A stretch of DNA of 64,000 nucleotides from Pseudomonadota bacterium (GTDB taxonomy: Bacteria; Bdellovibrionota; FAC87; UBA2466): assembly GCA_009927165.1 (NCBI GenBank), contig RFNO01000051.1, forward strand, positions 1-64,000. Direction: 5' to 3'. This document shows, one piece after another, positions 1 through 64,000 of this stretch. The notes below the pieces were generated by a model. The model was not told where the DNA came from, ran no database searches, and saw nothing but the letters and a program-made list of their open reading frames with translations. A program made the translations under genes and the position numbers. Each line of letters starts with the position of its first letter. Within the stretch, counting starts at the first letter, position 1.

Positions 1-265
1 GCGCTCCATCATTGTTTCCAATTACAACCGAGGCGTTGAGATTCTCCAAAGTAAAATCGAGATTCTGCATGTTATGGCAGCTGCTCTTTTAGAGCGCGAG
101 ACTTTGGAACGAGAAGAAATTGAACTTTTAATGGCCGGAAAACCTCTTACTGCGATGTTGCCTCCTAAACAAGGGGAAAGCCGTTCCCAATCCTCTGAAA
201 AGCAAGGGAACGAAGCAGCGAGCGTCGTGCTTCCGCTTCCGGGAAGCCAAACGGAAGTCGCTTAA
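1..265 (+). CDS. ftsH: FtsH C-terminal end (partial)
   Basis: This is the last 87 residues of an AAA+ membrane zinc protease; reading is open from base 2 and the rest lies upstream of the window. The visible part matches the helical end of the FtsH protease domain: a run of the type NYNRGVEILQ followed by AAALLERETLEREEIELL, the usual place where family members read ALLEKETLDGEEI. After it comes a short Gln/Ser/Glu-rich tail, typical of the variable FtsH C-terminus. The ATPase and HExxH regions are not in the window. An 87-base gap separates it from cdaA; folP, often placed here, is absent. Family call is from the C-terminal pattern only. Confidence 0.8.
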   Translation, partial: RSIIVSNYNRGVEILQSKIEILHVMAAALLERETLEREEIELLMAGKPLTAMLPPKQGESRSQSSEKQGNEAASVVLPLPGSQTEVA

Positions 266-352
266 AGGTACTTCCTCTCTCAACAAATCCTTCATTTTTT
301 CCGAAAAGACAGTGCTGGGACTGATCTTTTTGTCTAGGATTAACACTGTGCA

Positions 353-1156
353 TTGTGGGTTATGGAAACTTTCCTTGGAAATATAAGGGAAATTGTTCGC
401 TGGAACGACATGGTGGATATCTTCCTGGTTACCATTGTCGTGTACCGCATTTTATTGCTCATCCGAGGCACCCGAGCTGTACAAATGCTGACGGGATTTG
501 GAATTATCTTGATGGGATATTTTCTGTCCCAAAAACTGCAGCTCCACACCCTCCACACGCTTTTGGATCAGTTTTTCTCTAATTTAATTTTTATTCTTAT
601 CATTGTTTTCCAAGAAGAAATTCGAAAAGCACTCACCCAAGTGGGCAGAAATCCGTTTTTTACAAGCACGAATTCCATTGAGGAAATCGCTATTGTTGAG
701 GAAATTTGTCAAGCAGCTCAAACCCTGGCTACGCAGCGGTTAGGAGCTCTGATTGTCATTGAAAGAGAAACTGGATTGAAAAACTACATTGAAGCTGGCA
801 TTCCGTTGGACTCGAAAGTTACTGCTGATTTGATTGTCAGTATCTTTCAAAGCTCTTCTCCCATTCATGATGGGGCCGTTATTCTTCGGAATGCTCGAGT
901 CTCATCAGCGGGGTGTTTGCTTCCTTTATCTCGAGATCCAGCTGTTAAAAAAGAGTTCGGCACTCGCCACCGTGCCGCTTTGGGCCTCACTCACGAAACG
1001 GACGCAGTAGTAGTGGTCGTGAGCGAAGAACGGGCAGAAATATCGCTTGCCCACCATGGCACAATGGCGAGAGATCTCAATACGGAATCCCTTAAAAAAC
1101 TATTGCTCGACTTATTGGATTTGGGGAAATACGAATCGAGTACCAAAAGCGTATGA
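353..1156 (+). CDS. cdaA: Diadenylate cyclase CdaA (c-di-AMP synthase)
   Basis: Membrane-bound cyclase that joins two ATP into c-di-AMP. Three N-terminal hydrophobic segments (about residues 22-38, 45-58 and 76-87) precede a DisA_N domain with the two signature motifs, DGA at 173-175 and RHRAA at 205-209. Length (267 residues) is normal for CdaA. The longest reading starts at TTG 353; an ATG nine bases on (362) gives a start like that of known CdaA proteins, and neither has a clear Shine-Dalgarno site, so the start is uncertain. It overlaps cdaR by four bases (ATGA), and glmM follows, the classical cdaA-cdaR-glmM order known from Firmicutes. Confidence 0.95.
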   Translation: MWVMETFLGNIREIVRWNDMVDIFLVTIVVYRILLLIRGTRAVQMLTGFGIILMGYFLSQKLQLHTLHTLLDQFFSNLIFILIIVFQEEIRKALTQVGRNPFFTSTNSIEEIAIVEEICQAAQTLATQRLGALIVIERETGLKNYIEAGIPLDSKVTADLIVSIFQSSSPIHDGAVILRNARVSSAGCLLPLSRDPAVKKEFGTRHRAALGLTHETDAVVVVVSEERAEISLAHHGTMARDLNTESLKKLLLDLLDLGKYESSTKSV

Positions 1157-1884
1157 AAAAACGTTTAATCATTAAGGATCTGCAGCGTTTATGGAGAAGC
1201 CGTCGAGGGGCGCTTCATTTCACTGAGAGTCTGGCCCTCAAAGCAGTCAGTGTCTTGTTAGCTTTAATTCTCTGGATAACCATTTTGAGTTTGAAAGCTG
1301 AAGAAAAGAAACTTCGAGTGCCCCTGCAGCCGCTACTGCCGGCAAGAATGAAAATAATCAATAATATTCCAGGGTTTATCGAGTTTACTTTAAGTGGTCC
1401 TCGAGTGTGGTTGAAGCAAGTGGAAAAGCGCATTCAGCCGATTCAACCCGACTTACGGAAAACACGAGACACCACTATTGGTTTTTCTATTTCTGAAGAT
1501 TTATTGGGGGAACTGCCTGTAGGCGTGAGAGTAGTGAGTTTTTACCCTTCTCAGATTCTGATTCATTTAGATGAAATTGGAGAACGGTATATCTTAGTGA
1601 AACCCAAACTGAGAGGTACCCCAAGCAGCGGTTATGAAGTGCGAGAAATCAAGACTTTCCCGTCAAAAGTAGCAGTTTCAGGACCTCTGAGCGTTCTGGA
1701 TGCTTTGGAAGCAGTAGGGACGGAAGAATTGAACGTGGATGACTTAAAAGGAAAGAAGGAAGCTACACTGACAGTTGAAGTTGATGAACAAAAAGGATTA
1801 AAACTGACTCGCGAGTCCACAGTGAGAGTTAAAGTGAACATACGGAAAGTGGATGTGAGTGAAAGGGCAGAGGAACGGAAATGA
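1153..1884 (+). CDS. cdaR: CdaR, YbbR-domain regulator of CdaA
   Basis: Single-pass membrane protein expected to sit outside the inner membrane and modulate CdaA. A basic N-terminus leads to one hydrophobic helix (about residues 30-47, rich in L, V and I), followed by YbbR-like beta repeats to about residue 230; phrases such as [22 protein letters not shown] are typical of YbbR repeats. Only about two repeats fit in 243 residues, fewer than the four of Bacillus CdaR. Both ends overlap neighbours by ATGA, which implies translational coupling with cdaA and glmM. The role is taken from genomic context and family knowledge. Confidence 0.85.
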
Positions 1885-3248
1885 GCTCAAAGCTCTTTGG
1901 AACAGATGGTGTGAGAGGAATTGCCAATCAGTATCCAATGACTGGGGAAATGGCGATGACCATTGGAAGGGCAGCTGCTTATCTTTTTGGTGAAAAAGAC
2001 CATCGCGGATTACCCAAGCACACTAAAGTAGTGATTGGTAAAGACACACGACTGTCAGGGTACATGTTTGAGAATGCTCTCTCAGCGGGTTTTTGCTCGA
2101 TGGGTGCAAAAGTGTTTTTAGTGGGACCTTTGCCAACCCCCGGGATTGCTTTCATCACTCGTAGCATGAGAGCCGACATTGGTGTGGTGATTTCTGCAAG
2201 CCATAACCTATACCAATACAACGGCATAAAAATTTTTGATAAAAATGGTTGCAAGCTCTCCGATGCATTGGAAAAACACATTGAACAAATCATTCATTCT
2301 GGGGAATTGGATAATTGCCGGCCCACTATGGACTCGATTGGAAGAGCGATGCGAATTGAAGATGCGAGCGGGCGCTATATTGTTTACCTAAAAAATACTT
2401 TCCCGGAAGATCTCAGCCTCGATGGAATTCGAGTCGTGCTTGATTGTGCTAATGGGGCTTCTTACAAAGTTGCTCCCGTGATTTTAGAAGAGTTAGGGGC
2501 TGAAGTGTTTCCCATTGGAGTTTCTCCTAACGGCACGAATATCAACGACCAAGTTGGCGCCGTTTACCCGGGACAAATGTCGCGCGCAGTGCATGAGCAT
2601 CGAGCTGAAATTGGAATAGCACTCGATGGGGATGCGGATCGAGTGATTCTGTCTGATGAAAATGGCGAAGTCGTAGATGGAGATCAGATTTTAGCCATTT
2701 GTGCTACCTATATGATGAAAGAGGGGACTCTTGCCAAGAAGACTGTTGTGGGAACCCCCATGAGCAATATGGGATTAAAAGTCGCTTTGAAAAAAGCTGG
2801 AGGGCAGTTAGTAGAAGCCCAAGTGGGAGATCGTTATATCGTAGAAGCCATGCAAAAGCAGAAGCTTAATTTGGGTGGAGAGCAATCGGGTCACATTGTG
2901 TTTTTAGATCACAACACAACGGGCGATGGAATGATTGCTGCACTCAAGATTCTGGCTATTATGAGACGCACTGGAAAAAAACTCTCGGAATTAAAAAAAG
3001 TTATGAACCACTACCCACAGGTTTTGGAAAATGTGCACGTTCGTACCAAAGAAGATTTTTCTCAGTTTCCTAAGATCCTCAATGCAATCAAAAAAGTAGA
3101 ACAAGCTTTGGGAGAAAATGGCCGAGTGCTAGTCCGATATTCCGGAACTGAACCACTGGCAAGAGTGATGGTGGAAGGCGAAGATTACGCAGTTATTCTT
3201 GGTTTTGCCGAGGAAATTGCCGATTCTATTCGAATGCACTTGGGCTGA
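1881..3248 (+). CDS. glmM: Phosphoglucosamine mutase GlmM
   Basis: Converts glucosamine-6-phosphate to glucosamine-1-phosphate for UDP-GlcNAc, hence peptidoglycan and LPS. The family motifs are all present: the active phosphoserine in SASHN (S107), the metal loop DGDADR at 249-254, the sugar loop GEQSGH near 334, and the phosphate loop RYSGTEP near the C-terminus. Length 455 is typical. One oddity: the Pro that normally follows SASHN is Leu110. The start overlaps the cdaR stop (ATGA). In other bacteria CdaA, CdaR and GlmM interact physically, so coupling here probably matches protein partnership. Confidence 0.97.
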
Positions 3249-3256
3249 AGCGTCCA

Positions 3257-4771
3257 ATGGAACCCCTTCTTACAAGAGATCAGATGCGGGAAGTAGACCG
3301 CAATGCCATACAACAACTGGGCATTCCAGAGATTGTCCTCATGGAACATGCTGCCATTGCCACCGTTGAAGCGTTGGTTTCAAGATTTGCAAGTGCATTT
3401 GCTGAAACCAGAGGAGTAGTCCTCGCAGGTCCCGGAAACAACGGAGCTGATGCTCTGGCTTGCGTTCGATTAATTCAAGAAAAAGGTTGCCATCAAGTGT
3501 TTGTCGTTTTGGTGCAAGAGGGGCAATCTTCTTCACTATCGGCTTTGGGAAATCTTCAGTTGGGTATTTTAGGTAAACTGGGAATTCCGTGGGGAACCAA
3601 CCTCACTTCCGATTTATTAGAAGCGAGCGATTGGGTGATTGATGGTATTTTCGGTACGGGGCTCCATCGAACGCTGAATGACAAAACCAAAGAAACGATT
3701 GAACTTCTTAATAGGTTTTCACAAAAGAAATGGATTGTATCGATTGATATTCCCAGTGGATTAGACAGCAATACGGGGATGCCTCATGCGACGGCTGTTA
3801 GAGCGTCACAAACGGTAACGTTAGGGTTTATCAAACGAGGATTAGTTACGGCTCAAGGGGCGGATTACGTAGGAAAGTTAAAATTAGCGCCTATCCAGAT
3901 TCCTCGGCTTTTGCCTTTTCCTGTGGATACTTTTTGGTATCAAAAGAATGATGTCAGCCGATTGCCTTTGAGACGAAAGGCAAGTCACAAAGGTGACTTC
4001 GGTCACGTGTGGGTAGTCGTAGGAACTGAGGAAAAAGAAGGAGCTTCTCTGTTGGCTGCGCTCGGGGCTTTGAAAGCTGGAGCAGGGTTAGTCACTGTGG
4101 TGGGATCCGAGAACGCTCTAGATTCTGTTCGCCCTCGACTCCCAGCGGAAATCATGACAGAAACTCTTTCTCCATCATCCTTTCAAAAAAAAGGGCGGCA
4201 CTCGGTTGTAGTGGGACCGGGGCTGGGCCTGGGAGGTTGGAGTATCGTGAAACAAGTACTGGAATCGGACTGGCCAGTCGTTATGGATGCAGACGCCATC
4301 ACCCTGCTCTCCGAAAAAGGGGGGGAGGGGAGAAAGCTGGTCGCGAAGCGGGCCAAAATACCCACGCTCATTACACCGCATCCCAAAGAAGCCAGTCGAC
4401 TGTTAGGAACCACGGTGGAGAGTATTGAAGCCGATCGGTTTGAAGCTGTTAAAGCGCTTGCCGATACTTATCAGACTTTTGTGTTATTAAAGGGAAAAGG
4501 AACCTGTATCCGAGGTCCCGGAGGTCCCACGTTTGTCTTAGTCGAAGGGGACAGTGGACTTTCTAAAGGGGGCAGTGGCGATTTGCTCTGTGGAATTCTT
4601 GCCGCACAATTTCTCCAGGGACTATCCACGCAACAAGGAATTTTATTGTCAGTTTATCTTCATGGCAGGGCATCAGAACTGCTGACACAAAAAACCGGAA
4701 GTGATCGCTCTTCCTTGCCCAGCGAAATTGCAGAACACTTGACGGCTGCTCTCCGAGAACTTGAAGCATGA
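3257..4771 (+). CDS. nnr: Bifunctional NAD(P)HX epimerase/dehydratase Nnr
   Basis: Repairs hydrated NAD(P)H. The N-terminal half is the YjeF_N epimerase (GPGNNGADAL at 58-67, then IDGIFGTGLHR and SIDIPSGLDSNTG); the C-terminal half is the ADP-dependent dehydratase of the ribokinase-like fold (HKGDFGHVWVVVG, ITPHPKEASRLL, and GGSGDLLCGILAA with the catalytic Asp of GSGD). The usual NNGGDGL appears as NNGADAL, a small departure in the epimerase loop. Length 504 is typical for the fusion. It begins eight bases after glmM and overlaps tsaE by four, so it is an operon member. Also called nnrDE or yjeF. Confidence 0.95.
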   Translation: MEPLLTRDQMREVDRNAIQQLGIPEIVLMEHAAIATVEALVSRFASAFAETRGVVLAGPGNNGADALACVRLIQEKGCHQVFVVLVQEGQSSSLSALGNLQLGILGKLGIPWGTNLTSDLLEASDWVIDGIFGTGLHRTLNDKTKETIELLNRFSQKKWIVSIDIPSGLDSNTGMPHATAVRASQTVTLGFIKRGLVTAQGADYVGKLKLAPIQIPRLLPFPVDTFWYQKNDVSRLPLRRKASHKGDFGHVWVVVGTEEKEGASLLAALGALKAGAGLVTVVGSENALDSVRPRLPAEIMTETLSPSSFQKKGRHSVVVGPGLGLGGWSIVKQVLESDWPVVMDADAITLLSEKGGEGRKLVAKRAKIPTLITPHPKEASRLLGTTVESIEADRFEAVKALADTYQTFVLLKGKGTCIRGPGGPTFVLVEGDSGLSKGGSGDLLCGILAAQFLQGLSTQQGILLSVYLHGRASELLTQKTGSDRSSLPSEIAEHLTAALRELEA

Positions 4772-5205
4772 AACGAGACCTAAAAGACTTGGCCGACTTA
4801 CAGCAGTTTGCTTGCGAGTTTCTCAATCACTATCCCAAAGGTGGGGTTTTCGGCTTAAAAGGCGGATTAGGTGCTGGAAAAACCACTTTCGTAAAGGCTT
4901 GTGTTGCTGAATTGTGTCGACGCCATCAACAAGCCGTTCCTCGAGTGGTGAGTCCCAGTTTTGTGGTTCATCAGCAGTATGAAATGAAACCGCCCGTGGA
5001 TCATTTTGATTTTTATCGCCTTGAGCTTTCAACAGCGGAAAGCTTAATTGAAATTGGTTATTGGGAAGCTTTTGATCGGTTTAGTCATCACGGAGCCTTC
5101 GTATTTGTGGAGTGGCCCGAGAAAGCCGGACAGCAAGGGCTCCGGCTTACTGCGGAAGTTTCCTTTGATTTTTCATCGAAGGGCCGAGTTGTACATTGGG
5201 GCTAA
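4768..5205 (+). CDS. tsaE: tRNA t6A biosynthesis ATPase TsaE
   Basis: Small P-loop ATPase that works with TsaB and TsaD to make threonylcarbamoyladenosine at position 37 of ANN-decoding tRNAs. The Walker A motif GGLGAGKTT lies at residues 32-40; SPSFVVHQQYE corresponds to the family SPTF.L...Y segment, HFDFYRL to the HxDxYRL motif, and FVEWPEKA to the VEWP motif near the end. At 145 residues it is the normal length. The start overlaps the nnr stop (ATGA). It is the last gene of the plus-strand operon; the sequence turns convergent right after it. Confidence 0.95.
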   Translation: MKRDLKDLADLQQFACEFLNHYPKGGVFGLKGGLGAGKTTFVKACVAELCRRHQQAVPRVVSPSFVVHQQYEMKPPVDHFDFYRLELSTAESLIEIGYWEAFDRFSHHGAFVFVEWPEKAGQQGLRLTAEVSFDFSSKGRVVHWG

Positions 5206-5257
5206 GCGCTCTTTTAATGTGTCGTATAAGTAAAATTATGTCACTTTTAAGAAGGGT

Positions 5258-5341
5258 GGAGAGAACTCGAAGGGCCCTGGTGATATGATTTTTTTTCCTT
5301 TGATTCAAGCGTTTATCGGGCTTCCTTCGAGTTTATTCTCC
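5258..5341. terminator. Long interrupted inverted repeat between convergent genes
   Basis: The left arm at 5258-5273 (GGAGAGAACTCGAAGG) is nearly the reverse complement of the right arm at 5324-5341 (CCTTCGAGTTTATTCTCC), with two extra bases in the right arm. GGGCCC at 5272-5277 and GGGC at 5318-5321 may extend it. The loop of about 50 bases holds a T8 run (5289-5298 region). It fills most of the 147-base gap between tsaE and the convergent lipoprotein gene. A bidirectional terminator is the simplest reading, but there is no T tract immediately after the stem, so this is inference. Confidence 0.4.
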
Positions 5342-5352
5342 GTGGGGGTGAA

Positions 5353-7266
5353 TTAGTAAGTGTTAAACCAGACATCCGATACGACGAGCGTATGACGTTT
5401 ACCTAATACTTTACGAACAAAAGTACTCCTTTCTCGAGTTTGGTTACCGTGGCTATCGACTTCCAACAGCTTGACATAATTCAGACTAATGGACTCGGTA
5501 CCCAATCGGCTCAGATTAAAAAGCTCCCGACGCTGGCTAACTCCGTCTTGGTTGCTGTCTACCCAGAATCTCAGTTCTGACCAAGCGCTGTCTTTGGAAG
5601 TGATTTGTCCGTCTCCATCAGAATCAAGCTGTTTTAGAGCTTCGAAGCCGTTTTCAGCGCGATCTCCGTTGAGTAATTTGGTGGCGTTTCCAAACAACTC
5701 GGCCCCGGATTCAATATCACCATTTTTATTCAGATCGCGAACAAGGAGCGCATCGTCGCCACGACCAATCCAGCCAGTAGGAATGGCTGTCCCGGTGTCG
5801 TTGAGATCAAATTGAATCCCGGAATCGGGGCCCACTAAGCGTAAGCCATTGCCTCGAAGATCGAAAACTAGCGGGCTGTATTGAATTTCACACTGGAGTG
5901 GATTTTTAGCGACGGTTAAATAACGGCCACTCCACACTCCAACATTGAAACTTTTAGGGACTGCTGAAGCTTTGAACACGGGCACTTCATAAGCTAATTG
6001 ACGAGACTGTGCTTCGTCGAAACAGAACCCATCGTTGTTAGTGTCGTCGCAGACCCTGACATTGAGATAAGCCATTCCCCATGACATTCCCAACTGCTTT
6101 TGAAGAAATCCAATACCGACGTTCAGTTTCGAACTGAATTTTTCTTTGATGAGGTCAACTCCTTTAAGCTTCAAGGAAGCCACCGATAGCGCAATCGTTC
6201 CTTTCGAGGACTTTATAGTGGCCGTATTAGTACCGTAAGGAATTTTGGCAAATCCCATGCTTGCCAAGAAGCTTGTCTGAGATTGGGAGTCAGCATTGCT
6301 GTTACTCAAAGCTTCGATACTTAAGATAGGATTCTTTGCTTCCTCAAAAAACAGAGCTTTGCTGTTGCTTCTTCTGATTGAGCAAACCCGATTTAACGAT
6401 ACTTTGAATTCTGGTGGTTTGGGCGTGCCGCCACAAGGAGGTTTCGGACCGGTTCCGCCATCTCCTCCTGGAGTCGAAGTTCCTCCCGAACTCCCACTGT
6501 CTCCTGTCCCGCTCGTGCTTCCGCCAACGCTTCCCGAGTCTCCTCCTGTGCTCGTTCCAGGGGTTACTCCCCCGTTATCAGCTACGTTCGTGCCGCCGCC
6601 ACTCCCAACAGTTCCGGAATCTCCGTTGGAAGGACTGGTGGTCGAAGAGCTTCCACTTTCACTTCCACTACTGGAGCTTCCTCCTGATGTGCCCCCGTTA
6701 TCAGCTACGTTCGTGCTTCCACTGTTCAAGCCCCCTTGATCCCCAGAGGATGACCCTGGCAGCGGACTGATGCCGCCAGTGTCTCCTTCTGAGGACGAAG
6801 TGGGAGGAAATAACGTTCCCGAATCTGAATTAGAAGTCGAACCTCCATTAGAAGCAACTCCTTGATTACTTTGACCCGACGACGAAGTCGATGATTCTCC
6901 CGCACTTCCTGATCCTGTGTCGGTAGTCCCGGAGCTGGGTGCAACTGGCTGAGTGACGGTATTACTCGTACTACTGCCCGAATCTCCAGTTCCACCGCTA
7001 TTGGAGGGAGCTCCAATCGAACCTCCTTCACCGGAGCTTCCTGTTTGTGACGGGCCAGCAATGGTGCCTCCATCGGAAATAAATCCTTGTGAGGAATTCA
7101 ATATCATCAACCCTTGTGAGTCCGACACATTAGTTCCTGATTCAAAGAGACTCTGTGATAAGGCGCTCACTTCGACAGCGCTATGGGGTTCTTGTAAGTT
7201 TGAAGAACACGAAGTCGTTACGAGAATAACTCCCCATAACACAGCGGCTTGTTTAAGATATTTCAT
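5353..7266 (-). CDS. Ser/Gly-rich surface lipoprotein with calcium-binding loops
   Basis: Function unknown. It has a lipoprotein signal ending TTSC (lipid Cys20), an extremely Ser/Gly/Thr-rich, Pro-poor stretch from about 60 to 275 with recurring NVADNGG and GDSGS units, a short linker with PCGG, and a folded C-terminal half. Residues 467-585 match the calcium-binding module of RTX-associated and EF-hand-like exoproteins, with Asp-rich loops at 511-523 (DLNKNGDIESGAE), 548-559 (DSDGDGQITSKD) and 570-582 (DSNQDGVSQRREL); 406-419 may be another. The long flexible part looks like a stalk presenting the domain away from the membrane. AGGAGG precedes the ATG. It lies 30 bases behind the VWA lipoprotein gene, so they are probably co-transcribed. 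Confidence 0.8.
   Translation of the reverse strand: MKYLKQAAVLWGVILVTTSCSSNLQEPHSAVEVSALSQSLFESGTNVSDSQGLMILNSSQGFISDGGTIAGPSQTGSSGEGGSIGAPSNSGGTGDSGSSTSNTVTQPVAPSSGTTDTGSGSAGESSTSSSGQSNQGVASNGGSTSNSDSGTLFPPTSSSEGDTGGISPLPGSSSGDQGGLNSGSTNVADNGGTSGGSSSSGSESGSSSTTSPSNGDSGTVGSGGGTNVADNGGVTPGTSTGGDSGSVGGSTSGTGDSGSSGGTSTPGGDGGTGPKPPCGGTPKPPEFKVSLNRVCSIRRSNSKALFFEEAKNPILSIEALSNSNADSQSQTSFLASMGFAKIPYGTNTATIKSSKGTIALSVASLKLKGVDLIKEKFSSKLNVGIGFLQKQLGMSWGMAYLNVRVCDDTNNDGFCFDEAQSRQLAYEVPVFKASAVPKSFNVGVWSGRYLTVAKNPLQCEIQYSPLVFDLRGNGLRLVGPDSGIQFDLNDTGTAIPTGWIGRGDDALLVRDLNKNGDIESGAELFGNATKLLNGDRAENGFEALKQLDSDGDGQITSKDSAWSELRFWVDSNQDGVSQRRELFNLSRLGTESISLNYVKLLEVDSHGNQTRERSTFVRKVLGKRHTLVVSDVWFNTY
6569..6716 (-). 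repeat. Two 25-base direct repeats in the stalk coding region
   Basis: An identical 25-base block occurs at 6569-6593 and 6692-6716, 123 bases apart, and encodes the repeated ADNGG unit of the Ser/Gly-rich stretch. Identity at DNA level suggests recent internal duplication; the region could expand or contract by recombination. Confidence 0.8.
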
Positions 7267-7296
7267 AAATCCTCCTGAAAAACGAATTTTAATAAC

Positions 7297-8292
7297 TTAG
7301 TTTGTTTGGCTTTGCTCAAAAGTAACTTCAATGATACTCCCGGGCTTAGGAAGTGCTCCCGTAATAACAATAGAGTTTTGTTCAGCATCGAAAATGTAGT
7401 TGGCAGGATCACCTGACAACAGAGCGCCATCCACGAAAACGCGAATATTTTGGCCAGAAGCTGGAGTGTCCAATCGAAACACATTGCCTCGATCTGCAAT
7501 GATCTGGGCAATGTTATTATAGCTAGCCGGCAAGTCGAGATCACAAACACTACCGGTTTTTCCTTGGTTGCCAATCGCTTCGGAAAGAGCCATGTAACGT
7601 TGACCCACACTGGAGACTTGGCAATTGGTTTGATTTACACCGACGATAGGAAAAACAATGACATCACTTTTTTCGCTCGCTTTAACCGTCTTGAAAAAAT
7701 CAATATATCGAGAAGCATCAAAAGAAATCCAGTCGGGATTGTTTTCTGGCTCTACGCCCCAGCAGTGCCCCTGGCAGGAATAATCATCTTCATCGGTTAA
7801 ATACACAACGATGAGAGGAACTCCCGATCGCATAAACTTACTCTTGTTTTTAAAAACAGCTTGATAAGAGTTCTCTAGGCCCTGCTCCCAAAAACTCGTA
7901 TTTGAATCTTGAATGGAATTGATAATTTCAGCCATGTCTGCCACAGGATTTGCCGAACTGCTTTTTACAAGTTGTAGCCCACTTGGTGCTTTAACAAGCG
8001 CCCCTGAGTCGGTGAAGAAGTCAGTCGTTACCACTGCCATCTGATAATCGATAGCTTTCTTGCTATTCAAGATATTTAAGAACGAATTCAGATTATCACT
8101 TACAAAGTCTCTTCTTGGCTTCATGCTTCCAGAGTTGTCGAGGACCCAAAGAAAATCATAACGAGAATCGCTATTGGGCTGCACGAACGATTGACTGCGG
8201 AGCGTATTAGTATAAAAAGTGGAACTGTTCCGACAGCTCGTGAGAACAATCGAAGCGATTCCTACTGAGAGAAAGAACAATTTTGTTTTCAT
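7297..8292 (-). CDS. Von Willebrand factor A domain lipoprotein
   Basis: Predicted surface or periplasmic lipoprotein; the signal peptide ends LTSC with lipid Cys20. The VWA domain starts near residue 45 with a complete metal-ion-dependent adhesion site, DNSGS at 52-56, and continues with VVTTDFF and VVYLTDEDDYSC (further MIDAS Asp). Four to six Cys follow, as expected for an exported protein. The last 60 residues form a separate beta-type segment. VWA-MIDAS lipoproteins bind partner proteins or surfaces, but no specific partner can be named. AGGAG lies at a good distance from the ATG. It is first in a two-gene unit with the calcium-loop lipoprotein. Confidence 0.85.
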   Translation of the reverse strand: MKTKLFFLSVGIASIVLTSCRNSSTFYTNTLRSQSFVQPNSDSRYDFLWVLDNSGSMKPRRDFVSDNLNSFLNILNSKKAIDYQMAVVTTDFFTDSGALVKAPSGLQLVKSSSANPVADMAEIINSIQDSNTSFWEQGLENSYQAVFKNKSKFMRSGVPLIVVYLTDEDDYSCQGHCWGVEPENNPDWISFDASRYIDFFKTVKASEKSDVIVFPIVGVNQTNCQVSSVGQRYMALSEAIGNQGKTGSVCDLDLPASYNNIAQIIADRGNVFRLDTPASGQNIRVFVDGALLSGDPANYIFDAEQNSIVITGALPKPGSIIEVTFEQSQTN

Positions 8293-8310
8293 CTGATAGC
8301 TCCTTGTAAA

Positions 8311-8371
8311 GACTCATCTTGAGTCTATGCTTCGAGAGTACTGACAAAGGCTGTCACTAGGGTGAACACCC
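8311..8371. repeat. Three successive short inverted repeats
   Basis: GACTCA/TGAGTC (8311-8316 and 8320-8325), TGACA/TGTCA (8342-8346 and 8352-8356) and GGGTG/CACCC (8360-8364 and 8367-8371) follow each other within 61 bases, starting 19 bases upstream of the VWA lipoprotein start codon. They may be leader hairpins or operators. Confidence 0.5.
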
Positions 8372-8731
8372 CCCTGCTCTGCGATTTCCTGAACAAGCCA
8401 AGCTCTTGATTATTTATCCGATTTCCCAACCCAAGGAGTTTTCAGCAACATTTTTTTCATCATCGGGCTCTTGAAATGATTCGTTTTTTAGGATCGACTC
8501 TTTTCTGACAGGTCATTATGTACCCCACGTAGAGTGAGTGTGTGCTCAGTGTGAAAAAAAAAGCATACTTTGAAAAAAGACTGAACTGCTTTTGGGGATT
8601 GCCACTCGGTGACGCAACTCAAGGAAACCAAAATCTTTTTTGTTTTCATGCTTTTTCCAACACAACATTTCTCACAAAATAAGCTCTGGTTTTTATGAAA
8701 GAAATAAGCGCTTTTGTTTGTTCCCCCACTT

Positions 8732-8760
8732 TTGCTCCAACCCAGAAGTTTTTCTAAAAT
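8732..8760 (+). promoter_or_regulatory. Sigma-70-like promoter for the PilZ/TPR operon
   Basis: TTGCTC at 8732-8737 and TAAAAT at 8755-8760 are separated by 17 bases. The implied start near 8767 gives a leader of about 26 bases containing AAGGAG ahead of the PilZ ATG. Confidence 0.5.
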
Positions 8761-8792
8761 GAAAGAAAAGAAGCAACCGATAAGGAGTACTT

Positions 8793-9116
8793 ATGAACGT
8801 AACCACTCTTGATTATTCCATGCGGCGCAGACATCCCCGTGTCGAAATGGTGGGACGAGTTTTCGTTCATAATGAGGAACATCTGTATATCGCCCCTCTT
8901 CATAACATCAGTTTGGGCGGGATTTTTATTGAGCGTGTGGTCACTATTGATATCGGACAAGAAGTAAAAGTGGTCGTTAAAGCCCCCGGTCTTACTGAAC
9001 CCATTCAGGCGATCGGACGGGTTGTTCGTATTGAACGGGGTGAGCGAATTGGGTCGGCTATCCAATTTCATTGGATAGGTCCCCGATTCGAAGAAATTTT
9101 ATGCTCGCAGGGGTAA
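8793..9116 (+). CDS. PilZ domain protein (c-di-GMP receptor)
   Basis: A 107-residue single-domain PilZ protein, expected to bind cyclic di-GMP in the cytoplasm and alter a partner's activity. Both parts of the binding signature are intact: RRRHPR at 11-16 (RxxxR) and NISLGG at 38-43 ([D/N]xSxxG). The barrel continues through GRVVRIERGERIGSAIQF. AAGGAG sits well before the ATG. The next gene, a very large periplasmic TPR protein, begins four bases after the stop, so the two are co-transcribed, and the PilZ protein may regulate the same envelope process. Confidence 0.92.
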   Translation: MNVTTLDYSMRRRHPRVEMVGRVFVHNEEHLYIAPLHNISLGGIFIERVVTIDIGQEVKVVVKAPGLTEPIQAIGRVVRIERGERIGSAIQFHWIGPRFEEILCSQG

Positions 9117-9120
9117 GAAC

Positions 9121-12100
9121 ATGAATTGGAAAATTGTTCTTTTGTCGGTTTGCCTGATGAACTCAGCTATCGCTGAGAACTCACTAAAAAACCGAGTCCG
9201 CATTGAAAAGACTTCTACGCTCAAAGCAAACACTTGGCGTGGTTCGGCTGACTACAATACGGAGAAAGCTCAAATCATTGCCAGACGTCGAGCGACGCTG
9301 GTGAACGACTTGAAGAAAGTGCTGCGTGAATCCAAAGATTCAGATCAGCGTCGTGAACTCCAGTTTCGCTTAGCGAACCTATACTTAGAGGAATATAAAT
9401 TCCAAAATGCGCAGAACCATGGCGGGCGCTCGTTTTTAGAAAAGTCCTACTCCCTTTACAAGGAGCTTGCCCAACAAAACCCCAGAGCAACAAGGCAAGA
9501 CGAAGTTTTCTTTCAGCTTGCGCAAACCGCGAGCGAAATGGGTAACAATGCTGAAGCTCTGACTGCTTTTGAAACTATTGCCCAACAATATCCCCAATCT
9601 CCTTTCTTCGAGGAAGCTCATCTTCAATTAGGCGAAAATGCCTTTGAGACTAGCAATTTTAAGAAGGCTGAACACCATTTCGATGTTATTTTGAAGAACC
9701 GCGAGTCCTCCCTTGTTCTCTACGCGCATTACAAAAAAGCCTGGTGTGCTTTCAATGATGGCCGAATCGAAGAGTCGCTCCGACACTTTAAAACGATCAT
9801 AACTGAAGAAGAAGTGGGATCGGACAGAGCTAGAGCCTTAGCACTCAAAAAAGAAGCTCTCCGAGACATTTGCCTCTCCTTTGTGGAGCTGAACCGTATT
9901 GATGAAGCCAAAGCTTTCTTTCGCGATCAGGATGAAGCGACTTACCGACGATCGTTAGAGTCTCTTGCTGTTCTAGCTCTCGAAAAAGGGAAGTTTGACC
10001 AGACTGTCTCCCTGAACAAATCGTTGCTTGAGCTGGACAGTCACTTCGTAAAGAACCCCCAGTACAGTCTCAGTATAGTGGAAGCATACCGCTCCAAAGG
10101 CGAGCGAAAACAAGCTTTGAGAGAGCTAGAGAATGCCCTTGATTCCTATTTAGGGAATTCGACTTGGCGGGAAATTTTCTCGGCGGACATAAAGGCTTTG
10201 AATGATATCAAAGAAGCCCTGGAAGATCTCACCAAGAAGATGGCTTTCGAAATTCATTCAGATGCCCAGAAAACTAAAAATCCCGAGCTTTACAAAGTGA
10301 GTCGGTCTTTTTACGAAAATTATCTGCGCTTCTTTTCGGAAGCTACCGATGCTACTAAAATTAGATTTTACCTAGCTGAGATCCTCTTTCATCAGCAAGA
10401 GTACGAACTTGCCAGCAAGACTTATTTTGACGTATTTGACAGTCCAACAGCTAGCAAAGAGCTCAGAAGCAACTCGCTCAAATACGCTCTTATGGCTAGT
10501 TCGGCACAAATTGGGCAAGCTCGAAAGCAGTCGGGATTATCGGATTTTTCTCCCGCCTCCCATTCAAAGCTTACTGTCGGAGGAGCCGAATCGGTCGAAG
10601 CACTCCCTTTCTCTGAAACTGAACGTTTTTTCCTTAAATCGGGGAATCTTTACTTAAAGGATTTCCCGAAAACTCCTGAGGCCTCGGGCATTCTTTTTCA
10701 GTGTGCTTATCTGAATTATCTTCATTATGAGTACGCTGATGCCTACAAGCTTTTTTGGCAAGTTGTTCAAGATTATCCGGATCAGGCCCAGTCCAAACAG
10801 AGTGCAGTGCTGATCTTAGATATTCTCAACAGAAAAAATGACTACAAAAACATGGTCACTGCTGTAAAACGATTTTTAAAGACCCCCTTTTTCAACGATG
10901 CACGGTTCCAATCTGAAATAAGTGACATTCTGAGGAAGTCGGAGCTGAAAGAAATTGCTCAGCTGGAATCCGATTCAAGAATGGAGGAAGCCGGCAAAGC
11001 CTATCTCAAATATGTAAAAACTCATGGCGCTGAAGATGCAGTTCTTGCGGAAAAAGCACTCTACAATGCTGGCGTTTGCTTTTCAAAAGCCGGCCTATCT
11101 AAGGAAGCCCTCGAGTCCCAAGAGCAATTCTTAACCAAATTTCCGAAGAGCCCGTTTCGCGAAAACCTGATGCTGGGAATTGCAAAGCATTACGAAGCTC
11201 TTACGGAATTTGAAAAAGCTGGCCAATTCTTTGAGATGTTCTCACGGGAATTTTCGACCCATGCAAAAGCCAAGGAATCTCTTCGTCTGGCAGGCATCTA
11301 TTATTGGGGAGCAGGACAAACCGAAAAAGCTGAAAAAGCATTTCTCAGCTACCTCAATAGTTACGCCAAGGACAAATCGGGAGTCTCCGAGGATCTCCTC
11401 GACTTCTATCTGACCCAGGACCAAACCGAAAAACAGATTAGCTTTTTATTAAAAGCTCGATCTGAAAAGGGAATTAGTATTTCGGACTACTTGGATTACA
11501 CGCTTCGGTTGGAGGAGGCTCAAAAAAGACTCTATGGAAAGAGCCAAGCAGTCCTGGGCGAAGAAGCCCAGACAACCGTTGACCGCTTTTCTAAAGCGCT
11601 TTCAGAAACTCCCAGAGGCATTCAACTTATGGCCAAAGTTCTTTTGAGAAGAGCCGAGAGCAGAGAAAGAGCTTTTGAAGCCATTAGACTTAATAATTCC
11701 CAGCAACAAGTAGAAACCCTCCTGGCTAAAAAGCTGAGAATGTTGAAAGAGCTGGAAGTTGAATTCGGTAAGATCGCAGCTTTGGGTGGAGAAGAGGGCC
11801 TTGCTGCTATCTATAAAACGGCAAACGCTTATGCAGGGCTCAGTGCAGAGATTTCAGAAGCTCCCGTTCCTAGCGAGCTAACAGCAGCACAACTTGATCT
11901 TTACCGACAGGAGCTCAACTCCAAGATGGTTTCTCCTTTCAAGGAAAAAGCCAAATCCATTACTCAACAATGCCTGGAAAAAGCAAGTCAACATCGAGTG
12001 CTTTCCACTTGGAAACTCCAATGTCAGAGCCTAGCGCGACAACTAGATCCTCAGCGTTACCCGCTCACTGTGACGTACTCTCTCCCCTCTTTTCAGACTT

Positions 12101-12936
12101 CTTTTATTTCAAGCGGCGAGGACTCGACTGTTCCTAACAGTTTTTATCAGTCCGCTTCGTTCTTTAAAGAGGCACTCAAAGATAGAGGTGTCGCTTCGAT
12201 CGACTACGGACCGAAATTGCTCTCATTTCAGTTACTCTCGAACGAGAGAGAAGAAGCACTCAAACTAAATGAAAGCGAGTATTCTGCGGAGGAGGAGAAA
12301 GTCCGAATTGCGGAGCTCAACCAACTACGAATTAAAAATCCTCAACAAGCTTATAGAACCATCCGTGGTTTATTAAAAAAGGAGAGCAAAAACCCAGCGC
12401 TTCATAACCTTTTGGCTTTAGCTGCCATGGAGCAAGGTCAATACGATATGGCCAAGACCATTTGGCTTTCTCTGATTGCTCGCGGAGTATCGTCGCCTGC
12501 CATTCAGAACAATCTAGGAGTATTGGAATCCATTAGGGGGCATGTTCCTGCAGCCCTTTCTTATTTTACTGAAGCGCGAAAAAGTGAACTGGCCGAAGCC
12601 TCGATAAATCTGGGTCTGATTGCGCTAAGATTTCATCAGGGAGAACTAGCACGCCTCTATTTTGAGGAATCTCAGGATTCCGGTAATCTCTTAGCTAAAA
12701 TAGGGATGGGAGTTGCTTTGATTCAAGTAGGAGATCTAGAACAGGCAAAAAGCAGTTTAGAAAGTCTCCAAAAGAAGCACCCTGACAACCCATGGCTACA
12801 CTACTCGCTTAAGGAAATAAAAGAAGCAGGTCCGCTAGAGATGACTCAGTCAGAGGAAAGCGAACCCGAGCGAAGGATTTCGAGCAAAGCCCCTTCGACT
12901 TACACAGAGGGAGTTTCACTACCTGAACTCGAGTAG
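9121..12936 (+). CDS. Large periplasmic TPR-repeat protein (1271 aa)
   Basis: Exported scaffold protein of unknown role. The N-terminus has a short hydrophobic signal peptide with an AIA-type cleavage site near residue 19 and no lipobox Cys. Almost the whole mature protein is tetratricopeptide-like helical repeats: the patterns ALTAFETIAQQYPQSPFFEEA (about 140-160), KALYNAG..FSKAGLSKEAL (about 650) and LHNLLALAAMEQGQYDMA (about 1090) are clear. Architecture resembles the big periplasmic TPR proteins of the Myxococcus gliding/adhesion (Glt) machinery, but I cannot assign a specific member. It follows the PilZ gene by four bases and ends five bases from convergent pgsA. Confidence 0.85.
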   Translation: MNWKIVLLSVCLMNSAIAENSLKNRVRIEKTSTLKANTWRGSADYNTEKAQIIARRRATLVNDLKKVLRESKDSDQRRELQFRLANLYLEEYKFQNAQNHGGRSFLEKSYSLYKELAQQNPRATRQDEVFFQLAQTASEMGNNAEALTAFETIAQQYPQSPFFEEAHLQLGENAFETSNFKKAEHHFDVILKNRESSLVLYAHYKKAWCAFNDGRIEESLRHFKTIITEEEVGSDRARALALKKEALRDICLSFVELNRIDEAKAFFRDQDEATYRRSLESLAVLALEKGKFDQTVSLNKSLLELDSHFVKNPQYSLSIVEAYRSKGERKQALRELENALDSYLGNSTWREIFSADIKALNDIKEALEDLTKKMAFEIHSDAQKTKNPELYKVSRSFYENYLRFFSEATDATKIRFYLAEILFHQQEYELASKTYFDVFDSPTASKELRSNSLKYALMASSAQIGQARKQSGLSDFSPASHSKLTVGGAESVEALPFSETERFFLKSGNLYLKDFPKTPEASGILFQCAYLNYLHYEYADAYKLFWQVVQDYPDQAQSKQSAVLILDILNRKNDYKNMVTAVKRFLKTPFFNDARFQSEISDILRKSELKEIAQLESDSRMEEAGKAYLKYVKTHGAEDAVLAEKALYNAGVCFSKAGLSKEALESQEQFLTKFPKSPFRENLMLGIAKHYEALTEFEKAGQFFEMFSREFSTHAKAKESLRLAGIYYWGAGQTEKAEKAFLSYLNSYAKDKSGVSEDLLDFYLTQDQTEKQISFLLKARSEKGISISDYLDYTLRLEEAQKRLYGKSQAVLGEEAQTTVDRFSKALSETPRGIQLMAKVLLRRAESRERAFEAIRLNNSQQQVETLLAKKLRMLKELEVEFGKIAALGGEEGLAAIYKTANAYAGLSAEISEAPVPSELTAAQLDLYRQELNSKMVSPFKEKAKSITQQCLEKASQHRVLSTWKLQCQSLARQLDPQRYPLTVTYSLPSFQTSFISSGEDSTVPNSFYQSASFFKEALKDRGVASIDYGPKLLSFQLLSNEREEALKLNESEYSAEEEKVRIAELNQLRIKNPQQAYRTIRGLLKKESKNPALHNLLALAAMEQGQYDMAKTIWLSLIARGVSSPAIQNNLGVLESIRGHVPAALSYFTEARKSELAEASINLGLIALRFHQGELARLYFEESQDSGNLLAKIGMGVALIQVGDLEQAKSSLESLQKKHPDNPWLHYSLKEIKEAGPLEMTQSEESEPERRISSKAPSTYTEGVSLPELE

Positions 12937-12941
12937 GTTTA

Positions 12942-13562
12942 TCAATCTTCAAGCAACTGTTTTGCGGAGAAGAAATCGCGTAGGTAATAGTACCCGGAAT
13001 AAAGCGATAAGAAGAGCGCGACGTAGAGAATAACCGTGCCGATTTGAACTCCGGGGAATCCAAACGTATTTCCGTACCACATTAAAAAACCCAATCCAAC
13101 CATTTGAAAAATAGTTTTAAACTTCCCTGAGCTCCCGGCAGCAATCACTATCCCTTCACCCATTGCCACCGCCCTCAGCGCAGTAATCAGAAATTCTCGA
13201 GAGAGCAATAAAATCACTAAGTAGGGATTAACTCGCTTAAGCTTCATCAAAAGAATCAGGCCAACCAATAGAAATACTTTATCCACCACCGGATCCAAGA
13301 ATTTTCCAAACAAACTTTCAATCTTCCATTTGCGAGCAATGTATCCATCTAACAGGTCGGTAATACCGGCCACCGCTACGACGAGTGCAGCCATCCTGCC
13401 CGCTGAATACCGAAACATCCAATCTTTCTCAAACGGAGGTTGTTCGCTATCGTATTCGAGAAAAAGGGCCATGACGGGAATCAAGGCCAACCGAAGCAAG
13501 GTCAACAGATTCGGGAGATTAAAAATTGTTGTCTTAGACGTGAGTCTTTGAGACCAGTTCAT
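12942..13562 (-). CDS. pgsA: Phosphatidylglycerophosphate synthase PgsA
   Basis: Inner-membrane enzyme making phosphatidylglycerophosphate from CDP-diacylglycerol and glycerol-3-phosphate, the first step to phosphatidylglycerol. The CDP-alcohol phosphatidyltransferase signature D-x2-DG-x2-AR-x8-G-x3-D-x3-D is complete (DLLDGYIARK followed by GKFLDPVVDK), with several hydrophobic helices around it. The reading frame is open to 13655, but the extra 31 residues are unlike the family; the Met at 13562 (MNWSQRL, then FNLPNLLTLLRL) is the usual PgsA start. No strong ribosome site is visible there. It is divergent from the phosphodiesterase-like lipoprotein gene. Confidence 0.93.
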   Translation of the reverse strand: MNWSQRLTSKTTIFNLPNLLTLLRLALIPVMALFLEYDSEQPPFEKDWMFRYSAGRMAALVVAVAGITDLLDGYIARKWKIESLFGKFLDPVVDKVFLLVGLILLMKLKRVNPYLVILLLSREFLITALRAVAMGEGIVIAAGSSGKFKTIFQMVGLGFLMWYGNTFGFPGVQIGTVILYVALFLSLYSGYYYLRDFFSAKQLLED

Positions 13563-13639
13563 TCGGGCAAACTGTACTCCAATTAGGGGCAAACAGAAAG
13601 CCCTGCGTCGAGAATTATCAAGAACTGCCGCATCGCATT

Positions 13640-13667
13640 TTGACTTGGTGCACAACTGCTTTAGAGT
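13640..13667 (+). promoter_or_regulatory. Sigma-70-like promoter, possibly leaderless
   Basis: TTGACT at 13640-13645 and TAGAGT at 13662-13667 are 16 bases apart. The ATG of the next gene (13674) lies six bases after the -10 hexamer, where transcription would begin, and no Shine-Dalgarno site is present. Confidence 0.45.
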
Positions 13668-13673
13668 ATTGCT

Positions 13674-15314
13674 ATGTTTCGAATTATCGCTCTTGGAATG
13701 AGTCTTTTACTCTTCTCTTGCACTGGACTGGATAAGCGGTCCTCACTCCCCCCTTGGAGGGCAGCTGGAAGGCCAAAACGGCTTTTAGTTCTGGTCTTTG
13801 ATCACTTTAGGCCTGATTTTATGGAACGCTACTCTTTGCCTCACTTTGAGAGACTGAAACGTCAGTCTCTTGCCTTTCAAAATGCGCTAGTGGGACACCT
13901 AACTTCCAATACCATTGTGTCGCATCCTGTGATTGCAACGGGACTATTTCCTAAAAAACTTCCTTGGTCCGATGAAGTTTATGTCGACGAGAAAGGGCTG
14001 TTGGGCGGCAAAGGAGAGTTCTATGCAAATCTTGAAATTCCTTGGGAACAACAAGTTAAACTATGGAGCCCCTTTAAAAATACACTGCTCGGTAAAGTTT
14101 CAGGTTCCCCCGAAAAGAAATTCGTAGTCGCACAAAAACATTACGCAGCTTTTAGTTTAGGCGCGCCAGGAACCGATAGCCAAGTCCTAACACTGGGGCC
14201 ACGACGTTCCCAAATGCCCTTAAAAGGCTGGCGCGAGCCGGTTGGCGTGTTACTGTCAAAAGCATTTACGGAACCTTTCGGGGGGCGTTTCTTTTTAGAC
14301 TCCAATCCCTCCTATGGGTCTGACAAATCAGTTTATCCCTTCGATGGCAATCGATACGCCAAAGGAAGTGATCCCAAGCACTTGGGCGGAGATATTTGGG
14401 TAGCTGATGCGCTTTTGACTTTTTTTAAATCGGAGCCGGATTGGTCAGCTGCGTTTGCAAGCTTTGGAGCACTCGATAAAACTCTTCATGCCTTTGGAGA
14501 GCACGAAGCAGCGACTTCAATATCTTGGGCAACTGAGAACGGGCTCGACCTCAAAACAGTCATCCTGAGAGCTGATGACCAATTGGGACGGATCCTTGAT
14601 TATTTGGAGCAAGAGGACTTACTCAAGGAAACTCTTATCGTAGTAACTTCTGACCACGGGGGGCAACGTGATCGCAATTATCATGGCCTTCACTCTCCTG
14701 AAGGAAATCACTTAGAGTATATTGACGGAAAAACTCCCCTCTCGGAACTGCCACAAGAATTAAGAGGGACAGTAGCACAAGGAAACGTTCAAGCGTTAGT
14801 GCGGGATTCCTCTCTACGGTTTTATCTTAAGAAAAAAGACAGATTGAGCCTCATGAATTTTACGAACTCGGTAAGAAAACTCCCAGGTGTTGCAGAAATT
14901 TTTTATCGTCAGGAAGTATCCGGAAGATATCATTATATTCGGTCCTTTCGTTCGGAACGTCTTCGAGGAGCTTCACTCGAATGGGCCAAACAACATCATT
15001 CGGCACTGATGCAAACCATGGCAAATCAGGTGTCTGCAGATGTCGTGGTGCTTCTTTTGGATGGAACTGGCTACGGATTTCCGGGCGATCACGGAGGGGC
15101 TCAGGAGTGGGTGCAAAGGATTCCGCTCTTCATATGGTCGCCCAATTTACGTCTGAATCAAACTGTGCTGAAGCAGAGAATGGAGCAAACAGAAGCAAGG
15201 CTAGTAGATATCTATCCCATGGCTTTGATGTTGTTGGGCCTGCCTCCAGACCCCAGCTTAGACGGCTCCTCATTAGGAATTGAAGCTTTAATTGAAAAAG
15301 AAACGTTTCGGTGA
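13674..15314 (+). CDS. Alkaline phosphatase/phosphodiesterase superfamily lipoprotein
   Basis: Predicted exported metal-dependent phosphohydrolase; substrate unknown. Signal peptide ends LFSC (lipid Cys16). The fold is that of type I phosphodiesterases/nucleotide pyrophosphatases: VFDHFRPDFM near 45 supplies the first metal Asp, SNTIVSHPVIATGLFP holds the Thr nucleophile and the conserved approach to it, TSDHGGQRDRNYHG near 330 gives the Asp-His metal pair, and GDHGGAQEW near 475 the second His. Length 546 fits. It stands alone on the plus strand between pgsA and queF. Sulfatase-like or phosphoglycerol-transferase-like activity is also possible. Confidence 0.8.
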   Translation: MFRIIALGMSLLLFSCTGLDKRSSLPPWRAAGRPKRLLVLVFDHFRPDFMERYSLPHFERLKRQSLAFQNALVGHLTSNTIVSHPVIATGLFPKKLPWSDEVYVDEKGLLGGKGEFYANLEIPWEQQVKLWSPFKNTLLGKVSGSPEKKFVVAQKHYAAFSLGAPGTDSQVLTLGPRRSQMPLKGWREPVGVLLSKAFTEPFGGRFFLDSNPSYGSDKSVYPFDGNRYAKGSDPKHLGGDIWVADALLTFFKSEPDWSAAFASFGALDKTLHAFGEHEAATSISWATENGLDLKTVILRADDQLGRILDYLEQEDLLKETLIVVTSDHGGQRDRNYHGLHSPEGNHLEYIDGKTPLSELPQELRGTVAQGNVQALVRDSSLRFYLKKKDRLSLMNFTNSVRKLPGVAEIFYRQEVSGRYHYIRSFRSERLRGASLEWAKQHHSALMQTMANQVSADVVVLLLDGTGYGFPGDHGGAQEWVQRIPLFIWSPNLRLNQTVLKQRMEQTEARLVDIYPMALMLLGLPPDPSLDGSSLGIEALIEKETFR

Positions 15315-15328
15315 GAACCGCTTCAAAT

Positions 15329-15697
15329 TTAAGCTTTATGGCTTGCCCTAATCACAGTCTTGATATTGCCTCTCACATTGAAGTCTCCCGTGACTTCCAT
15401 GCTCCAGGGCTGACAAACTTCAACCAAGTCAGTTAGGATCTTATTTACAGCGGCTTCATGAAATAAGCGCTGGTTTCGATAAGAATTGATATAGAGCTTG
15501 AGAGATTTGAGCTCCACGCAACATTCACGGGGCTCATACTTGATGTGAATGACTCCAAAATCAGGAAATCCGCTCCGGGGACACAGAGCAGTCCACTCCG
15601 GACAAGTAAACTCGATAGTATATTTTCGAGACTTGTCAGGGTTCTCAAAAGCTTCTAAGCGAACCGGATCATCAGGAGAAAATTCAAATTCATTCAT
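15329..15697 (-). CDS. queF: preQ0 reductase QueF (short form)
   Basis: NADPH-dependent 7-cyano-7-deazaguanine reductase producing preQ1 for queuosine in tRNA. The short (unimodular) type is recognised by WTALCPRSGFPDFGVIHIKY, with the thioimide-forming Cys39 and Asp46, followed by the substrate-binding ELKSLKLY (Glu62) and SYRNQRLFHEAAVNKI. The 122-residue length is normal for this type. It starts 13 bases after the outer-membrane protein gene and ends 14 bases from the convergent lipoprotein gene. No preQ1 riboswitch is visible upstream; it may be read through from the metalloprotease operon. Confidence 0.95.
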   Translation of the reverse strand: MNEFEFSPDDPVRLEAFENPDKSRKYTIEFTCPEWTALCPRSGFPDFGVIHIKYEPRECCVELKSLKLYINSYRNQRLFHEAAVNKILTDLVEVCQPWSMEVTGDFNVRGNIKTVIRASHKA

Positions 15698-15710
15698 GGA
15701 TAGGCATATA

Positions 15711-16397
15711 TTATAAAGGGGTATTTAAGGCAATACCGAGCTTTCCGCCACCCATTTCAAATCGATTGGCTCCTACAAGATTCAAAAATCCATGTAAACT
15801 AGCCGATAAATTCCAGCCATTTCTTACGTTCCACACTATAGAGGGACCCACTACTAGAAACACAAATTTAGAAGGATCAAAAGCATACAAGGAATTAAAC
15901 GAACTTTTTTGTTCGGCTCGTAACCCATGAAAGTACTCTGCTCCTGCATCTATCCAAATTTCATGAATCTCTGAAGAGTCATCACTGGTTTTAAACACTT
16001 GAAAACTTCCAAGGGCAGACAAAAACAATCCAGACTGTGTTTGGGTGAATTCTGGAGAGTTTTCCACAACGGCTCCCGAAGCATCAATAAAGCGCGCTAC
16101 TGAAAGTTGTTGGTAGCCGCTTCTTACTATCAAACGATATTGAGGAGACAGTGGTCTTTCGAACAGGAGCGAAATCCCATACCCATACCCATGTGAGAGC
16201 CCGTCTGCGTAGTCGACTTTGCTTAGAGCACCCATTCCTTGAAGCTCAAAGCCATACCGCCAACTTACAGAAGCGAGTGCCACTTCCAAAATGGATTCCT
16301 GGGCTTTTTCATTGGTTTCCACTGGGGGTTCGGCGATTACTTCTTCGGCAATGCCTAATGCAGTGAAGAAGACAGCTAGAAAAAGAATTTTCAGCAT
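15711..16397 (-). CDS. Predicted outer-membrane beta-barrel protein
   Basis: I do not recognise a named family. From the Met at 16397 there is a signal peptide (MLKILFLAVFFTALGIA, cleaved before EEVIAEPP) and then alternating hydrophobic/polar strands with aromatic ends (WRYGFELQGMGAL, YRLIVRSGYQQLS, LFLSALGSFQVF, WIDAGAEYFHGL), as in small outer-membrane barrels. The frame extends 35 codons further upstream but overlaps the protease gene there; the chosen ATG overlaps the protease stop by seven bases, which implies coupling. It may insert, receive or be processed by the adjacent secreted protease, but that is conjecture. Confidence 0.65.
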   Translation of the reverse strand: MLKILFLAVFFTALGIAEEVIAEPPVETNEKAQESILEVALASVSWRYGFELQGMGALSKVDYADGLSHGYGYGISLLFERPLSPQYRLIVRSGYQQLSVARFIDASGAVVENSPEFTQTQSGLFLSALGSFQVFKTSDDSSEIHEIWIDAGAEYFHGLRAEQKSSFNSLYAFDPSKFVFLVVGPSIVWNVRNGWNLSASLHGFLNLVGANRFEMGGGKLGIALNTPL

Positions 16398-18268
16398 GAC
16401 CGCCCTCGCCTTCCTAACCACACCGTGCTGACTAGCCAGACAAGAAGAAGGGCTAGACTGGCAGCGCCTGAGGAGTGAGTGGGATGAGTGACGGTAGCGC
16501 ACCCTTGGAAACCTAATTTTACAATTTTTTTATCTTCATCCTGAAAAACTCCAGTCAGACTGCCAAGGAATTTTCTTTCATCATAAAACAACTGCCTGAT
16601 TCGGTTTTCATGAACTCCTCCGAACAAACTTTTGTCTGCTTGAATCAATGCTTCGATGGATTCTAAAAAACCGGGTTCAACAGAGAGGTAGAACAAGCTT
16701 TTCACTGCTAGAGGGTCCACAACACTGCTGCCCCACTCCCCTCTCAGCTCCCACAGAGCAGATGCCCAAACCCATCCCGGCCTGTGGGGACTCGAATAAG
16801 AAATGGAATCGTCATAAACTTTTTTAATCGCCAAATTCCGTTGGTAATTAGTTGGGCACTCTGAAAAGGCGTAAGCTCCCACTACAGCAGTGTCCGTGGT
16901 TGAGCTTTCACTCACGTATGAAGCCCCTAGATAATCGGAATAGCCTTCATGGATGACGTCTCCCACTTTAATTTGATTCGATCCCCCAAAATTAATTCCT
17001 GTGATCATATCAGTCACATAATGTTGATACTCATGAGCAACAACTAGCGCTTCTCTGCCTAAAGGGTAAAACTCTTCGCTCCCTCCCCCCTTTTCACAAT
17101 CGTAAGGACGAGGTCTCAGAAACACCAAGCAACGTTCCATAGTACCGTCTTCTGCGCAGGGTGAGCCCACATAAGCGGCATTATTCGATTGTGTCGTTGC
17201 CGGCACTGCCGTCCCATCCGAATAAGACTGGATAGAAAATCCCATGAAATTCACGATGACCGCTAAAGGATCAAAGGGAAACGTCATGCTTGCTCCGAAA
17301 GCTTCCCATTTGTTTTGGAGCCAAGCGCGGTACTGACTCAAGTGAAAGTACACATTTACTGCATCGAACTGTTGGTTAGGACAGTTATTTCCTGCGCAAT
17401 TATAGGCATAAGCGGGTTCAGTGTCGCCTGTGGGCGTGTAATTAGCAGGAGGAACTTCCGTATAATTTCCTCCGGAAGGCCGTTGAATGATATCTCGTCT
17501 CACATGAAAAGTGGGAGAAGCAATTGAGGGCCCGTATAATCGGCTTGCGTCCACTGTCGTAATCGTAGCAGCACTCATTCCAGCCGTGACACTTCCCCCG
17601 GGAGCCGTCGGATAGCGAGGAAAAACATTGACCGTTGTCTCAACCCGAGAATCGGTTGGTTCCGAGTAGTTGATGAGGATTCGTTTCTCCTGAAGCACTT
17701 CAAGAGTTTCCGCATCAACGATGGCTCTTCGAACCAAATGAGGTCGATCTTGGACAGCATTAACATCAAATGCCCATTGAGCAGTTTTTTGATCCTCTGA
17801 AAGCCAGAGGCCTAACTTTCCTCTCAGAGACCCGTGAAAATCCCCCTTAGGAAATAACTTTTGTTTTACGTTGTCTTGCTGAGTCTCCCACTGGATGTCG
17901 ATATTCAGTCGCTCGACAGGAATATCGTGTTTGAGGGTGCTGGTGAGGTAATCGATATAGCCTTTTTTGTTAAAATGAAGCTTAAGCTGTTGAAAAAAAA
18001 CAGGCTGACCATGACTCAGCAAATCGTAAGTTAAATGAACATGGCTGGAGTCCTCTACTTTCTGCTTGAGACTCCACTGAGTTTCTCTCAGTCCACCAAA
18101 CTCATCCCTGAATAGTCGAAGAACAGCAGTTTCTTCATTTGTTTTTTCCTCTGGTTCAGAGAAGGTAACGGCCCGGGGTAAGCCCGAATCAAAACGCATT
18201 TCTATGGCGCCGAGTTGAAAACCGAAGAGCAGCCAAAGACCAAAAAGTATGCGAAGCGTAATAACCAA
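16391..18268 (-). CDS. Secreted zinc metalloprotease (thermolysin/fungalysin type)
   Basis: Exported gluzincin. A signal peptide covers about residues 1-21, and an FTP-like propeptide spans about 40-190. The catalytic part contains AHEYQHYVTDM (HExxH at 412-416) and, 24 residues on, HEGYSDYLGAS (440-450), which supplies the third zinc ligand as in M4/M36 peptidases. The last 27 residues form a hydrophobic helix ending GRRGRSC, preceded by SSGAAS, resembling GlyGly-CTERM or MYXO-CTERM sorting tails. The only usable start is TTG 18268 with AGGAA upstream; this is uncertain. First gene of a group with the outer-membrane protein and queF. Confidence 0.82.
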   Translation of the reverse strand: MVITLRILFGLWLLFGFQLGAIEMRFDSGLPRAVTFSEPEEKTNEETAVLRLFRDEFGGLRETQWSLKQKVEDSSHVHLTYDLLSHGQPVFFQQLKLHFNKKGYIDYLTSTLKHDIPVERLNIDIQWETQQDNVKQKLFPKGDFHGSLRGKLGLWLSEDQKTAQWAFDVNAVQDRPHLVRRAIVDAETLEVLQEKRILINYSEPTDSRVETTVNVFPRYPTAPGGSVTAGMSAATITTVDASRLYGPSIASPTFHVRRDIIQRPSGGNYTEVPPANYTPTGDTEPAYAYNCAGNNCPNQQFDAVNVYFHLSQYRAWLQNKWEAFGASMTFPFDPLAVIVNFMGFSIQSYSDGTAVPATTQSNNAAYVGSPCAEDGTMERCLVFLRPRPYDCEKGGGSEEFYPLGREALVVAHEYQHYVTDMITGINFGGSNQIKVGDVIHEGYSDYLGASYVSESSTTDTAVVGAYAFSECPTNYQRNLAIKKVYDDSISYSSPHRPGWVWASALWELRGEWGSSVVDPLAVKSLFYLSVEPGFLESIEALIQADKSLFGGVHENRIRQLFYDERKFLGSLTGVFQDEDKKIVKLGFQGCATVTHPTHSSGAASLALLLVWLVSTVWLGRRGRSC

Positions 18269-18350
18269 ATTGAATTCCTGTTGGGTTGCTCGCTCATTAT
18301 ATATTACAATGATGTGGAAATCACACTCTGGATAAATTTAAAAGACACCT

Positions 18351-18845
18351 ATGCCACTCATGATGTTGGTACATTTTTTTAAGTATTTGGGACGAGACAA
18401 TAGCGATACTCAAATTGCTCTTGGTATCGCCACGGGAATGCTTTTGGGCTTTATTCCGGCGATTACTTTACATTGGTTTATTATTTTTGCAGTGGTTCTG
18501 CTGGTGAGGATGAATTTGCTGGCCGTTCTTATTTCTTTTCAAATATTCACTCTGGTTTCTTGGATTTTATTTTCGCCTCTGGAAAAGTTAGGTTTCTGGG
18601 TATTAACTTCACAAGAAGCCTTATTGCCCCTCTTTGCTCGGGCTTACCATGCGCCTATTCTTCCTTTTACTTCATTCAATCACGGAACAGTGATGGGGAC
18701 GACTATCGTATCTTTGTTGCTTTTTGCTCCCCTAGTTTTGGTAGGACGAATTATGGTGCACCGACTCCGAACACCAGTGCATACTTTTTGGCTTTCTACT
18801 CGTCTTCAACGCGCTTATGCGCACTACCGGAGAATGACCGATTAA
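18351..18845 (+). CDS. TIGR03546 family membrane protein
   Basis: Uncharacterised inner-membrane protein of 164 residues. Three to four hydrophobic helices alternate with conserved turns (IALGIATGMLLGFIP, LHWFIIFAVVLLVRMN, VSWILFSPLEKLGF, LLLFAPLVLVGRIM). This arrangement, and the partner gene ten bases downstream, match TIGR03546, which is known to occur as a two-gene pair with TIGR03545 in bacteria with outer membranes. The role is unknown; envelope lipid or LPS handling has been guessed from distribution only. There is no evident ribosome site before the ATG. Confidence 0.75.
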   Translation: MPLMMLVHFFKYLGRDNSDTQIALGIATGMLLGFIPAITLHWFIIFAVVLLVRMNLLAVLISFQIFTLVSWILFSPLEKLGFWVLTSQEALLPLFARAYHAPILPFTSFNHGTVMGTTIVSLLLFAPLVLVGRIMVHRLRTPVHTFWLSTRLQRAYAHYRRMTD

Positions 18846-18855
18846 AGTTCAAGGT

Positions 18856-20655
18856 GTGATTCGATCCAAAGGCATCCTCATCCTTGCTGTTGGGATAACG
18901 GTATTTGTGGGAAGTGCCTTTTTCCTGTTTGATTCCCAACTCAAACGGGTTTTAGAAAAAGAGCTCACAGAGCTCAATGGAGCTCAAGTCAATATTGGGT
19001 CGCTACGAACTCAAATCTTCAAAGGTGTTTTAACTCTGTCGGATATTCAGTTTGCAGACCCCTTCAACTCGATGAAAAACACTTTTGATGTAAAGTCGGT
19101 TTCAACAGAAATCGATATTTCCCCGCTCTTCAGAAAAAAACTCGTTTTTAGAGACATGAAAATCAGGGGGATTCAATGGTGGACCAATCGTCAAAGTCCT
19201 GGCCTTTATGAATTTGATGTGATGACGGGAGTAATGCCTGCTTCTGTCTTGGACCGAGCAGCCACGGGAATTTACTCAGGGATCCGAAATGAACTAACAG
19301 ACAATCCCCTTCGGCATTTAGGTCAGCTCGGCAGTGGATTTACGGTCCAATCTAAACTGGGGACTATTTCTGATAAATTGGCATCAATCCAACATTTGAA
19401 ATCGATTTCAAAATCTCTCCAAGAAAAAGAGCTGCTTTGGGAGCGACAAAAATCGGAACTCCCCTCAGCCGCATCACTAGACGCTCTTAAACTTCGATTA
19501 ATGGGCAGTCGGAGCGTCAGAGGCTTAGCTTCAGAAGACACGGGGTCAGCTGCCAAACAGGAATTGGAAGACAAAATCAAGCAAGTGAGCACTCGACTCG
19601 GCGAGCTTTCCCACGAACTAAACGGACTTTCGGATCGCCTGTCAAAAACGAACCAGTTTTTGGAAAAGGATCTTACTTTGGTCAGACGAGAATTAGGACT
19701 GCCTAATTCGGTTTTTAATGATTTGACGAATTTTACTTTCGGACCTTACTGGCTGGGATTACTCGAAAAACTTTCCTACTGGCTCGAATTTAGTCGAAAG
19801 CAAAGTCCAGTGGGAACTCAGACTAATTCCTACACTCTGACTGTGATGAATAGACAAGGTTACCGTTCGGTCCATTTTGGAAAACTGGGAGCTCTGCCTG
19901 CTTTTTTGCTCGAAAAAGCCAGTATTCACTCAGGAGGAGACGAAGGGCCTCAAGAGATAACTATGGATGGTACGTTAACAGGCCTAACTTCCGATCCCGC
20001 ACTCTACCGAAAACCCACCTATTTAAAATTAACTGCCAATTATCCAGAAAAGGGCTTTCGGAATCTTAATTTCACTTGCATGATCGATCACACTCACGAG
20101 GCGCCGTTGGAGAAACTGGACCTGACTATCGATTCCTTCCGCCTCTTGGAATGGCCAATTACTCGAACTCCCGACATCAAGCTCCAACTCAATAAAGCGG
20201 TAGCGAGCTTATCATTAACCGGTAGTTTTTATTCCGATCAGATCGATCTCACTTGGAATATCGGGGTGTCCGAAGCGGAATATGGAATCCAATCTCGATT
20301 TCGCCCGGTTGAGCAAACTTTGCAGAGCATGTTGGCAGGCCTCTATTCGTTCAATCTCGATGGGAAAATAACGGGATCTCCCGTTGGGCTTCAGTTTGAA
20401 GCTTCAAGTGGCCTGGGACAAAAACTTGCCGACGGATTAAAAACCGAGTTTCGCCATGAGTTTGGAGCACTCGATCATCACATTATTACTGAGACCCAGA
20501 GCCTGTTTCCACCGCTCACTGAAGCGATTCAAGTCCGATTAAGAAAACATCGAGATGAAACAGAGCCGGCTTTTCGACGAGCTCTGGACCAACTGAAACA
20601 ACTCAGCCAAGCCCCCTTACACTCTCCCGCTATTCATCAGGCCCCTAAGGGCTAG
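18856..20655 (+). CDS. TIGR03545 family protein, AsmA-like
   Basis: Partner of the TIGR03546 protein. It has one N-terminal membrane anchor (about residues 7-25) and a large periplasmic part beginning with an AsmA/DUF748-like beta segment (VNIGSLRTQIFKGVLTLSDI). Residues about 170-280 are predicted coiled-coil (Leu, Glu, Lys and Ser rich), followed by more beta-rich sequence. AsmA-like proteins often bridge the periplasm for lipid transport, which would suit an anchored protein of this shape, but no direct function is known for this family. The start is GTG with AAGG before it. Confidence 0.72.
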   Translation: MIRSKGILILAVGITVFVGSAFFLFDSQLKRVLEKELTELNGAQVNIGSLRTQIFKGVLTLSDIQFADPFNSMKNTFDVKSVSTEIDISPLFRKKLVFRDMKIRGIQWWTNRQSPGLYEFDVMTGVMPASVLDRAATGIYSGIRNELTDNPLRHLGQLGSGFTVQSKLGTISDKLASIQHLKSISKSLQEKELLWERQKSELPSAASLDALKLRLMGSRSVRGLASEDTGSAAKQELEDKIKQVSTRLGELSHELNGLSDRLSKTNQFLEKDLTLVRRELGLPNSVFNDLTNFTFGPYWLGLLEKLSYWLEFSRKQSPVGTQTNSYTLTVMNRQGYRSVHFGKLGALPAFLLEKASIHSGGDEGPQEITMDGTLTGLTSDPALYRKPTYLKLTANYPEKGFRNLNFTCMIDHTHEAPLEKLDLTIDSFRLLEWPITRTPDIKLQLNKAVASLSLTGSFYSDQIDLTWNIGVSEAEYGIQSRFRPVEQTLQSMLAGLYSFNLDGKITGSPVGLQFEASSGLGQKLADGLKTEFRHEFGALDHHIITETQSLFPPLTEAIQVRLRKHRDETEPAFRRALDQLKQLSQAPLHSPAIHQAPKG

Positions 20656-20658
20656 TGG

Positions 20659-22281
20659 TCAATGTAAGAAAGAAGGTAGTCTTTTTTCTCTGAGAATGAC
20701 TTTCGCAGCAATGTAACCAGGAGCACCCATCACGCCGCCTCCCGGATGGCAGCCAGAACCACAAAGATACAGATTTCTCACTGGGGTGCGGAAATTTGCA
20801 TATTTGGGAACGGGTCTCATGAAGAAAAGCTGATTAAGAGTCATTTCTCCGTGGAAGAGATTTCCTCCCGTCAACCCATATTCATTTTGAAGATCCAAGG
20901 GACTGATGACTTGGTAGTGCTCTACTGCGGACTCAAAATTGGGCGCATATTCCCCCACGATTTTGAAGACTCGCTTTGCGAACTCGTCTTTCTCAGCTTG
21001 TCCCCAACCTTTTCCATCAGTTCTCTCAAGAGGAGCATACTGAACAAACATCGACATGATGTGTTTTCCAGGAGGAGTGAGCGTGTTGTCCACCGTGGAA
21101 GGAATGGTCATTTCAATCACTGGATTTTGAGATGGACGTCCTTCTTTAGCATCATCAAATGCTTTTTCCATGTAATCGATGGTAGGAGCAATATGAATCG
21201 TTCCGTGATGCTGGGGACCGACCTCTTTTCCAGGAAGAGCCGTAAAGTTAGGCAGTTCTCTCAAAGCGACATTGATTTTTATCACACCGCTTCGGTAGCG
21301 AATGCTCTTGATGCCGTCTGCAAATTCAGTGGGAAGGTGCTCTTCACCCAACATGTGCAAGAAAGTACGATTGGGATCGGCATTCGAAATAACTCTTTTC
21401 GCAAAGAACTCGCGACCGTCTTTGAGCGCAACTCCCTGCACTTCTCCCTCTTTCACTAGAATCCGCTCCACATCGGCATTGGTAATAATTTTACCGCCTA
21501 CGGATTCAAACGAACGGGCAAGCGCTTGAGTCAGACCTCCCATTCCGCCGCGGACATAGCCCCAAACACCTGGCTTTCCTTCGGTCTCTCCCATGACGTG
21601 ATGAAAGAGAACGTAAGCCGTTCCAGGAGTTCTTGGACCTGCCCATGCACCGATTACACCATCGGTTGCCATACGAACTTTGAGCTCTTCAGATTCGAAC
21701 CACATATCCAAATAGTCCGCAACGCTCATCGCAAACACTTTCAGGTGTTCGTAAATATCGCTGCCTAAACCTTTAGCTCTCACCAACAGTTTAAGTGTGG
21801 CCAGTAAATCCCTGGGATTTTTGCTCGTGGGATCGGGTGGAACCATATCGAGGAGTGGTTGAACAAATCGAGACAACTCCTCTAATTTTTTCTCAAACTC
21901 AGGATAGCGCACCGCATCCTTTTTGGAGAATTTAGCGATTTCTTCGCAAGTTTTCTTTTGGTCTCTCCAAAACATCAAATACTTGCCGTTTGGATAAGGA
22001 GAGAAAGAGGAAGGATTACGTTCCAAAATCTCGTACCCAAATTTTTTCAGTTCTAAATCTCGAATGATTTCAGGGCGAAAAAGGCTGCACACATAACTGG
22101 TAGTTGAAACCTTATAGCCGGGGAAGACTTCTTCGGTAACGCAAGCTCCTCCTACAATATAACGTCTTTCCAAAACCAACGTATTGAGTCCTGCCCGTTG
22201 AAGGTAATTCGCAGTGACGAGCCCATTATGGCCGCCCCCTACGATAATGGCATCAAAACGGTCTGAGGAATGAAAGTTCAC
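20659..22281 (-). CDS. FAD-dependent oxidoreductase, CrtI/PYROXD2-like
   Basis: Flavoprotein of the phytoene desaturase/PYROXD2 group. A Rossmann dinucleotide site opens the protein (DAIIVGGGHNGLVTANYL, then LVLERRYIVGGACVTEE), and the FAD-closing C-terminal motif NLYLCGSGCHPGGGVMGAPG is present, both typical of the family. No carotenoid genes lie nearby, so a carotenoid substrate cannot be claimed; PYROXD2-like proteins have no settled reaction. The start is GTG 22281, with AAGGGGG five bases before it. It follows the TPR gene at 22359 by 77 bases on the same strand. Confidence 0.85.
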   Translation of the reverse strand: MNFHSSDRFDAIIVGGGHNGLVTANYLQRAGLNTLVLERRYIVGGACVTEEVFPGYKVSTTSYVCSLFRPEIIRDLELKKFGYEILERNPSSFSPYPNGKYLMFWRDQKKTCEEIAKFSKKDAVRYPEFEKKLEELSRFVQPLLDMVPPDPTSKNPRDLLATLKLLVRAKGLGSDIYEHLKVFAMSVADYLDMWFESEELKVRMATDGVIGAWAGPRTPGTAYVLFHHVMGETEGKPGVWGYVRGGMGGLTQALARSFESVGGKIITNADVERILVKEGEVQGVALKDGREFFAKRVISNADPNRTFLHMLGEEHLPTEFADGIKSIRYRSGVIKINVALRELPNFTALPGKEVGPQHHGTIHIAPTIDYMEKAFDDAKEGRPSQNPVIEMTIPSTVDNTLTPPGKHIMSMFVQYAPLERTDGKGWGQAEKDEFAKRVFKIVGEYAPNFESAVEHYQVISPLDLQNEYGLTGGNLFHGEMTLNQLFFMRPVPKYANFRTPVRNLYLCGSGCHPGGGVMGAPGYIAAKVILREKRLPSFLH

Positions 22282-22358
22282 AAAAGCCCCCTTAGTTAAG
22301 CTTCAAGAAAGAGCTTAGATATCTTTCTTTTAGGAGGCAGGCAAGTGTTCAAACGATT

Positions 22359-24284
22359 TTACCGTCGAGCTCGGAGGCGGCGCAGCAAATTGAGATCACT
22401 CGTGTCTTTCGCAAAATCCATCGCTGCTTCTAACTCTTCCGGGTCGTCGAAATACTCTGGGGGAATTTGGAGCAGAGTCTGATGGGCTTCCCCCCATTGA
22501 CCTGAGTCTCGTTCCAAAGTGAATCGGTAATAATTCAGCCATTGTGGCCCACCGCTGCCAATTTTTCTCAGTATTTCGAGCGCAGCTTTTTTATCTCCCA
22601 CTGCGTTTAGGCATTGGCTGAAATGAAAGCTCACACTAGCGTCGTCGGGATTCGATTCGTAGGCCTTTTGTCCATAGTGAAGCGCTTTTTCCAAAAGCCC
22701 ATTTTCAAAACAAAACGTGGATTTGTAATAATCTGTTTTTCTCCCCCATCCTTCCACTTTTCTAAGCTGCCGGTAGAACACTTCTGCTTCTTCATCTTCG
22801 CCGAGCAACAAAAAGGAATTTCCAATCACTGATAATGAAATGGGATGCAAAGACTTCATCGTGAGAAGCTCTTCTACCGCAGCTTCGTGATGTCTCTTGT
22901 CGGCTAATTTTGCATAGGCAAACACTCGGTTGAGAAGTGCGGGACGCAAACTAGGACTGGCCTCAATAGCTTTCTCATAAAATTCACGAGCCCCTTCAAA
23001 ATCTTTTTGAAAGTAACAAAGATTTCCTTCAAGCAGAAACAAGTACTCTTTTTCAAATGCTTCTTTTTCTCTGTCCCAGAAACGGATCCATGAGGCTCGA
23101 TCTTGATAGATCTTATTTTTTTGACGGGTCAGACTCTGTAAGACTTCCTTAAAGATGCTGTCAAAAAGTCTGTTTTGCTCTCCCCACAGTGCAAGAATTT
23201 TATCGATGAGCGTCTCTTTAAAAAGGAATCCTTCCCTGGCCAATTCATTAATCGTGTCGAACTGGGAAAAAAATTGGCTATCTATTTCCAAAAAACCGGC
23301 CCGTTCGGGATTCAAAAAGCAAAGATGATACAAATACCGAATAGTGGTCTCATAATCAGGAACTGAAATGGCTTCATGAGTAAACCACTGAATTTCAGTC
23401 ATCCAATAGAGACATGCTCTTACTTCCTCTTCGATAGCGATATCGCTAGTGAGGAGTCGCTGACCCAGGGGTTTTGCCCACCCCCAATGCTGACGGCGAA
23501 TGAGATTCAACATCAAAAACGGAATCCCCCCTTGCCGTTGCATACAGTCAGTCAAAATTTCAATCTCTCGCTCTAATTCAGCTTGCACAAATGCTTTGCC
23601 GAACAGGCCTTCCAACAGTTGCCGAGCAGGTTTACTGATCCGGCTCCCTTGCTCGGTAGCTGATTGAAATACTTTCCAGTACAGAGAAGCAACGAGAGTT
23701 GCGGCATCAGCAATTTCAGCGACTGAAAAGTCGGGCGAGTAAGATTCGGATTGTTGAGCATAATGCAATCCCGTTTGTTCCCTTTCGCCATGAAACACAA
23801 ACGCTTCCAAAAGCGCTTGAGAACTGGAACTTGGCTTGCCAAATGCTAATTTTCGCAACTCAACTAAAGCACGCAAGCCATCGATGACCCTTTTTTCCGC
23901 AAGCGAAAGGTTTTCTTCTTGAGCTTGATTGATTTGAAAGAGAAGAAGTTTTTCAGAGCTGTCATCTGCTTTTTCATAAAGAAGGAGCCACGTTTTAATT
24001 CGTGAGCGTTTCTGTTCATGTAGAAAAACAGAAGGGACCAGGCGATGCAGGAATTTCCAACGCCAGAAAAGAGATTCGGCCAAAAAAACTAGAGCCAAAC
24101 CCGCCACTAAGCCATACTGTTGGTAGAATACTCCTAAAACGAGAGCTCCTACTCCGATCAGCGACACCAACCCACTTATCGTCCAACGTACGTTCAATTG
24201 AGCACCTGCCTGTGGGGCCAATAGAGACCCAGCCTCCCCTGGGTAAGCAGCAAGCGCAATGCCAGTTGTTCCAGCGGGGATCAA
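22359..24284 (-). CDS. Membrane-anchored TPR protein
   Basis: I do not recognise a named gene. Two hydrophobic helices near the N-terminus (about 34-54 and 57-72 of the longest reading) are followed by a cytoplasmic or periplasmic helical domain with TPR repeats from about 400 (GNLCYFQKDFEGAREFYEKA, ALHYGQKAYESNPDDASVSF). The longest reading starts at TTG 24284 with no ribosome site. A start at TTG 24197 (LNVRWTISGL), preceded by AGGTG, is as likely, and a sigma-54-like element sits between the two, which favours the shorter protein. Confidence 0.7.
   Translation of the reverse strand: MIPAGTTGIALAAYPGEAGSLLAPQAGAQLNVRWTISGLVSLIGVGALVLGVFYQQYGLVAGLALVFLAESLFWRWKFLHRLVPSVFLHEQKRSRIKTWLLLYEKADDSSEKLLLFQINQAQEENLSLAEKRVIDGLRALVELRKLAFGKPSSSSQALLEAFVFHGEREQTGLHYAQQSESYSPDFSVAEIADAATLVASLYWKVFQSATEQGSRISKPARQLLEGLFGKAFVQAELEREIEILTDCMQRQGGIPFLMLNLIRRQHWGWAKPLGQRLLTSDIAIEEEVRACLYWMTEIQWFTHEAISVPDYETTIRYLYHLCFLNPERAGFLEIDSQFFSQFDTINELAREGFLFKETLIDKILALWGEQNRLFDSIFKEVLQSLTRQKNKIYQDRASWIRFWDREKEAFEKEYLFLLEGNLCYFQKDFEGAREFYEKAIEASPSLRPALLNRVFAYAKLADKRHHEAAVEELLTMKSLHPISLSVIGNSFLLLGEDEEAEVFYRQLRKVEGWGRKTDYYKSTFCFENGLLEKALHYGQKAYESNPDDASVSFHFSQCLNAVGDKKAALEILRKIGSGGPQWLNYYRFTLERDSGQWGEAHQTLLQIPPEYFDDPEELEAAMDFAKDTSDLNLLRRLRARR
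24249..24264 (-). promoter_or_regulatory. Candidate sigma-54 promoter for the TPR gene
   Basis: On the minus strand, TGGCAT-N5-TTGCT has the required GG-N10-GC spacing. Transcription would begin near 24238, after the longest reading's start codon but before the TTG at 24197. One base departs from TGGCAC. The location inside a possible coding region keeps confidence modest. Confidence 0.4.
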
Positions 24285-24394
24285 GCATTGTATTCAGGCT
24301 GTCTTCACTTACAGATGGACTGTGTGCCCTTCTTGCGCCCTCATTTGGCTAGGTGGGTTACAGGCAGATTTTTTAAGAGCAACTGATTCCGGAG

Positions 24395-25075
24395 TTAAGC
24401 TGCTTGCGGTGTTTGTTCTAATTCCGAAAGAATTCCGAGAAGCGCTTGCTCACTGGTAATAAGAAAAGTGTTTTCATCACGCTTTTTTAAAACCCCTTGA
24501 GCTTCCAATAAAATGAGTCGTTCCTCTCGATCAAGCTCGGATAATCCCAAGTAGTAATCTAAAGCTTCACGGAGGCCCGGAATCAAGATCCCTTGCGCTT
24601 CGGCGCATCCATTGGTTTGAGCGAGATACAACAGACAATTGAGGAAACGTTTTTCGTTATCTGAGCCTCTCAGAACCCGCGCTAAATAGTTGGCTTTATC
24701 TAATCTCTGAGCTGCTACTTCAAATGACTTTTTAAGGATTTCAATCACAAGCTCAGGATTGTCTTTTTGCAGAAGCGCCAATTCTTTTATTCCTAACTCT
24801 ACGGCAATGCAGTCATCCATAGCTTCTGCAGTAAAAATTCTTAATCGTCCTGCTTCGCTGACGATTGATTTTTCTCCGAGGAACTCTCCGGGCTTTACAA
24901 CAGCTACTAAGTGCTCGCCAGCGTCTGTTTGAGATAAGAGCTTGAGGTGCCCTACAAGAATAATAAAGAAGGTTTTTCCGATTTGTCCCTGTTGAAACAA
25001 AAACTCGCCCTGGGCAAGGCGTCGCACAAACGGGATAAAAAAAGGGTCCTTTAAAAAAGTTTCCATCTGAAACAC
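24395..25075 (-). CDS. Cyclic-nucleotide-binding (CRP/FNR-like) protein
   Basis: A 226-residue protein with an N-terminal cNMP-binding beta-roll (LAQGEFLFQQGQIGKTFFII, LVAVVKPGEFLGEKSIVSEAG) and a helical C-terminal half. The phosphate-binding cassette lacks the canonical RxS triad I would expect in true CRP, so ligand binding is uncertain. The C-terminal LREALDYYLGLSELDREERL followed by LLEAQGVLKKRD could be a diverged winged helix, so DNA binding is possible but not proven. GTG 25075, with AGGAG eight bases before it, is the best start. It lies 15 bases after the short fragment resembling the YihY N-terminus. Confidence 0.8.
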   Translation of the reverse strand: MFQMETFLKDPFFIPFVRRLAQGEFLFQQGQIGKTFFIILVGHLKLLSQTDAGEHLVAVVKPGEFLGEKSIVSEAGRLRIFTAEAMDDCIAVELGIKELALLQKDNPELVIEILKKSFEVAAQRLDKANYLARVLRGSDNEKRFLNCLLYLAQTNGCAEAQGILIPGLREALDYYLGLSELDREERLILLEAQGVLKKRDENTFLITSEQALLGILSELEQTPQAA

Positions 25076-25090
25076 AGTTCATTCTCCTTC

Positions 25091-25273
25091 TTACTTTTCG
25101 GCTGTTTTTTCAGAAAGCCCAAGCAGAAGGAAGCGCAGTGCGTTATTCTGGCACCACTGGAATCTTTTTACCCACCGATCCGTGACTTGAATAGTGTTCA
25201 AATACCAAAAAAATAGAGCAAACAAAGGAATAATCCCTAGAAGAACTTGATAGGAAAGCGCAGCAGACCGCAC
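25091..25273 (-). pseudogene. Fragment resembling the N-terminus of YihY/BrkB
   Basis: The frame encodes only 60 residues from GTG 25273, although it is open back to the bioD stop at 25331. RSAALSYQVLLGIIPLFAL resembles the first transmembrane helix of YihY/BrkB proteins, which are about 280 residues and have six helices; nothing matching the rest follows. There is no ATG in the open frame. I read it as a remnant of a deleted gene trapped between bioD and the CRP-like gene. A genuine single-helix small protein is the alternative, since GGAA precedes the GTG. Confidence 0.4.
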
Positions 25274-25330
25274 GAGAATTTCCGAACGTTGAAACCTATC
25301 CCAGTGAGTGTAAATTATTTTTTCAAAGCT

Positions 25331-26005
25331 TTAAGTGGGGATTTCGGGTACGCCGAGGAGTTTTCTTACCGCCGTTGAACCGGCGATATGAGCTACCGTA
25401 GAGCGCTTGTCCGGCATTGGCGGTACTTCTAAAATCACTTGGACGCCGCCCCCAAAGCGATCAATAGCAGGGGCATTTCCCAGGTTTGATCGGCTGTTCA
25501 TCAAAATCACTCCCGCAATGTTAAGGCCCCAATCCTTCGCGCACCGAATGGTCATTAATACTTGATTAACGATCCCTGTTCGGTCCTCTCCCACGATTAC
25601 CAGTGGGAGCCCCAAAGCTTTCATGAAATCCGCTTGAAAAGCTTTTTCACTTAAGGGAGCTAGGAGTCCACCAGCCCCTTCTACAATGAGAGATTGGCCT
25701 CTTCCAATATGGCCGTGAAATTGAGAGATCATTTCTTCGAGACCTAAACTTTTTCCCCACTTTTCTGCAGCGAGCACCGGCGCCATCGGTTCAGTAAATC
25801 GATAAGCAGGAGCTAAAAAATGGTTTTCATCACTCAGTCCGGTTAAACTTTTCACTTCTTCCGTATCATCCCCTACCATGGTGCCAGTTTGAATGGGCTT
25901 CCAGTAACAGATGTTGCCATGCCCTGCGCCCGCTTTGAGAAAGCCGGCACTCACTACCGTTTTCCCCACCCCTGTATCGGCTCCCATAATGAAAAAACTT
26001 TGCAT
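25331..26005 (-). CDS. bioD: Dethiobiotin synthetase BioD
   Basis: Makes the ureido ring of dethiobiotin from 7,8-diaminopelargonate, CO2 and ATP in biotin synthesis. The P-loop GADTGVGKT is at residues 8-16, the substrate segment KPIQTG at about 36-41, and the second metal/ATP loop EGAGGLLAPL at about 109-118; VILMNSR matches the base-binding region. Length 224 is normal. No other bio gene is in the window and no BirA-type operator is visible in the 107-base divergent gap to the SDR gene. AAGGG precedes the ATG. Confidence 0.95.
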   Translation of the reverse strand: MQSFFIMGADTGVGKTVVSAGFLKAGAGHGNICYWKPIQTGTMVGDDTEEVKSLTGLSDENHFLAPAYRFTEPMAPVLAAEKWGKSLGLEEMISQFHGHIGRGQSLIVEGAGGLLAPLSEKAFQADFMKALGLPLVIVGEDRTGIVNQVLMTIRCAKDWGLNIAGVILMNSRSNLGNAPAIDRFGGGVQVILEVPPMPDKRSTVAHIAGSTAVRKLLGVPEIPT

Positions 26006-26077
26006 GCAACACCCTTTCTTAATGTTGATACTTTCGCATATTTTTAAACAAAGTTCAAAGACCCTCGATACTGGAAC

Positions 26078-26106
26078 TTGTCATTTGAAACGGGCTCTCC
26101 TAGGGT
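26078..26106 (+). promoter_or_regulatory. Sigma-70-like promoter, possibly leaderless
   Basis: TTGTCA at 26078-26083 and TAGGGT at 26101-26106 are 17 bases apart, and the GTG start (26113) follows the -10 hexamer by six bases. AGGG inside the hexamer could instead serve as a ribosome site. Confidence 0.4.
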
Positions 26107-26112
26107 AAGTAA

Positions 26113-26829
26113 GTGCAAATAACGCAAAAACACATTCTTGTAGTAGGCGGGTCCAAACGGATTGGGCTAGAGCTCACTCGCCGATTTCTCAAAGAAGGCA
26201 GTTTTGTTTCTTGTCTCTATCGTACTTTGTCTCCGGAGCTGGAGTCGCTTAAGCAACAATACTCGGAAAACCTGATTTGTATTCCCTTTGATCTGAGTAG
26301 TCTTATTAGTCTGTCCCAAGCTGCAAATCAGGTGAGTGCTTGGAAGCCCTCGATAGATGCGCTCATCATGGTCGCCAGTTCTTTTTATCGTACGCCACTA
26401 TCAGAAGTGACGGAATCGCAATGGGATGAACTGTTTGATACCAATGTGAAAGGACACTTTTTTTTAATTCAACAACTTCTTCCCACTCTGGCCCCTCAAA
26501 GCGGCGTCATCACCTTGGTAGATATGTTCGCCGTTAAACCACTTAGAGGTTACTCAGCCTATACTTCGGCAAAAGGCGCATTTTTAACGCTGACCCGCAA
26601 CTTGGCTAAAGAGCTAGCCCCCAAAACTAGAGTCAACTCGATTAGTCCTGGAGCTGTTCTTCTTCCCGAAGATTTTTCTCCTGAAGAATCGGCGCACCAT
26701 GCAACCCGGAATCTTTTAGGGAGACTGGGTAGCCCCGAAGATATCGTCAATGCTACGCTTTTTCTTTTAGAAAATGATTATGTAACGGGGTTGAATTTAC
26801 ACGTAGACGGAGGAGCTTCTTTACTTTGA
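26113..26829 (+). CDS. SDR oxidoreductase, pteridine-reductase-like
   Basis: Short-chain dehydrogenase of 238 residues with the NADPH loop VGGSKRIGLE at 11-20 (the KR after the glycines favours NADPH). The catalytic region reads TLVDMFAVKPLRGYSAYTSAK: Asp137 replaces the usual SDR Ser, with Tyr150 and Lys154. That Asp-Tyr-Lys triad and the surrounding words closely resemble pteridine reductase PTR1 and FolM, so reduction of dihydropterin or dihydrofolate is the best guess. The C-terminal GLNLHVDGG is standard. Its last nine bases overlap the convergent gene at 26821. Confidence 0.8.
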   Translation: MQITQKHILVVGGSKRIGLELTRRFLKEGSFVSCLYRTLSPELESLKQQYSENLICIPFDLSSLISLSQAANQVSAWKPSIDALIMVASSFYRTPLSEVTESQWDELFDTNVKGHFFLIQQLLPTLAPQSGVITLVDMFAVKPLRGYSAYTSAKGAFLTLTRNLAKELAPKTRVNSISPGAVLLPEDFSPEESAHHATRNLLGRLGSPEDIVNATLFLLENDYVTGLNLHVDGGASLL

Positions 26830-28365
26830 TAAAGAAGGACCTGGAGATTCTTCCTCAGTTTTTTTAATCCAAACATTTAATGCGGGGAGTTCAACGCTAC
26901 TCAAAGCTCGAGTGACAGCCAAGTTTTCAGCGAGAGATTCCAGATAGCCTTGAAAGGAACCGCCGGTTTGAGAAGCTTTCATTGCCCGTTCTCGTCTTTT
27001 CACCTTAACCAAAACCAGTTTGGGTAGTCGCGTTTCTATTTGCTGAGGCTTTACGAGACCTTTTTCCCAAGCAAACTTCAACCACTCTGTTTCAATGAAT
27101 TCTGGCTCCAACTCCAAAATGCCTTCAGCGAAAGGCCCGAAAAAACGATCCTTTCGGTCGTTAAATACTTTCGCGGGCAATGAACCCTCTTGAACGGCAA
27201 TAAGATTTTCGTTCCATGCAGAAAGGAAGGAGCGCTGCAAACCAATAGCTAATGCAGAAAAATTATTCGAAGCCATCAGCATCAGTCGTTTGTCTGAATC
27301 GCCCAAGTATACAATGTCGCCAGTAAGAGACAAAGCAACAGCTTTCGCTAGTGCAGTTTGGTTGCGATTTGCAGAGAGAATTCTTAAGCTTTCTCGCCAC
27401 GCATCTCGAAGGACTGTTTTATTGAGGCTTTTATCATTCAACAAGACCTTCATTGCGCGATTATAATCATCAGAAACCGGATCAAAAGCAGAATCAGCTA
27501 AAAACTGAGGTTTTATTTTATCGAAAATTAATTTCAGAAGAGCGTGTGAATCTTCTGTTGAAAAAAATACCGTTCCCTTTTCAATCCCTCGTCGGGTGGC
27601 ACCAGCAGTCAGCTGAAGAGTCGGAATCAAATTGCTTTCCACTCTTGCAGCTTCAGCCAATGAGCTCAGAACTTTTCCTAAAGAATTCACCTGGGCTGAC
27701 AAAGCCATTTCCTCTGTAGCCTCAGCGAGCTCGCCAGCAATGGCGGGATTATTTGCTCCATAGTTAAGTAAAGTTCTAGCCAGATCTCCTGCGAAACCAC
27801 TTTTGGACCGTGCAGAGTTTTTCATGAGTCCATCGGCAGCTACTAATTCATTTTGAATCATGGCCCCTAAAATTTTTTTACCTGCAGTAGCAGAAAGCAC
27901 TGATACTTGCCCGAGAATAGGAAGAAGGTCTTGATTAGATAAAGGATGTTCCTTAAGAACCAGTGGAACGCTTCGAGAGAGGGCTTGGTTGGTTTCCTCT
28001 ACGCTTTTCAAAGAGGACGGATTGAAGTTTAGCGCTGCTTGTTTCAAACGATAAGGAACCTCATTAAAGGCAATCCGCTGAGAAATCGCTGAACGTGCGA
28101 TTTCGGGTCTCCTCTCTTCGCAGGCGGGGTCTGCTAAGTAAGAGATTATTCCGGCGATATCATATTCTTCCCCGTTAGCAAATGCGGCGAGTCCTCGACC
28201 ACCCAGGCAGGATTCCGTGGGATCCCCCTGTACTTCCGCTTTTCCCATGCCTCGCTTTTCGGGCGGAATCGAGTGGTCATCGTTTTTGGCAAGAGTCAGG
28301 GAAGAAATCAAAAACAATAAAAAAAAGAGAATACTCTTAAGCGACTTGTCTGAGCTATTAGTCAT
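26821..28365 (-). CDS. Secreted protein of unknown function, FecR-operon partner
   Basis: No family recognised. The chosen ATG at 28365 gives a clear signal peptide (SILFFLLFLISSLTLA) and overlaps the preceding gene's stop by eight bases; the frame runs 19 codons further upstream but without a reason to use them. The mature part is about 490 residues, rich in Ala, Leu and Ser, mostly helical by composition, with two Cys pairs early (ESCLGG and DPACEE). It could be a HEAT-like helical scaffold. Coupled translation with the FecR/repeat protein suggests the two act together in the periplasm. Confidence 0.65.
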   Translation of the reverse strand: MTNSSDKSLKSILFFLLFLISSLTLAKNDDHSIPPEKRGMGKAEVQGDPTESCLGGRGLAAFANGEEYDIAGIISYLADPACEERRPEIARSAISQRIAFNEVPYRLKQAALNFNPSSLKSVEETNQALSRSVPLVLKEHPLSNQDLLPILGQVSVLSATAGKKILGAMIQNELVAADGLMKNSARSKSGFAGDLARTLLNYGANNPAIAGELAEATEEMALSAQVNSLGKVLSSLAEAARVESNLIPTLQLTAGATRRGIEKGTVFFSTEDSHALLKLIFDKIKPQFLADSAFDPVSDDYNRAMKVLLNDKSLNKTVLRDAWRESLRILSANRNQTALAKAVALSLTGDIVYLGDSDKRLMLMASNNFSALAIGLQRSFLSAWNENLIAVQEGSLPAKVFNDRKDRFFGPFAEGILELEPEFIETEWLKFAWEKGLVKPQQIETRLPKLVLVKVKRRERAMKASQTGGSFQGYLESLAENLAVTRALSSVELPALNVWIKKTEEESPGPSLSK

Positions 28366-29722
28366 TTTTAGATTCGGAGAGATTGCGCCCTTCTCTCGAA
28401 ACCGGTACTCCATCGTTGCCAAGCGTAAACTCCTCTATTTGGGAGCTCACAGTATCGTTAATGTTTTTTGCACTTACCCGCCAGTAGTATTTGCCAGTGC
28501 CGAACAATTGAATTTCAACGGTAGTTCTTGATGTTTTATGAGAAATAAACTGATGAAAGTCTGGAGATCGGGCTATTTGTAGCTCATAAGAAATGGCTGA
28601 GCCGGGTAATTTGCTCCAACTCATACTAATCCACTGATCTTTTACTTGGCTTCCTGGAATCAAAAAGGGCGCATTGAGAAGGAGAGTGAAGTTCTGGAAT
28701 TTAAGCGAAGCAAGATTTGCCGGAGCTATTGCCGTTTCTGCTCCAAGAACGAGGTTCTTTTTTTTGTTGCTTTGAACCATTTGAGTGAGCTGAAATTGCT
28801 TTTTCTCCCACGCATCTAAATCTACAAGAGCGAGATTTCCCGCTAATAAGGAGGAAAGATCAATCTTTTGCTCGGGAACCAGTCGTATTGCTTTGGTATT
28901 CAACTGGGACAAAAGAGTTGTGAGGTCTCTTTGCTTTTCTTGCCATCCCTCCAAGTCCGCGATGCCAGAATAACTGACTAACAAGGGAGAAAAGTCTACT
29001 TTTATTTCGGCAATCAGCGGAATTCTTTTTTCGATTCTGTTTTGAACTAATTGATTGAGATTGTTTTGTTGTTCCTGCCATCCACTAACATCTACTAAAT
29101 CGGAAGCAGAAGTGATCAGTAAGGCAAGGCTAACTGGTATCTCATCAATTAGATTGAGATTTTTAGATGTTTCGGCTCGCATGACCTGTGTTAACTGACC
29201 TTGTTCTTTCGCCCAAAGTTCCGGATCGACAAAAAAAGTACTGACGGCATCCACTTTGGGATACGGAAGAACAGGGATAACCACATTTTTTTCAATTTGA
29301 ATGGACTGTTCATTTCCATTCGGATCTTTTGAGACAACCTTTGCCTCCCCTTCAAGAAGCAAAACATTCATGCGATCAGAGGATACATTGTCAAACTCAA
29401 CCATTGAGTCAGATTCTAGAAACAATTTTTCGTCTTTTGAAAGGGTAATGACGGCTGAAGACCCCTTGGGAGCGTACACCATATCTTTTTGATAAACGTT
29501 TCCTCGCCTTCGTATTCTGTCCCAAGACAGAGCCTTAGCGTGTCTTACTTGGACTGCGTTAGAAGTTTCCAGCACTCCAATCTTGATGGCATCTTTTAAT
29601 AGCAAAGCATCTGAACCTGACCAAGTGAGCGCAAAACTGGCCACTAGCGAAAGAGCAATCCCAATCCCAATCAGGATTCGGTCTTGTTTCGAATACATGT
29701 GTAAAACAGAATCGAATCGCAC
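28358..29722 (-). CDS. FecR-domain protein with four 45-residue repeats
   Basis: Membrane-anchored periplasmic protein. An N-terminal helix (about 16-34) is followed by a FecR-like domain (about 45-150: VQVRHAKALSWDRIRRRG, MVYAPKGSSAVITLS, LLLEGEAKVVSKD). Residues about 160-340 hold four tandem repeats marked by Trp170, Trp215, Trp260 and Trp305, exactly 45 residues apart, of the form VD.. ..W..[KE].Q..LTQ. The C-terminal 360-435 resembles an Fn3-type fold (ISYELQIARSPDF, GKYYWRVSAKN). GGAGGA precedes the GTG start. There is no FecI sigma factor beside it, so classical FecR signalling is unlikely. Confidence 0.75.
   Translation of the reverse strand: MRFDSVLHMYSKQDRILIGIGIALSLVASFALTWSGSDALLLKDAIKIGVLETSNAVQVRHAKALSWDRIRRRGNVYQKDMVYAPKGSSAVITLSKDEKLFLESDSMVEFDNVSSDRMNVLLLEGEAKVVSKDPNGNEQSIQIEKNVVIPVLPYPKVDAVSTFFVDPELWAKEQGQLTQVMRAETSKNLNLIDEIPVSLALLITSASDLVDVSGWQEQQNNLNQLVQNRIEKRIPLIAEIKVDFSPLLVSYSGIADLEGWQEKQRDLTTLLSQLNTKAIRLVPEQKIDLSSLLAGNLALVDLDAWEKKQFQLTQMVQSNKKKNLVLGAETAIAPANLASLKFQNFTLLLNAPFLIPGSQVKDQWISMSWSKLPGSAISYELQIARSPDFHQFISHKTSRTTVEIQLFGTGKYYWRVSAKNINDTVSSQIEEFTLGNDGVPVSREGRNLSESKND
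28703..29245 (-). repeat. Four 135-base (45-residue) coding repeats
   Basis: The Trp codons at about 29215, 29080, 28945 and 28810 mark four in-phase units with constant 45-residue length and diverged sequence. Constant length with diverged residues implies an old duplication kept under structural constraint. Confidence 0.75.
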
Positions 29723-29836
29723 AGACAGTTTCCTCCAAAGCTATTATCGGCAAAAAGAAGCCAAAACTGGGTAGCTTTTAAAAATAAATCTCCCTTTTTT
29801 GTCACTGAATCTGCCCTGAAGACTCAAAACACCATC

Positions 29837-29852
29837 TAAATAATTGTATTTA
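29837..29852. repeat. AT-only inverted repeat upstream of the sigma-54 promoter
   Basis: TAAATA at 29837-29842 and TATTTA at 29847-29852 are perfect arms around ATTG, 35 bases upstream of the -24 element. A binding site for an activator or a bending site is possible. Confidence 0.35.
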
Positions 29853-29886
29853 TTGTGTAACTTTTGTGCCTGAATACTCCTTCTCA

Positions 29887-29902
29887 TGGCACAGTGGTTG
29901 CT
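29887..29902 (+). promoter_or_regulatory. Sigma-54 (-24/-12) promoter
   Basis: TGGCAC at 29887-29892 and TTGCT at 29898-29902 match the RpoN consensus at every core base, with GG and GC exactly ten bases apart. It points at the small gene starting at 29983 and implies a start near 29913 and a leader of about 70 bases. Confidence 0.85.
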
Positions 29903-29917
29903 TTTTCCTCATTCGCC

Positions 29918-29962
29918 AAGAGCGAAGGCGCTTTTGGGTGTTTTAAGGGCCAAGTGGTTGGC
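29918..29962 (+). other. Structured leader: two hairpins before the small gene
   Basis: AAGAGCG/CGCTTTT (29918-29924 and 29929-29935, one G-U pair, AAGG loop) and GCCAA/TTGGC (29949-29953 and 29958-29962, GTGG loop) lie at the 5' end of the expected sigma-54 transcript, ahead of GGAGG at 29974-29978. They may stabilise the mRNA or regulate its translation. Confidence 0.5.
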
Positions 29963-29982
29963 GGTATTTAAGCGGAGGTTAT

Positions 29983-30261
29983 ATGGCTCATCGAGACCGT
30001 AGTGCTGGACATGCTTTTATGTACCTGGATATCCAAAGTCTTCTTCAACAAACGCAAGAGGTTCAAAAAGCATCACAAGCGGGGCAACCCGTTACTACCC
30101 AGTCCCAAGAGACCCACCAGTTTGCTTCAACGAACTCAGCTCTCACGACATCGGATGCTTCGGTTCAGCAGATTCAAGGAAATTTAGAAAGGCTCCAAAG
30201 CCTTCATCATAAACTTCATGCCATGCTTGAAGAGCTCAATAAAATTACTGGAAAAAAGTAA
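29983..30261 (+). CDS. Small sigma-54-dependent protein (92 aa), unknown
   Basis: No family recognised and no signal peptide or membrane helix. The N-terminal 25 residues include MYLDIQSLLQQTQEVQ; the middle (30-65) is rich in Gln, Ser, Thr and His and probably disordered; the C-terminal 25 residues (NLERLQSLHHKLHAMLEE) form a likely amphipathic coiled coil. GGAGG is ideally spaced before the ATG, and a consensus sigma-54 promoter with a hairpin leader lies upstream, so it is a real, strongly controlled gene. It is divergent from the FecR/repeat operon. A cytoplasmic adaptor, chaperone-like or structural small protein would fit. Confidence 0.8.
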   Translation: MAHRDRSAGHAFMYLDIQSLLQQTQEVQKASQAGQPVTTQSQETHQFASTNSALTTSDASVQQIQGNLERLQSLHHKLHAMLEELNKITGKK

Positions 30262-30266
30262 GTACG

Positions 30267-30641
30267 TTACGGAATGACTGGCTGTTGATTCAGAGGCAAG
30301 TCCCTTTTAGGAGCAAATATTCCTGCGGGACCTCGTTGCAATCTCATTTCTTTGGGTTTGTCACAATACTTTTTGCCGCTGGTGTCTCCCGGACAGTACC
30401 ATGTATCAATCAATTGAACGAGAGTTCTCCCATAGCCGGCGTAATAGTTTTCATACTGATGATGATCGAGAGTGGAAAGAACCACTTCTTGCTTTTGACG
30501 GCGATTTCTTTCGTCAAAAGATGTGACTTTGAGCTTAAAGAGGCGATAGGCTCCCCGAGCCGGAGAGCCCATCCCCAAACTTACGAAAAGAACTAGAGCG
30601 AGACACCGATTAATTCTTTTGTGGCGTGCTAGAGCTGGCAT
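30267..30641 (-). CDS. Small secreted hypothetical protein
   Basis: A 124-residue protein with a signal peptide (CLALVLFVSLGMGSPARGA, cleavage near residue 31) and a short basic mature part containing two Cys (WYCPGD and KYCDKP). I recognise no domain. The start overlaps the end of the upstream PpiC/SurA-like lipoprotein gene by 32 bases, an unusually long overlap, so the start could be further in. It is the last gene of the minus group with that lipoprotein and an outer-membrane barrel. Confidence 0.6.
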   Translation of the reverse strand: MPALARHKRINRCLALVLFVSLGMGSPARGAYRLFKLKVTSFDERNRRQKQEVVLSTLDHHQYENYYAGYGRTLVQLIDTWYCPGDTSGKKYCDKPKEMRLQRGPAGIFAPKRDLPLNQQPVIP

Positions 30642-31485
30642 TGGGGTTTTGCTCGTCTAAACGTTTCACCATAACTGCCCCTTTGTTTTGTTCCAGCCAT
30701 GCTCCAAAGGGTTCTCGGTAGATAGCGACAGCAGCGATGTCCATAGCACCTTTTGTCTTACCGGCTCCCATATTCTTCACGGCAACCCAAAAATTGCCCT
30801 GTTCAATAAGAGAACTAGCCACTTTTCCACTCGCCGTAGAATCAAGCACTGCTTTTTTCCATTGCTCAGCGACAAAAGGCCCACCTGGCAAGCTACCGCT
30901 GGCCACGTTTCTATCAGCATCCCAAACCAGACCTTTGTTACCGTCTAACGTTCCTTTTTTGAAAACAAAGTTGTTCTTTTTTGCAAGTTCTTCAAAAGCT
31001 GCGGGATTTTTCTGTGCATCCGCTAAAAAGGAATTGGCTTTTTCTTTCTGTTTTTTGTGAAAGCCTTCGTCTTTCAAGTACCCGTCCAGATAAGCCAAAC
31101 GGTCTGCCATCATTGGGAGTACAAACAATTTCATAAAGGCTTCTTCATCGCGACCAAATGTTTTCTTTACTTCTGCAATCTTGGGATTTGACTTAGAAGT
31201 TTCAGCAATTCTCTTTGCTTCTTCTTCAACAGATGCGTCGAAGGATTTTACTCCGCGATTTTTCATCACTTCTGCCAACGTATAGCTGCGAATGAGCTGC
31301 TCAAGAGACATTTTCTCATTTTGCTGAGGAGAAAATACGCTCATGGCTTTCATGCGCAAAGAGACTTCTTTCTTTGTGATTTTATAGGAGCCCACCTCCG
31401 CTACAACTGAATTTCGAGTGCAGCCAATAAAGCTGAGCACTGAAACCAGTCCCATTCCGATAAAGTGAAGTTGAGAGACTTTCAT
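30610..31485 (-). CDS. SurA/PpiC-like lipoprotein (chaperone fold)
   Basis: Exported lipoprotein with a lipobox FIGC (lipid Cys22). Right after the Cys, VVAEVGSYKITKKEVSLRM is the standard opening of SurA/PrsA-type N-terminal chaperone domains, followed by long helices (SLEQLIRSYTLAEVMKNRG). Residues about 145-255 occupy the place of a parvulin domain (FEELAKKNNF, GPFVAEQWKKAVLD, LIEQGNFWVAVK), although key parvulin residues look worn, so isomerase activity is doubtful. A role in folding outer-membrane proteins such as its upstream neighbour is plausible. A start with upstream AAGGAAC fits ATG 31485. Confidence 0.75.
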   Translation of the reverse strand: MKVSQLHFIGMGLVSVLSFIGCTRNSVVAEVGSYKITKKEVSLRMKAMSVFSPQQNEKMSLEQLIRSYTLAEVMKNRGVKSFDASVEEEAKRIAETSKSNPKIAEVKKTFGRDEEAFMKLFVLPMMADRLAYLDGYLKDEGFHKKQKEKANSFLADAQKNPAAFEELAKKNNFVFKKGTLDGNKGLVWDADRNVASGSLPGGPFVAEQWKKAVLDSTASGKVASSLIEQGNFWVAVKNMGAGKTKGAMDIAAVAIYREPFGAWLEQNKGAVMVKRLDEQNPNASSSTPQKN

Positions 31486-31506
31486 GATTGTTCCTTTTGT
31501 AAGTCT

Positions 31507-32115
31507 TTACCTGAAATTAAAAGAAAAATTTAGCATTCCCACAAAGGCTCGAGTATACAAAACGGTTTCTGGAGCGCTATCGGCTTGAATATCTGCGAAG
31601 CCCAAATCGTAACGAAGATCAATACCTACTACTAAACTCTTTTTAGTTGGAAACCCAATCCAAGTACCCAATGTAACCCCGAAATCATTTTTAAATTCAG
31701 TTTTGTTCGGATTGGCAACCCCACCTGATTCTCTGACTGAGTCAATTAACAACCCTGTCAAATAAGGGCCACCTTTCAAATGGAAGTATTTTGATGGCAT
31801 GTATTTCACTAACACTGGCATTTCCAAGTAAGTCAGCAAGTAGGACTCGCGGGATGACGCAGTGGGAACCAACTCAAAGTTTTTTTGTATATTTAACAAG
31901 TCAACTTCAATAGCCACTTCGGGGAGGACTCTAAAATTAAACCCTAAACCAAAAACTAGCCCGGTCTTGCTTTCAATTTTCCCGATGGCTACTTCTCTAT
32001 GGTTGCTTGACGTAAACCCCCCCAAAAAGCTTACGCCAAAGTTTCCCCCAGGCCCTTGTTCCGAAAGGGCAACGTGAGACAGCAATAAGAAAACAATGAC
32101 AATAAGGCTGCGCAC
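31507..32115 (-). CDS. Outer-membrane beta-barrel protein, PorT/OMP_b-brl type
   Basis: A signal peptide (LIVIVFLLLSHVALS) leads to a 180-residue sequence of alternating strands: FGVSFLGGFTS, LVFGLGFNFRV, VAIEVDLLNIQKNFEL, YLEMPVLVKYMPSKYFHLKGGPYLTGLL, and a final strand ending FSFNFR with the terminal aromatic-rich pattern recognised by the Bam machinery. The central phrase is typical of PorT-like 8-stranded barrels. AGGAGG precedes the GTG start. A SurA-like lipoprotein gene follows 21 bases downstream on the same strand. Confidence 0.78.
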   Translation of the reverse strand: MRSLIVIVFLLLSHVALSEQGPGGNFGVSFLGGFTSSNHREVAIGKIESKTGLVFGLGFNFRVLPEVAIEVDLLNIQKNFELVPTASSRESYLLTYLEMPVLVKYMPSKYFHLKGGPYLTGLLIDSVRESGGVANPNKTEFKNDFGVTLGTWIGFPTKKSLVVGIDLRYDLGFADIQADSAPETVLYTRAFVGMLNFSFNFR

Positions 32116-32192
32116 CTAGCTATCCTCCTAGTTGAAATTATCGGTAAAAATCAGAATCAAGGCTAACCAGGTGCGCCATAACAGGTTGGGTC

Positions 32193-32222
32193 TTGTAAAC
32201 CGAAAAGGGGTTCAAGTACACT
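32193..32222 (+). promoter_or_regulatory. Possible sigma-70 promoter of glnN
   Basis: TTGTAA at 32193-32198 and TACACT at 32217-32222 are 18 bases apart, giving a leader of roughly 90 bases. The spacing and hexamers are only fair. No sigma-54 element is present, which is of note for a glutamine synthetase gene. Confidence 0.3.
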
Positions 32223-32317
32223 GTGAGTAACTTTGGGAGAGACCCTAATTTCTACCCAGAGTTAACCCAAACAAGTCTTTCGGAGTTTGAAAATTCCAAA
32301 GGCCTGAAAGGAAAAAT

Positions 32318-34531
32318 ATGACTACGTTCCATCGCCCTTTTTCTGCCCACCATCCTCGTGCCCTATCGAACAGCCCCGATAACTCGGCCCCATCTCTGAA
32401 CCATGTCCCCATTTCCGAGTATTTCGGGGAGCTCACTTTCGGAATGAGCCAAATGCGCGAAAAACTCCCAAAGGAAGCGTATCAGAATTTGATCAAGGCT
32501 TTAGAGCAGGGAAAAAAACTGAATCGAGAAACGGCGGACTCCATTGCTGCCGTTATCAAGGAGTGGGCCGTTCAAAAAGGCGCCACTCACTTCTGTCACT
32601 GGTTTCAGCCGATGACTGGTCTCACAGCCGAAAAACACGATGCTTTCATTTCTATCCAACATACGTATCACTCAGAGATTACGGTTTTGGAGCGTTTCAG
32701 TGGGTCTCAGTTGATTCAAGGAGAGCCGGACGCATCGAGCTTCCCGAGTGGAGGAATGCGCTCCACATTTGAAGCGCGAGGTTACACCGCTTGGGATCCT
32801 TCGTCCCCTATTTTTATTGTTGAGGGACTTCGCGGTCATACACTTTGTATTCCCTCGGTATTTTTTGGTTATCACGGCGAAGCATTGGACAATAAAACCC
32901 CCCTGCTTCGGTCGGCCCAGGTCTTGTCCAAAGAGGCGTCTGAGTTTCTCAAAGCACTGGGAGATGTAGATGTGAAATCGGTCCATTCCACACTGGGTGC
33001 AGAACAGGAATATTTTCTCATTGATCGCGAGCTGGCCCGATTGCGTCCTGACCTTATCCTTACCGGCAGAACCCTTCTCGGCGCGCCGTCAACTCGGGGG
33101 CAGCAACTGGAGGACCATTACTTTGGCTCCATTCCCAGTCGAGTTAAGCTTTTTATGGAAGACTTAGAACACGAAGCCTATCGATTAGGTATTCCAGTAA
33201 AAACTCGACACAATGAAGTAGCCCCTAGCCAATTTGAATTAGCTCCTATCTTTGAAGCTGCAAATATCGCAGCCGACCACAATGCTCTACTCATGGAGAC
33301 ATTAAAGCGGGTGGCTTTTCGGCATGGAATGGTTTGCCTCACTCATGAAAAGCCATTCGCGGGTATTAACGGAAGTGGAAAGCACTGCAACTGGAGTATT
33401 TCAAATGACAAAGGCGAAAACCTGTTAGAGCCTGGAACTACTCCCCATCAAAATCTTCGTTTTCTGGCCATGATCGCAGTTGTGATGCGTGCCGTGCATC
33501 GCCACTCAGACGTTTTGAGAGCAAGTATCGCTTCTGCTGGAAATGATCATCGTTTAGGAGCTAATGAAGCGCCTCCGGCCATCATTTCCATTTTCTTGGG
33601 AGAACTTCTGAGTAACATTTTTACTGACATTCAAAAAGGAGTGGCGGGACAAGCAACCGAGTCCCAGATTATTAATCTGGGAGTCAGTCATATCCCAGAC
33701 ATTTCGAAAGATTACACGGATCGTAATCGCACTAGCCCTTTTGCGTTCACGGGAAACAAATTTGAATTTCGTGCAGTGGGGGCCTCAGCCAATGTTTCGG
33801 TCCCTTTAGCCATTTTGAATGCTGCCGTTTCCGAAAGCTTCAGAGATGCTACTCAGGATCTTAAAAATCTTTTAACCAAAAAATCTGGCAGTCGCGACGA
33901 AGCAGTCATGGAACTAATTAGAAACTATGCACAAGAGACAGAAACCATCCGCTTCGAAGGGAATAACTATTCTGTTGAATGGCAAAAAGAGGCCAAAAAG
34001 AGAGGCCTCCCAGTCTTAGCAACTACACCAGAAGCGGTGATGGTTCTGAACCGTCCGGAAGCGACTGAATTTCTCGTCAAAACTCAGGTGCTCTCACGTT
34101 CCGAAATTCAGTCTCGGTTTCATATCGCAGTAGAGCGTTACAATAAAACCATTCACATTGAATTGATGACCCTGTTGGACATGGTTCAAGGCTTCGTTAT
34201 TCCTGCCATGGAAAGCCAACTGAGAGATTCTTTGGACTTAGTCAACCGGCTCGCTACGACCGAAGGCCAAAAAGCCCAAAGCAAGCGGGTTTCCGAAATC
34301 GAAAAAACATATACCCACATTCTGGAGACCCTTCAAAAACTGGGAGGACTCTTAGAGGAAGGGAAAGGATTGTCTTCTGAAGAACGCTTGATGGATTTGC
34401 TCGCAACCAAGGCTCTTCCGTTGTCTGCACATTTGAGAACAGCCTGTGATTCAGCTGAAAGTTTATTGGGAGATAAGTATTGGCCTATTCCCAAATATCG
34501 AGAAATGCTATTTTCTAACGCTTTAAGCTGA
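32318..34531 (+). CDS. glnN: Glutamine synthetase type III GlnN
   Basis: ATP-dependent synthesis of glutamine from glutamate and ammonia by the large (over 700 residue) hexamer/dodecamer type. Diagnostic GSIII stretches are plain: HFCHWFQPMTGLTAEKHDAF near 95, GAEQEYFLIDRE near 225 (metal Glu), KTRHNEVAPSQFELAP near 295, NGSGKHCNWSIS near 350 and NRTSPFAFTGNKFEFR near 470. At 737 residues it is the expected length. AAGGA precedes the ATG. No nitrogen-regulation genes accompany it, and the 3' end overlaps convergent cstA by 17 bases. Confidence 0.97.
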   Translation: MTTFHRPFSAHHPRALSNSPDNSAPSLNHVPISEYFGELTFGMSQMREKLPKEAYQNLIKALEQGKKLNRETADSIAAVIKEWAVQKGATHFCHWFQPMTGLTAEKHDAFISIQHTYHSEITVLERFSGSQLIQGEPDASSFPSGGMRSTFEARGYTAWDPSSPIFIVEGLRGHTLCIPSVFFGYHGEALDNKTPLLRSAQVLSKEASEFLKALGDVDVKSVHSTLGAEQEYFLIDRELARLRPDLILTGRTLLGAPSTRGQQLEDHYFGSIPSRVKLFMEDLEHEAYRLGIPVKTRHNEVAPSQFELAPIFEAANIAADHNALLMETLKRVAFRHGMVCLTHEKPFAGINGSGKHCNWSISNDKGENLLEPGTTPHQNLRFLAMIAVVMRAVHRHSDVLRASIASAGNDHRLGANEAPPAIISIFLGELLSNIFTDIQKGVAGQATESQIINLGVSHIPDISKDYTDRNRTSPFAFTGNKFEFRAVGASANVSVPLAILNAAVSESFRDATQDLKNLLTKKSGSRDEAVMELIRNYAQETETIRFEGNNYSVEWQKEAKKRGLPVLATTPEAVMVLNRPEATEFLVKTQVLSRSEIQSRFHIAVERYNKTIHIELMTLLDMVQGFVIPAMESQLRDSLDLVNRLATTEGQKAQSKRVSEIEKTYTHILETLQKLGGLLEEGKGLSSEERLMDLLATKALPLSAHLRTACDSAESLLGDKYWPIPKYREMLFSNALS

Positions 34532-36302
34532 TTGCACGTAAGCTTCTAAAGCCGATAACTCCCAGGCAAGTAAATAGCGTTGTCGTCAGCGCTAGGTCCA
34601 CTGCTCCGCGTATTACTAAACTGGGATCAGTGGAATCGATCCATCGCAAGAAAACATCGCGAGCAAGTTGCCAAGCACCAGTGGTAGTGGTCATCAGTAC
34701 AAATCCCATAGGAACCCAAGCTACCCAACTCAAGCTGCCCCTGCCCCATTTCCGTATCATTAAGGCTCCAGTTCCCAGGGCGATCACTGCTAAGAGCTGA
34801 TTCGCAATTCCAAACATGGGCCAAATCGTTGCTATGCTGCCAGTAAAAATGAAGTACCCCCAACTACACACCGTGATAAGCGAAGTGATCACTGTCCCAA
34901 GCATCCAATCGGATTTCTCAAAACGACGATCCATTCGTCCCAGAAACTCCTGCAGGACAAATCGCGCAATACGGGTTCCCGTGTCGATCGTAGTCAGAAT
35001 GAAGAGGGCTTCAAACATGATACAAAAGTGGTACCAATAAGAAAGAAATCCATTTAGTCCTGGGATGCTACTCAGGATTTTAGCCATTCCCACGGCCAAG
35101 GAAACTGCGCCCCCCGTTCGCCCTTGGACTTTTTCTTTCACTTCAGCTTCCAATACCGGCAGTTCCTCAATGTGATAGCCCATCACACTTAATTCGACCT
35201 GCTTGTCTTGGGAGACATTAATCGCGAAGTAGTCTCCTGGCGAAAGACTAGAAACAGCGATCAAAGCAACGATTCCGACTAATCCTTCAATTAACATGGC
35301 TCCATAGCCAATCGATCTGCAATGAGACTCGCGCATCACCATTTTGGGAGTTGTTCCTGAGGACACTAACGCGTGAAATCCAGACACTGCACCACACATG
35401 ATTGTGATGAAAACAAAAGGAAATACTTTACCAGGAACAATCGGTCCTCCCCCGTGAATAAACGGGGTCAGCGGGGGTATTTTCAACAGGGGATTTACAG
35501 CAATCACAGCGATCACCAATAAGCCGATGGTTCCAATTTTTAAAAATGAGGACAAATAATCTCTCGGACACAAAAGAAGCCAGACGGGAAGAACGGATGC
35601 TAAAAATCCATAAGTCATCATGGCCAACGTAAGTTGATCTTTTGTGAGTGAAAAGACGCTTTGCCAAGGAGAGCCCGGAATTTTACCTCCGATGACTACC
35701 GCTAATAAAAGAGCAATCACTCCAAACACGGTGGCTTCGCCTATTCGTCCGGGGCGAATTTTGTAAGCATACAAACCCATCAAAAAAGCAATGGGAACAG
35801 TCATTGCAATCGTGAAAGTCCCCCATGAGCTTTCGCTTAAAGCGTTCACTACAACAAGCCCTAATCTTGCTAAAGCAATGATCAAAACAAAGAGCACCGC
35901 AAGCCCAGCCGCTATTCCCGCCTGAGGCCCTAATTCTGCTTTTACAATTTGAGCGAGGGATTTCCCTTGATGTCTTACTGAGGCAACCAGAACAATAAAG
36001 TCTTGAGTGGCACCCGCGATAACGACGCCGATGAGGAGCCACAGCAACCCGGGAAGATAACCAAACTGAGCGGCTAGAACGGGTCCAATAAGAGGCCCCG
36101 CTCCCGAAATGGCTGCAAAATGATGCCCAAAGAGTACCCATTTGGGCGTCGGGTGGTAATTATGCCCATCTTGTTGGGAAAAAGCGGGAGTTTGGTTCGC
36201 ATCATTGAGCATGCACACTCGAGCCGCTAAAAACGCGCTGTAGTAGCGATAAGCCAAAGCAAGCACACAAAGCACTGCAATCATGAGGGGAAGAGCCGAC
36301 AT
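34515..36302 (-). CDS. cstA: Carbon starvation protein CstA (peptide/pyruvate transporter)
   Basis: Inner-membrane transporter of the CstA family, tied in other bacteria to peptide or pyruvate uptake under carbon limitation. About 15 hydrophobic helices fill the sequence, and family blocks are obvious: TPKWVLFGHHFAAISGAGPL, GPVLAAQFGYLPGLLWLLIG, LVSSGTTPKMV and DTGTRIARFVLQE. The frame is open to 36437, but the first 45 codons are basic and unlike the family, so ATG 36302 (MSALPLMIAVL) is chosen. Length becomes 595. The lack of a good ribosome site at either start is a caution. Confidence 0.93.
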   Translation of the reverse strand: MSALPLMIAVLCVLALAYRYYSAFLAARVCMLNDANQTPAFSQQDGHNYHPTPKWVLFGHHFAAISGAGPLIGPVLAAQFGYLPGLLWLLIGVVIAGATQDFIVLVASVRHQGKSLAQIVKAELGPQAGIAAGLAVLFVLIIALARLGLVVVNALSESSWGTFTIAMTVPIAFLMGLYAYKIRPGRIGEATVFGVIALLLAVVIGGKIPGSPWQSVFSLTKDQLTLAMMTYGFLASVLPVWLLLCPRDYLSSFLKIGTIGLLVIAVIAVNPLLKIPPLTPFIHGGGPIVPGKVFPFVFITIMCGAVSGFHALVSSGTTPKMVMRESHCRSIGYGAMLIEGLVGIVALIAVSSLSPGDYFAINVSQDKQVELSVMGYHIEELPVLEAEVKEKVQGRTGGAVSLAVGMAKILSSIPGLNGFLSYWYHFCIMFEALFILTTIDTGTRIARFVLQEFLGRMDRRFEKSDWMLGTVITSLITVCSWGYFIFTGSIATIWPMFGIANQLLAVIALGTGALMIRKWGRGSLSWVAWVPMGFVLMTTTTGAWQLARDVFLRWIDSTDPSLVIRGAVDLALTTTLFTCLGVIGFRSLRAISLKR

Positions 36303-36467
36303 GGCAAAAGGGTGCCGTAAAAACCCCCGAAAGTAAAAGGCCCTAGGCACAAAAATGGTTTGGCACGGGCATAATACCCCCGGAATACAAGGTTTCCGCA
36401 CACCGAGATAAAAGCCTTTGGGTAGCCTTTCAGTCATCAGGTAAAATAAGAGTCAAAGGACCCATTC

Positions 36468-37649
36468 GTGAATTTAGACACGCTTTTCCATTTTGGGATC
36501 GTCTTTACCGTGATTCTGGGGGGGGCTTTTGCAAAAGCCGACTCCAAGCCCCCTTTCGACAAAAACAGCTATTACGCATCAGCGAGGAGCAGTCTTTTGC
36601 CCCTAAGTTCACAAGACCAAGAAGATGACGATGGTCCTTTCCCCAGTGCAGCTTCTGGCGGCGGCTCCCAGCAGGGAAACAATGATCCAGGCGAAATGCT
36701 TCCTCTGTGGAAGCCTTACTGCTTTTTACTCCCGAAGAGCAGCCCAGCTCTGAAGTGTGCTATGGAGTCTGTTAAAAACATTGTCGATCAATACGCCAAA
36801 GCAGGGGTCGTCGTAAAACCCATTTTTCGGTACTGGGGAGATGATTATTCGGACGATCCCAATACGTTGGAGCAACAAGCGATTCAAGCATGTAACTTAC
36901 AAAATGCATTTCCGACTTTAGAAGGCAACAATAAGGGTTCGATTCAAGCTTTTGTGAGAGAGCCTATCCCCAGTGTTCAATGTGGGATTGATGTCAGCAA
37001 GGAAAGCCCAGCTGCAGGGTGTTCGAACCTTTGCCCAGGAGGAACTCCAAGTTTTTCTACCGTTTCGGAAAGTAGTTGCTCGGCTGATGTCGCTATTCAT
37101 GAGTCTGGACACAGTAATTGCTGTGCAAGGCAATGCAAAAACACCGAAGACTGCCCCCCTCCGGACAAAGGTGATGACGGGGGCTGTGGTCTCTGTTTGC
37201 CTAAAGGTGCCGCTTTTATTCCTAAAAAATTCCGAATCTTTCTTGCAGGCGAAAATGGCATTACTACAGGAGGGAGCTGCCAACTCACTCCTGCTGCGCT
37301 TGAATCTATTAGGGCGGGAGCTTCACGAAATCCGGGCTACACTTATAAAAAGAATAAGAAAGAATACAAACCCAGAGGAAAATTCATTCAATCTATTTAT
37401 GGCAAGAGTGGAATTCGAAAACTCTTGAAAGGCAAAGGGGATCCCCCAGAAGATGCTGGCAACAAGAATGTATCTGGCTCCCAGGCACCTCGAAACACCT
37501 CGAGTGTTCAGAGCACGCCCAGAAAACAGCCGTCCTCTTCTCCAGCGGGCGCAAGCCCGAGCAGCTCTGGCGCAACCGCCGGAGATCCAGAAGAGAACAT
37601 CTCGCAAGGCAAGCCCCAACAGACTTACAATCCTGTTTCAGAGCCCTAG
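36468..37649 (+). CDS. Cys-rich secreted protein with HExxH motif
   Basis: Unrecognised exported protein of 393 residues. The signal peptide ends near AFAKA (residue 24). A core from 80 to 275 contains 14 Cys, suggesting a tightly disulfide-linked domain, and includes DVAIHESGHSNCCARQC: HESGH at 211-215, in a hydrophobic-helix context, is a potential zinc-protease site. No third ligand is certain. After 290 the chain is basic (YKKNKKEYKPRGK) and then Ser/Pro/Gly-rich and disordered. GTG 36468 has AAAGGA eight bases before it. It lies alone between cstA and a convergent secreted protein. Confidence 0.7.
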   Translation: MNLDTLFHFGIVFTVILGGAFAKADSKPPFDKNSYYASARSSLLPLSSQDQEDDDGPFPSAASGGGSQQGNNDPGEMLPLWKPYCFLLPKSSPALKCAMESVKNIVDQYAKAGVVVKPIFRYWGDDYSDDPNTLEQQAIQACNLQNAFPTLEGNNKGSIQAFVREPIPSVQCGIDVSKESPAAGCSNLCPGGTPSFSTVSESSCSADVAIHESGHSNCCARQCKNTEDCPPPDKGDDGGCGLCLPKGAAFIPKKFRIFLAGENGITTGGSCQLTPAALESIRAGASRNPGYTYKKNKKEYKPRGKFIQSIYGKSGIRKLLKGKGDPPEDAGNKNVSGSQAPRNTSSVQSTPRKQPSSSPAGASPSSSGATAGDPEENISQGKPQQTYNPVSEP

Positions 37650-37652
37650 AGG

Positions 37653-38633
37653 TTAGCGTTTTTTGGGTTGAACTTTTGATTTAAGCGTATTTTGCCAAAG
37701 AGATTCGACAAATAGCTTTTCGGAAGCATTGAGAGGCGCTGCAATTCTGTCGACATCTGCCTGACTCATCTCAATCAGAGTGCTGCGTAACTCATCCTGA
37801 AAAAACTTTCTCATATCTTCTTCTTTTGAAAGGGTAGACTTTAAAAATTCCCGAATGGAAATTCTAAACCCAACATCTCGACTCTCTCCCTTTAAGGAAG
37901 CCCAAAACACCCACCTCTGCATTGGAGGAAACTTCTCATACGCAATCAACGTTTCAATCTCATCGAGCAAATGTTTTTCATTTTCCGTGAGACTCGTTCT
38001 CAGCTGTTCCAGAGCTTCAGGAGCCAACAAATTCAAGGAAGTAAACGCGGCTTTAAGGGGGCCCTCTCCTGCTGTTCCGTTCAGGCTCGTTTTTTCGCGA
38101 GCATATCGAGCAAGCATGTCCCTAATCTGACCGATAGACTGGGAAAATAATGTTTTAGATTCAGTTAGCTTTGAAACCCAGTGTCCCACTAAAAAACCGT
38201 CTTGTACTGCGATTTCGGAGGTTGAGCTCAATAAATGCACTTTCATGGCAGCGCCAGTATAGACACAGGTCCATCCTGACAATGTCAGCGAAGGGAACAA
38301 AAGAGTAAGTCGAACACTTTGTGCTTCCTGTCCTCTTACGATTTGCTCTCTGATTTCGCCGGGCTGTCCGTCTTTGGGGGACAAAAAGATTCGCAGAGGT
38401 TCGCCGCTTTTATCTGAAAGGGTCAGCGTGTCAGGCAGATTGAGGGTACGCTGTAATTTATGATCTGAACTGATTTCAGAGATCCGAGCTCCCCCTTTCT
38501 CAAAGGCTACATACAACGACTGGCGGAGTGAGTTAGCGCATCGGTAGCTGTAGTGTTTAGGAATTTCTGCAAAACTCGCCGTGACCATCAGAGGGGAGAC
38601 TAGCGAAACAAAAAAGAGGCTTTGCAGATTCAT
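37653..38633 (-). CDS. Secreted hypothetical protein
   Basis: I do not recognise it. The signal peptide (SLFFVSLVSPLMVTASFA, cleaved before EIPKHYS) opens a 326-residue protein. The first half has beta character with two Cys (YRCANS and WTCVYTG) that could pair; the second half is helical and charged (LLDEIETLIAYEKF, KEEDMRKFFQDELRS). It ends with a basic tail, KVQPKKR. It starts four bases after the recN stop on the same strand, so it is probably co-transcribed with recN, although a functional link is not obvious. Confidence 0.6.
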   Translation of the reverse strand: MNLQSLFFVSLVSPLMVTASFAEIPKHYSYRCANSLRQSLYVAFEKGGARISEISSDHKLQRTLNLPDTLTLSDKSGEPLRIFLSPKDGQPGEIREQIVRGQEAQSVRLTLLFPSLTLSGWTCVYTGAAMKVHLLSSTSEIAVQDGFLVGHWVSKLTESKTLFSQSIGQIRDMLARYAREKTSLNGTAGEGPLKAAFTSLNLLAPEALEQLRTSLTENEKHLLDEIETLIAYEKFPPMQRWVFWASLKGESRDVGFRISIREFLKSTLSKEEDMRKFFQDELRSTLIEMSQADVDRIAAPLNASEKLFVESLWQNTLKSKVQPKKR

Positions 38634-38636
38634 GTC

Positions 38637-40442
38637 TTAGTAATTGAGTCCTCGACGCTGTTTGGTTTCGTGAGACTTTGCTTTCTGGATCAGGTTTTTT
38701 GCATTTGCCAAACTGCTTTTTGATACTTCTGAACCGCTCAGGAGTCGTGCGATTTCGGAAGCGCTTTCCTCTGACGTAAGAGGAATAATTCTTGATTCCG
38801 TCCGTACTCCTTTTGCTTCTTTTTTGACTAGGAAATGCGTGTCGGCATAAACTGCCACTTGAGGAAGATGGGATATGCAAAGAACTTGAAAGTCTCGCGA
38901 CAGTTCGTACATTTTCTTACCCACCACATCGGCAATTCTTCCTGAGATCCCCGTATCAATTTCATCAAAGACCAACACACAAGTATCCGCGTCAGCGACG
39001 AGAGCCTTTTTGAGGGCCAACATAATTCTTGATAATTCTCCCCCGGACGCAACTTTTAGCAGCGGCAAAACGGGTTCTCCGGGATTGGACGCCAACATAA
39101 ACTCCGCGCGCTCAAAACCTTCTGTACCCATCCCAGTCCATGTTTCATCAATGGAACGGGAAAGAGAATCTAATTGACTACTCTTGAACGAGGCAAAATC
39201 AAGTCCTGCCTTTAAGCCGTCACAATCTTCCCAGCAAATATCAAATTTTGCTCCAGCCATAGCTAATTCAGAAAGCTCTTTTTCGACTGTTTTTTTGATT
39301 CGCTCGCCAGCTTTCATCCGATGTTTGGATAGTGTTTCTGCAGCACTTCTGACTTGTTTACTGAGTTGGAAAGCCTTGTCCAAGTCAGCTTTAAACTTAA
39401 TAGTTGCTTCTTCTTGGGAAAGGCACTCGGTTTTCAACCGTTCATACTCAGAAAGGAGTGCCCCAATATCTTTTACTCCATGCTTACGAAAAAGCTCTTG
39501 GTAATCGAATACCCTTTTTTGGGCTTCTTCAATACTTTCTTCATCGACATCAACCGAAGAGAGCAGTCGACTGATCTCATAGTTGAGCTCATCGATTCCT
39601 CGCGCCAAAGTCTCAGCCCGCCCATGCAATTCCGTTAATGCAGGACCACTCGCTTTTTCTTCAAGTCTGGACAGTCCTTTTGCGACTCCCCAAAGAACGG
39701 AATTAACCGAACTTTCTTCATTTTCAAGGGCACTCAGTAATTGAGATAGTCCTTCTTTAAGCTCGAGGGCGGATGCAGACGATTCTGCTTGCTGGGTGAC
39801 TTTGTCAAAGTCCGCCACACTAGGATTAAACTTATCTAGCTCATCTAATCTGAAGAGCCGATAGTCCGAATCCTTGCTCCGAGAATTGAAGCCTTCTAGG
39901 TTTCGACTAATTTCTTTGATGAGATCGTAGCAAGTTTTGTAGATTGCTTTGAATTCCTGGACAAGCTTAGGTTCAGCTAAGAACTTATCGACATAGGAAA
40001 GATGAAACTCAGGTCTCATCAATTTTTGATTGTCATGTTGACCGAAAATATCGACTAAATGTAACCCGAGTTCTTTTAGGGTTTGCCCGGTTACCGCAAA
40101 ATCATTAATCCAAGCACTCGAACGTCCTTTAGCATTTACTTGACGACGCACCAGTATCTCTGCGCCGGAGTCTACCCATTCGAACGGAACTCCGTGCGAT
40201 CTCAGGAACTCAAGCCCTTCGTGATTGGCGGGAAGAATAAATTCTCCAGCCACTACCGCTTGGTCGTAACCTTTGCGGACAACGTCACTACTGGCCTTTT
40301 GACCTAAAAGGAATGAAAGAGCGCGGATAAGAATCGATTTGCCTGCGCCTGTCTCCCCCGTAATCACATTAAAACCAGAAGAGAAATCGATACTGAGTGA
40401 ATCAATAATCGCCAATCCCTGAATCTGTAGATGCTGAATCAT
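38637..40442 (-). CDS. recN: DNA repair ATPase RecN
   Basis: SMC-like protein for double-strand-break repair. The Walker A motif ITGETGAGKSIL is at about residues 27-38, a long coiled coil fills the middle (about 150-360), and the C-terminal ABC part has the signature KVASGGELSRIMLALK and Walker B CVLVFDEIDTGISG. The frame is open to 40484, but all RecN proteins begin with a short phrase like MIQHLQIQGLAIID, so ATG 40442 is preferred; the protein is then 601 residues. A promoter-like pair lies directly upstream. I see no clear LexA site. Confidence 0.95.
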   Translation of the reverse strand: MIQHLQIQGLAIIDSLSIDFSSGFNVITGETGAGKSILIRALSFLLGQKASSDVVRKGYDQAVVAGEFILPANHEGLEFLRSHGVPFEWVDSGAEILVRRQVNAKGRSSAWINDFAVTGQTLKELGLHLVDIFGQHDNQKLMRPEFHLSYVDKFLAEPKLVQEFKAIYKTCYDLIKEISRNLEGFNSRSKDSDYRLFRLDELDKFNPSVADFDKVTQQAESSASALELKEGLSQLLSALENEESSVNSVLWGVAKGLSRLEEKASGPALTELHGRAETLARGIDELNYEISRLLSSVDVDEESIEEAQKRVFDYQELFRKHGVKDIGALLSEYERLKTECLSQEEATIKFKADLDKAFQLSKQVRSAAETLSKHRMKAGERIKKTVEKELSELAMAGAKFDICWEDCDGLKAGLDFASFKSSQLDSLSRSIDETWTGMGTEGFERAEFMLASNPGEPVLPLLKVASGGELSRIMLALKKALVADADTCVLVFDEIDTGISGRIADVVGKKMYELSRDFQVLCISHLPQVAVYADTHFLVKKEAKGVRTESRIIPLTSEESASEIARLLSGSEVSKSSLANAKNLIQKAKSHETKQRRGLNY

Positions 40443-40448
40443 ATGTCT

Positions 40449-40477
40449 GTCGTAACGAAGCAACAACTTTCGGTCAA
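40449..40477 (-). promoter_or_regulatory. Promoter-like pair directly before recN
   Basis: On the minus strand, TTGACC (40472-40477) and TACGAC (40449-40454) are 17 bases apart and the recN ATG follows the second by six bases, with no ribosome site. The -10 match is weak. Confidence 0.35.
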
Positions 40478-40522
40478 TCGCCAAGTCGGCGCACTAGCCG
40501 AATTGCCGCGGAGCATCTTGTC

Positions 40523-42835
40523 CTAGTCTTTTTTGGCTTCAAATTTAAAGCTTAGTTTCCCCTGTTTTGCTTGAATCGCCACTCTCCCGCCGCCCGAAAG
40601 ATGACCGAATAAAATCTCATCCACTAATTTCTGTTTTATATGCTCATCAATTGCTCGACCTATGGGACGGGCTCCAAAAGCTGAATCATATCCCTTTTCA
40701 AAGATAAACTCTTTGGCAAGCTCATCAACTTCTAAAGCGATATGTTTTTCTGCCAACATTTTACTGATGGCTTCCAGTTCTTTTTCAATCACTTTCATCA
40801 CGACAGGTTTCGACAAACTCTCAAAGGTCACCACAGCATCTAGTCGATTGAGAAACTCAGGGGAAAAAGCTTTCTTCACTGCTTTGTCTGACCGATTTTT
40901 TACTTCGCTGGGCACAATTCCTAACCCCCTTTGGGCAACTTCGCGGGAACCGACATTAGAAGTCATCATGAGGATAACGTTTCTAAAATCGACTACTTTG
41001 CCATTGGAGTCTGTCAATTTTCCATTATCCATTACTTGCAACAAAATATTTGCAACATCCGGATGGGCTTTTTCCATTTCATCAAAAAGCAAAACCGCGT
41101 AGGGGTTTTTGGCTACCCGCTCAGTAAGAAGTCCTCCCTCATCAAATCCCACATATCCGGGAGGTGCTCCCACCAGACGAGATACGGAATGTTTTTCCAT
41201 GTACTCGCTCATATCAAATCGAATCAGTTCAGTTCCGAGCAACCGAGCAAGTTGCTTGCTCACTTCTGTCTTTCCAACGCCTGTAGGACCCGTGAACAAA
41301 TAACATCCGATAGGCTTTGCAGGATTTCCCAAGCCGGAACGACTTAATTTGATGCTCGCTATTAATTTGTCGACTGCAGCATCTTGTCCAAAGATCACGG
41401 CTTTCAAGTCGGACTCTAAACTCTGCAATTGTTTCTTGTCGCTTTGGGATACGGATTTAGCAGGAACCTGGGCGATAGAAGAAACCACTTCTTCAACATT
41501 CCTCAGCGACACAAGAATGGGTGCCGAGTCTATTGCTTTTAAACGTAATCGCGAACCGACTTCATCCATGACATCAATAGCTTTATCCGGAAGAAGCCTG
41601 GAATGAATATAGCGTGCAGACAGTTCCACAATGCCTCGAATTACTTCTTCAGGGTATTGAACTTGATGGAAATCTTCGTAGCGAGATTGCAGCCCTTGTA
41701 AAATGTGGATGCTATCTTCAATTGAAGGCTCTCGGATATCGACTTTTTGAAACCTCCGCAATAGTGCTTGATCCTTTTCGAGGTGAGCTCGATACTCCTT
41801 GTAAGTCGTCGAACCAATACAAGTCAGTGTCCGATGCGCTAAAGCCGGCTTAAGTAAGTTGGAAGCATCTACCGAACCGCCTCCTGTTGCTCCAGCGCCA
41901 ATCAACGTGTGAATTTCATCGATGAAAAGAATGCTGTTCGGCTTTTCTTCGAGTGCATGAACGACCGCTTTTAGTCTTGCTTCGAAATCTCCCCGATATT
42001 TGGTCCCTGAAATGAGCGCTCCGAGATCCAGTGAAAAAATAACCGCGTCTTTTAATTTTTCTGGCACCGCTCCCTGTGTAATTCTGAGCGCAAGACCATC
42101 TGCAATAGCCGTTTTGCCCACGCCAGGATCTCCAACCAGCAAGACATTGTTTTTAGTTCGTCTCGAAAGTACTTGGGCGACTCTTTCCAAAACATCATCA
42201 CGCCCTATCAGAGGATCAATGAGACCTCGAGAAGCTCGCTCATTTAAATTGACCGCAAAGCTCTTAAGAGGATCACCCTTTCCCGATTTTTCCTGGGAAT
42301 CACTTTTTTCGTTAGTTTCTGGTTCACTTATGCTCTCCGGTTCAGCGCTAGGGTTTATAGACTCCCTCGCTATCCCGTGGGAGAAGTAATTGATAACTTC
42401 AAATTGATTAACTCCCTGTTGCTCTAGAAAATAAACCGCATGAGAATCTTCTTCTCGCATTAATGAAATAAGCAGGTTACCGGAACTGACCGTGGCTTTT
42501 CCGGCGCTTTCAACTTGAAGAACTGCTCTCTGGATAACTCGGTGAAAAGCTACGGTGAGCACTGGCTTATAATCGGGTTCCTTTGGGGAGACGGGCAGGT
42601 TTTTTCCTTGAGGAAGTGAAACAGTAACTACAGGCATGTTTTCCCCAACAAATTTTTCCAGCGTGGTTCTCAATTGGTCGATATCGCAAAAACACCCCAA
42701 TAAAATATCGTTAATTTCGGGGTCCTCTAAGCTTGCAAGCAATACGTGTTCAAGAGTCACGTACTCATGCCGTGCTTCTGTGGCTTTTTTTATCGCTAAA
42801 CTCACCGTTTTTTCCAACTCAGGAGTAAACCGCAT
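40523..42835 (-). CDS. clpA: ClpA, ATPase subunit of Clp protease
   Basis: AAA+ unfoldase that feeds ClpP. It has an N-terminal Clp_N domain (TPELEKTVSLAIKKATEARH, EYVTLEHVLLASLED) that receives ClpS, a first AAA module with GDPGVGKT and LDLGALISGTKYRGDFE, and a second with GPTGVGKTEVSK and DEMEKAHPDV, closing with the ClpA-type D2-small domain. No ClpB-type middle coiled coil is present, which separates it from ClpB. ATG 42835 has AGGAGA upstream; the 11 extra codons to 42868 are dropped. clpS is 11 bases upstream and co-transcribed. clpP is not in the window. Confidence 0.95.
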   Translation of the reverse strand: MRFTPELEKTVSLAIKKATEARHEYVTLEHVLLASLEDPEINDILLGCFCDIDQLRTTLEKFVGENMPVVTVSLPQGKNLPVSPKEPDYKPVLTVAFHRVIQRAVLQVESAGKATVSSGNLLISLMREEDSHAVYFLEQQGVNQFEVINYFSHGIARESINPSAEPESISEPETNEKSDSQEKSGKGDPLKSFAVNLNERASRGLIDPLIGRDDVLERVAQVLSRRTKNNVLLVGDPGVGKTAIADGLALRITQGAVPEKLKDAVIFSLDLGALISGTKYRGDFEARLKAVVHALEEKPNSILFIDEIHTLIGAGATGGGSVDASNLLKPALAHRTLTCIGSTTYKEYRAHLEKDQALLRRFQKVDIREPSIEDSIHILQGLQSRYEDFHQVQYPEEVIRGIVELSARYIHSRLLPDKAIDVMDEVGSRLRLKAIDSAPILVSLRNVEEVVSSIAQVPAKSVSQSDKKQLQSLESDLKAVIFGQDAAVDKLIASIKLSRSGLGNPAKPIGCYLFTGPTGVGKTEVSKQLARLLGTELIRFDMSEYMEKHSVSRLVGAPPGYVGFDEGGLLTERVAKNPYAVLLFDEMEKAHPDVANILLQVMDNGKLTDSNGKVVDFRNVILMMTSNVGSREVAQRGLGIVPSEVKNRSDKAVKKAFSPEFLNRLDAVVTFESLSKPVVMKVIEKELEAISKMLAEKHIALEVDELAKEFIFEKGYDSAFGARPIGRAIDEHIKQKLVDEILFGHLSGGGRVAIQAKQGKLSFKFEAKKD

Positions 42836-42846
42836 GCCTGTTCTCC

Positions 42847-43164
42847 TTATGCTTTTTCTATCACACACTTTAATGGATATTGATGACTTTTTGAGTAATC
42901 ATTGACTTGGGCTGTTTTTGTCTCAGCAAGTTCCAACGTGTAAATTCCAGCAATCCCCATTCCTTTTCGATGCACTTGGAGCATGAGGTCTTGTGCTTCT
43001 TGAGACGTTTTGTGAAAAAACTTTTCTAAAATATGCACTACATAATCTTGGGGGGTAAAGTCATCGTTTAGAATCACTACTTTATATAACGAGGGTGTTT
43101 TGGTCTGATTCTCCGGCCGAAGAAGCGTTTGAGTGGTTCCTGATTCTTCGAAATGCTTTGCCAT
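42847..43164 (-). CDS. clpS: ClpS, N-degron adaptor of ClpAP
   Basis: Recognises destabilising N-terminal residues and hands substrates to ClpA. The core reads YKVVILNDDFTPQDYVVHIL, with the NDD(F/Y)TP motif that makes the N-degron pocket, followed by LMLQVHRKGMGIAGIYTLELAETK, matching the His and hydrophobic pocket residues. ATG 43164 gives 105 residues, the standard size; the frame upstream overlaps the penicillin-binding protein gene and is ignored. It starts four bases after that gene's stop and is followed 11 bases later by clpA. Confidence 0.96.
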   Translation of the reverse strand: MAKHFEESGTTQTLLRPENQTKTPSLYKVVILNDDFTPQDYVVHILEKFFHKTSQEAQDLMLQVHRKGMGIAGIYTLELAETKTAQVNDYSKSHQYPLKCVIEKA

Positions 43165-43168
43165 GATT

Positions 43169-44407
43169 CTACTTTTTCTTCCGTTTGATTTTGGCCAATT
43201 TGATTTCCGGTTCAAAATACTGTTCAACCGCGCTTCTCGCTAAATAAGACGATTTGACTCGCCAATTTTCCTCATTAATCGTCAAAGCGGCCATAGCAAT
43301 CGCTCGGTCCCCTTGCTTTGCGTATCCGACGAACCAGTCATATTTACCTTTAGGGTGATTGCCTGTCAGGGAACCCGTTTTCCCCCCCATTTCGATCTCT
43401 GCCGAGACGGATTTCTTTACCAGTCCCCGAAAGCTTTTTCGTGACGTTCCCACTCTCACTGTATCTTGCATCATCGTTCTTAATTCTCTAGCGGTTTCTG
43501 GACTAACAACATTGGCAATTATCCGGGGCTCAGCTTGGTAAACAAATCCTGGATTTTCAGGCTTAAAACTCTGCACTAGAAAAGGCTCCATCATGGCGCC
43601 GTTATTAGCTATTGCTCCTCCAATCATAGCTCCTTGCAGTGGGCTCATGAGAACATTTCGATTAAAGCCGCTGGCGATTTCAGCGACTGAGAGCGGATCC
43701 TCTCCGGCGAACTCAAAAGTTCCACTCTCGACTGGAAGATCAGCAGGTATCACCTGATTGAACTGAAACTTCTCAGCGTAATGATTCAGGTCTTCTTTCG
43801 GAACAGTGTAAATGCCCAACTTGCCAAAGACCGTATTCACCGATCGAGCAAAAGCTTCTCTGAGCCGCATTCTTCGTACCCACCGGGTGCTCCGGGGCGG
43901 TTTTAAATTTTGACGGTACAGAGTGTGATTCGCGCCAGTGAAGGACACAACGGTTTCTGGGTTAGCTTTGTTTTTATCAAAAGCAGCAGCAGCAGTGACA
44001 ATCTTAAATATGGATGCAGCTGGAAAACTGGCTTTTAACGCTAAATTACCCGTGTCTTTTTTTTCTCGAGTGTAGCTGAGCAAGGAGAGAATCGCTCCAG
44101 TTTTGGGATCTACCGCAACAAATGCGCCGTAGTCTGGTTTGTATTGGCCCAATAATTTTTCCATGTACGATTGAAGCTCGGCATTCAGTGTATAGTTGAA
44201 TTGTCCGGTCATGGCCGTCTGATTAAAGACCACTTGTCCTTCAGAGGGAAAACGGTTTTGTGTGATCGCTCCAGTTAACGATTGAGCAATTTCGCGCTTG
44301 GATAATTTGGGTTTAGTGGGCCTGGGATTTACCCAAAAGAAGAAAGCCAACAACCCCAAAGCGCTCAACATCAAAACCAGTAATTTGGGTGGGTATATTT
44401 TTCTCAC
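43169..44407 (-). CDS. Penicillin-binding protein, transpeptidase domain
   Basis: Single-pass membrane protein (helix at about 8-25) with a class B-like transpeptidase domain acting in the periplasm on peptidoglycan. The three active-site motifs are complete: SIFK (Ser132-Lys135), SVN (189-191) and KTG (343-345). It lacks the large N-terminal pedestal of FtsI and MrdA; at 412 residues it is a compact form, and could be a specialised transpeptidase or a carboxypeptidase. Its basic tail (KLAKIKRKKK) is unusual. The start is GTG without a strong ribosome site. clpS and clpA follow directly. Confidence 0.85.
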   Translation of the reverse strand: MRKIYPPKLLVLMLSALGLLAFFFWVNPRPTKPKLSKREIAQSLTGAITQNRFPSEGQVVFNQTAMTGQFNYTLNAELQSYMEKLLGQYKPDYGAFVAVDPKTGAILSLLSYTREKKDTGNLALKASFPAASIFKIVTAAAAFDKNKANPETVVSFTGANHTLYRQNLKPPRSTRWVRRMRLREAFARSVNTVFGKLGIYTVPKEDLNHYAEKFQFNQVIPADLPVESGTFEFAGEDPLSVAEIASGFNRNVLMSPLQGAMIGGAIANNGAMMEPFLVQSFKPENPGFVYQAEPRIIANVVSPETARELRTMMQDTVRVGTSRKSFRGLVKKSVSAEIEMGGKTGSLTGNHPKGKYDWFVGYAKQGDRAIAMAALTINEENWRVKSSYLARSAVEQYFEPEIKLAKIKRKKK

Positions 44408-44466
44408 GCTTGCTGCTAGTTGTCGTAAAGTGTTTTCCCCAATGATACAGCAAGCTAGGTAAAGTT

Positions 44467-44495
44467 TTTAGAGGTTTGGAAAAAGCTAGTATAAT
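44467..44495 (+). promoter_or_regulatory. Sigma-70 promoter of aat
   Basis: TTTAGA at 44467-44472 and a perfect TATAAT at 44490-44495 are 17 bases apart, giving a leader of about 37 bases before the aat ATG. A second TATAAT-like word follows at once. Confidence 0.55.
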
Positions 44496-44538
44496 CGTAT
44501 AATTACATGGTTGCTTCACACTGAAATGCGCCAGAACT

Positions 44539-45120
44539 ATGAGTAAAACTCTGCCCCCATCACTAGAACTTGTTCAAGCTTATGCCCAGGGATATTTCCC
44601 CATGCCTGACCCCGCCACTGAGGAAATTCTTTGGTACCGTCCGGATCCGCGCGCCATTTTGCCTTTAGATCGATTTCACTGTTCCCGTTCATTAGGAAAG
44701 ATCATTCGACACCAATTATTTTCAGTCACTTTTAACTCCGCTTTTCCCGAAGTCATCAGTCACTGTGCTAACCGACCAGAAACATGGATCAACGACGAAT
44801 TTATCAAGAGCTACCACAAGCTTTTTAAAATGGGCTACGCTCATTCACTCGAGATCTGGCACAGTCAGAAATTAGCCGGGGGGATCTATGGGGTTCACGT
44901 GGGGGGCGCTTTTTTTGCAGAAAGTATGTTTTCACTTGAGACAAATGCTTCGAAGGTGGGTCTCTTCTATTTGACCGAACACTTGAAACAACAAAGCTTC
45001 TCGCTTTTGGAAGTCCAGTTTTTGACTCCTCATCTTCGAAGTTTGGGAGCCATCGAAATTCCTGGAGATCTCTACGAAGCTTGGCTCCAAAAAGCCATCC
45101 GTCTTCCGTGTCAGTTTTAA
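44539..45120 (+). CDS. aat: Leucyl/phenylalanyl-tRNA-protein transferase Aat
   Basis: Adds Leu or Phe from aminoacyl-tRNA to proteins with N-terminal Lys or Arg, creating N-degrons read by ClpS. The family blocks are AYAQGYFPMPD with ILWYRPDPRAILPL, the Gly-rich strand LAGGIYGVHVGGAFFAESMFS, and VEVQFLTPHLRSLGA-like LLEVQFLTPHLRSLGA near the end. At 193 residues it lacks the N-terminal extension of the 234-residue E. coli enzyme but keeps the whole GNAT-like core. It is divergent from the gene group containing clpS and clpA, its pathway partners. Confidence 0.95.
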   Translation: MSKTLPPSLELVQAYAQGYFPMPDPATEEILWYRPDPRAILPLDRFHCSRSLGKIIRHQLFSVTFNSAFPEVISHCANRPETWINDEFIKSYHKLFKMGYAHSLEIWHSQKLAGGIYGVHVGGAFFAESMFSLETNASKVGLFYLTEHLKQQSFSLLEVQFLTPHLRSLGAIEIPGDLYEAWLQKAIRLPCQF

Positions 45121-45123
45121 GAG

Positions 45124-46485
45124 TTAACGAAGCCCCAGTTCTTTCATTTTTAATTGTAGGCCTTTTCGGCTCAAATTGAGTACCCGAGCAGCTTGAGTTA
45201 CGTTTTGGTGAGTTTCAGCTAGAGCTTCTTCAATAGCCTTTTTTTCAATTCGACGGGTGGCATCCTTAACCCGTTCACGCAATCCACCTCCCAAAGAGGC
45301 TTGTCTTTCTATGAATTGCTCCTCTTCATAATCTAGGATTTCTTCGGGAAGTTGTTCTGGATGAATCATGGGCCCTTCAGCCATAATAAGACATCGTTCC
45401 ACCACATTCTCTAATTGGCGAATATTTCCCGGCCAAGGAAACTGCATGAGGAGTTCCAGCGTTTCCGCTGAAAATTGTGGATTGTCTCTTTTCAGTCGGG
45501 TTGAAAGCTTTCTGGAAAAATGGGCTACTAATAAGGGGATATCCTCTCGACGCTCTCGCAAAGGAGCCAAATGAATGGGAACAACATTTAATCGGTAAAA
45601 CAAGTCACTTCTAAATCTACCGTTTTTCACTTCAGCTTCGAGATCCTTGTTGGTAGCAGCTACCAATCGGACGTCTACTTGAATTGTTTTGATTCCGCCT
45701 ACCCGTTCAAACGAACGTTCTTGTAACACTCTTAGGAGTTTCACTTGCATTTCGGGAGACATCTCTCCGATTTCATCCAAGAACAAAGTGCCTTTATGAG
45801 CTAGTTCAAAGCGCCCAGGCTTGGTGCTTTGGGCCCCCGTGAAAGCTCCTTTTTCATACCCGAACAATTCACTTTCCAAAAGGCTTTCCGGGATAGCAGC
45901 ACAATTTATTTTGATAAACGGTCCTGTGTTTCTATTACTTCTCTCGTGAATGGACTGGGCGATGAGCTCTTTTCCCGTCCCGCTTTCTCCGGAAATAAGG
46001 ACGGTGGTGTCTGCTGCTGCAACCCGCTCAACCAAATGAAGTGCTTTTTGCGTCAAAGGAGAGTTTCCTACTAAGAGATTTCCTTCGGATGTTTTAAGAT
46101 TGTTTTGCCGATTAAACTTATGCGTCAACAAAGCCTTCTCAATAACTCTCAAAAGCTCTTGCCGGTCAAAGGGTTTGCTGAGGTAATCAAAAGCCCCCTG
46201 CTTCATGGCATCCACTGCCGAGTCAATGCTCCCATGAGCCGTTAATATAATAACGGGGATATTAAACCCCTCTTCTCTCAACCACTTCAACAGACTCAGA
46301 CCATCTTCTCGCTCAAGGCGTAGATCGGTCAGGATGACTTGGATATCTTTTGTTCTGATGTGCTCTTTTGCTTCTGCTAGGAAACTTGCCGTTGAAGGAT
46401 GGTGTCCTTCAGCGACTAACATTGCTTTTAATATTTTCCGGATATTACCTTCATCATCTAAGACCAGAATTTGAGCGTCGTTCAT
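45124..46485 (-). CDS. NtrC-family sigma-54 response regulator
   Basis: Three domains in order: a receiver (about 5-118) with phosphoacceptor Asp54 in LTDLRL and the Lys of SKPF; a sigma-54 AAA+ domain (about 138-370) with Walker A GESGTGKE at 166-173, the sigma-54 contact loop GAFTGA at 213-218 and Walker B LFLDEIG; and a Fis-type helix-turn-helix (about 410-453, NVTQAARVLNLSRKGLQLKM). All parts needed for an active enhancer-binding activator are intact. It overlaps the upstream kinase gene by four bases, which marks the pair as cognate. Its targets may include the sigma-54 promoters in this window. Confidence 0.95.
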   Translation of the reverse strand: MNDAQILVLDDEGNIRKILKAMLVAEGHHPSTASFLAEAKEHIRTKDIQVILTDLRLEREDGLSLLKWLREEGFNIPVIILTAHGSIDSAVDAMKQGAFDYLSKPFDRQELLRVIEKALLTHKFNRQNNLKTSEGNLLVGNSPLTQKALHLVERVAAADTTVLISGESGTGKELIAQSIHERSNRNTGPFIKINCAAIPESLLESELFGYEKGAFTGAQSTKPGRFELAHKGTLFLDEIGEMSPEMQVKLLRVLQERSFERVGGIKTIQVDVRLVAATNKDLEAEVKNGRFRSDLFYRLNVVPIHLAPLRERREDIPLLVAHFSRKLSTRLKRDNPQFSAETLELLMQFPWPGNIRQLENVVERCLIMAEGPMIHPEQLPEEILDYEEEQFIERQASLGGGLRERVKDATRRIEKKAIEEALAETHQNVTQAARVLNLSRKGLQLKMKELGLR

Positions 46486-48626
46486 GCGGGTACCTCCGAC
46501 CAGATGCTAGCACTTGCCAGTTTTTTGGAACGTACATGTCCAGGTACATGAAGAATAAATCGAGTGCCTCGCGGTAGATTCGGTTTCACTTGAATGGATC
46601 CCCCTACCGATTCCATGAGTCTTTGGCAAATAGGCAAACCCAGGCCCGTGCCAGCGGATTTGGTGGTGTAGAACGGCATAAATATTTTTGTTAAATCAGT
46701 CACAGGAATACCAGGGCCATTGTCTTGCACCTGAATTTCGACAAAAGGCTTCCACACTTGCTCTTGAGGGCTTCTCCAACCTTCAAAGGCTTTATACAAG
46801 GGAATTCCCAACCCCCAACGAAACTTGGGCTTAATTTCTTTTACCACTACTTTAAGAGTGCCATCGGGGGTCTCATCTAGGGCTTGTATGGCGTTTAAAA
46901 ACAGGTTCAGCAGCACTTGTTTTAAAATCTCAGGATCCACGTCGGCTTGGATGTCATTGGCGTCACTTTGAACTGCAAACTTCACTTTGGAATCGCGCAA
47001 TACTAGCGCTGCCGTATGTTCAATTACTTTCAAAGGCCAACAGGAGGACTCCGGATCGTGTCGCCTCGGTCGCGCATAATCCAAGAACTGAGTTAATACG
47101 CCCGATAAACGATCGGCCTCAGCTTTAATAATTGCTAAGTATTCAGAAGCTTCCTTTTCGTTTTTATCGTCCGAAAGAAGCTCAGCAGCTCCTTTGATAG
47201 CTCCCAGTGGATTTTTAATCTCGTGAGCTAGACCCGCAGCCATTTCCCCGATCGCTGCAAGCTTGTCTCGATCGCGAAGAACAGTAAGAGTTTGAGCACT
47301 TTTCAAGAGCAGCGCAATCTGTCGAGCCACTGGAACAAACAATCGCAACAAGTCATTGCTCACGATTATCTTTTCACTTAAGGGCGCCGCTACAAAGCCA
47401 ATGACTTTTGCATCGTAAAAAAACGGAATAATCAAATCCACGGCTAGCTGCTTGAGAGACTCCAAACAATCCTCAACAAACTTTTTTCCTTGTGTTGAAT
47501 GAAACGATTCGAGATCGCTTCTCAATGACTCGACAACGAAAGGTCTTCCCCGTCGAAGTGTCATGTATTCGGCCAGGGAACTAGAAGCAGACAACTCGGA
47601 CGCGGGTTCCCCGCTGGCGAGTTCCGCTCTGACATAACTGACGCCGTCCCTTTCAAGCAAATAAAGCGATGCTTTTTCAATCCCCAAGACTAATTTGAGA
47701 CTTTCTCTGATGCGCCTGGAGAGTTCTACGGGGTCTGCAATTCCTCTTAAGTCATCAGCTAAGGCATTCAGCTCGCGTTCGAGCTCGATGTCTCGCTTCA
47801 AGAAAAGTTTTTTCATCAGTCGGCTCACTGCCGAACGGAGAGGATCAAAAAGAACCATAATGGCAAAAGATGCAATAAACGTGTTGAACAGGAATAAGCC
47901 TGGCCGCGTATCCACCCAACTGACCAAAAGCCAGTAAATCAGAGACAAAACTACCGAAATAACTCCAAAAAGAAAAATTCGTGAAAGAAGCTCAGGGGTG
48001 GTTAACAACTCTCGCTGGATGAATAACTGAAATAAAAAGATAAGGTAAACTGAACGAGCCAAAGTTCCTAACGGCACGATGGCGCTCTGTTCGGTAAAAT
48101 AAAGTGTATCGGTGAGATGCAGCCCGACCACCAAAACAAGTCCCCAAACAGCGTAACGGTAGCGCACTTTTTCACGAGGGAGTTCCTCTTCCTGCGTGGC
48201 CCGAACCATTGTTACAGTCCATACATAAGCAGGAAATAAAAAGGTCGCTTCTGCGATGGCAAGGATTAAGCTTCCGTACCGGTCTGCATTCAGCCAGAAA
48301 GTGGTTAATCCGAGGCCCAGTAAAAGGGTCGCATACGGGATTGCCAAATGCTTCAGCCGTTTTTTTTGCGTTGGTCTTAATTCAGACAGCCACCACAAAC
48401 TACTGAGTCCCACGAAAAGAGTGACCCAAAGAAACAGAGTTTGATTAAAAAGAACTGGGTGCTCAAAGCCCCTCATCAAACAAAGAACATCACGAGTCAG
48501 TAAAACTCCGCAGAAAAGGGAAAAAGAAATATAAAGGGGGTTTCGAAAGTTTTTAATGAGCACTGCAATCGCAAGGAACGCGCTCACAAATGCCGAAACG
48601 ATAAGTGTAATCGTATCAATTCGCAT
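46482..48626 (-). CDS. Membrane sensor histidine kinase (GAF, HisKA, HATPase)
   Basis: About eight membrane helices fill residues 1-265, followed by a GAF-like domain (about 285-440), HisKA with His468 in GLAHEIKNPLGAIKGA, and an HATPase_c domain with the N-box LLNLFLNAIQAL and G boxes DNGPGI and GTGLGLPI. Between N-box and G1 there is an extra stretch of about 30 residues (from KFRWGLGIPLYK to EQVWKPF), longer than usual. Layout resembles PrsK, the kinase of the PrsK/PrsR pair in exosortase-bearing bacteria. The signal is unknown. It overlaps the NtrC-type regulator by ATGA. Confidence 0.92.
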   Translation of the reverse strand: MRIDTITLIVSAFVSAFLAIAVLIKNFRNPLYISFSLFCGVLLTRDVLCLMRGFEHPVLFNQTLFLWVTLFVGLSSLWWLSELRPTQKKRLKHLAIPYATLLLGLGLTTFWLNADRYGSLILAIAEATFLFPAYVWTVTMVRATQEEELPREKVRYRYAVWGLVLVVGLHLTDTLYFTEQSAIVPLGTLARSVYLIFLFQLFIQRELLTTPELLSRIFLFGVISVVLSLIYWLLVSWVDTRPGLFLFNTFIASFAIMVLFDPLRSAVSRLMKKLFLKRDIELERELNALADDLRGIADPVELSRRIRESLKLVLGIEKASLYLLERDGVSYVRAELASGEPASELSASSSLAEYMTLRRGRPFVVESLRSDLESFHSTQGKKFVEDCLESLKQLAVDLIIPFFYDAKVIGFVAAPLSEKIIVSNDLLRLFVPVARQIALLLKSAQTLTVLRDRDKLAAIGEMAAGLAHEIKNPLGAIKGAAELLSDDKNEKEASEYLAIIKAEADRLSGVLTQFLDYARPRRHDPESSCWPLKVIEHTAALVLRDSKVKFAVQSDANDIQADVDPEILKQVLLNLFLNAIQALDETPDGTLKVVVKEIKPKFRWGLGIPLYKAFEGWRSPQEQVWKPFVEIQVQDNGPGIPVTDLTKIFMPFYTTKSAGTGLGLPICQRLMESVGGSIQVKPNLPRGTRFILHVPGHVRSKKLASASIWSEVPA

Positions 48627-48686
48627 ACTTAACCGACAAACCTCAACCAGCTTCAGTCAGTGGTATCATGCTCCCGCGGCGAAGTC

Positions 48687-48701
48687 CAACGCCTTGCGTT
48701 G
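48687..48701. repeat. Perfect short inverted repeat in the kinase/J-protein gap
   Basis: CAACGC at 48687-48692 and GCGTTG at 48696-48701 are perfect arms with a three-base loop, followed on the plus strand eight bases later by T7. It may be an attenuator for the plus-strand gene or an operator in the divergent promoter region. Confidence 0.35.
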
Positions 48702-48769
48702 CTCTTGGGTTTTTTTGAAGGTCTGGTTGGTGGATTGCCTTCGGTTGTGCTAAAAACTCGCCTAAGCCC

Positions 48770-49315
48770 ATGACTAAAGCAATGGATACGTACTACGATA
48801 TTTTGCGAGTTTCCCGAAACGCCTCCCCCACTGAGGTGCTAGCCGCTTATCATGCCGCAAAAGGAGCTATCACTCAGAAGTCTCTCGAGGAACGAGGAAC
48901 GCTTAGCCCATCGGACATCGAAGGGTTTTTAAAGCAAATCGAGGAGGCTTATCATACGCTTTCAGATCCCTCGCGCCGGGAAGCTTATAATAAATTGATT
49001 GAACTAGCGGCCTCTGAACCAACGACACCGGTGCCCCCCTCCATTTCCCCCACTGGCCTTCCCATTCCCTTTTCAGGTGAGGTCCTGAGAGCTTTTCGTG
49101 AGAAGCATCAATTAAGCATAGAAGAAGTCTTTCGCATCACTCGAATTCCGGTGCGCTATTTGAAAGCCATCGAAGAGGGCGTTCAAAAAGACATGCCAGC
49201 TCGAGTCTACTTACAGGGATTTGTTAAAAACTTAGCCCATGTGTACAAACTGCCTCCCGTGGAAGCAGCGAAGCTCTTTTTAGAGTATTTTGACCAAAGA
49301 TTTTCAAACAAGTGA
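48770..49315 (+). CDS. Degenerate J-domain plus helix-turn-helix (HTH_25) protein
   Basis: A two-domain protein of 181 residues. Residues 7-75 follow a J domain closely (YYDILRVSRNASPTEVLAAYH and QIEEAYHTLSDPSRREAYN), but the HPD loop needed to stimulate Hsp70 is missing; that place reads QKSLEERGTLSP. A Pro/Thr-rich linker (85-100) leads to an HTH_25 domain (102-170: RAFREKHQLSIEEVFRITRI, YLKAIEEGVQKDMPARVYLQ) of the kind found in RodZ. No membrane helix is present. The frame overlaps rluD by four bases, so it is the first gene of a rluD-pgeF unit. Confidence 0.82.
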   Translation: MTKAMDTYYDILRVSRNASPTEVLAAYHAAKGAITQKSLEERGTLSPSDIEGFLKQIEEAYHTLSDPSRREAYNKLIELAASEPTTPVPPSISPTGLPIPFSGEVLRAFREKHQLSIEEVFRITRIPVRYLKAIEEGVQKDMPARVYLQGFVKNLAHVYKLPPVEAAKLFLEYFDQRFSNK

Positions 49316-50280
49316 AACGGTTAGATTTTGTTGTTTTGCAAGAGGATGCTGGAGAAAGACTCGATCTCTTTCTTGTGAAGTCCACCCAAGAAAGCCGCGT
49401 GGTTATTCAGGAACACTTGAAGGCTCTTCGAGTTACTCTCAACCAAAAAACAATTACGAAAGCTTCTACTCGTGTTCGAGCTGGCGACCAATTGGTCCTT
49501 CAGCTCGAGCAAGCAAAAACCTATTCGCTAGTTCCACGCTCTGGAGTTCTGGATATTTTATTTGAAGACTCAGACTTGATAGTGCTCAACAAAGCACAAG
49601 GAGTAGTTGTGCACCCAGCAGTGGGGCACCGAGAGGATACTTTAGTGCATCATTTGCTTTTTTATCTACAGGCCTCCAATGAGTTTACTCAGATGTCAGA
49701 TCTGCGACCTGGTATCGTACACAGACTCGACAAAGGGACAAGCGGTGTACTCATGGTTGCTAAGAACAGAACCATTCAAGAAGCTCTTTCGTTGCAATTC
49801 AAAAACAGAGAAGTCTCAAAAACCTATGAAGCTGTAGTATGGGGGCAGATCCGAGCGCAAGGGACTCTCAAAAATGCGATAGGAAGAGATAGGATTCATC
49901 GTCAAAAAATGAGTTCTAAAGGAAATGTGAGAAGGAGTGCCGAAACGTCTTTTTCACCTTTGGAAGTATTCGATCATTTTACTCATTTACAAGTACGTCC
50001 TCTGACAGGTCGGACACATCAAATTCGAGTTCATTTATCGGAATATGGACATGCCATAGTAGGAGATCCTCTCTATGGAAAAGGCGCTACTCCAAAGCGC
50101 ATTCAGACTCTTTCTCCGGAAATTAGTGAATATCTTAGGGGGACTGACATGACCCTACTGCATGCCGCTTGCCTTGAGTTTACCCATCCAAAAACGCAGG
50201 AAAGGCATAAATTTTCTGCCCCTCGCCCTGCCTCTTTTGAGCACTTGCTCAAATTGTTGCGGAAAGCAGATCCCCTATGA
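49312..50280 (+). CDS. rluD: 23S rRNA pseudouridine synthase RluD family
   Basis: Isomerises uridines in helix 69 of 23S rRNA (or a related site). An S4-like RNA-binding domain (about 12-75) precedes the RluA-type catalytic domain with PGIVHRLDKGTSGVLMVAK, whose Asp is the catalytic residue, and RPLTGRTHQIRVHL. The length of 322 fits RluD. GTG 49312 overlaps the preceding stop (GTGA), which is coupled translation, and it overlaps pgeF by ATGA. The exact target among RluA/C/D types cannot be fixed from sequence alone. Confidence 0.9.
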   Translation: MKRLDFVVLQEDAGERLDLFLVKSTQESRVVIQEHLKALRVTLNQKTITKASTRVRAGDQLVLQLEQAKTYSLVPRSGVLDILFEDSDLIVLNKAQGVVVHPAVGHREDTLVHHLLFYLQASNEFTQMSDLRPGIVHRLDKGTSGVLMVAKNRTIQEALSLQFKNREVSKTYEAVVWGQIRAQGTLKNAIGRDRIHRQKMSSKGNVRRSAETSFSPLEVFDHFTHLQVRPLTGRTHQIRVHLSEYGHAIVGDPLYGKGATPKRIQTLSPEISEYLRGTDMTLLHAACLEFTHPKTQERHKFSAPRPASFEHLLKLLRKADPL

Positions 50281-50909
50281 ACGGTTCTTATTTGCATGTG
50301 CAGTGGGGCTTTCAGTGTGAAAAAAAAGGGGAATCGTTGCCCCTATTGAATCAGGTACACGGAAACACTCTCATTGGTGTGAATGCAGAGCAGGACATCA
50401 ATACTCTTCGCAATGCCCCTCCTGATGGGGATGGAGTCTATGCTGCCTTTAACGGTGCCGAGCTCTCTGTCTTTTCAGCAGATTGTTACCCAGTTTTATT
50501 TTTTACAGAGGATCCCAAAGGGCCCATTGCAGCTGTTCATGCAGGCTGGCGCGGGATTAAAGCTGGAATTGTTGGCAAAACTTACCATCTCCTTCGACCC
50601 TGGGGAAGGTTGCATGCAGTGATTGGCCCTGCGATTCAATCTTGTTGCTTCACTGTTCGAGAAGACTTCATAGCTGAATGGGCTCAAGCAGGCTTGGAAC
50701 CCAATCAATTCTGTGAGCTTCGCTCCGGAAAAACACATTTTGATTTGTTAAGCTTTGTTCTCGAACGTGAACTTCGGGGACTCTCTCCACAATCCATTCA
50801 TTTGGACAATCATCGATGCACTTGCTGTTCCTTGCCCCCTCTTCCTTCATTTCGACGTAATAAGAGTGCCAACCCTCGAATTCGTTCTTGGATAAGAAAA
50901 ATAGCTTAA
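50277..50909 (+). CDS. pgeF: PgeF/YfiH, purine nucleoside phosphorylase-type laccase-domain protein
   Basis: Zinc enzyme of the YfiH/YlmD family, known to act on adenosine and other purine nucleosides and linked to peptidoglycan editing. The zinc ligands are plain: His in LNQVHGN, Cys in FSADCYPVLF and His in AAVHAGWRG; GPAIQSCCF and the closing region with CTCC and FRRNKS complete the pattern. At 210 residues it is shorter than usual (about 240-250), mainly at the N-terminus. It follows rluD by ATGA and converges with rimI, overlapping it by four bases. Confidence 0.9.
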   Translation: MNGSYLHVQWGFQCEKKGESLPLLNQVHGNTLIGVNAEQDINTLRNAPPDGDGVYAAFNGAELSVFSADCYPVLFFTEDPKGPIAAVHAGWRGIKAGIVGKTYHLLRPWGRLHAVIGPAIQSCCFTVREDFIAEWAQAGLEPNQFCELRSGKTHFDLLSFVLERELRGLSPQSIHLDNHRCTCCSLPPLPSFRRNKSANPRIRSWIRKIA

Positions 50910-51334
50910 CGACTCCATCGCATCAGCCAAGCGTCTTTTCGACCTTCGTAGTACTTTTTTCGTAGTCCCGCCACTTCAAAACCAGCTCCCATATAAAGTC
51001 TCACTGCAGCCTCGTTCTGTGGATCTACTTCCAGTGTGGCTGTTAGAACACCAGCTGGCTTCAGAGCTTCTGAAAGCAAGCGTTTTGCTAGTCCCTTTCT
51101 CCGTTGTTCGAGATCAGTAGCGATTGCAACGATGTCGAGATTTCCTGCCGAAAATAATCCCAAAAAAAAACTCACGAGTTTGCCCTCGATAAAACCACCG
51201 AAGCAAACGGAACTGCTTTGATTCAGAAAAGAAAGATAAGACTCGTCAGTCCATCCTGGAAAGAGTCCGTGTTGTGCTAAGGCCACAACAGAAGACAAAT
51301 CGTGCTCTTTTAATTTTCTAAAAAGGAGATCCAT
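50906..51334 (-). CDS. rimI: RimI-like GNAT N-acetyltransferase
   Basis: Acetyl-CoA-dependent acetyltransferase, probably for the N-terminal Ala of ribosomal protein S18 or a similar target. The acetyl-CoA loop reads EQRRKGLAKRLLSEAL, and the typical RimI ending is present (NEAAVRLYMGAGFEVAGLRKKYY, then DAWLM). The length of 142 is standard. It is the last gene of a six-gene minus operon; its ATG shares a base with the preceding stop (TAATG), which implies coupled translation. Substrate is inferred from family. Confidence 0.85.
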   Translation of the reverse strand: MDLLFRKLKEHDLSSVVALAQHGLFPGWTDESYLSFLNQSSSVCFGGFIEGKLVSFFLGLFSAGNLDIVAIATDLEQRRKGLAKRLLSEALKPAGVLTATLEVDPQNEAAVRLYMGAGFEVAGLRKKYYEGRKDAWLMRWSR

Positions 51335-51963
51335 TAGGGCAAAAGAAGGGTAGCTGAGTATTTTTCAGTTAAAAATTGTATCCAGCCCTGAAGACCTTTT
51401 TCAGCCCGTTCCTTTTTTAACAGAGCAGCCACTGTGTTCTTGGCTTCCGCCCCCAGTATTTTTACTTTATCGGGATTGTTGCTGATGTATAGATTGATAT
51501 CACTTTCAGTGATGATAGGGGTCAGCGCATCGATTTTCTTTTTCAGAAATTTTTCAGCGAGGAGTGTTTTCTGCAAGCGACGAAGCGCTTCAGCTTCAGA
51601 TATTTCAAAGCGATTAAGGATACCTTGAAATTGCGGTCGATTTCCCTTGCTCGTCTGTAGCCGAAGTAGTTTCCTCGATTCTTCTGGATCGGGGTCTTTA
51701 AAATCAAGACTCTTGGCCTCTGCCACAATCATATCTTCAAGAGCCAGCTTTTCGACTGTGGCTTTCAAGACTTGGTCGGCTTCGATGAGAACTGCCGGTT
51801 TTTGCCCCACCCGGAACCTCTGCAAGCTCCGGAACACATAGGCGTCCTGGATTGAAATGATATTTTTGCCCACCAAGGCAGCCGCTCCGTTGACTAATTC
51901 AGGCGATCCCCAAAGACGAAGAGAACTCGTTAATAGGGCCCCTAAAATAATTAGTCGCGACAT
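51334..51963 (-). CDS. Secreted SurA N-domain-like protein
   Basis: A signal peptide (about 1-19, ending LWGS) is followed by VNGAAALVGKNIISIQDAYVF, which resembles the opening of SurA-type chaperones, and by long charged helices (ATVEKLALEDMIVAEAKSLDF, EAEALRRLQKTLLAEKFLKKK). There is no parvulin domain; total length is 209. It may be a stand-alone periplasmic chaperone. Its end overlaps rimI by one base, and its start overlaps the ridA 3' end by 13 bases, a tight operon arrangement. Confidence 0.65.
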   Translation of the reverse strand: MSRLIILGALLTSSLRLWGSPELVNGAAALVGKNIISIQDAYVFRSLQRFRVGQKPAVLIEADQVLKATVEKLALEDMIVAEAKSLDFKDPDPEESRKLLRLQTSKGNRPQFQGILNRFEISEAEALRRLQKTLLAEKFLKKKIDALTPIITESDINLYISNNPDKVKILGAEAKNTVAALLKKERAEKGLQGWIQFLTEKYSATLLLP

Positions 51964-52331
51964 GCCACCCCTTCAATTTCAACCAAAGCACCTTTCGGTA
52001 AAGCAGCCACTTCAATAGTGGCTCGCGCCGGAAAAGGAGCGGTGAGGTGTTTCTCATAAACAGCATTGAACTTGGGAAAATCTGCCATGTTTTTTAAATA
52101 AACTGTGGTTTTGACTAAATGTCTTAGGCCCATCCCCTCAGCTTCAAGCACCGCTGCTAGATTCTTCAATACTTGTTCCGTTTGCTCTTCAACGGTGGCT
52201 CCTACCATTTCCATGGTTTTTGGATCGAGCGGGATTTGACCCGAAAGAAACACAAATGAGTTCATCTGAATAGCTTGAGAGTACGGTCCGATAGCCGCCG
52301 GAGCCCCAGTTGTTTTAATCACTTTTTTCAT
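51951..52331 (-). CDS. ridA: RidA family enamine/imine deaminase
   Basis: Removes reactive 2-aminoacrylate and related imines from PLP-enzyme side reactions. The family pattern is clear: APAAIGPYSQAIQMNSFVFLSGQIPLDP, EEQTEQVLKNLAAVLEAEG, TVYLKNMADFPKFNAVY and the C-terminal PARATIEVAALPKGALVEIE, whose Arg is the substrate-carboxylate ligand. ATG 52331 (MKKVIKTTGAP) with GAGAGG before it gives 126 residues, the usual size; the longer frame is dropped. It overlaps its neighbours on both sides. Confidence 0.94.
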   Translation of the reverse strand: MKKVIKTTGAPAAIGPYSQAIQMNSFVFLSGQIPLDPKTMEMVGATVEEQTEQVLKNLAAVLEAEGMGLRHLVKTTVYLKNMADFPKFNAVYEKHLTAPFPARATIEVAALPKGALVEIEGVACRD

Positions 52332-52680
52332 GTTTAGCCTCTCTTTTTTTAAAGGATACCTTTGCGTGAACATCTATTTCATGGTTTTCCAGAAATTTTT
52401 GCATTTCTTTAGTTAAATCTACTTTGGCTAATACTTTTCCAAATTCACGGGTTAACATTTCGTAGAACCCATCTTTCCTGCGGTGGAAACTATCCAAAAG
52501 CAACTGAGTCAGTTCCTTCGGGAGTTTCTTTTCGCGCAAGTAACTTCTAACCCCCTCTTCCGTCATAAATAGCGTGGCGAGACCGGTTGCAGTTACATCT
52601 TTGATGACTTCGCTCCACCAAGGTTTCTCGCCAGACACTTCTTCAGCATTTTCTTCATGCGTTTCTTTTTGGTCGGACAT
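52315..52680 (-). CDS. Small acidic/basic helical protein, unknown
   Basis: I do not recognise it. It has 121 residues, with an acidic N-terminus (KETHEENAEEVSGE), a helical middle (KPWWSEVIKDVTATGLATLF, GFYEMLTREFGKVLAKVDLT) and a basic end (KVSFKKREAKHEKSD). It has no signal peptide. The helical core resembles small accessory proteins with phasin-like helices, but I would not assign it. It lies between the SRPBCC protein gene (two bases away) and ridA (17-base overlap), so it is expressed with them. Confidence 0.6.
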   Translation of the reverse strand: MSDQKETHEENAEEVSGEKPWWSEVIKDVTATGLATLFMTEEGVRSYLREKKLPKELTQLLLDSFHRRKDGFYEMLTREFGKVLAKVDLTKEMQKFLENHEIDVHAKVSFKKREAKHEKSD

Positions 52681-52682
52681 AA

Positions 52683-53114
52683 TTATTCGTCTCCCTGAGC
52701 TCTGGATTCAAATTTTTCAAACATTTGTGGCAAACTGCTTTCCGTAAGCTTTTTAGCAATCCATCCGGGAACCAAGAAGGCCACACCCACTTCGAGCTCA
52801 TAGCGGACTTGAGTGTGATTCCCCTGAGGGGTTAGGACCCATTTTCCTTGGTTTGTTTTAAAAAAGTCGCTACTCACAAGGCGCCAACTAATTTCTTTCT
52901 CTGGCACAAGTGTAAATTCAAGATCGTAAGCAAAACGTTTTACCACTTCAATCTCGAAGTGAACGGTGACTTTTGGCGTTCCCCTTCCCGCCACAATACT
53001 GGAGGTTTTCACTTCTGGAAGAAAGTCCTTATAGGACTCGAAATCCGCAATAGTGTTGTAAAGTGACGTCGCTGAAACTTTAAATTCCCGATCTCTTTGC
53101 ACTTGATTGGCCAT
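52683..53114 (-). CDS. SRPBCC (Coq10/RatA-like) lipid-binding protein
   Basis: A START-like fold protein of 143 residues, whose pocket binds a hydrophobic ligand. The opening REFKVSATSLYNTIADFESYKDFLP is the hallmark of the polyketide-cyclase/Coq10 (RatA) group, and the strand-rich middle (VTVHFEIEVVKRFAYDLEFTL) and final amphipathic helix (LPQMFEKFESRA) fit. Coq10 members bind ubiquinone; RatA was described as inhibiting ribosome association. Neither role can be picked from sequence. It is second in the glpX operon, 11 bases behind it. Confidence 0.8.
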   Translation of the reverse strand: MANQVQRDREFKVSATSLYNTIADFESYKDFLPEVKTSSIVAGRGTPKVTVHFEIEVVKRFAYDLEFTLVPEKEISWRLVSSDFFKTNQGKWVLTPQGNHTQVRYELEVGVAFLVPGWIAKKLTESSLPQMFEKFESRAQGDE

Positions 53115-53125
53115 ATTCTACTTTC

Positions 53126-54091
53126 TTAGTGACTCCATCCGTAGTTGGGTTTTTTTGCAAAATGGTGTTGAGCTCTGATCTCGCGTATGGTTCCTGTTTC
53201 AGAGCGCATCACTATTGAATGGGTGTGCGCTCCCTTAGCGCCATAACGAACCCCACTCAGGAAACTTCCATGAGTTATCCCGGTAGCAATAAACATCACA
53301 TTACCTTTAGCGAGGTCTTCTAAACCGTAAACTTTGTGTTCATCTTTAATTCCCATTTGCTGGGCACGTTTACGTTCTTCGTCGCTTCTGAACTTGAGCA
53401 CTCCCTGCATATCGCCCCCTAAGCAACGAAGGGCAGCAGCTGCAATCACTCCTTCTGGAGCTCCCCCAATCCCCATGAGGACATCGATACCCGTTTCTTC
53501 CCTCACAGTGGCGATGGCTGCGGAAACATCGCCATCTCCAATTAATCGAATACGGGCCCCACAACTTCTTACTTCATCGATCAACTCTTTGTGTCGTGGA
53601 CGATCTAAAATGATGACCATCAAGTCTTCCATCGATTTACCAGTAGCTTTGGAAATTTCTGCCAGATTCCAAGACGGTGATTTTTTAATGTCAATACACC
53701 CTTTGGCCGCCGGCCCAACCGCAATTTTTTCCATGTAAGTATCAGGTGCGTGGAGCAGACAACCAGGCTCTCCTGCAGCAATAACCGACAACGCTTCACT
53801 CCTCCCTAGCGCCGTGATTGTTGTACCTTCCAAAGGATCGCAAGCGATTTCAATTTTGGGACCCTCACCAGCTCCTACTTTTTCACCAATATAAAGCATG
53901 GGGGCTTCATCTCTCTCCCCTTCTCCGATCACAATCGTTCCGTCAAAGCGGATGGAATCAAAGGCTTTTCTCATGGATTCCACGGCGGCAGCATCGGCAG
54001 CTTTCTCCTGCCCCCGACCAATCCACCGACCTACTGACAAAGCCGCGGCTTCAGTTACCCTGACAAACTCTAATGCTAAATTTCTATCCAT
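53126..54091 (-). CDS. glpX: Class II fructose-1,6-bisphosphatase GlpX
   Basis: Gluconeogenic phosphatase that removes the 1-phosphate of fructose-1,6-bisphosphate. Typical blocks are TIVIGEGERDEAPMLYIGE, EIACDPLEGTTI (metal and phosphate site), GARIRLIGDGDVSAAI, GIGGAPEGVIAAAALRC and FIATGITHGSFLSGV. The length of 321 is normal. GAGGG precedes the ATG. It is the first gene of a six-gene minus operon to rimI, with its promoter in the 152-base gap shared with dciA, which contains an inverted repeat and a T9 run. Confidence 0.96.
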   Translation of the reverse strand: MDRNLALEFVRVTEAAALSVGRWIGRGQEKAADAAAVESMRKAFDSIRFDGTIVIGEGERDEAPMLYIGEKVGAGEGPKIEIACDPLEGTTITALGRSEALSVIAAGEPGCLLHAPDTYMEKIAVGPAAKGCIDIKKSPSWNLAEISKATGKSMEDLMVIILDRPRHKELIDEVRSCGARIRLIGDGDVSAAIATVREETGIDVLMGIGGAPEGVIAAAALRCLGGDMQGVLKFRSDEERKRAQQMGIKDEHKVYGLEDLAKGNVMFIATGITHGSFLSGVRYGAKGAHTHSIVMRSETGTIREIRAQHHFAKKPNYGWSH

Positions 54092-54116
54092 TTACGGAAC
54101 CCTCATATTTAAGAAG

Positions 54117-54149
54117 CTATTCATATCACTCTCTTGTTTGGCTGAATAG
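54117..54149. repeat. Inverted repeat in the glpX/dciA divergent region
   Basis: CTATTCA at 54117-54123 and TGAATAG at 54143-54149 are perfect seven-base arms with a 19-base spacer, about 30 bases upstream of glpX. It could be an operator or a split binding site. Confidence 0.35.
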
Positions 54150-54208
54150 ATCCCCTTGAGTCCTCAACAACTAACTCGGCGCTTCACACTTTTTTTTTAA
54201 AGTTCTAT

Positions 54209-54237
54209 GTGACAGAAAACCAACCAATCTCTAGGGT
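54209..54237 (+). promoter_or_regulatory. Sigma-70-like promoter of dciA, possibly leaderless
   Basis: GTGACA at 54209-54214 and TAGGGT at 54232-54237 are 17 bases apart and the ATG (54244) follows after six bases. AGGG could double as a ribosome site. Confidence 0.42.
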
Positions 54238-54243
54238 AGAGCA

Positions 54244-54645
54244 ATGCCCAAAGATTCGAAATCCGAACAAGAGCTACTGGAGCTTTATAAAAGACGAGTT
54301 TCGGATCGTAAGAAAGGGTTAGCGGCTCGAAGAAAAAGACATATTGCCCGCCCCCAAAAAGCCAATGAGATTTTAGCTGCTTTTTTTAAGGACCAGCCGG
54401 AAACACTCAAAAAAATGGATGAGGCCAGGGCCCTCTTAGCGTGGAATCGCTATGTAGGTCCCGAAGCGGCCCCGTTTTCAGAAGCTATCAAAGTGAACGG
54501 TCATGAAATTGTGGTTTTAGTGAGCGACCCTCTGTGGATGCACCAACTCGTTCTATTGAAAAACCAAATTTTGAAACTTTACAAAAGAGATTTCCCTCGA
54601 TTGAGGATCGATAATCTGTTTTTTAAAAGAAAAACCAGCTCCTAA
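54244..54645 (+). CDS. dciA: DciA/DUF721 replication-helicase loader-like protein
   Basis: DciA is the ancestral bacterial factor that helps load DnaB helicase in species without DnaC or DnaI. The DUF721 core is visible in ALLAWNRYVGPEAAPFSEAI followed by IVVLVSDPLWMHQLVLLKNQ and ILKLYKRDFPRLRIDNLFFK, which matches the family W..vvG..ia..t...., l.v.v.ds.wa.eL and l...i.v..I.f. The N-terminal 50 residues are basic (KGLAARRKRHIARPQK), suited to DNA contact. Family identity is good; the loading role here is inferred. It overlaps convergent dut by four bases. Confidence 0.82.
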   Translation: MPKDSKSEQELLELYKRRVSDRKKGLAARRKRHIARPQKANEILAAFFKDQPETLKKMDEARALLAWNRYVGPEAAPFSEAIKVNGHEIVVLVSDPLWMHQLVLLKNQILKLYKRDFPRLRIDNLFFKRKTSS

Positions 54646-55085
54646 TTCCGCAGGCCGGTACTTCCAAACCCACCTACTCCGCGCTGGGTTTCACTCAGAC
54701 TTGAAACTTCTTTCCACTTAATCTGGTCAACTTTTTGTAAGACTAACTGGGCAATCCGGTCTCCATGCTGAATCGTCACGGCCTCATGGCCCAAGTTGAC
54801 TATAAGAATCATTACTTCTCCCCGAAAGTCGGAATCAATAGTGCCGGGAGCGTTGATCACGGTCAGCCCTTGTTTTATTGATAATCCGCTCCGTGGGCGA
54901 ACTTGTATTTCAAATCCCGTCGGGATTCCAAACGATAAACCTGTAGGTATTGCTCTTCTTTCCTGAGGCTTCAAAATAACTGGCTCTCCCAAACAGGCTT
55001 TTATGTCACATCCCGCACTTCCTACGGTCATATACTGTGGAACTTCAGCTTGTGGGTTGGTTTTTTTAACTTCAACAGAGATCAT
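54642..55085 (-). CDS. dut: dUTP diphosphatase Dut
   Basis: Trimeric dUTPase that hydrolyses dUTP to dUMP and keeps uracil out of DNA. All five motifs are present: AGCDIKA (I), RPRSGLS (II), GTIDSDFRGEVMI (III, with the catalytic Asp), DRIAQLVL (IV) and RGVGGFGSTG (V, the C-terminal arm). The length of 147 is standard. Its ATG overlaps the stop of the M16 peptidase gene by four bases, so it ends the long nusA-type operon, and its own end overlaps dciA by four bases. Confidence 0.97.
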   Translation of the reverse strand: MISVEVKKTNPQAEVPQYMTVGSAGCDIKACLGEPVILKPQERRAIPTGLSFGIPTGFEIQVRPRSGLSIKQGLTVINAPGTIDSDFRGEVMILIVNLGHEAVTIQHGDRIAQLVLQKVDQIKWKEVSSLSETQRGVGGFGSTGLRN

Positions 55086-56350
55086 TCAAATACCGTTAAC
55101 CTTTTTAATTTGGGTTTATGTTTCGAAAGCACAATGAGCGACTCTTTTTCAGGTACAAACAATTCTTTAGCCGCATTTCTCAAATCTTCAGCTGTTACGG
55201 AATCGATAGACTGCAACACTTCTTCCACGGGGACTGCTCTCCCAAAAAGAATTTCATTTCGGGCTAAAGCTTCTTGCCGAGCTTCCATTTGGTCAGCTGA
55301 CAAAAGGATCATCCCTTTTAACTGTCCTTTGACTCGGTCAAGTTCTTCCAAAGAAATGTCTGTTTCCCTGAGCTTATCAAATTCAGCATTCAGGATTTGC
55401 AAGCATTTCCCCAGTGAACGACTGCTCATTCCAGCATAAACAGTGAAAATGCCCGTGTCGGCAAACGGAAGAAAATCGCAATCCACGGTATAGGCAAGAG
55501 CTGCTTTTTCACGAATCTCTTGAAACAAGCGACTGCCCATTCCTCCCCCAAGAACAAAACTGAGCAGTAAATAAGCATACCGCTTAGGATCTCTAACACC
55601 CACGCCTTCGAAACCAACTAAACAATGAAGCTGATCGCTCCCATTTTTCTGGAACCAATGACGTTGATGGTATTTGACCACTGGGTGGTTGAACGGAAGT
55701 CGCTGTTGAGGTTGGTCAAACCGAAAATAATGCTCGCAACGTTCACGCAAAGGCTCAAATTCGATACCTCCCGCTACAGCCACCACGATGTTGGAGGGCT
55801 GATAGTGATCCTCAAAAAACTTCTCTACCATTCCTCTAGTAAATCTCTGAATAGTTTTTCTTGAGCCAATAATAGGCTGACCTAAACTTTCCCCCTTCCA
55901 CACTTGGCGAAAAAGAGAGTCATAAATAGAGTCTTCAGGCGAATCCTCGACCATCGACAATTCTTGAAGAAGCACTTTTCGCTCTCGCTCTAATTCCTGC
56001 TTGGGAAATGTGGGATTCACCACAAGGTCACTGAGCACGTCTAATGCGATGTCGATGTGCTCATTAAGGACCGTAGCATGGAAACAAGTTACTTCTCTTT
56101 CAGTGAAAGCATTGAGCTCCCCCCCGAGGCCTTCCAATACTGTCGCAATTTGCTGAGGAGAGCGGGTTTTGGTACCTTTGAAAGCTAGGTGCTCGATGAA
56201 GTGACTCACTCCGTTTAATGAGGGGATCTCAGAGCTGGACCCCACACGAACCCAAACCCCAACTGAAACAGAACGAACATGGGGATGGCATTCGGCTACC
56301 AAAGTCACGCCCTGACTTAGGACAGCTTTACGAAACTGTGGGCCTATCAT
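55082..56350 (-). CDS. M16 family zinc peptidase (processing-peptidase-like)
   Basis: Inverzincin with the motif HFIEH (His50, Glu53, His54) and the downstream zinc Glu in a stretch following AFTEREVTCF; the N-terminal region GVWVRVGSSSE, GVSHFIEHLAFKGT is typical of the mitochondrial-processing-peptidase/PqqL group. The C-terminal half is the inactive repeat domain (LSFVLGGGMGSRLFQEIREK). No signal peptide is visible, so it is cytoplasmic. It sits between pnp and dut, a common position in Firmicutes and Deltaproteobacteria, and is coupled to dut by ATGA. Confidence 0.93.
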   Translation of the reverse strand: MIGPQFRKAVLSQGVTLVAECHPHVRSVSVGVWVRVGSSSEIPSLNGVSHFIEHLAFKGTKTRSPQQIATVLEGLGGELNAFTEREVTCFHATVLNEHIDIALDVLSDLVVNPTFPKQELERERKVLLQELSMVEDSPEDSIYDSLFRQVWKGESLGQPIIGSRKTIQRFTRGMVEKFFEDHYQPSNIVVAVAGGIEFEPLRERCEHYFRFDQPQQRLPFNHPVVKYHQRHWFQKNGSDQLHCLVGFEGVGVRDPKRYAYLLLSFVLGGGMGSRLFQEIREKAALAYTVDCDFLPFADTGIFTVYAGMSSRSLGKCLQILNAEFDKLRETDISLEELDRVKGQLKGMILLSADQMEARQEALARNEILFGRAVPVEEVLQSIDSVTAEDLRNAAKELFVPEKESLIVLSKHKPKLKRLTVFE

Positions 56351-56355
56351 GGGAA

Positions 56356-58746
56356 TTATTCGTCGTCGCGGCGATTAAACCGATCGTCATCTTCGGAATC
56401 TAAATTCGGCGTATCGCGGTCTTCACGGCCTCGACCAAAATCCCGATCTCTGTCTCGGTCACGATCTCTGTCTCGATCTCGGAATCGATCGTCTCTCCGG
56501 GGCATTCTGTTTCCAGAACGTTCCCCTCTGTCCCGTCCTTGACCAGAGCGACCGCCACGATCAAATCTGGGGCCTCGACCTTCTGGGCGGGGGCCTCGAG
56601 GTCTTTCTTCTCTAAAAGACTCTCCGCTTTCAGCGGGGGCTCCTGCGGGTTTTTCAATAAGGGCTTTGCGAGAGAGGCGAATTTTGCCGTTGGATTCCAC
56701 CTCTAAGCACTTAACCTGAATAACGTCACCCTCTTTGACCACGTCTTCTACGTATCTTACTCTGTGATGCTCGAGTTCTGAAATATGGCAGAGACCTTCG
56801 GTACCAGGGATAATCTCAACAAAGGCTCCAAAATCAGCAATTTTGGTTACTTTGCCTTCATAAGTTTTTCCTGGTTCAGGCTCTTCCACGATTTGACTGA
56901 TAATAGCCATCGCTTTCTGAGCAGAAGCCCCATCAGCCGATGCAATATTGATTAACCCATCGTCCTCAATATCAATCTTAACCCCGGTACGCTCGATAAT
57001 ACTTCGAATAACTTTTCCACCGGAACCGATAACTTCTCGGACTTTATCCGGCTTGACCCGCATTGTGAAAATACGAGGCGCATAAGGAGAAAACTCAGAT
57101 CGTGGTTTATCCAAAACCGCATTCATTTTGGAAAGAACGTGGAGACGACCTTCTCTGGCCTGCTCCAACGCTTGCTCCATAATTTGACGAGACACACCAC
57201 CGATTTTGAGGTCCATTTGAAAGGCAGTAATGCCTTCCTGGGTTCCACAAACTTTAAAATCCATGTCTCCTAAGTGATCTTCATCACCCAAAATATCGGA
57301 GAGGACAGCGATTTTTTCCCCTTCTTTGATAAGTCCCATGGCCACTCCGGCTACTGGTTTTGCGAGGGGCACGCCAGCATCCATCATGGCGAGTGACCCA
57401 CTGCAAACGGTGGCCATAGAAGATGAACCGTTTGATTCAAGAACTTCCGACACAATTCTGATGGTGTACGGGAACTGTTCTTTGCCCGGAATTAACGGTA
57501 CAAGCGCGCGTTCCGCCAAAAAACCATGCCCAATTTCACGGCGCCCCGGTGGACGCAGAGGTCTAGCCTCTCCGACAGAGAACGGCGGGAAGTTATAGTG
57601 CAATAAAAATGTTTTTTGAAACACGCCGCTAATCGAGTCAATTTTTTGTTCGTCATCAGCTGTTCCCAAAGTTACCGTGGCCAACACTTGAGTCTCACCA
57701 CGAGTGAATAATGCAGACCCATGAACTCGAGGCAACAATCCAGTTTCACAAGAAATCGATCGAATTTCATTGAATGCACGACCATCAATACGCTTCTTTG
57801 TGTTCACCGTTAATTCACGTGCGTACGCTGCTTTAATATCTTCGAAATAAGTCCCCACTAATTTGTTTTTGGCTTTTTCTTCATCAGTGGTTGCTTCTTT
57901 TTTGACGAATTTTTCGTTTGCGGCAGCTTTCACTTTGTCTAGCGCTTCGTAACGGGCCAATTTTTCTCGAATAGCAAATGCTTTTTCAAGTTGCGGCCAC
58001 GAAAACTCTCGGACCCCTTCCTTAAGAGCTTCGTCTTTCAGAGGCCGGTCATAGTTTCGCTTTTCTTTTCCGGCTTTTTGCCGAAGTTCTTCTTGCATCT
58101 CAAACACGATTTTCATTTCGTTTTGAGCGTACTCAAGAGCATCAACCATTTCTTTTTCAGAAACTTCTTTGCTCATCCCCTCAACCATGACCACACCAGT
58201 GGGAACTCCAGCTACCAAAATGTCGAGTTTAGTGTTTGGAGCTTCAGACGGAGGAAAATTCAAAACGAATTTACCCCCCAAAAGTCCTACACGGCAGCTT
58301 GCTACGGGACCACTAAAAGGAATGTCGGACATATGAAGAGCAGCGCTGGCTGCAATTGAAGCAACAAAATCCGGTTCATTGACTCCATCTACCGATAATA
58401 CCGTTGCCACGACATTCGTTTCATAAAGATAATCTTCGGGGAATAAGGGGCGAATGGGCCGGTCAATTAATCGGGCTGAAAGAGTAGCTTTTTCAGAAGG
58501 TTTTGCTTCTCTCTTGAAAAATCCTCCAGGGATTCTACCTGCAGAGTAATATTTCTCTTGAAAATCTACTGTTAACGGAAAGAAGTCTGCATACGCTCCC
58601 AGCTTTCTGGCAGACACCACCGTAACTAGAACCATGGTGTCGCCATATTTGGCGAGAACTGAGGCATCCGTTTGTTTTGCTAGTTTTCCCGTTTGAAGAG
58701 TTAATAGACGACCGCCGTACTCGCGGCTTACCTCGACGACGTTCAT
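56356..58746 (-). CDS. pnp: Polyribonucleotide nucleotidyltransferase Pnp
   Basis: Phosphorolytic 3'-5' exoribonuclease, core of the RNA degradosome. Two RNase PH domains flank a helical domain; then a KH domain (REVIGSGGKVIRSIIERTGVK) and an S1 domain (EGKVTKIADFGAFVEIIPGTEG) follow. GRREIGHGFLAERAL and SDILGDEDHLGDMDFKVCGT are classical. The tail beyond residue 700 is unusual: Arg/Gly/Asp/Glu-rich and disordered, with an alternating Arg-Asp run. AAAGGA precedes the ATG. It lies 12 bases downstream of rpsO, the usual rpsO-pnp order. Confidence 0.97.
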   Translation of the reverse strand: MNVVEVSREYGGRLLTLQTGKLAKQTDASVLAKYGDTMVLVTVVSARKLGAYADFFPLTVDFQEKYYSAGRIPGGFFKREAKPSEKATLSARLIDRPIRPLFPEDYLYETNVVATVLSVDGVNEPDFVASIAASAALHMSDIPFSGPVASCRVGLLGGKFVLNFPPSEAPNTKLDILVAGVPTGVVMVEGMSKEVSEKEMVDALEYAQNEMKIVFEMQEELRQKAGKEKRNYDRPLKDEALKEGVREFSWPQLEKAFAIREKLARYEALDKVKAAANEKFVKKEATTDEEKAKNKLVGTYFEDIKAAYARELTVNTKKRIDGRAFNEIRSISCETGLLPRVHGSALFTRGETQVLATVTLGTADDEQKIDSISGVFQKTFLLHYNFPPFSVGEARPLRPPGRREIGHGFLAERALVPLIPGKEQFPYTIRIVSEVLESNGSSSMATVCSGSLAMMDAGVPLAKPVAGVAMGLIKEGEKIAVLSDILGDEDHLGDMDFKVCGTQEGITAFQMDLKIGGVSRQIMEQALEQAREGRLHVLSKMNAVLDKPRSEFSPYAPRIFTMRVKPDKVREVIGSGGKVIRSIIERTGVKIDIEDDGLINIASADGASAQKAMAIISQIVEEPEPGKTYEGKVTKIADFGAFVEIIPGTEGLCHISELEHHRVRYVEDVVKEGDVIQVKCLEVESNGKIRLSRKALIEKPAGAPAESGESFREERPRGPRPEGRGPRFDRGGRSGQGRDRGERSGNRMPRRDDRFRDRDRDRDRDRDRDFGRGREDRDTPNLDSEDDDRFNRRDDE
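56441..56482 (-). repeat. Arg-Asp dipeptide repeat in the Pnp tail
   Basis: The DNA is a low-complexity run of tandem 6-base units encoding alternating Arg and Asp, within a longer Arg/Gly/Asp-rich tail region (about 56359-56650). It is the only clear low-complexity coding run on this side of the window. Confidence 0.8.
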
Positions 58747-58758
58747 AGTGATGTTCCT

Positions 58759-59028
58759 TTACTTTCTGATATTCAGACGCTCGATCAAAGTCTGATAGCG
58801 TGTGGTGTCAGTTTTCTTGATGTAGTCCAGAAGCCGTCTTCTCGAACTTACGAGTTTTAGAAGGCCTCTTCGCGAATGATGATCTTTCTTATGCTCTTTG
58901 AAATGTGGAGCAAGACTGTTGATGCGTTCCGTGAGAAGCGCTATCTGAACATCAGACGAACCAGTATCTCCTTCATGGGTTTTGTAGCTTTTAATCAGAA
59001 CCGACTTTTTTTCCTTTGTGAGACTCAA
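58759..59028 (-). CDS. rpsO: 30S ribosomal protein S15
   Basis: Primary 16S-binding protein of the platform. The 89 residues follow the family closely: [41 protein letters not shown] and [23 protein letters not shown]. The start is TTG, with GAGGT five to six bases before it; there is no ATG alternative in frame that keeps the N-terminus. In Gammaproteobacteria S15 represses its own mRNA through a leader structure; the gap to truB is only 19 bases, too short to show such an element. pnp follows 12 bases later. Confidence 0.97.
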
Positions 59029-59047
59029 CTTTCGACCTCTTTTTAAA

Positions 59048-59875
59048 TTACATAGCTAAATTATGGGACCCAGGGTTACCACTATTAAATGGTCTTGGCA
59101 ATTGAGGATTTTCTTGCCCTGAAAACCCTTCATGCTTCGGGCCCAGAGCCTGGTGCCCCCGGACCAGTCCTTCCGCCCTCAAAAGCTCAGTAAAGTGCTG
59201 AAAGCCCCTGAGACGCTCCCCTTGCGGGTTAGTTGTGAGCTGGGCTACCGTTCGGCTGGCTTCGATTAAAAAAGGCCCACAGGCTAGTCTTCGAAGCTCT
59301 GTGAGGTACCCTAAAGTTCCCAAACGGAGGGCAATTTCTTGACCTAAGCTTCGAATATAAGTGCCTTTGGAGCAATGGACATCAAATACCAGTCTATTGC
59401 CCGAAAACTCGACAAGATCGAGCCGATAAAGCTGAACAGGGACCCGCTCTCGTGGAATATTTACATTCTGACGAGCAAGTTCGTACAGCCTAACTCCCTT
59501 AACTTTTTTGGCACTAAACATGGGTGGAAGCTGCTGCCATTCCCCTAAAAAGCTGGCCAAACAGGATTCTATCATTTCCCGGTTCAAGTCGGGAACAGGT
59601 GCCTCTTGGATTACTTGTCCCGTCAAATCCAAAGAGTCAGTTTCCTTCCCTAATTCAAGAGTAGCTCGGTAAACTTTATCTGCATTTAACAAAGCGTTGG
59701 ACAACTTAGTTGCTCGACCTAACAAAACGACCAAAACACCAGTTGCAAAAGGATCAAGACTTCCGGCATGACCTATTTTTTCCTTGGGGTAAATTTTTTT
59801 GAGTTCACGAATAACGTCAAAACTTGTCGGCCCCACTGGCTTATCAATAATGAACAGAGCCTCTGAGTGCATCAT
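59048..59875 (-). CDS. truB: tRNA pseudouridine-55 synthase TruB
   Basis: Makes the conserved pseudouridine in the T loop of tRNAs. The motif [21 protein letters not shown] contains the catalytic Asp; [38 protein letters not shown] and [15 protein letters not shown] are family blocks. A PUA-type domain is lacking; instead the last 45 residues form a Gly/Pro/Asn-rich tail ([16 protein letters not shown]) with no clear homology. Two adjacent ATG codons serve as start, the first overlapping the rbfA stop by one base (TAATG). Confidence 0.96.
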
Positions 59876-60249
59876 TATTCTTCTCCTGCCGGCGACTGTT
59901 GCGACTGCTCAATCAACTGCATGAGATGAGTCACTTGTCCAGAGTGTGTGTCCTGCTTGAATCGGAGTTCCGGAGTGAATTTGGAAGCCATGATTTGGCC
60001 GACTTTCCGACGGAAAAATGGAGTAGCGCTTTTGAGACCCTTTTCAATTTCGGCGCGCTTCTTGTCCGATAATTGAGCCCCGTCTCGTGAATCGTAGTAG
60101 ACCCACGCCAAATGGAGATCCTTGGAAACTTCCACTTCAGTGAAAATAATGTCAACTAAACGAGGGTCGGAAATATCTTTCAAGAGAACATTCATGAGTT
60201 CATCTCGAATCATGGTTCCAACTCGCTCGGTGCGACGATTCGAGCTCAT
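59875..60249 (-). CDS. rbfA: Ribosome-binding factor A
   Basis: KH-fold assembly factor for 30S subunit 16S maturation and cold adaptation. The 124 residues have RRTERVGTMIRDELMNVLLKDISDPRL, the classical opening, followed by FTEVEVSKDLHLAWVYY and the C-terminal PELRFKQDTHSGQVTHLMQLI. It overlaps infB by four bases at its start and truB by one at its end. The order infB-rbfA-truB-rpsO is conserved across bacteria. Confidence 0.97.
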   Translation of the reverse strand: MSSNRRTERVGTMIRDELMNVLLKDISDPRLVDIIFTEVEVSKDLHLAWVYYDSRDGAQLSDKKRAEIEKGLKSATPFFRRKVGQIMASKFTPELRFKQDTHSGQVTHLMQLIEQSQQSPAGEE

Positions 60250-62879
60250 AAAGCCGTTTCCGCGATTTCCTCTTTAATATAGGCTTCAAACTGGTCGCCC
60301 AATTTGAGATCGTTAAAGTTCTCAAGACCAATACCGCATTCAAAGCCCTGAGCCACTTCTTTCACATCATCTTTGAAACGCTTAAGGGAGGAAATCTTTC
60401 CTTCATAAATAATGCGATTTTCACGCAGCAACCGCAAAAAACAACCCCTTTGGACTTTTCCATCGATCACTGCACTTCCCGCGATAGTTCCCACTTTGGG
60501 GACCGAGAAAACATCTCGAACTTCTGCGCGCCCAATCACTTTCTCGCGAACTTTCTTTTCCACGAGCCCCAAAAGCATTTTCTTTAAATCGTCTAGCATT
60601 TCGTAAATGATGCTATAGGTGCGCACTTCGATCCCTTGTCGCTCAGCAAGCTTGAGTGCTTTTACATCGGGCCGAACATTAAAACCTATCACTACTGCCT
60701 GGCTAGCTGATGCCAGCATGATATCGCTTTCAGTAACTCCTCCGGTTGAAGCATGCAACAGTTTGAGTTTCACTTTCTCAGAAGGAATTTTGATGAGCGT
60801 TTCCCTCAAAGCTTCAACAGACCCCTGAACATCGGCTTTTAATACCACTCGAAGTTCTTTATCTGTTGCCGCTTGAGCCAGCATTTCTTCCAGTGTTAAT
60901 TTGGGTTTATTATCCAAAGAAGCTCGTCGTTGTTGTTCAGCTCGCGCTTCAGTGAGAGACTTCGCTGTTTTCTCGTCAGCAACTACGTAGAGCAATTCCC
61001 CAACATCAGGTACAGCAGGAAGCCCCAATACTTCCACTGGCACTCCCGGTAATGCTTCGTCTAATCTTTGGGTTCGATCATTGCTAAGCGCTCTTATTTT
61101 TCCATAAAATAGACCACACACAGCAATTTCACCCGGGTGAAGTTTTCCGTGTTGAACTAACACTGAAGCTAGCGGGCCACGATTCTTATCTAATCGGGAT
61201 TCAACTACTGTTCCTCGTGCAGGCGCATTGTAATTTGCTTTTAACTCGAGCACCTCAGCTTGCAGCAGAATAGCATCGAGAAGTTCATCGATACCTTTTC
61301 CCGTCTTTGCGGAAACAGGCACATACAAAGTGTCTCCGCCCCATTCTTCTGGCGCTAACCCATGCCCCGCTAAAGTCTGTTTTATGCGATCAGGATTTGC
61401 ATCGGGGAGATCAACTTTATTTACGGCGACGACAATTGGAACACCTGCCGCTTTAGCATGATCCACGGACTCCAAGGTCTGAGGCATGACTCCATCGGTA
61501 GCCGAAACAACCAAAACCACGATATCCGTTACTTTGGCTCCTCGAGCTCGCATCGCAGTAAAAGCCTCGTGACCTGGGGTATCAATAAAAGTAACTCTGC
61601 CCTTGCCTGCAACATCGACGTAATAAGCTCCCACATGCTGGGTAATTCCACCCGCTTCACCGGCAGCCACGTTTGTTTTTCTGATAGCGTCCAATAAGGA
61701 AGTTTTTCCATGATCCACGTGCCCCATAATCGTTACGACAGGACCTCTGGACTCCATGTTTTCTGGGGTCAAATCAATAGCCGGAATATAGTCTTCTTCT
61801 CTGAACACCTTTTGTTTTATTTCGTAGCCAAATTCTTGAGCAATAAGAGAAGCAGTATCGTGATCCACCACTTGATTAATAGAAGCAGGAACTCCCATCG
61901 TCATGAGCTTTTGAATAATCGCAGCAGATTTCTGACTTAACTCTTTGGCTAAGTCGGCTACGGTGATTCCCTTTCCCATTTCCACGATGCGCTTATGTTC
62001 CGCAGGTTTCGTTATTTGAGTTTTTAGAGCCGGTCTTGCAATTACGTTCTTCTTCTTCTTGGTAGAATGGACCAGCTCGCGCTTTAAGAAGTCAGCGCTT
62101 TTGAAAACGGTGTTTTGTCTGTCAAGAAGTCTTCTTCGGCCAGCTTCTTTAGCTTGATCGACACTTGCCACACCTTCTACTTCTTGAACTCGTTTTAATC
62201 CGAGTGCGCCCCCACCCGGAACTGTTTCCGTGCCTTGTGCTTCCCCCGGGGCTCGTCCTTTGGCAGCCAATGGTCTGCTGACTTCCCGCTTAGGTTTATC
62301 GACTTTTGGACCGACTTTTTCCCCCAAGTAAGATTCAGTTGAAACTCGCTTCACAATAGACGGGAAAAATCGTCGTTTGGGAGGCTCTCGGTCAGTGGGA
62401 GCTTTAGGAGCTGTTGCTTCTGTTTCCGCTCGGACTGTGTCCTCAGGAGCTGGAGCAGACTCTTTGGCTTCTTGCGAAGGGATAACCTCAGTAGAAACTT
62501 CTTCAGGAGCTCCCATAGCAGCAACTTCTAATTGGTTATTTTCATTAGCAGGGGCTTCTTCAGTCACACCAGGGGCCGAGACTTCTTCTTTGACAGGCTC
62601 AGGCTCTTGGGTTTTTGCAGCCGCTCGCCGTCTGATAACGGTGGCGCCCACTCGCTTCTCAGTAACCGAAGGGTTATCACTTTTCGCAGCAGTTTCCTTT
62701 TTAGAAGCAGTTGGCTTGTTTTTTTTGAAATAGTCACGGACCGTTTTGATTTCTTCCGTTCCAAGCACGCTCGTAATCCCTTTTACTTGGACTCCAAGTC
62801 TTTGTACGACTTCGACCAAGTGCTGACTCTCAACTCCCAGCTCTTTCGCTAATTCGTAAACTTTTAGTTTTCCGGTCAT
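60246..62879 (-). CDS. infB: Translation initiation factor IF-2
   Basis: GTPase that brings initiator tRNA to the 30S subunit. The N-terminal IF2_N domain (KVYELAKELGVESQHLVEVV) is followed by a long Ala/Glu/Pro-rich linker (about 60-200), a second IF2_N-like domain near 300 (ITVADLAKELSQKSAAIIQ), and the G domain with GHVDHGKTSLL near 388, DTPGHEAF and NKVD. Domains II-IV follow, with FNVRPDVKAL near the end. At 877 residues it is typical for lineages with a long linker. AAGGA lies before the ATG, 34 bases after nusA. Confidence 0.97.
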   Translation of the reverse strand: MTGKLKVYELAKELGVESQHLVEVVQRLGVQVKGITSVLGTEEIKTVRDYFKKNKPTASKKETAAKSDNPSVTEKRVGATVIRRRAAAKTQEPEPVKEEVSAPGVTEEAPANENNQLEVAAMGAPEEVSTEVIPSQEAKESAPAPEDTVRAETEATAPKAPTDREPPKRRFFPSIVKRVSTESYLGEKVGPKVDKPKREVSRPLAAKGRAPGEAQGTETVPGGGALGLKRVQEVEGVASVDQAKEAGRRRLLDRQNTVFKSADFLKRELVHSTKKKKNVIARPALKTQITKPAEHKRIVEMGKGITVADLAKELSQKSAAIIQKLMTMGVPASINQVVDHDTASLIAQEFGYEIKQKVFREEDYIPAIDLTPENMESRGPVVTIMGHVDHGKTSLLDAIRKTNVAAGEAGGITQHVGAYYVDVAGKGRVTFIDTPGHEAFTAMRARGAKVTDIVVLVVSATDGVMPQTLESVDHAKAAGVPIVVAVNKVDLPDANPDRIKQTLAGHGLAPEEWGGDTLYVPVSAKTGKGIDELLDAILLQAEVLELKANYNAPARGTVVESRLDKNRGPLASVLVQHGKLHPGEIAVCGLFYGKIRALSNDRTQRLDEALPGVPVEVLGLPAVPDVGELLYVVADEKTAKSLTEARAEQQRRASLDNKPKLTLEEMLAQAATDKELRVVLKADVQGSVEALRETLIKIPSEKVKLKLLHASTGGVTESDIMLASASQAVVIGFNVRPDVKALKLAERQGIEVRTYSIIYEMLDDLKKMLLGLVEKKVREKVIGRAEVRDVFSVPKVGTIAGSAVIDGKVQRGCFLRLLRENRIIYEGKISSLKRFKDDVKEVAQGFECGIGLENFNDLKLGDQFEAYIKEEIAETAL

Positions 62880-62913
62880 GCGGTTCGTTATCCTTAAAAG
62901 GGGTTACTTTGGT

Positions 62914-64000
62914 TTACTTGCTTGCCTCGTCAGAAGAAACTTGAGTTTCTTCTGTTTTTTCTCGTTGCTCATGCGCTTTTACTTCAGCTTTTAATCTCTC
63001 GAAGACCGCATCAGCCGACATTTTATTCGGATCTTGAGAGGCTTTCTTTTCTGTTTCACTATAATGCTTTCTCATTTCTTCCAGTTTACCGGAATCAATC
63101 AGCTTCTGAGCATTAACTTTGACTTCGTTGGCTTTGTCTTCCGTAAACCCAGGCACATCTTTTAATTGGGTCACATCTGCTCCAACTAATTGCTCTACTC
63201 GAGTGTATCCATAATGGTACAGACTCTGCGCGAGAGTGTCCGTCATTCCTTCGACAGCCATGAACATTGCTTTCATTGCGTCCTGTCGAATAGCCATTTT
63301 TGTTTCTGAGAGAATGTCGAGCTTCCAGCCCGTTAAGATTGAGGCTAATTTTACGTTTTGGCCACGTTTCCCAATCGCAAGCGACAATTGATTGTCGGCT
63401 ACGACAATTTCCATCGCGTGATTATATTCATCAATCACTACTTTAGAAACTTCGGCGGGAGCAAGGGCATTACAGACAAATCTGGTCTCATCAGCATCCC
63501 AAGGAACGATATCGATTTTCTCTCCGCGCAGTTCTTGCACTACGTTTTGAACTCTCGCTCCTTTTACCCCGACACAGGCGCCCACGGGATCCACATCTGG
63601 GTCAGAGGAAGTTACCGCGATTTTTGCACGAATGCCTGGTTCTCTGGCAGCATTCTTAATTTGGACGATTTCTTCCGCTACTTCAGGCACTTCATTTTTA
63701 AACAATTGAATGAGAAGCTCCGGACAAGTTCTGGAAAGAACAATTTTGGGGCCTCGGGGGGTTTGCTGAACATCGATTAAGAAGGACAGAACTCGATCTC
63801 CCGGCTTAAAGCTTTCCCCAGGAATCTGCTCTCGAGTGGGAAGAATCGCATCTGTCCGACCCAAATCAATTACTAGACAACCCTTCTCGACTCTTCGGCA
63901 GGTTCCGCTGATGAGTTCACCCCGTTTGATATTAAATTCGTTGTAAATAATATCGCGTTCAGCATCCCGAACTTTTTGAATAATTACTTGTTTAGCTGTT
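62914..64000 (-). CDS. nusA: Transcription factor NusA (partial, N-terminus outside)
   Basis: Elongation, pausing and antitermination factor that binds RNA polymerase. The reading frame is open to the window edge; the outermost part ([20 protein letters not shown]) is the end of the NusA N-terminal domain, so the true start lies beyond base 64000. Visible parts are the S1 domain ([21 protein letters not shown]), the two KH domains with [21 protein letters not shown] and [13 protein letters not shown], and a C-terminal helix-hairpin-helix segment ([18 protein letters not shown]). It ends with a Glu/Lys/Ser-rich tail. It precedes infB as in the conserved operon. Confidence 0.97.

Follow-up and report, generated by a model that had tools for sequence, protein, structure and literature searches.

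A putative sigma-54 promoter conserved upstream of a small protein gene of no named family in the Bdellovibrionota

Canonical sigma-54 promoters are typified by the consensus TGGCAC-N5-TTGCW with GG-N10-GC spacing and the company of RpoN and AAA+ activators, all of which are shared by the locus described here; a palindromic upstream site, about 80–165 bases away, is clear in f8-type relatives and in the window's family well conserved in its left half only. Unlike the canonical cases, this locus would control a protein family that is unnamed in the libraries searched, and its dependence on RpoN is predicted; a literature search surfaced no dedicated study of sigma-54 in the phylum. PilR half-sites have the form (C/G)TGTC, although a literature search for the PilR consensus did not recover these half-sites, and the locus differs from PilR-controlled pilin promoters in that no pilin or pilus gene was recognised near the small gene. 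The GlrR/QseF regulon of enterobacteria (glmY, rpoE) resembles the locus in its TGTC...GACA half-sites upstream of a sigma-54 promoter and in its link to envelope genes, the published GlrR site being TGTC-N10-GACA (PMC8745638, PMC4987338). The spacing here is N9 in f8-type genomes, whereas the form is TCAC-N10-GTGA in the window's family and TCAC-N10-CTGA in the window itself (the window being the whole 64,000-nucleotide stretch of DNA analysed), and none of the five activators scanned, out of 11 in the window's own genome, reaches a curated NCBIfam cut-off, including that of GlrR (763 bits). Small coiled-coil adaptor proteins in general share with the encoded protein a disordered linker and one long helix, but the latter differs from them in lacking any Pfam or NCBIfam match and in giving weak PDB matches to generic helical chains.

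The sigma-54 box, TGGCACAGTGGTTGCT, occupies positions 29887–29902 on the + strand, its GG lying at -24 and its GC at -12, and nowhere else in the 64-kb window is TGGCACN5TTGCW matched exactly. The ATG (29983) stands 80 bases 3' of the box, which confirms the earlier note's description of TGGCAC-N5-TTGCT with GG-N10-GC spacing about 80 bases before a small gene; its chance rate of once per four million positions for 11 fixed bases also agrees with the recalculated value (about 1 in 4.2 million per position). As the window is not enriched over shuffles when up to two mismatches are allowed (27 versus 29.9 sites), the lone exact site is informative only together with further evidence. The window's own genome contains 21 exact TGGCAYN5TTGCW sites against one for the reversed pattern, part of them within coding frames (e.g. 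murC-like and lepA-like, by eye), where they are probably not promoters. Another sequence in the window, TGGCATTGCGCTTGCT (24249–24264, - strand), is exact under TGGCAY and lies at the start of a long frame (22359–24284), for which it could serve as promoter if translation begins later.

Further evidence is provided by homologs of the small gene. A tblastn-type search picked up 17 of 59 relatives; one match, in a DnaK-like frame, was spurious, and the box was found upstream of every true homolog read from this search. The long-form profile built from 16 homologs detects the family in 77 of the 369 genomes of the phylum and a short-form profile in 167 of 369, with a single match each among the matches listed; the small-protein family is present in 100 of the 182 genera surveyed. 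Sixty-four loci were inspected, 12 of which belong to the window's own family and order, and a -24/-12 box is located within 400 bases upstream in 53 of them (51 exact, two with one mismatch), at 39–184 bases from the start. The fixed bases are invariant in all 50 exact boxes tallied while the distance to the start varies over this range, which argues against passive sequence similarity. Elsewhere in the same loci there are 20 exact sites per 1.27 million strand positions, so a box would be expected by chance in about 0.7% of upstream regions; the binomial P of about 1e-97 for 53/64 against this background is a guide only, as it is uncorrected for genome relatedness. Promoter conservation reaches 53 of the 54 orthologs possessing either the N-terminal motif described below or the promoter. 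The earlier note had held that its claim would be refuted if gene and promoter were not conserved in relatives; both proved to be kept, at 53/64 loci, and no refutation resulted. A chance match of the box was rejected on this conservation upstream of homologs. The wider reading, in which the gene is driven from a sigma-70 promoter and the box is accidental, would accord with the lack of enrichment of two-mismatch sites in the window, but it is extremely improbable, as the box is kept at 53 loci despite variable distances and a simple scan of 29720–29982 revealed no sigma-70-like site. The promoter at 29887–29902 is thus almost certainly real, as judged from sequence conservation.

The small gene (29983–30261, + strand) encodes a protein of 92 amino acids and is preceded by the ribosome-binding site GGAGG (29974–29978), in agreement with the ideal ribosome site reported previously. 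The predicted 5' untranslated leader extends over 29913–29982, its start being placed 12 bases after the -12 element, and includes a hairpin at 29916–29937. The next gene (30267–30641) is convergent and the transcript is therefore probably monocistronic. Dedicated sigma-54 control of a lone small gene, as put forward in the earlier note, is accordingly favoured by this gene arrangement and by the promoter in 53/54 orthologs. Leaders across the homologs measure 13–158 bases and many contain a hairpin, and sigma-54 boxes elsewhere (L026 and L150, see below) precede non-coding, terminator-like stretches, which would suit a promoter that chiefly makes a regulatory RNA, with the open reading frame secondary. 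This is nevertheless very unlikely, as the protein is conserved across the phylum, while the leaders differ in sequence, show as a group barely any excess of structure over shuffles (mean z -0.49, so that a conserved leader structure was rejected) and are only 13–19 bases long in four of five f4 genomes. Among f8-type leaders, for example L094, L105 and L108, the end next to the ribosome site is often a repeat of GAAGCAGAAGCAGA or GTTGAAGTTGAAG-like type; GCCCATGTTG is found again in distant families.

The protein contains two conserved regions. The N-terminal motif, DRSAGHAFMYLDI (residues 5–17; 29995–30033, + strand), corresponds to DxSQxxxFVYxN in the family, and the C-terminal amphipathic helix (residues 53–89; 30139–30249, + strand) corresponds to LKxNLxxLxxLHxRLxFMLxELxxL, where N67, L71 and L78 are invariant. 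AlphaFold2 predicts helix 53–89 with high confidence (pLDDT 85–94 at residues 61–90) and a weaker helix at 17–32, with low confidence between the two, and across the family the linker can be as short as a few residues or exceed 100. The disordered segment plus coiled coil proposed before is consistent with this model, which suggests a disordered middle and one long helix. No Pfam family matches the protein (best score 14.9 bits versus a cut-off of 25.4), no NCBIfam family matches more than one of 28 members above its curated cut-off, and a PDB sequence search returned weak E-values only, to generic helical proteins; the earlier statement that the protein belongs to no known family thus holds for Pfam and NCBIfam. 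By a crude hydropathy test a signal-peptide-like N-terminus is mostly absent from the family (median hydropathy 0.86), pointing to a cytoplasmic product.

The N-terminal motif and the box are closely associated, as 51 of the 64 loci carry both, one the motif only, two the box only and ten neither (Fisher p = 4.6e-9, not corrected for phylogeny). The ten loci with neither, from five families (f6, f12, f15, f19 and f22), still have the C-terminal helix, and the two box-bearing loci with a degenerate N-terminus belong to one genus. The motif-only locus is from genome G352 (L118, G352:C330), where a deletion of about 60 bases relative to the close relative G353 (L102, G353:C178) takes out the promoter from otherwise near-identical upstream regions; the G352 assembly is 75% complete and RpoN is absent from its listed matches. 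Three f24 genomes bridge the two groups, combining the motif and the box with the short-form families' gene order. Loss of RpoN was rejected as the cause of promoter-less orthologs, since most such families retain it; the gene itself therefore either lost the promoter or never acquired it. RpoN is encoded in 341 of the 369 genomes, including the window's own (G000:C85:8260–8736, E 1.3e-63).

Upstream of the box, the candidate activator site TGTCAC-N11-TGA (29800–29819, + strand), which can be read as the imperfect palindrome TCAC-N10-CTGA, was recognised by its conserved TGTCAC and its position, about 87 bases 5' of the -24 box, which corresponds to that of a palindrome in other families. Of the 12 loci from the window's family and order, about 10 have TGTCAC at a near-constant distance from the -24 box. 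Within the window's family this left half alone is well conserved, perfect half-site pairs (TCAC-N10-GTGA) being found in L002, L073 and L005, where the partner in the window is CTGA. Over the wider set, the palindrome TGTCTAANNNTTAGACA (at least 11 of 14 matches) lies 81–165 bases before the -24 box at 25 of 53 loci, against 8 to 9 on average in shuffles; it or a near form is situated upstream of the box in f8, f29 and some further families, and f4 carries GTGCCAATTTGGGGCAC-like sites there. The form of the site thus varies by family (TCAC-N10-GTGA, TGTC-N9-GACA or TGCC-N7-GGCA). The earlier note had taken an AT-only inverted repeat as a possible activator site. The repeat itself is present (TAAATAATTGTATTTA, 29838–29853, at most one base from where it had been placed) within an AT-rich tract (29836–29860, + strand) between the candidate site and the promoter, but its activator role is not supported, as relatives share the AT-richness and not the repeat, whereas TGTCAC is conserved. 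The activator site is therefore probably the TGTCAC element, and the AT-rich tract may possibly bend the DNA. Two direct-repeat copies, CCTGAAGACTC (29815–29825) and CCTGAATACTC (29869–29879, just 5' of the -24 box), are also seen on the + strand, and TGAAKAC repeats are found in L002 and L073 as well.

The window's own genome encodes full activator domains in 11 strong PF00158 matches. The window itself contains an NtrC-type response regulator gene beside a large sensor-kinase-like gene (45124–48626, - strand; kinase by eye), the best NCBIfam matches of the regulator being AtoC/NtrC, under the cut-off. Taken together, the regulatory part of the proposed mechanism is quite probable from sequence comparison: an RpoN promoter at 29887–29902, under an enhancer-binding activator whose site would lie near 29800, would transcribe a single gene for a small cytoplasmic protein. 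Transcription from the promoter, the activator site and the function below are steps that we infer.

The site-plus-promoter composite indicates what else such an activator might control. The combination of TGTC-N9-GACA and a box was searched in 25 genomes of other families and gave 19 hits against no control hits, six at the small gene and 13 elsewhere. Downstream of twelve of these 13 lies a frame whose N-terminus is hydrophobic, in many cases that of a lipoprotein (p 1e-4, a soft value, as the frame starts were chosen by eye). The remaining one is followed by a short terminator-like stretch and resembles a small RNA. At L150 (G361:C237), TGTC-N9-GACA and a box are followed within about 100 bases by a strong terminator-like hairpin, with no nearby open reading frame, making it a candidate sigma-54-driven small RNA. 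L026 (G000:C21:11087–11102) has a consensus box with TTTGTCAC upstream at about the window's distance, and precedes a stretch without a good open reading frame and with a long terminator-like hairpin; it is likewise a candidate for a sigma-54-driven small RNA. Since the window's own composite (candidate site plus box) occurs once in its genome and the search was carried out in other families, membership of the small gene in an envelope-related sigma-54 regulon is a best guess, made by analogy.

The protein may be a two-ended adaptor made when the envelope programme is on, in which the N-terminal motif would dock to one partner and the C-terminal amphipathic helix would pair with itself or with another, the two ends being tethered by a disordered stretch whose length varies widely. 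This function is the most likely of those considered, and yet doubtful, being the weak step of the mechanism; the idea draws on the architecture of the protein and the company kept by the activator site, and against the envelope-programme reading the presumed co-regulated genes are mostly exported or lipoprotein genes, unlike the small protein. A further proposal, with the balance still against it, is that gain or loss of the N-terminal motif went hand in hand with that of the sigma-54 promoter in a previously undescribed, phylum-wide and usually single-copy family, whose product would be the sole cytoplasmic member of an activator-controlled envelope programme that is otherwise exported. Single copy in most genomes, a cytoplasmic product, a dedicated promoter and an activator site common to envelope genes would also fit a protein that regulates the sigma-54 regulon itself, e.g. 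as a feedback anti-activator, but this is unlikely, as several lineages retain the C-terminal helix without a sigma-54 promoter and the protein resembles no named family.

The convergent gene at 30267–30641 (- strand) encodes a protein of 124 amino acids with a signal-peptide-like N-terminus (by eye) and is assigned to the ancestral neighbourhood, its homologs being found near the small gene in 18 loci, other families included. A recurrent order is seen across families, with gaps: the small gene, a coiled-coil/HSP20 gene, a small exported protein, another gene and a PBECR2-like gene. The HSP20-domain coiled-coil gene is close to the small gene in 43 loci read, where it is encoded on the other strand and in most cases immediately downstream, which would be expected if the small protein partnered its product in a cytoplasmic structure or chaperone complex. 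Co-occurrence weakens this reading and leaves it a slim prospect: the small gene is present in the window's family and in f4, where the full coiled-coil HSP20 form was not found (only ordinary HSP20-domain matches or none), and the window retains the exported-protein gene beside the small gene without an HSP20 gene. Conversely, in f9 (L185, L186, L187, L188 and L190) the HSP20 coiled-coil and exported-protein genes are kept together, with no small-gene homolog seen beside them; an MgtC-like or acylphosphatase-like frame (by eye) stands in its place. Nothing among the conserved neighbours was recognised as a flagellar, pilus or developmental gene, so that the developmental or motility role suggested earlier finds no backing.

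The promoter, retained by 53 orthologs from several families, represents a clean, short target for regulon mapping, and the palindrome offers a handle on the candidate activator. As the family spans about half of the genera surveyed and is nameless in Pfam and NCBIfam, it constitutes an annotation gap that can be tested in culturable relatives. In the window's own genome, a sigma-54 box also precedes a fliL-like gene (L034, G000:C67:70258; by eye), and flagellar sigma-54 control may therefore exist there, separate from the small gene.
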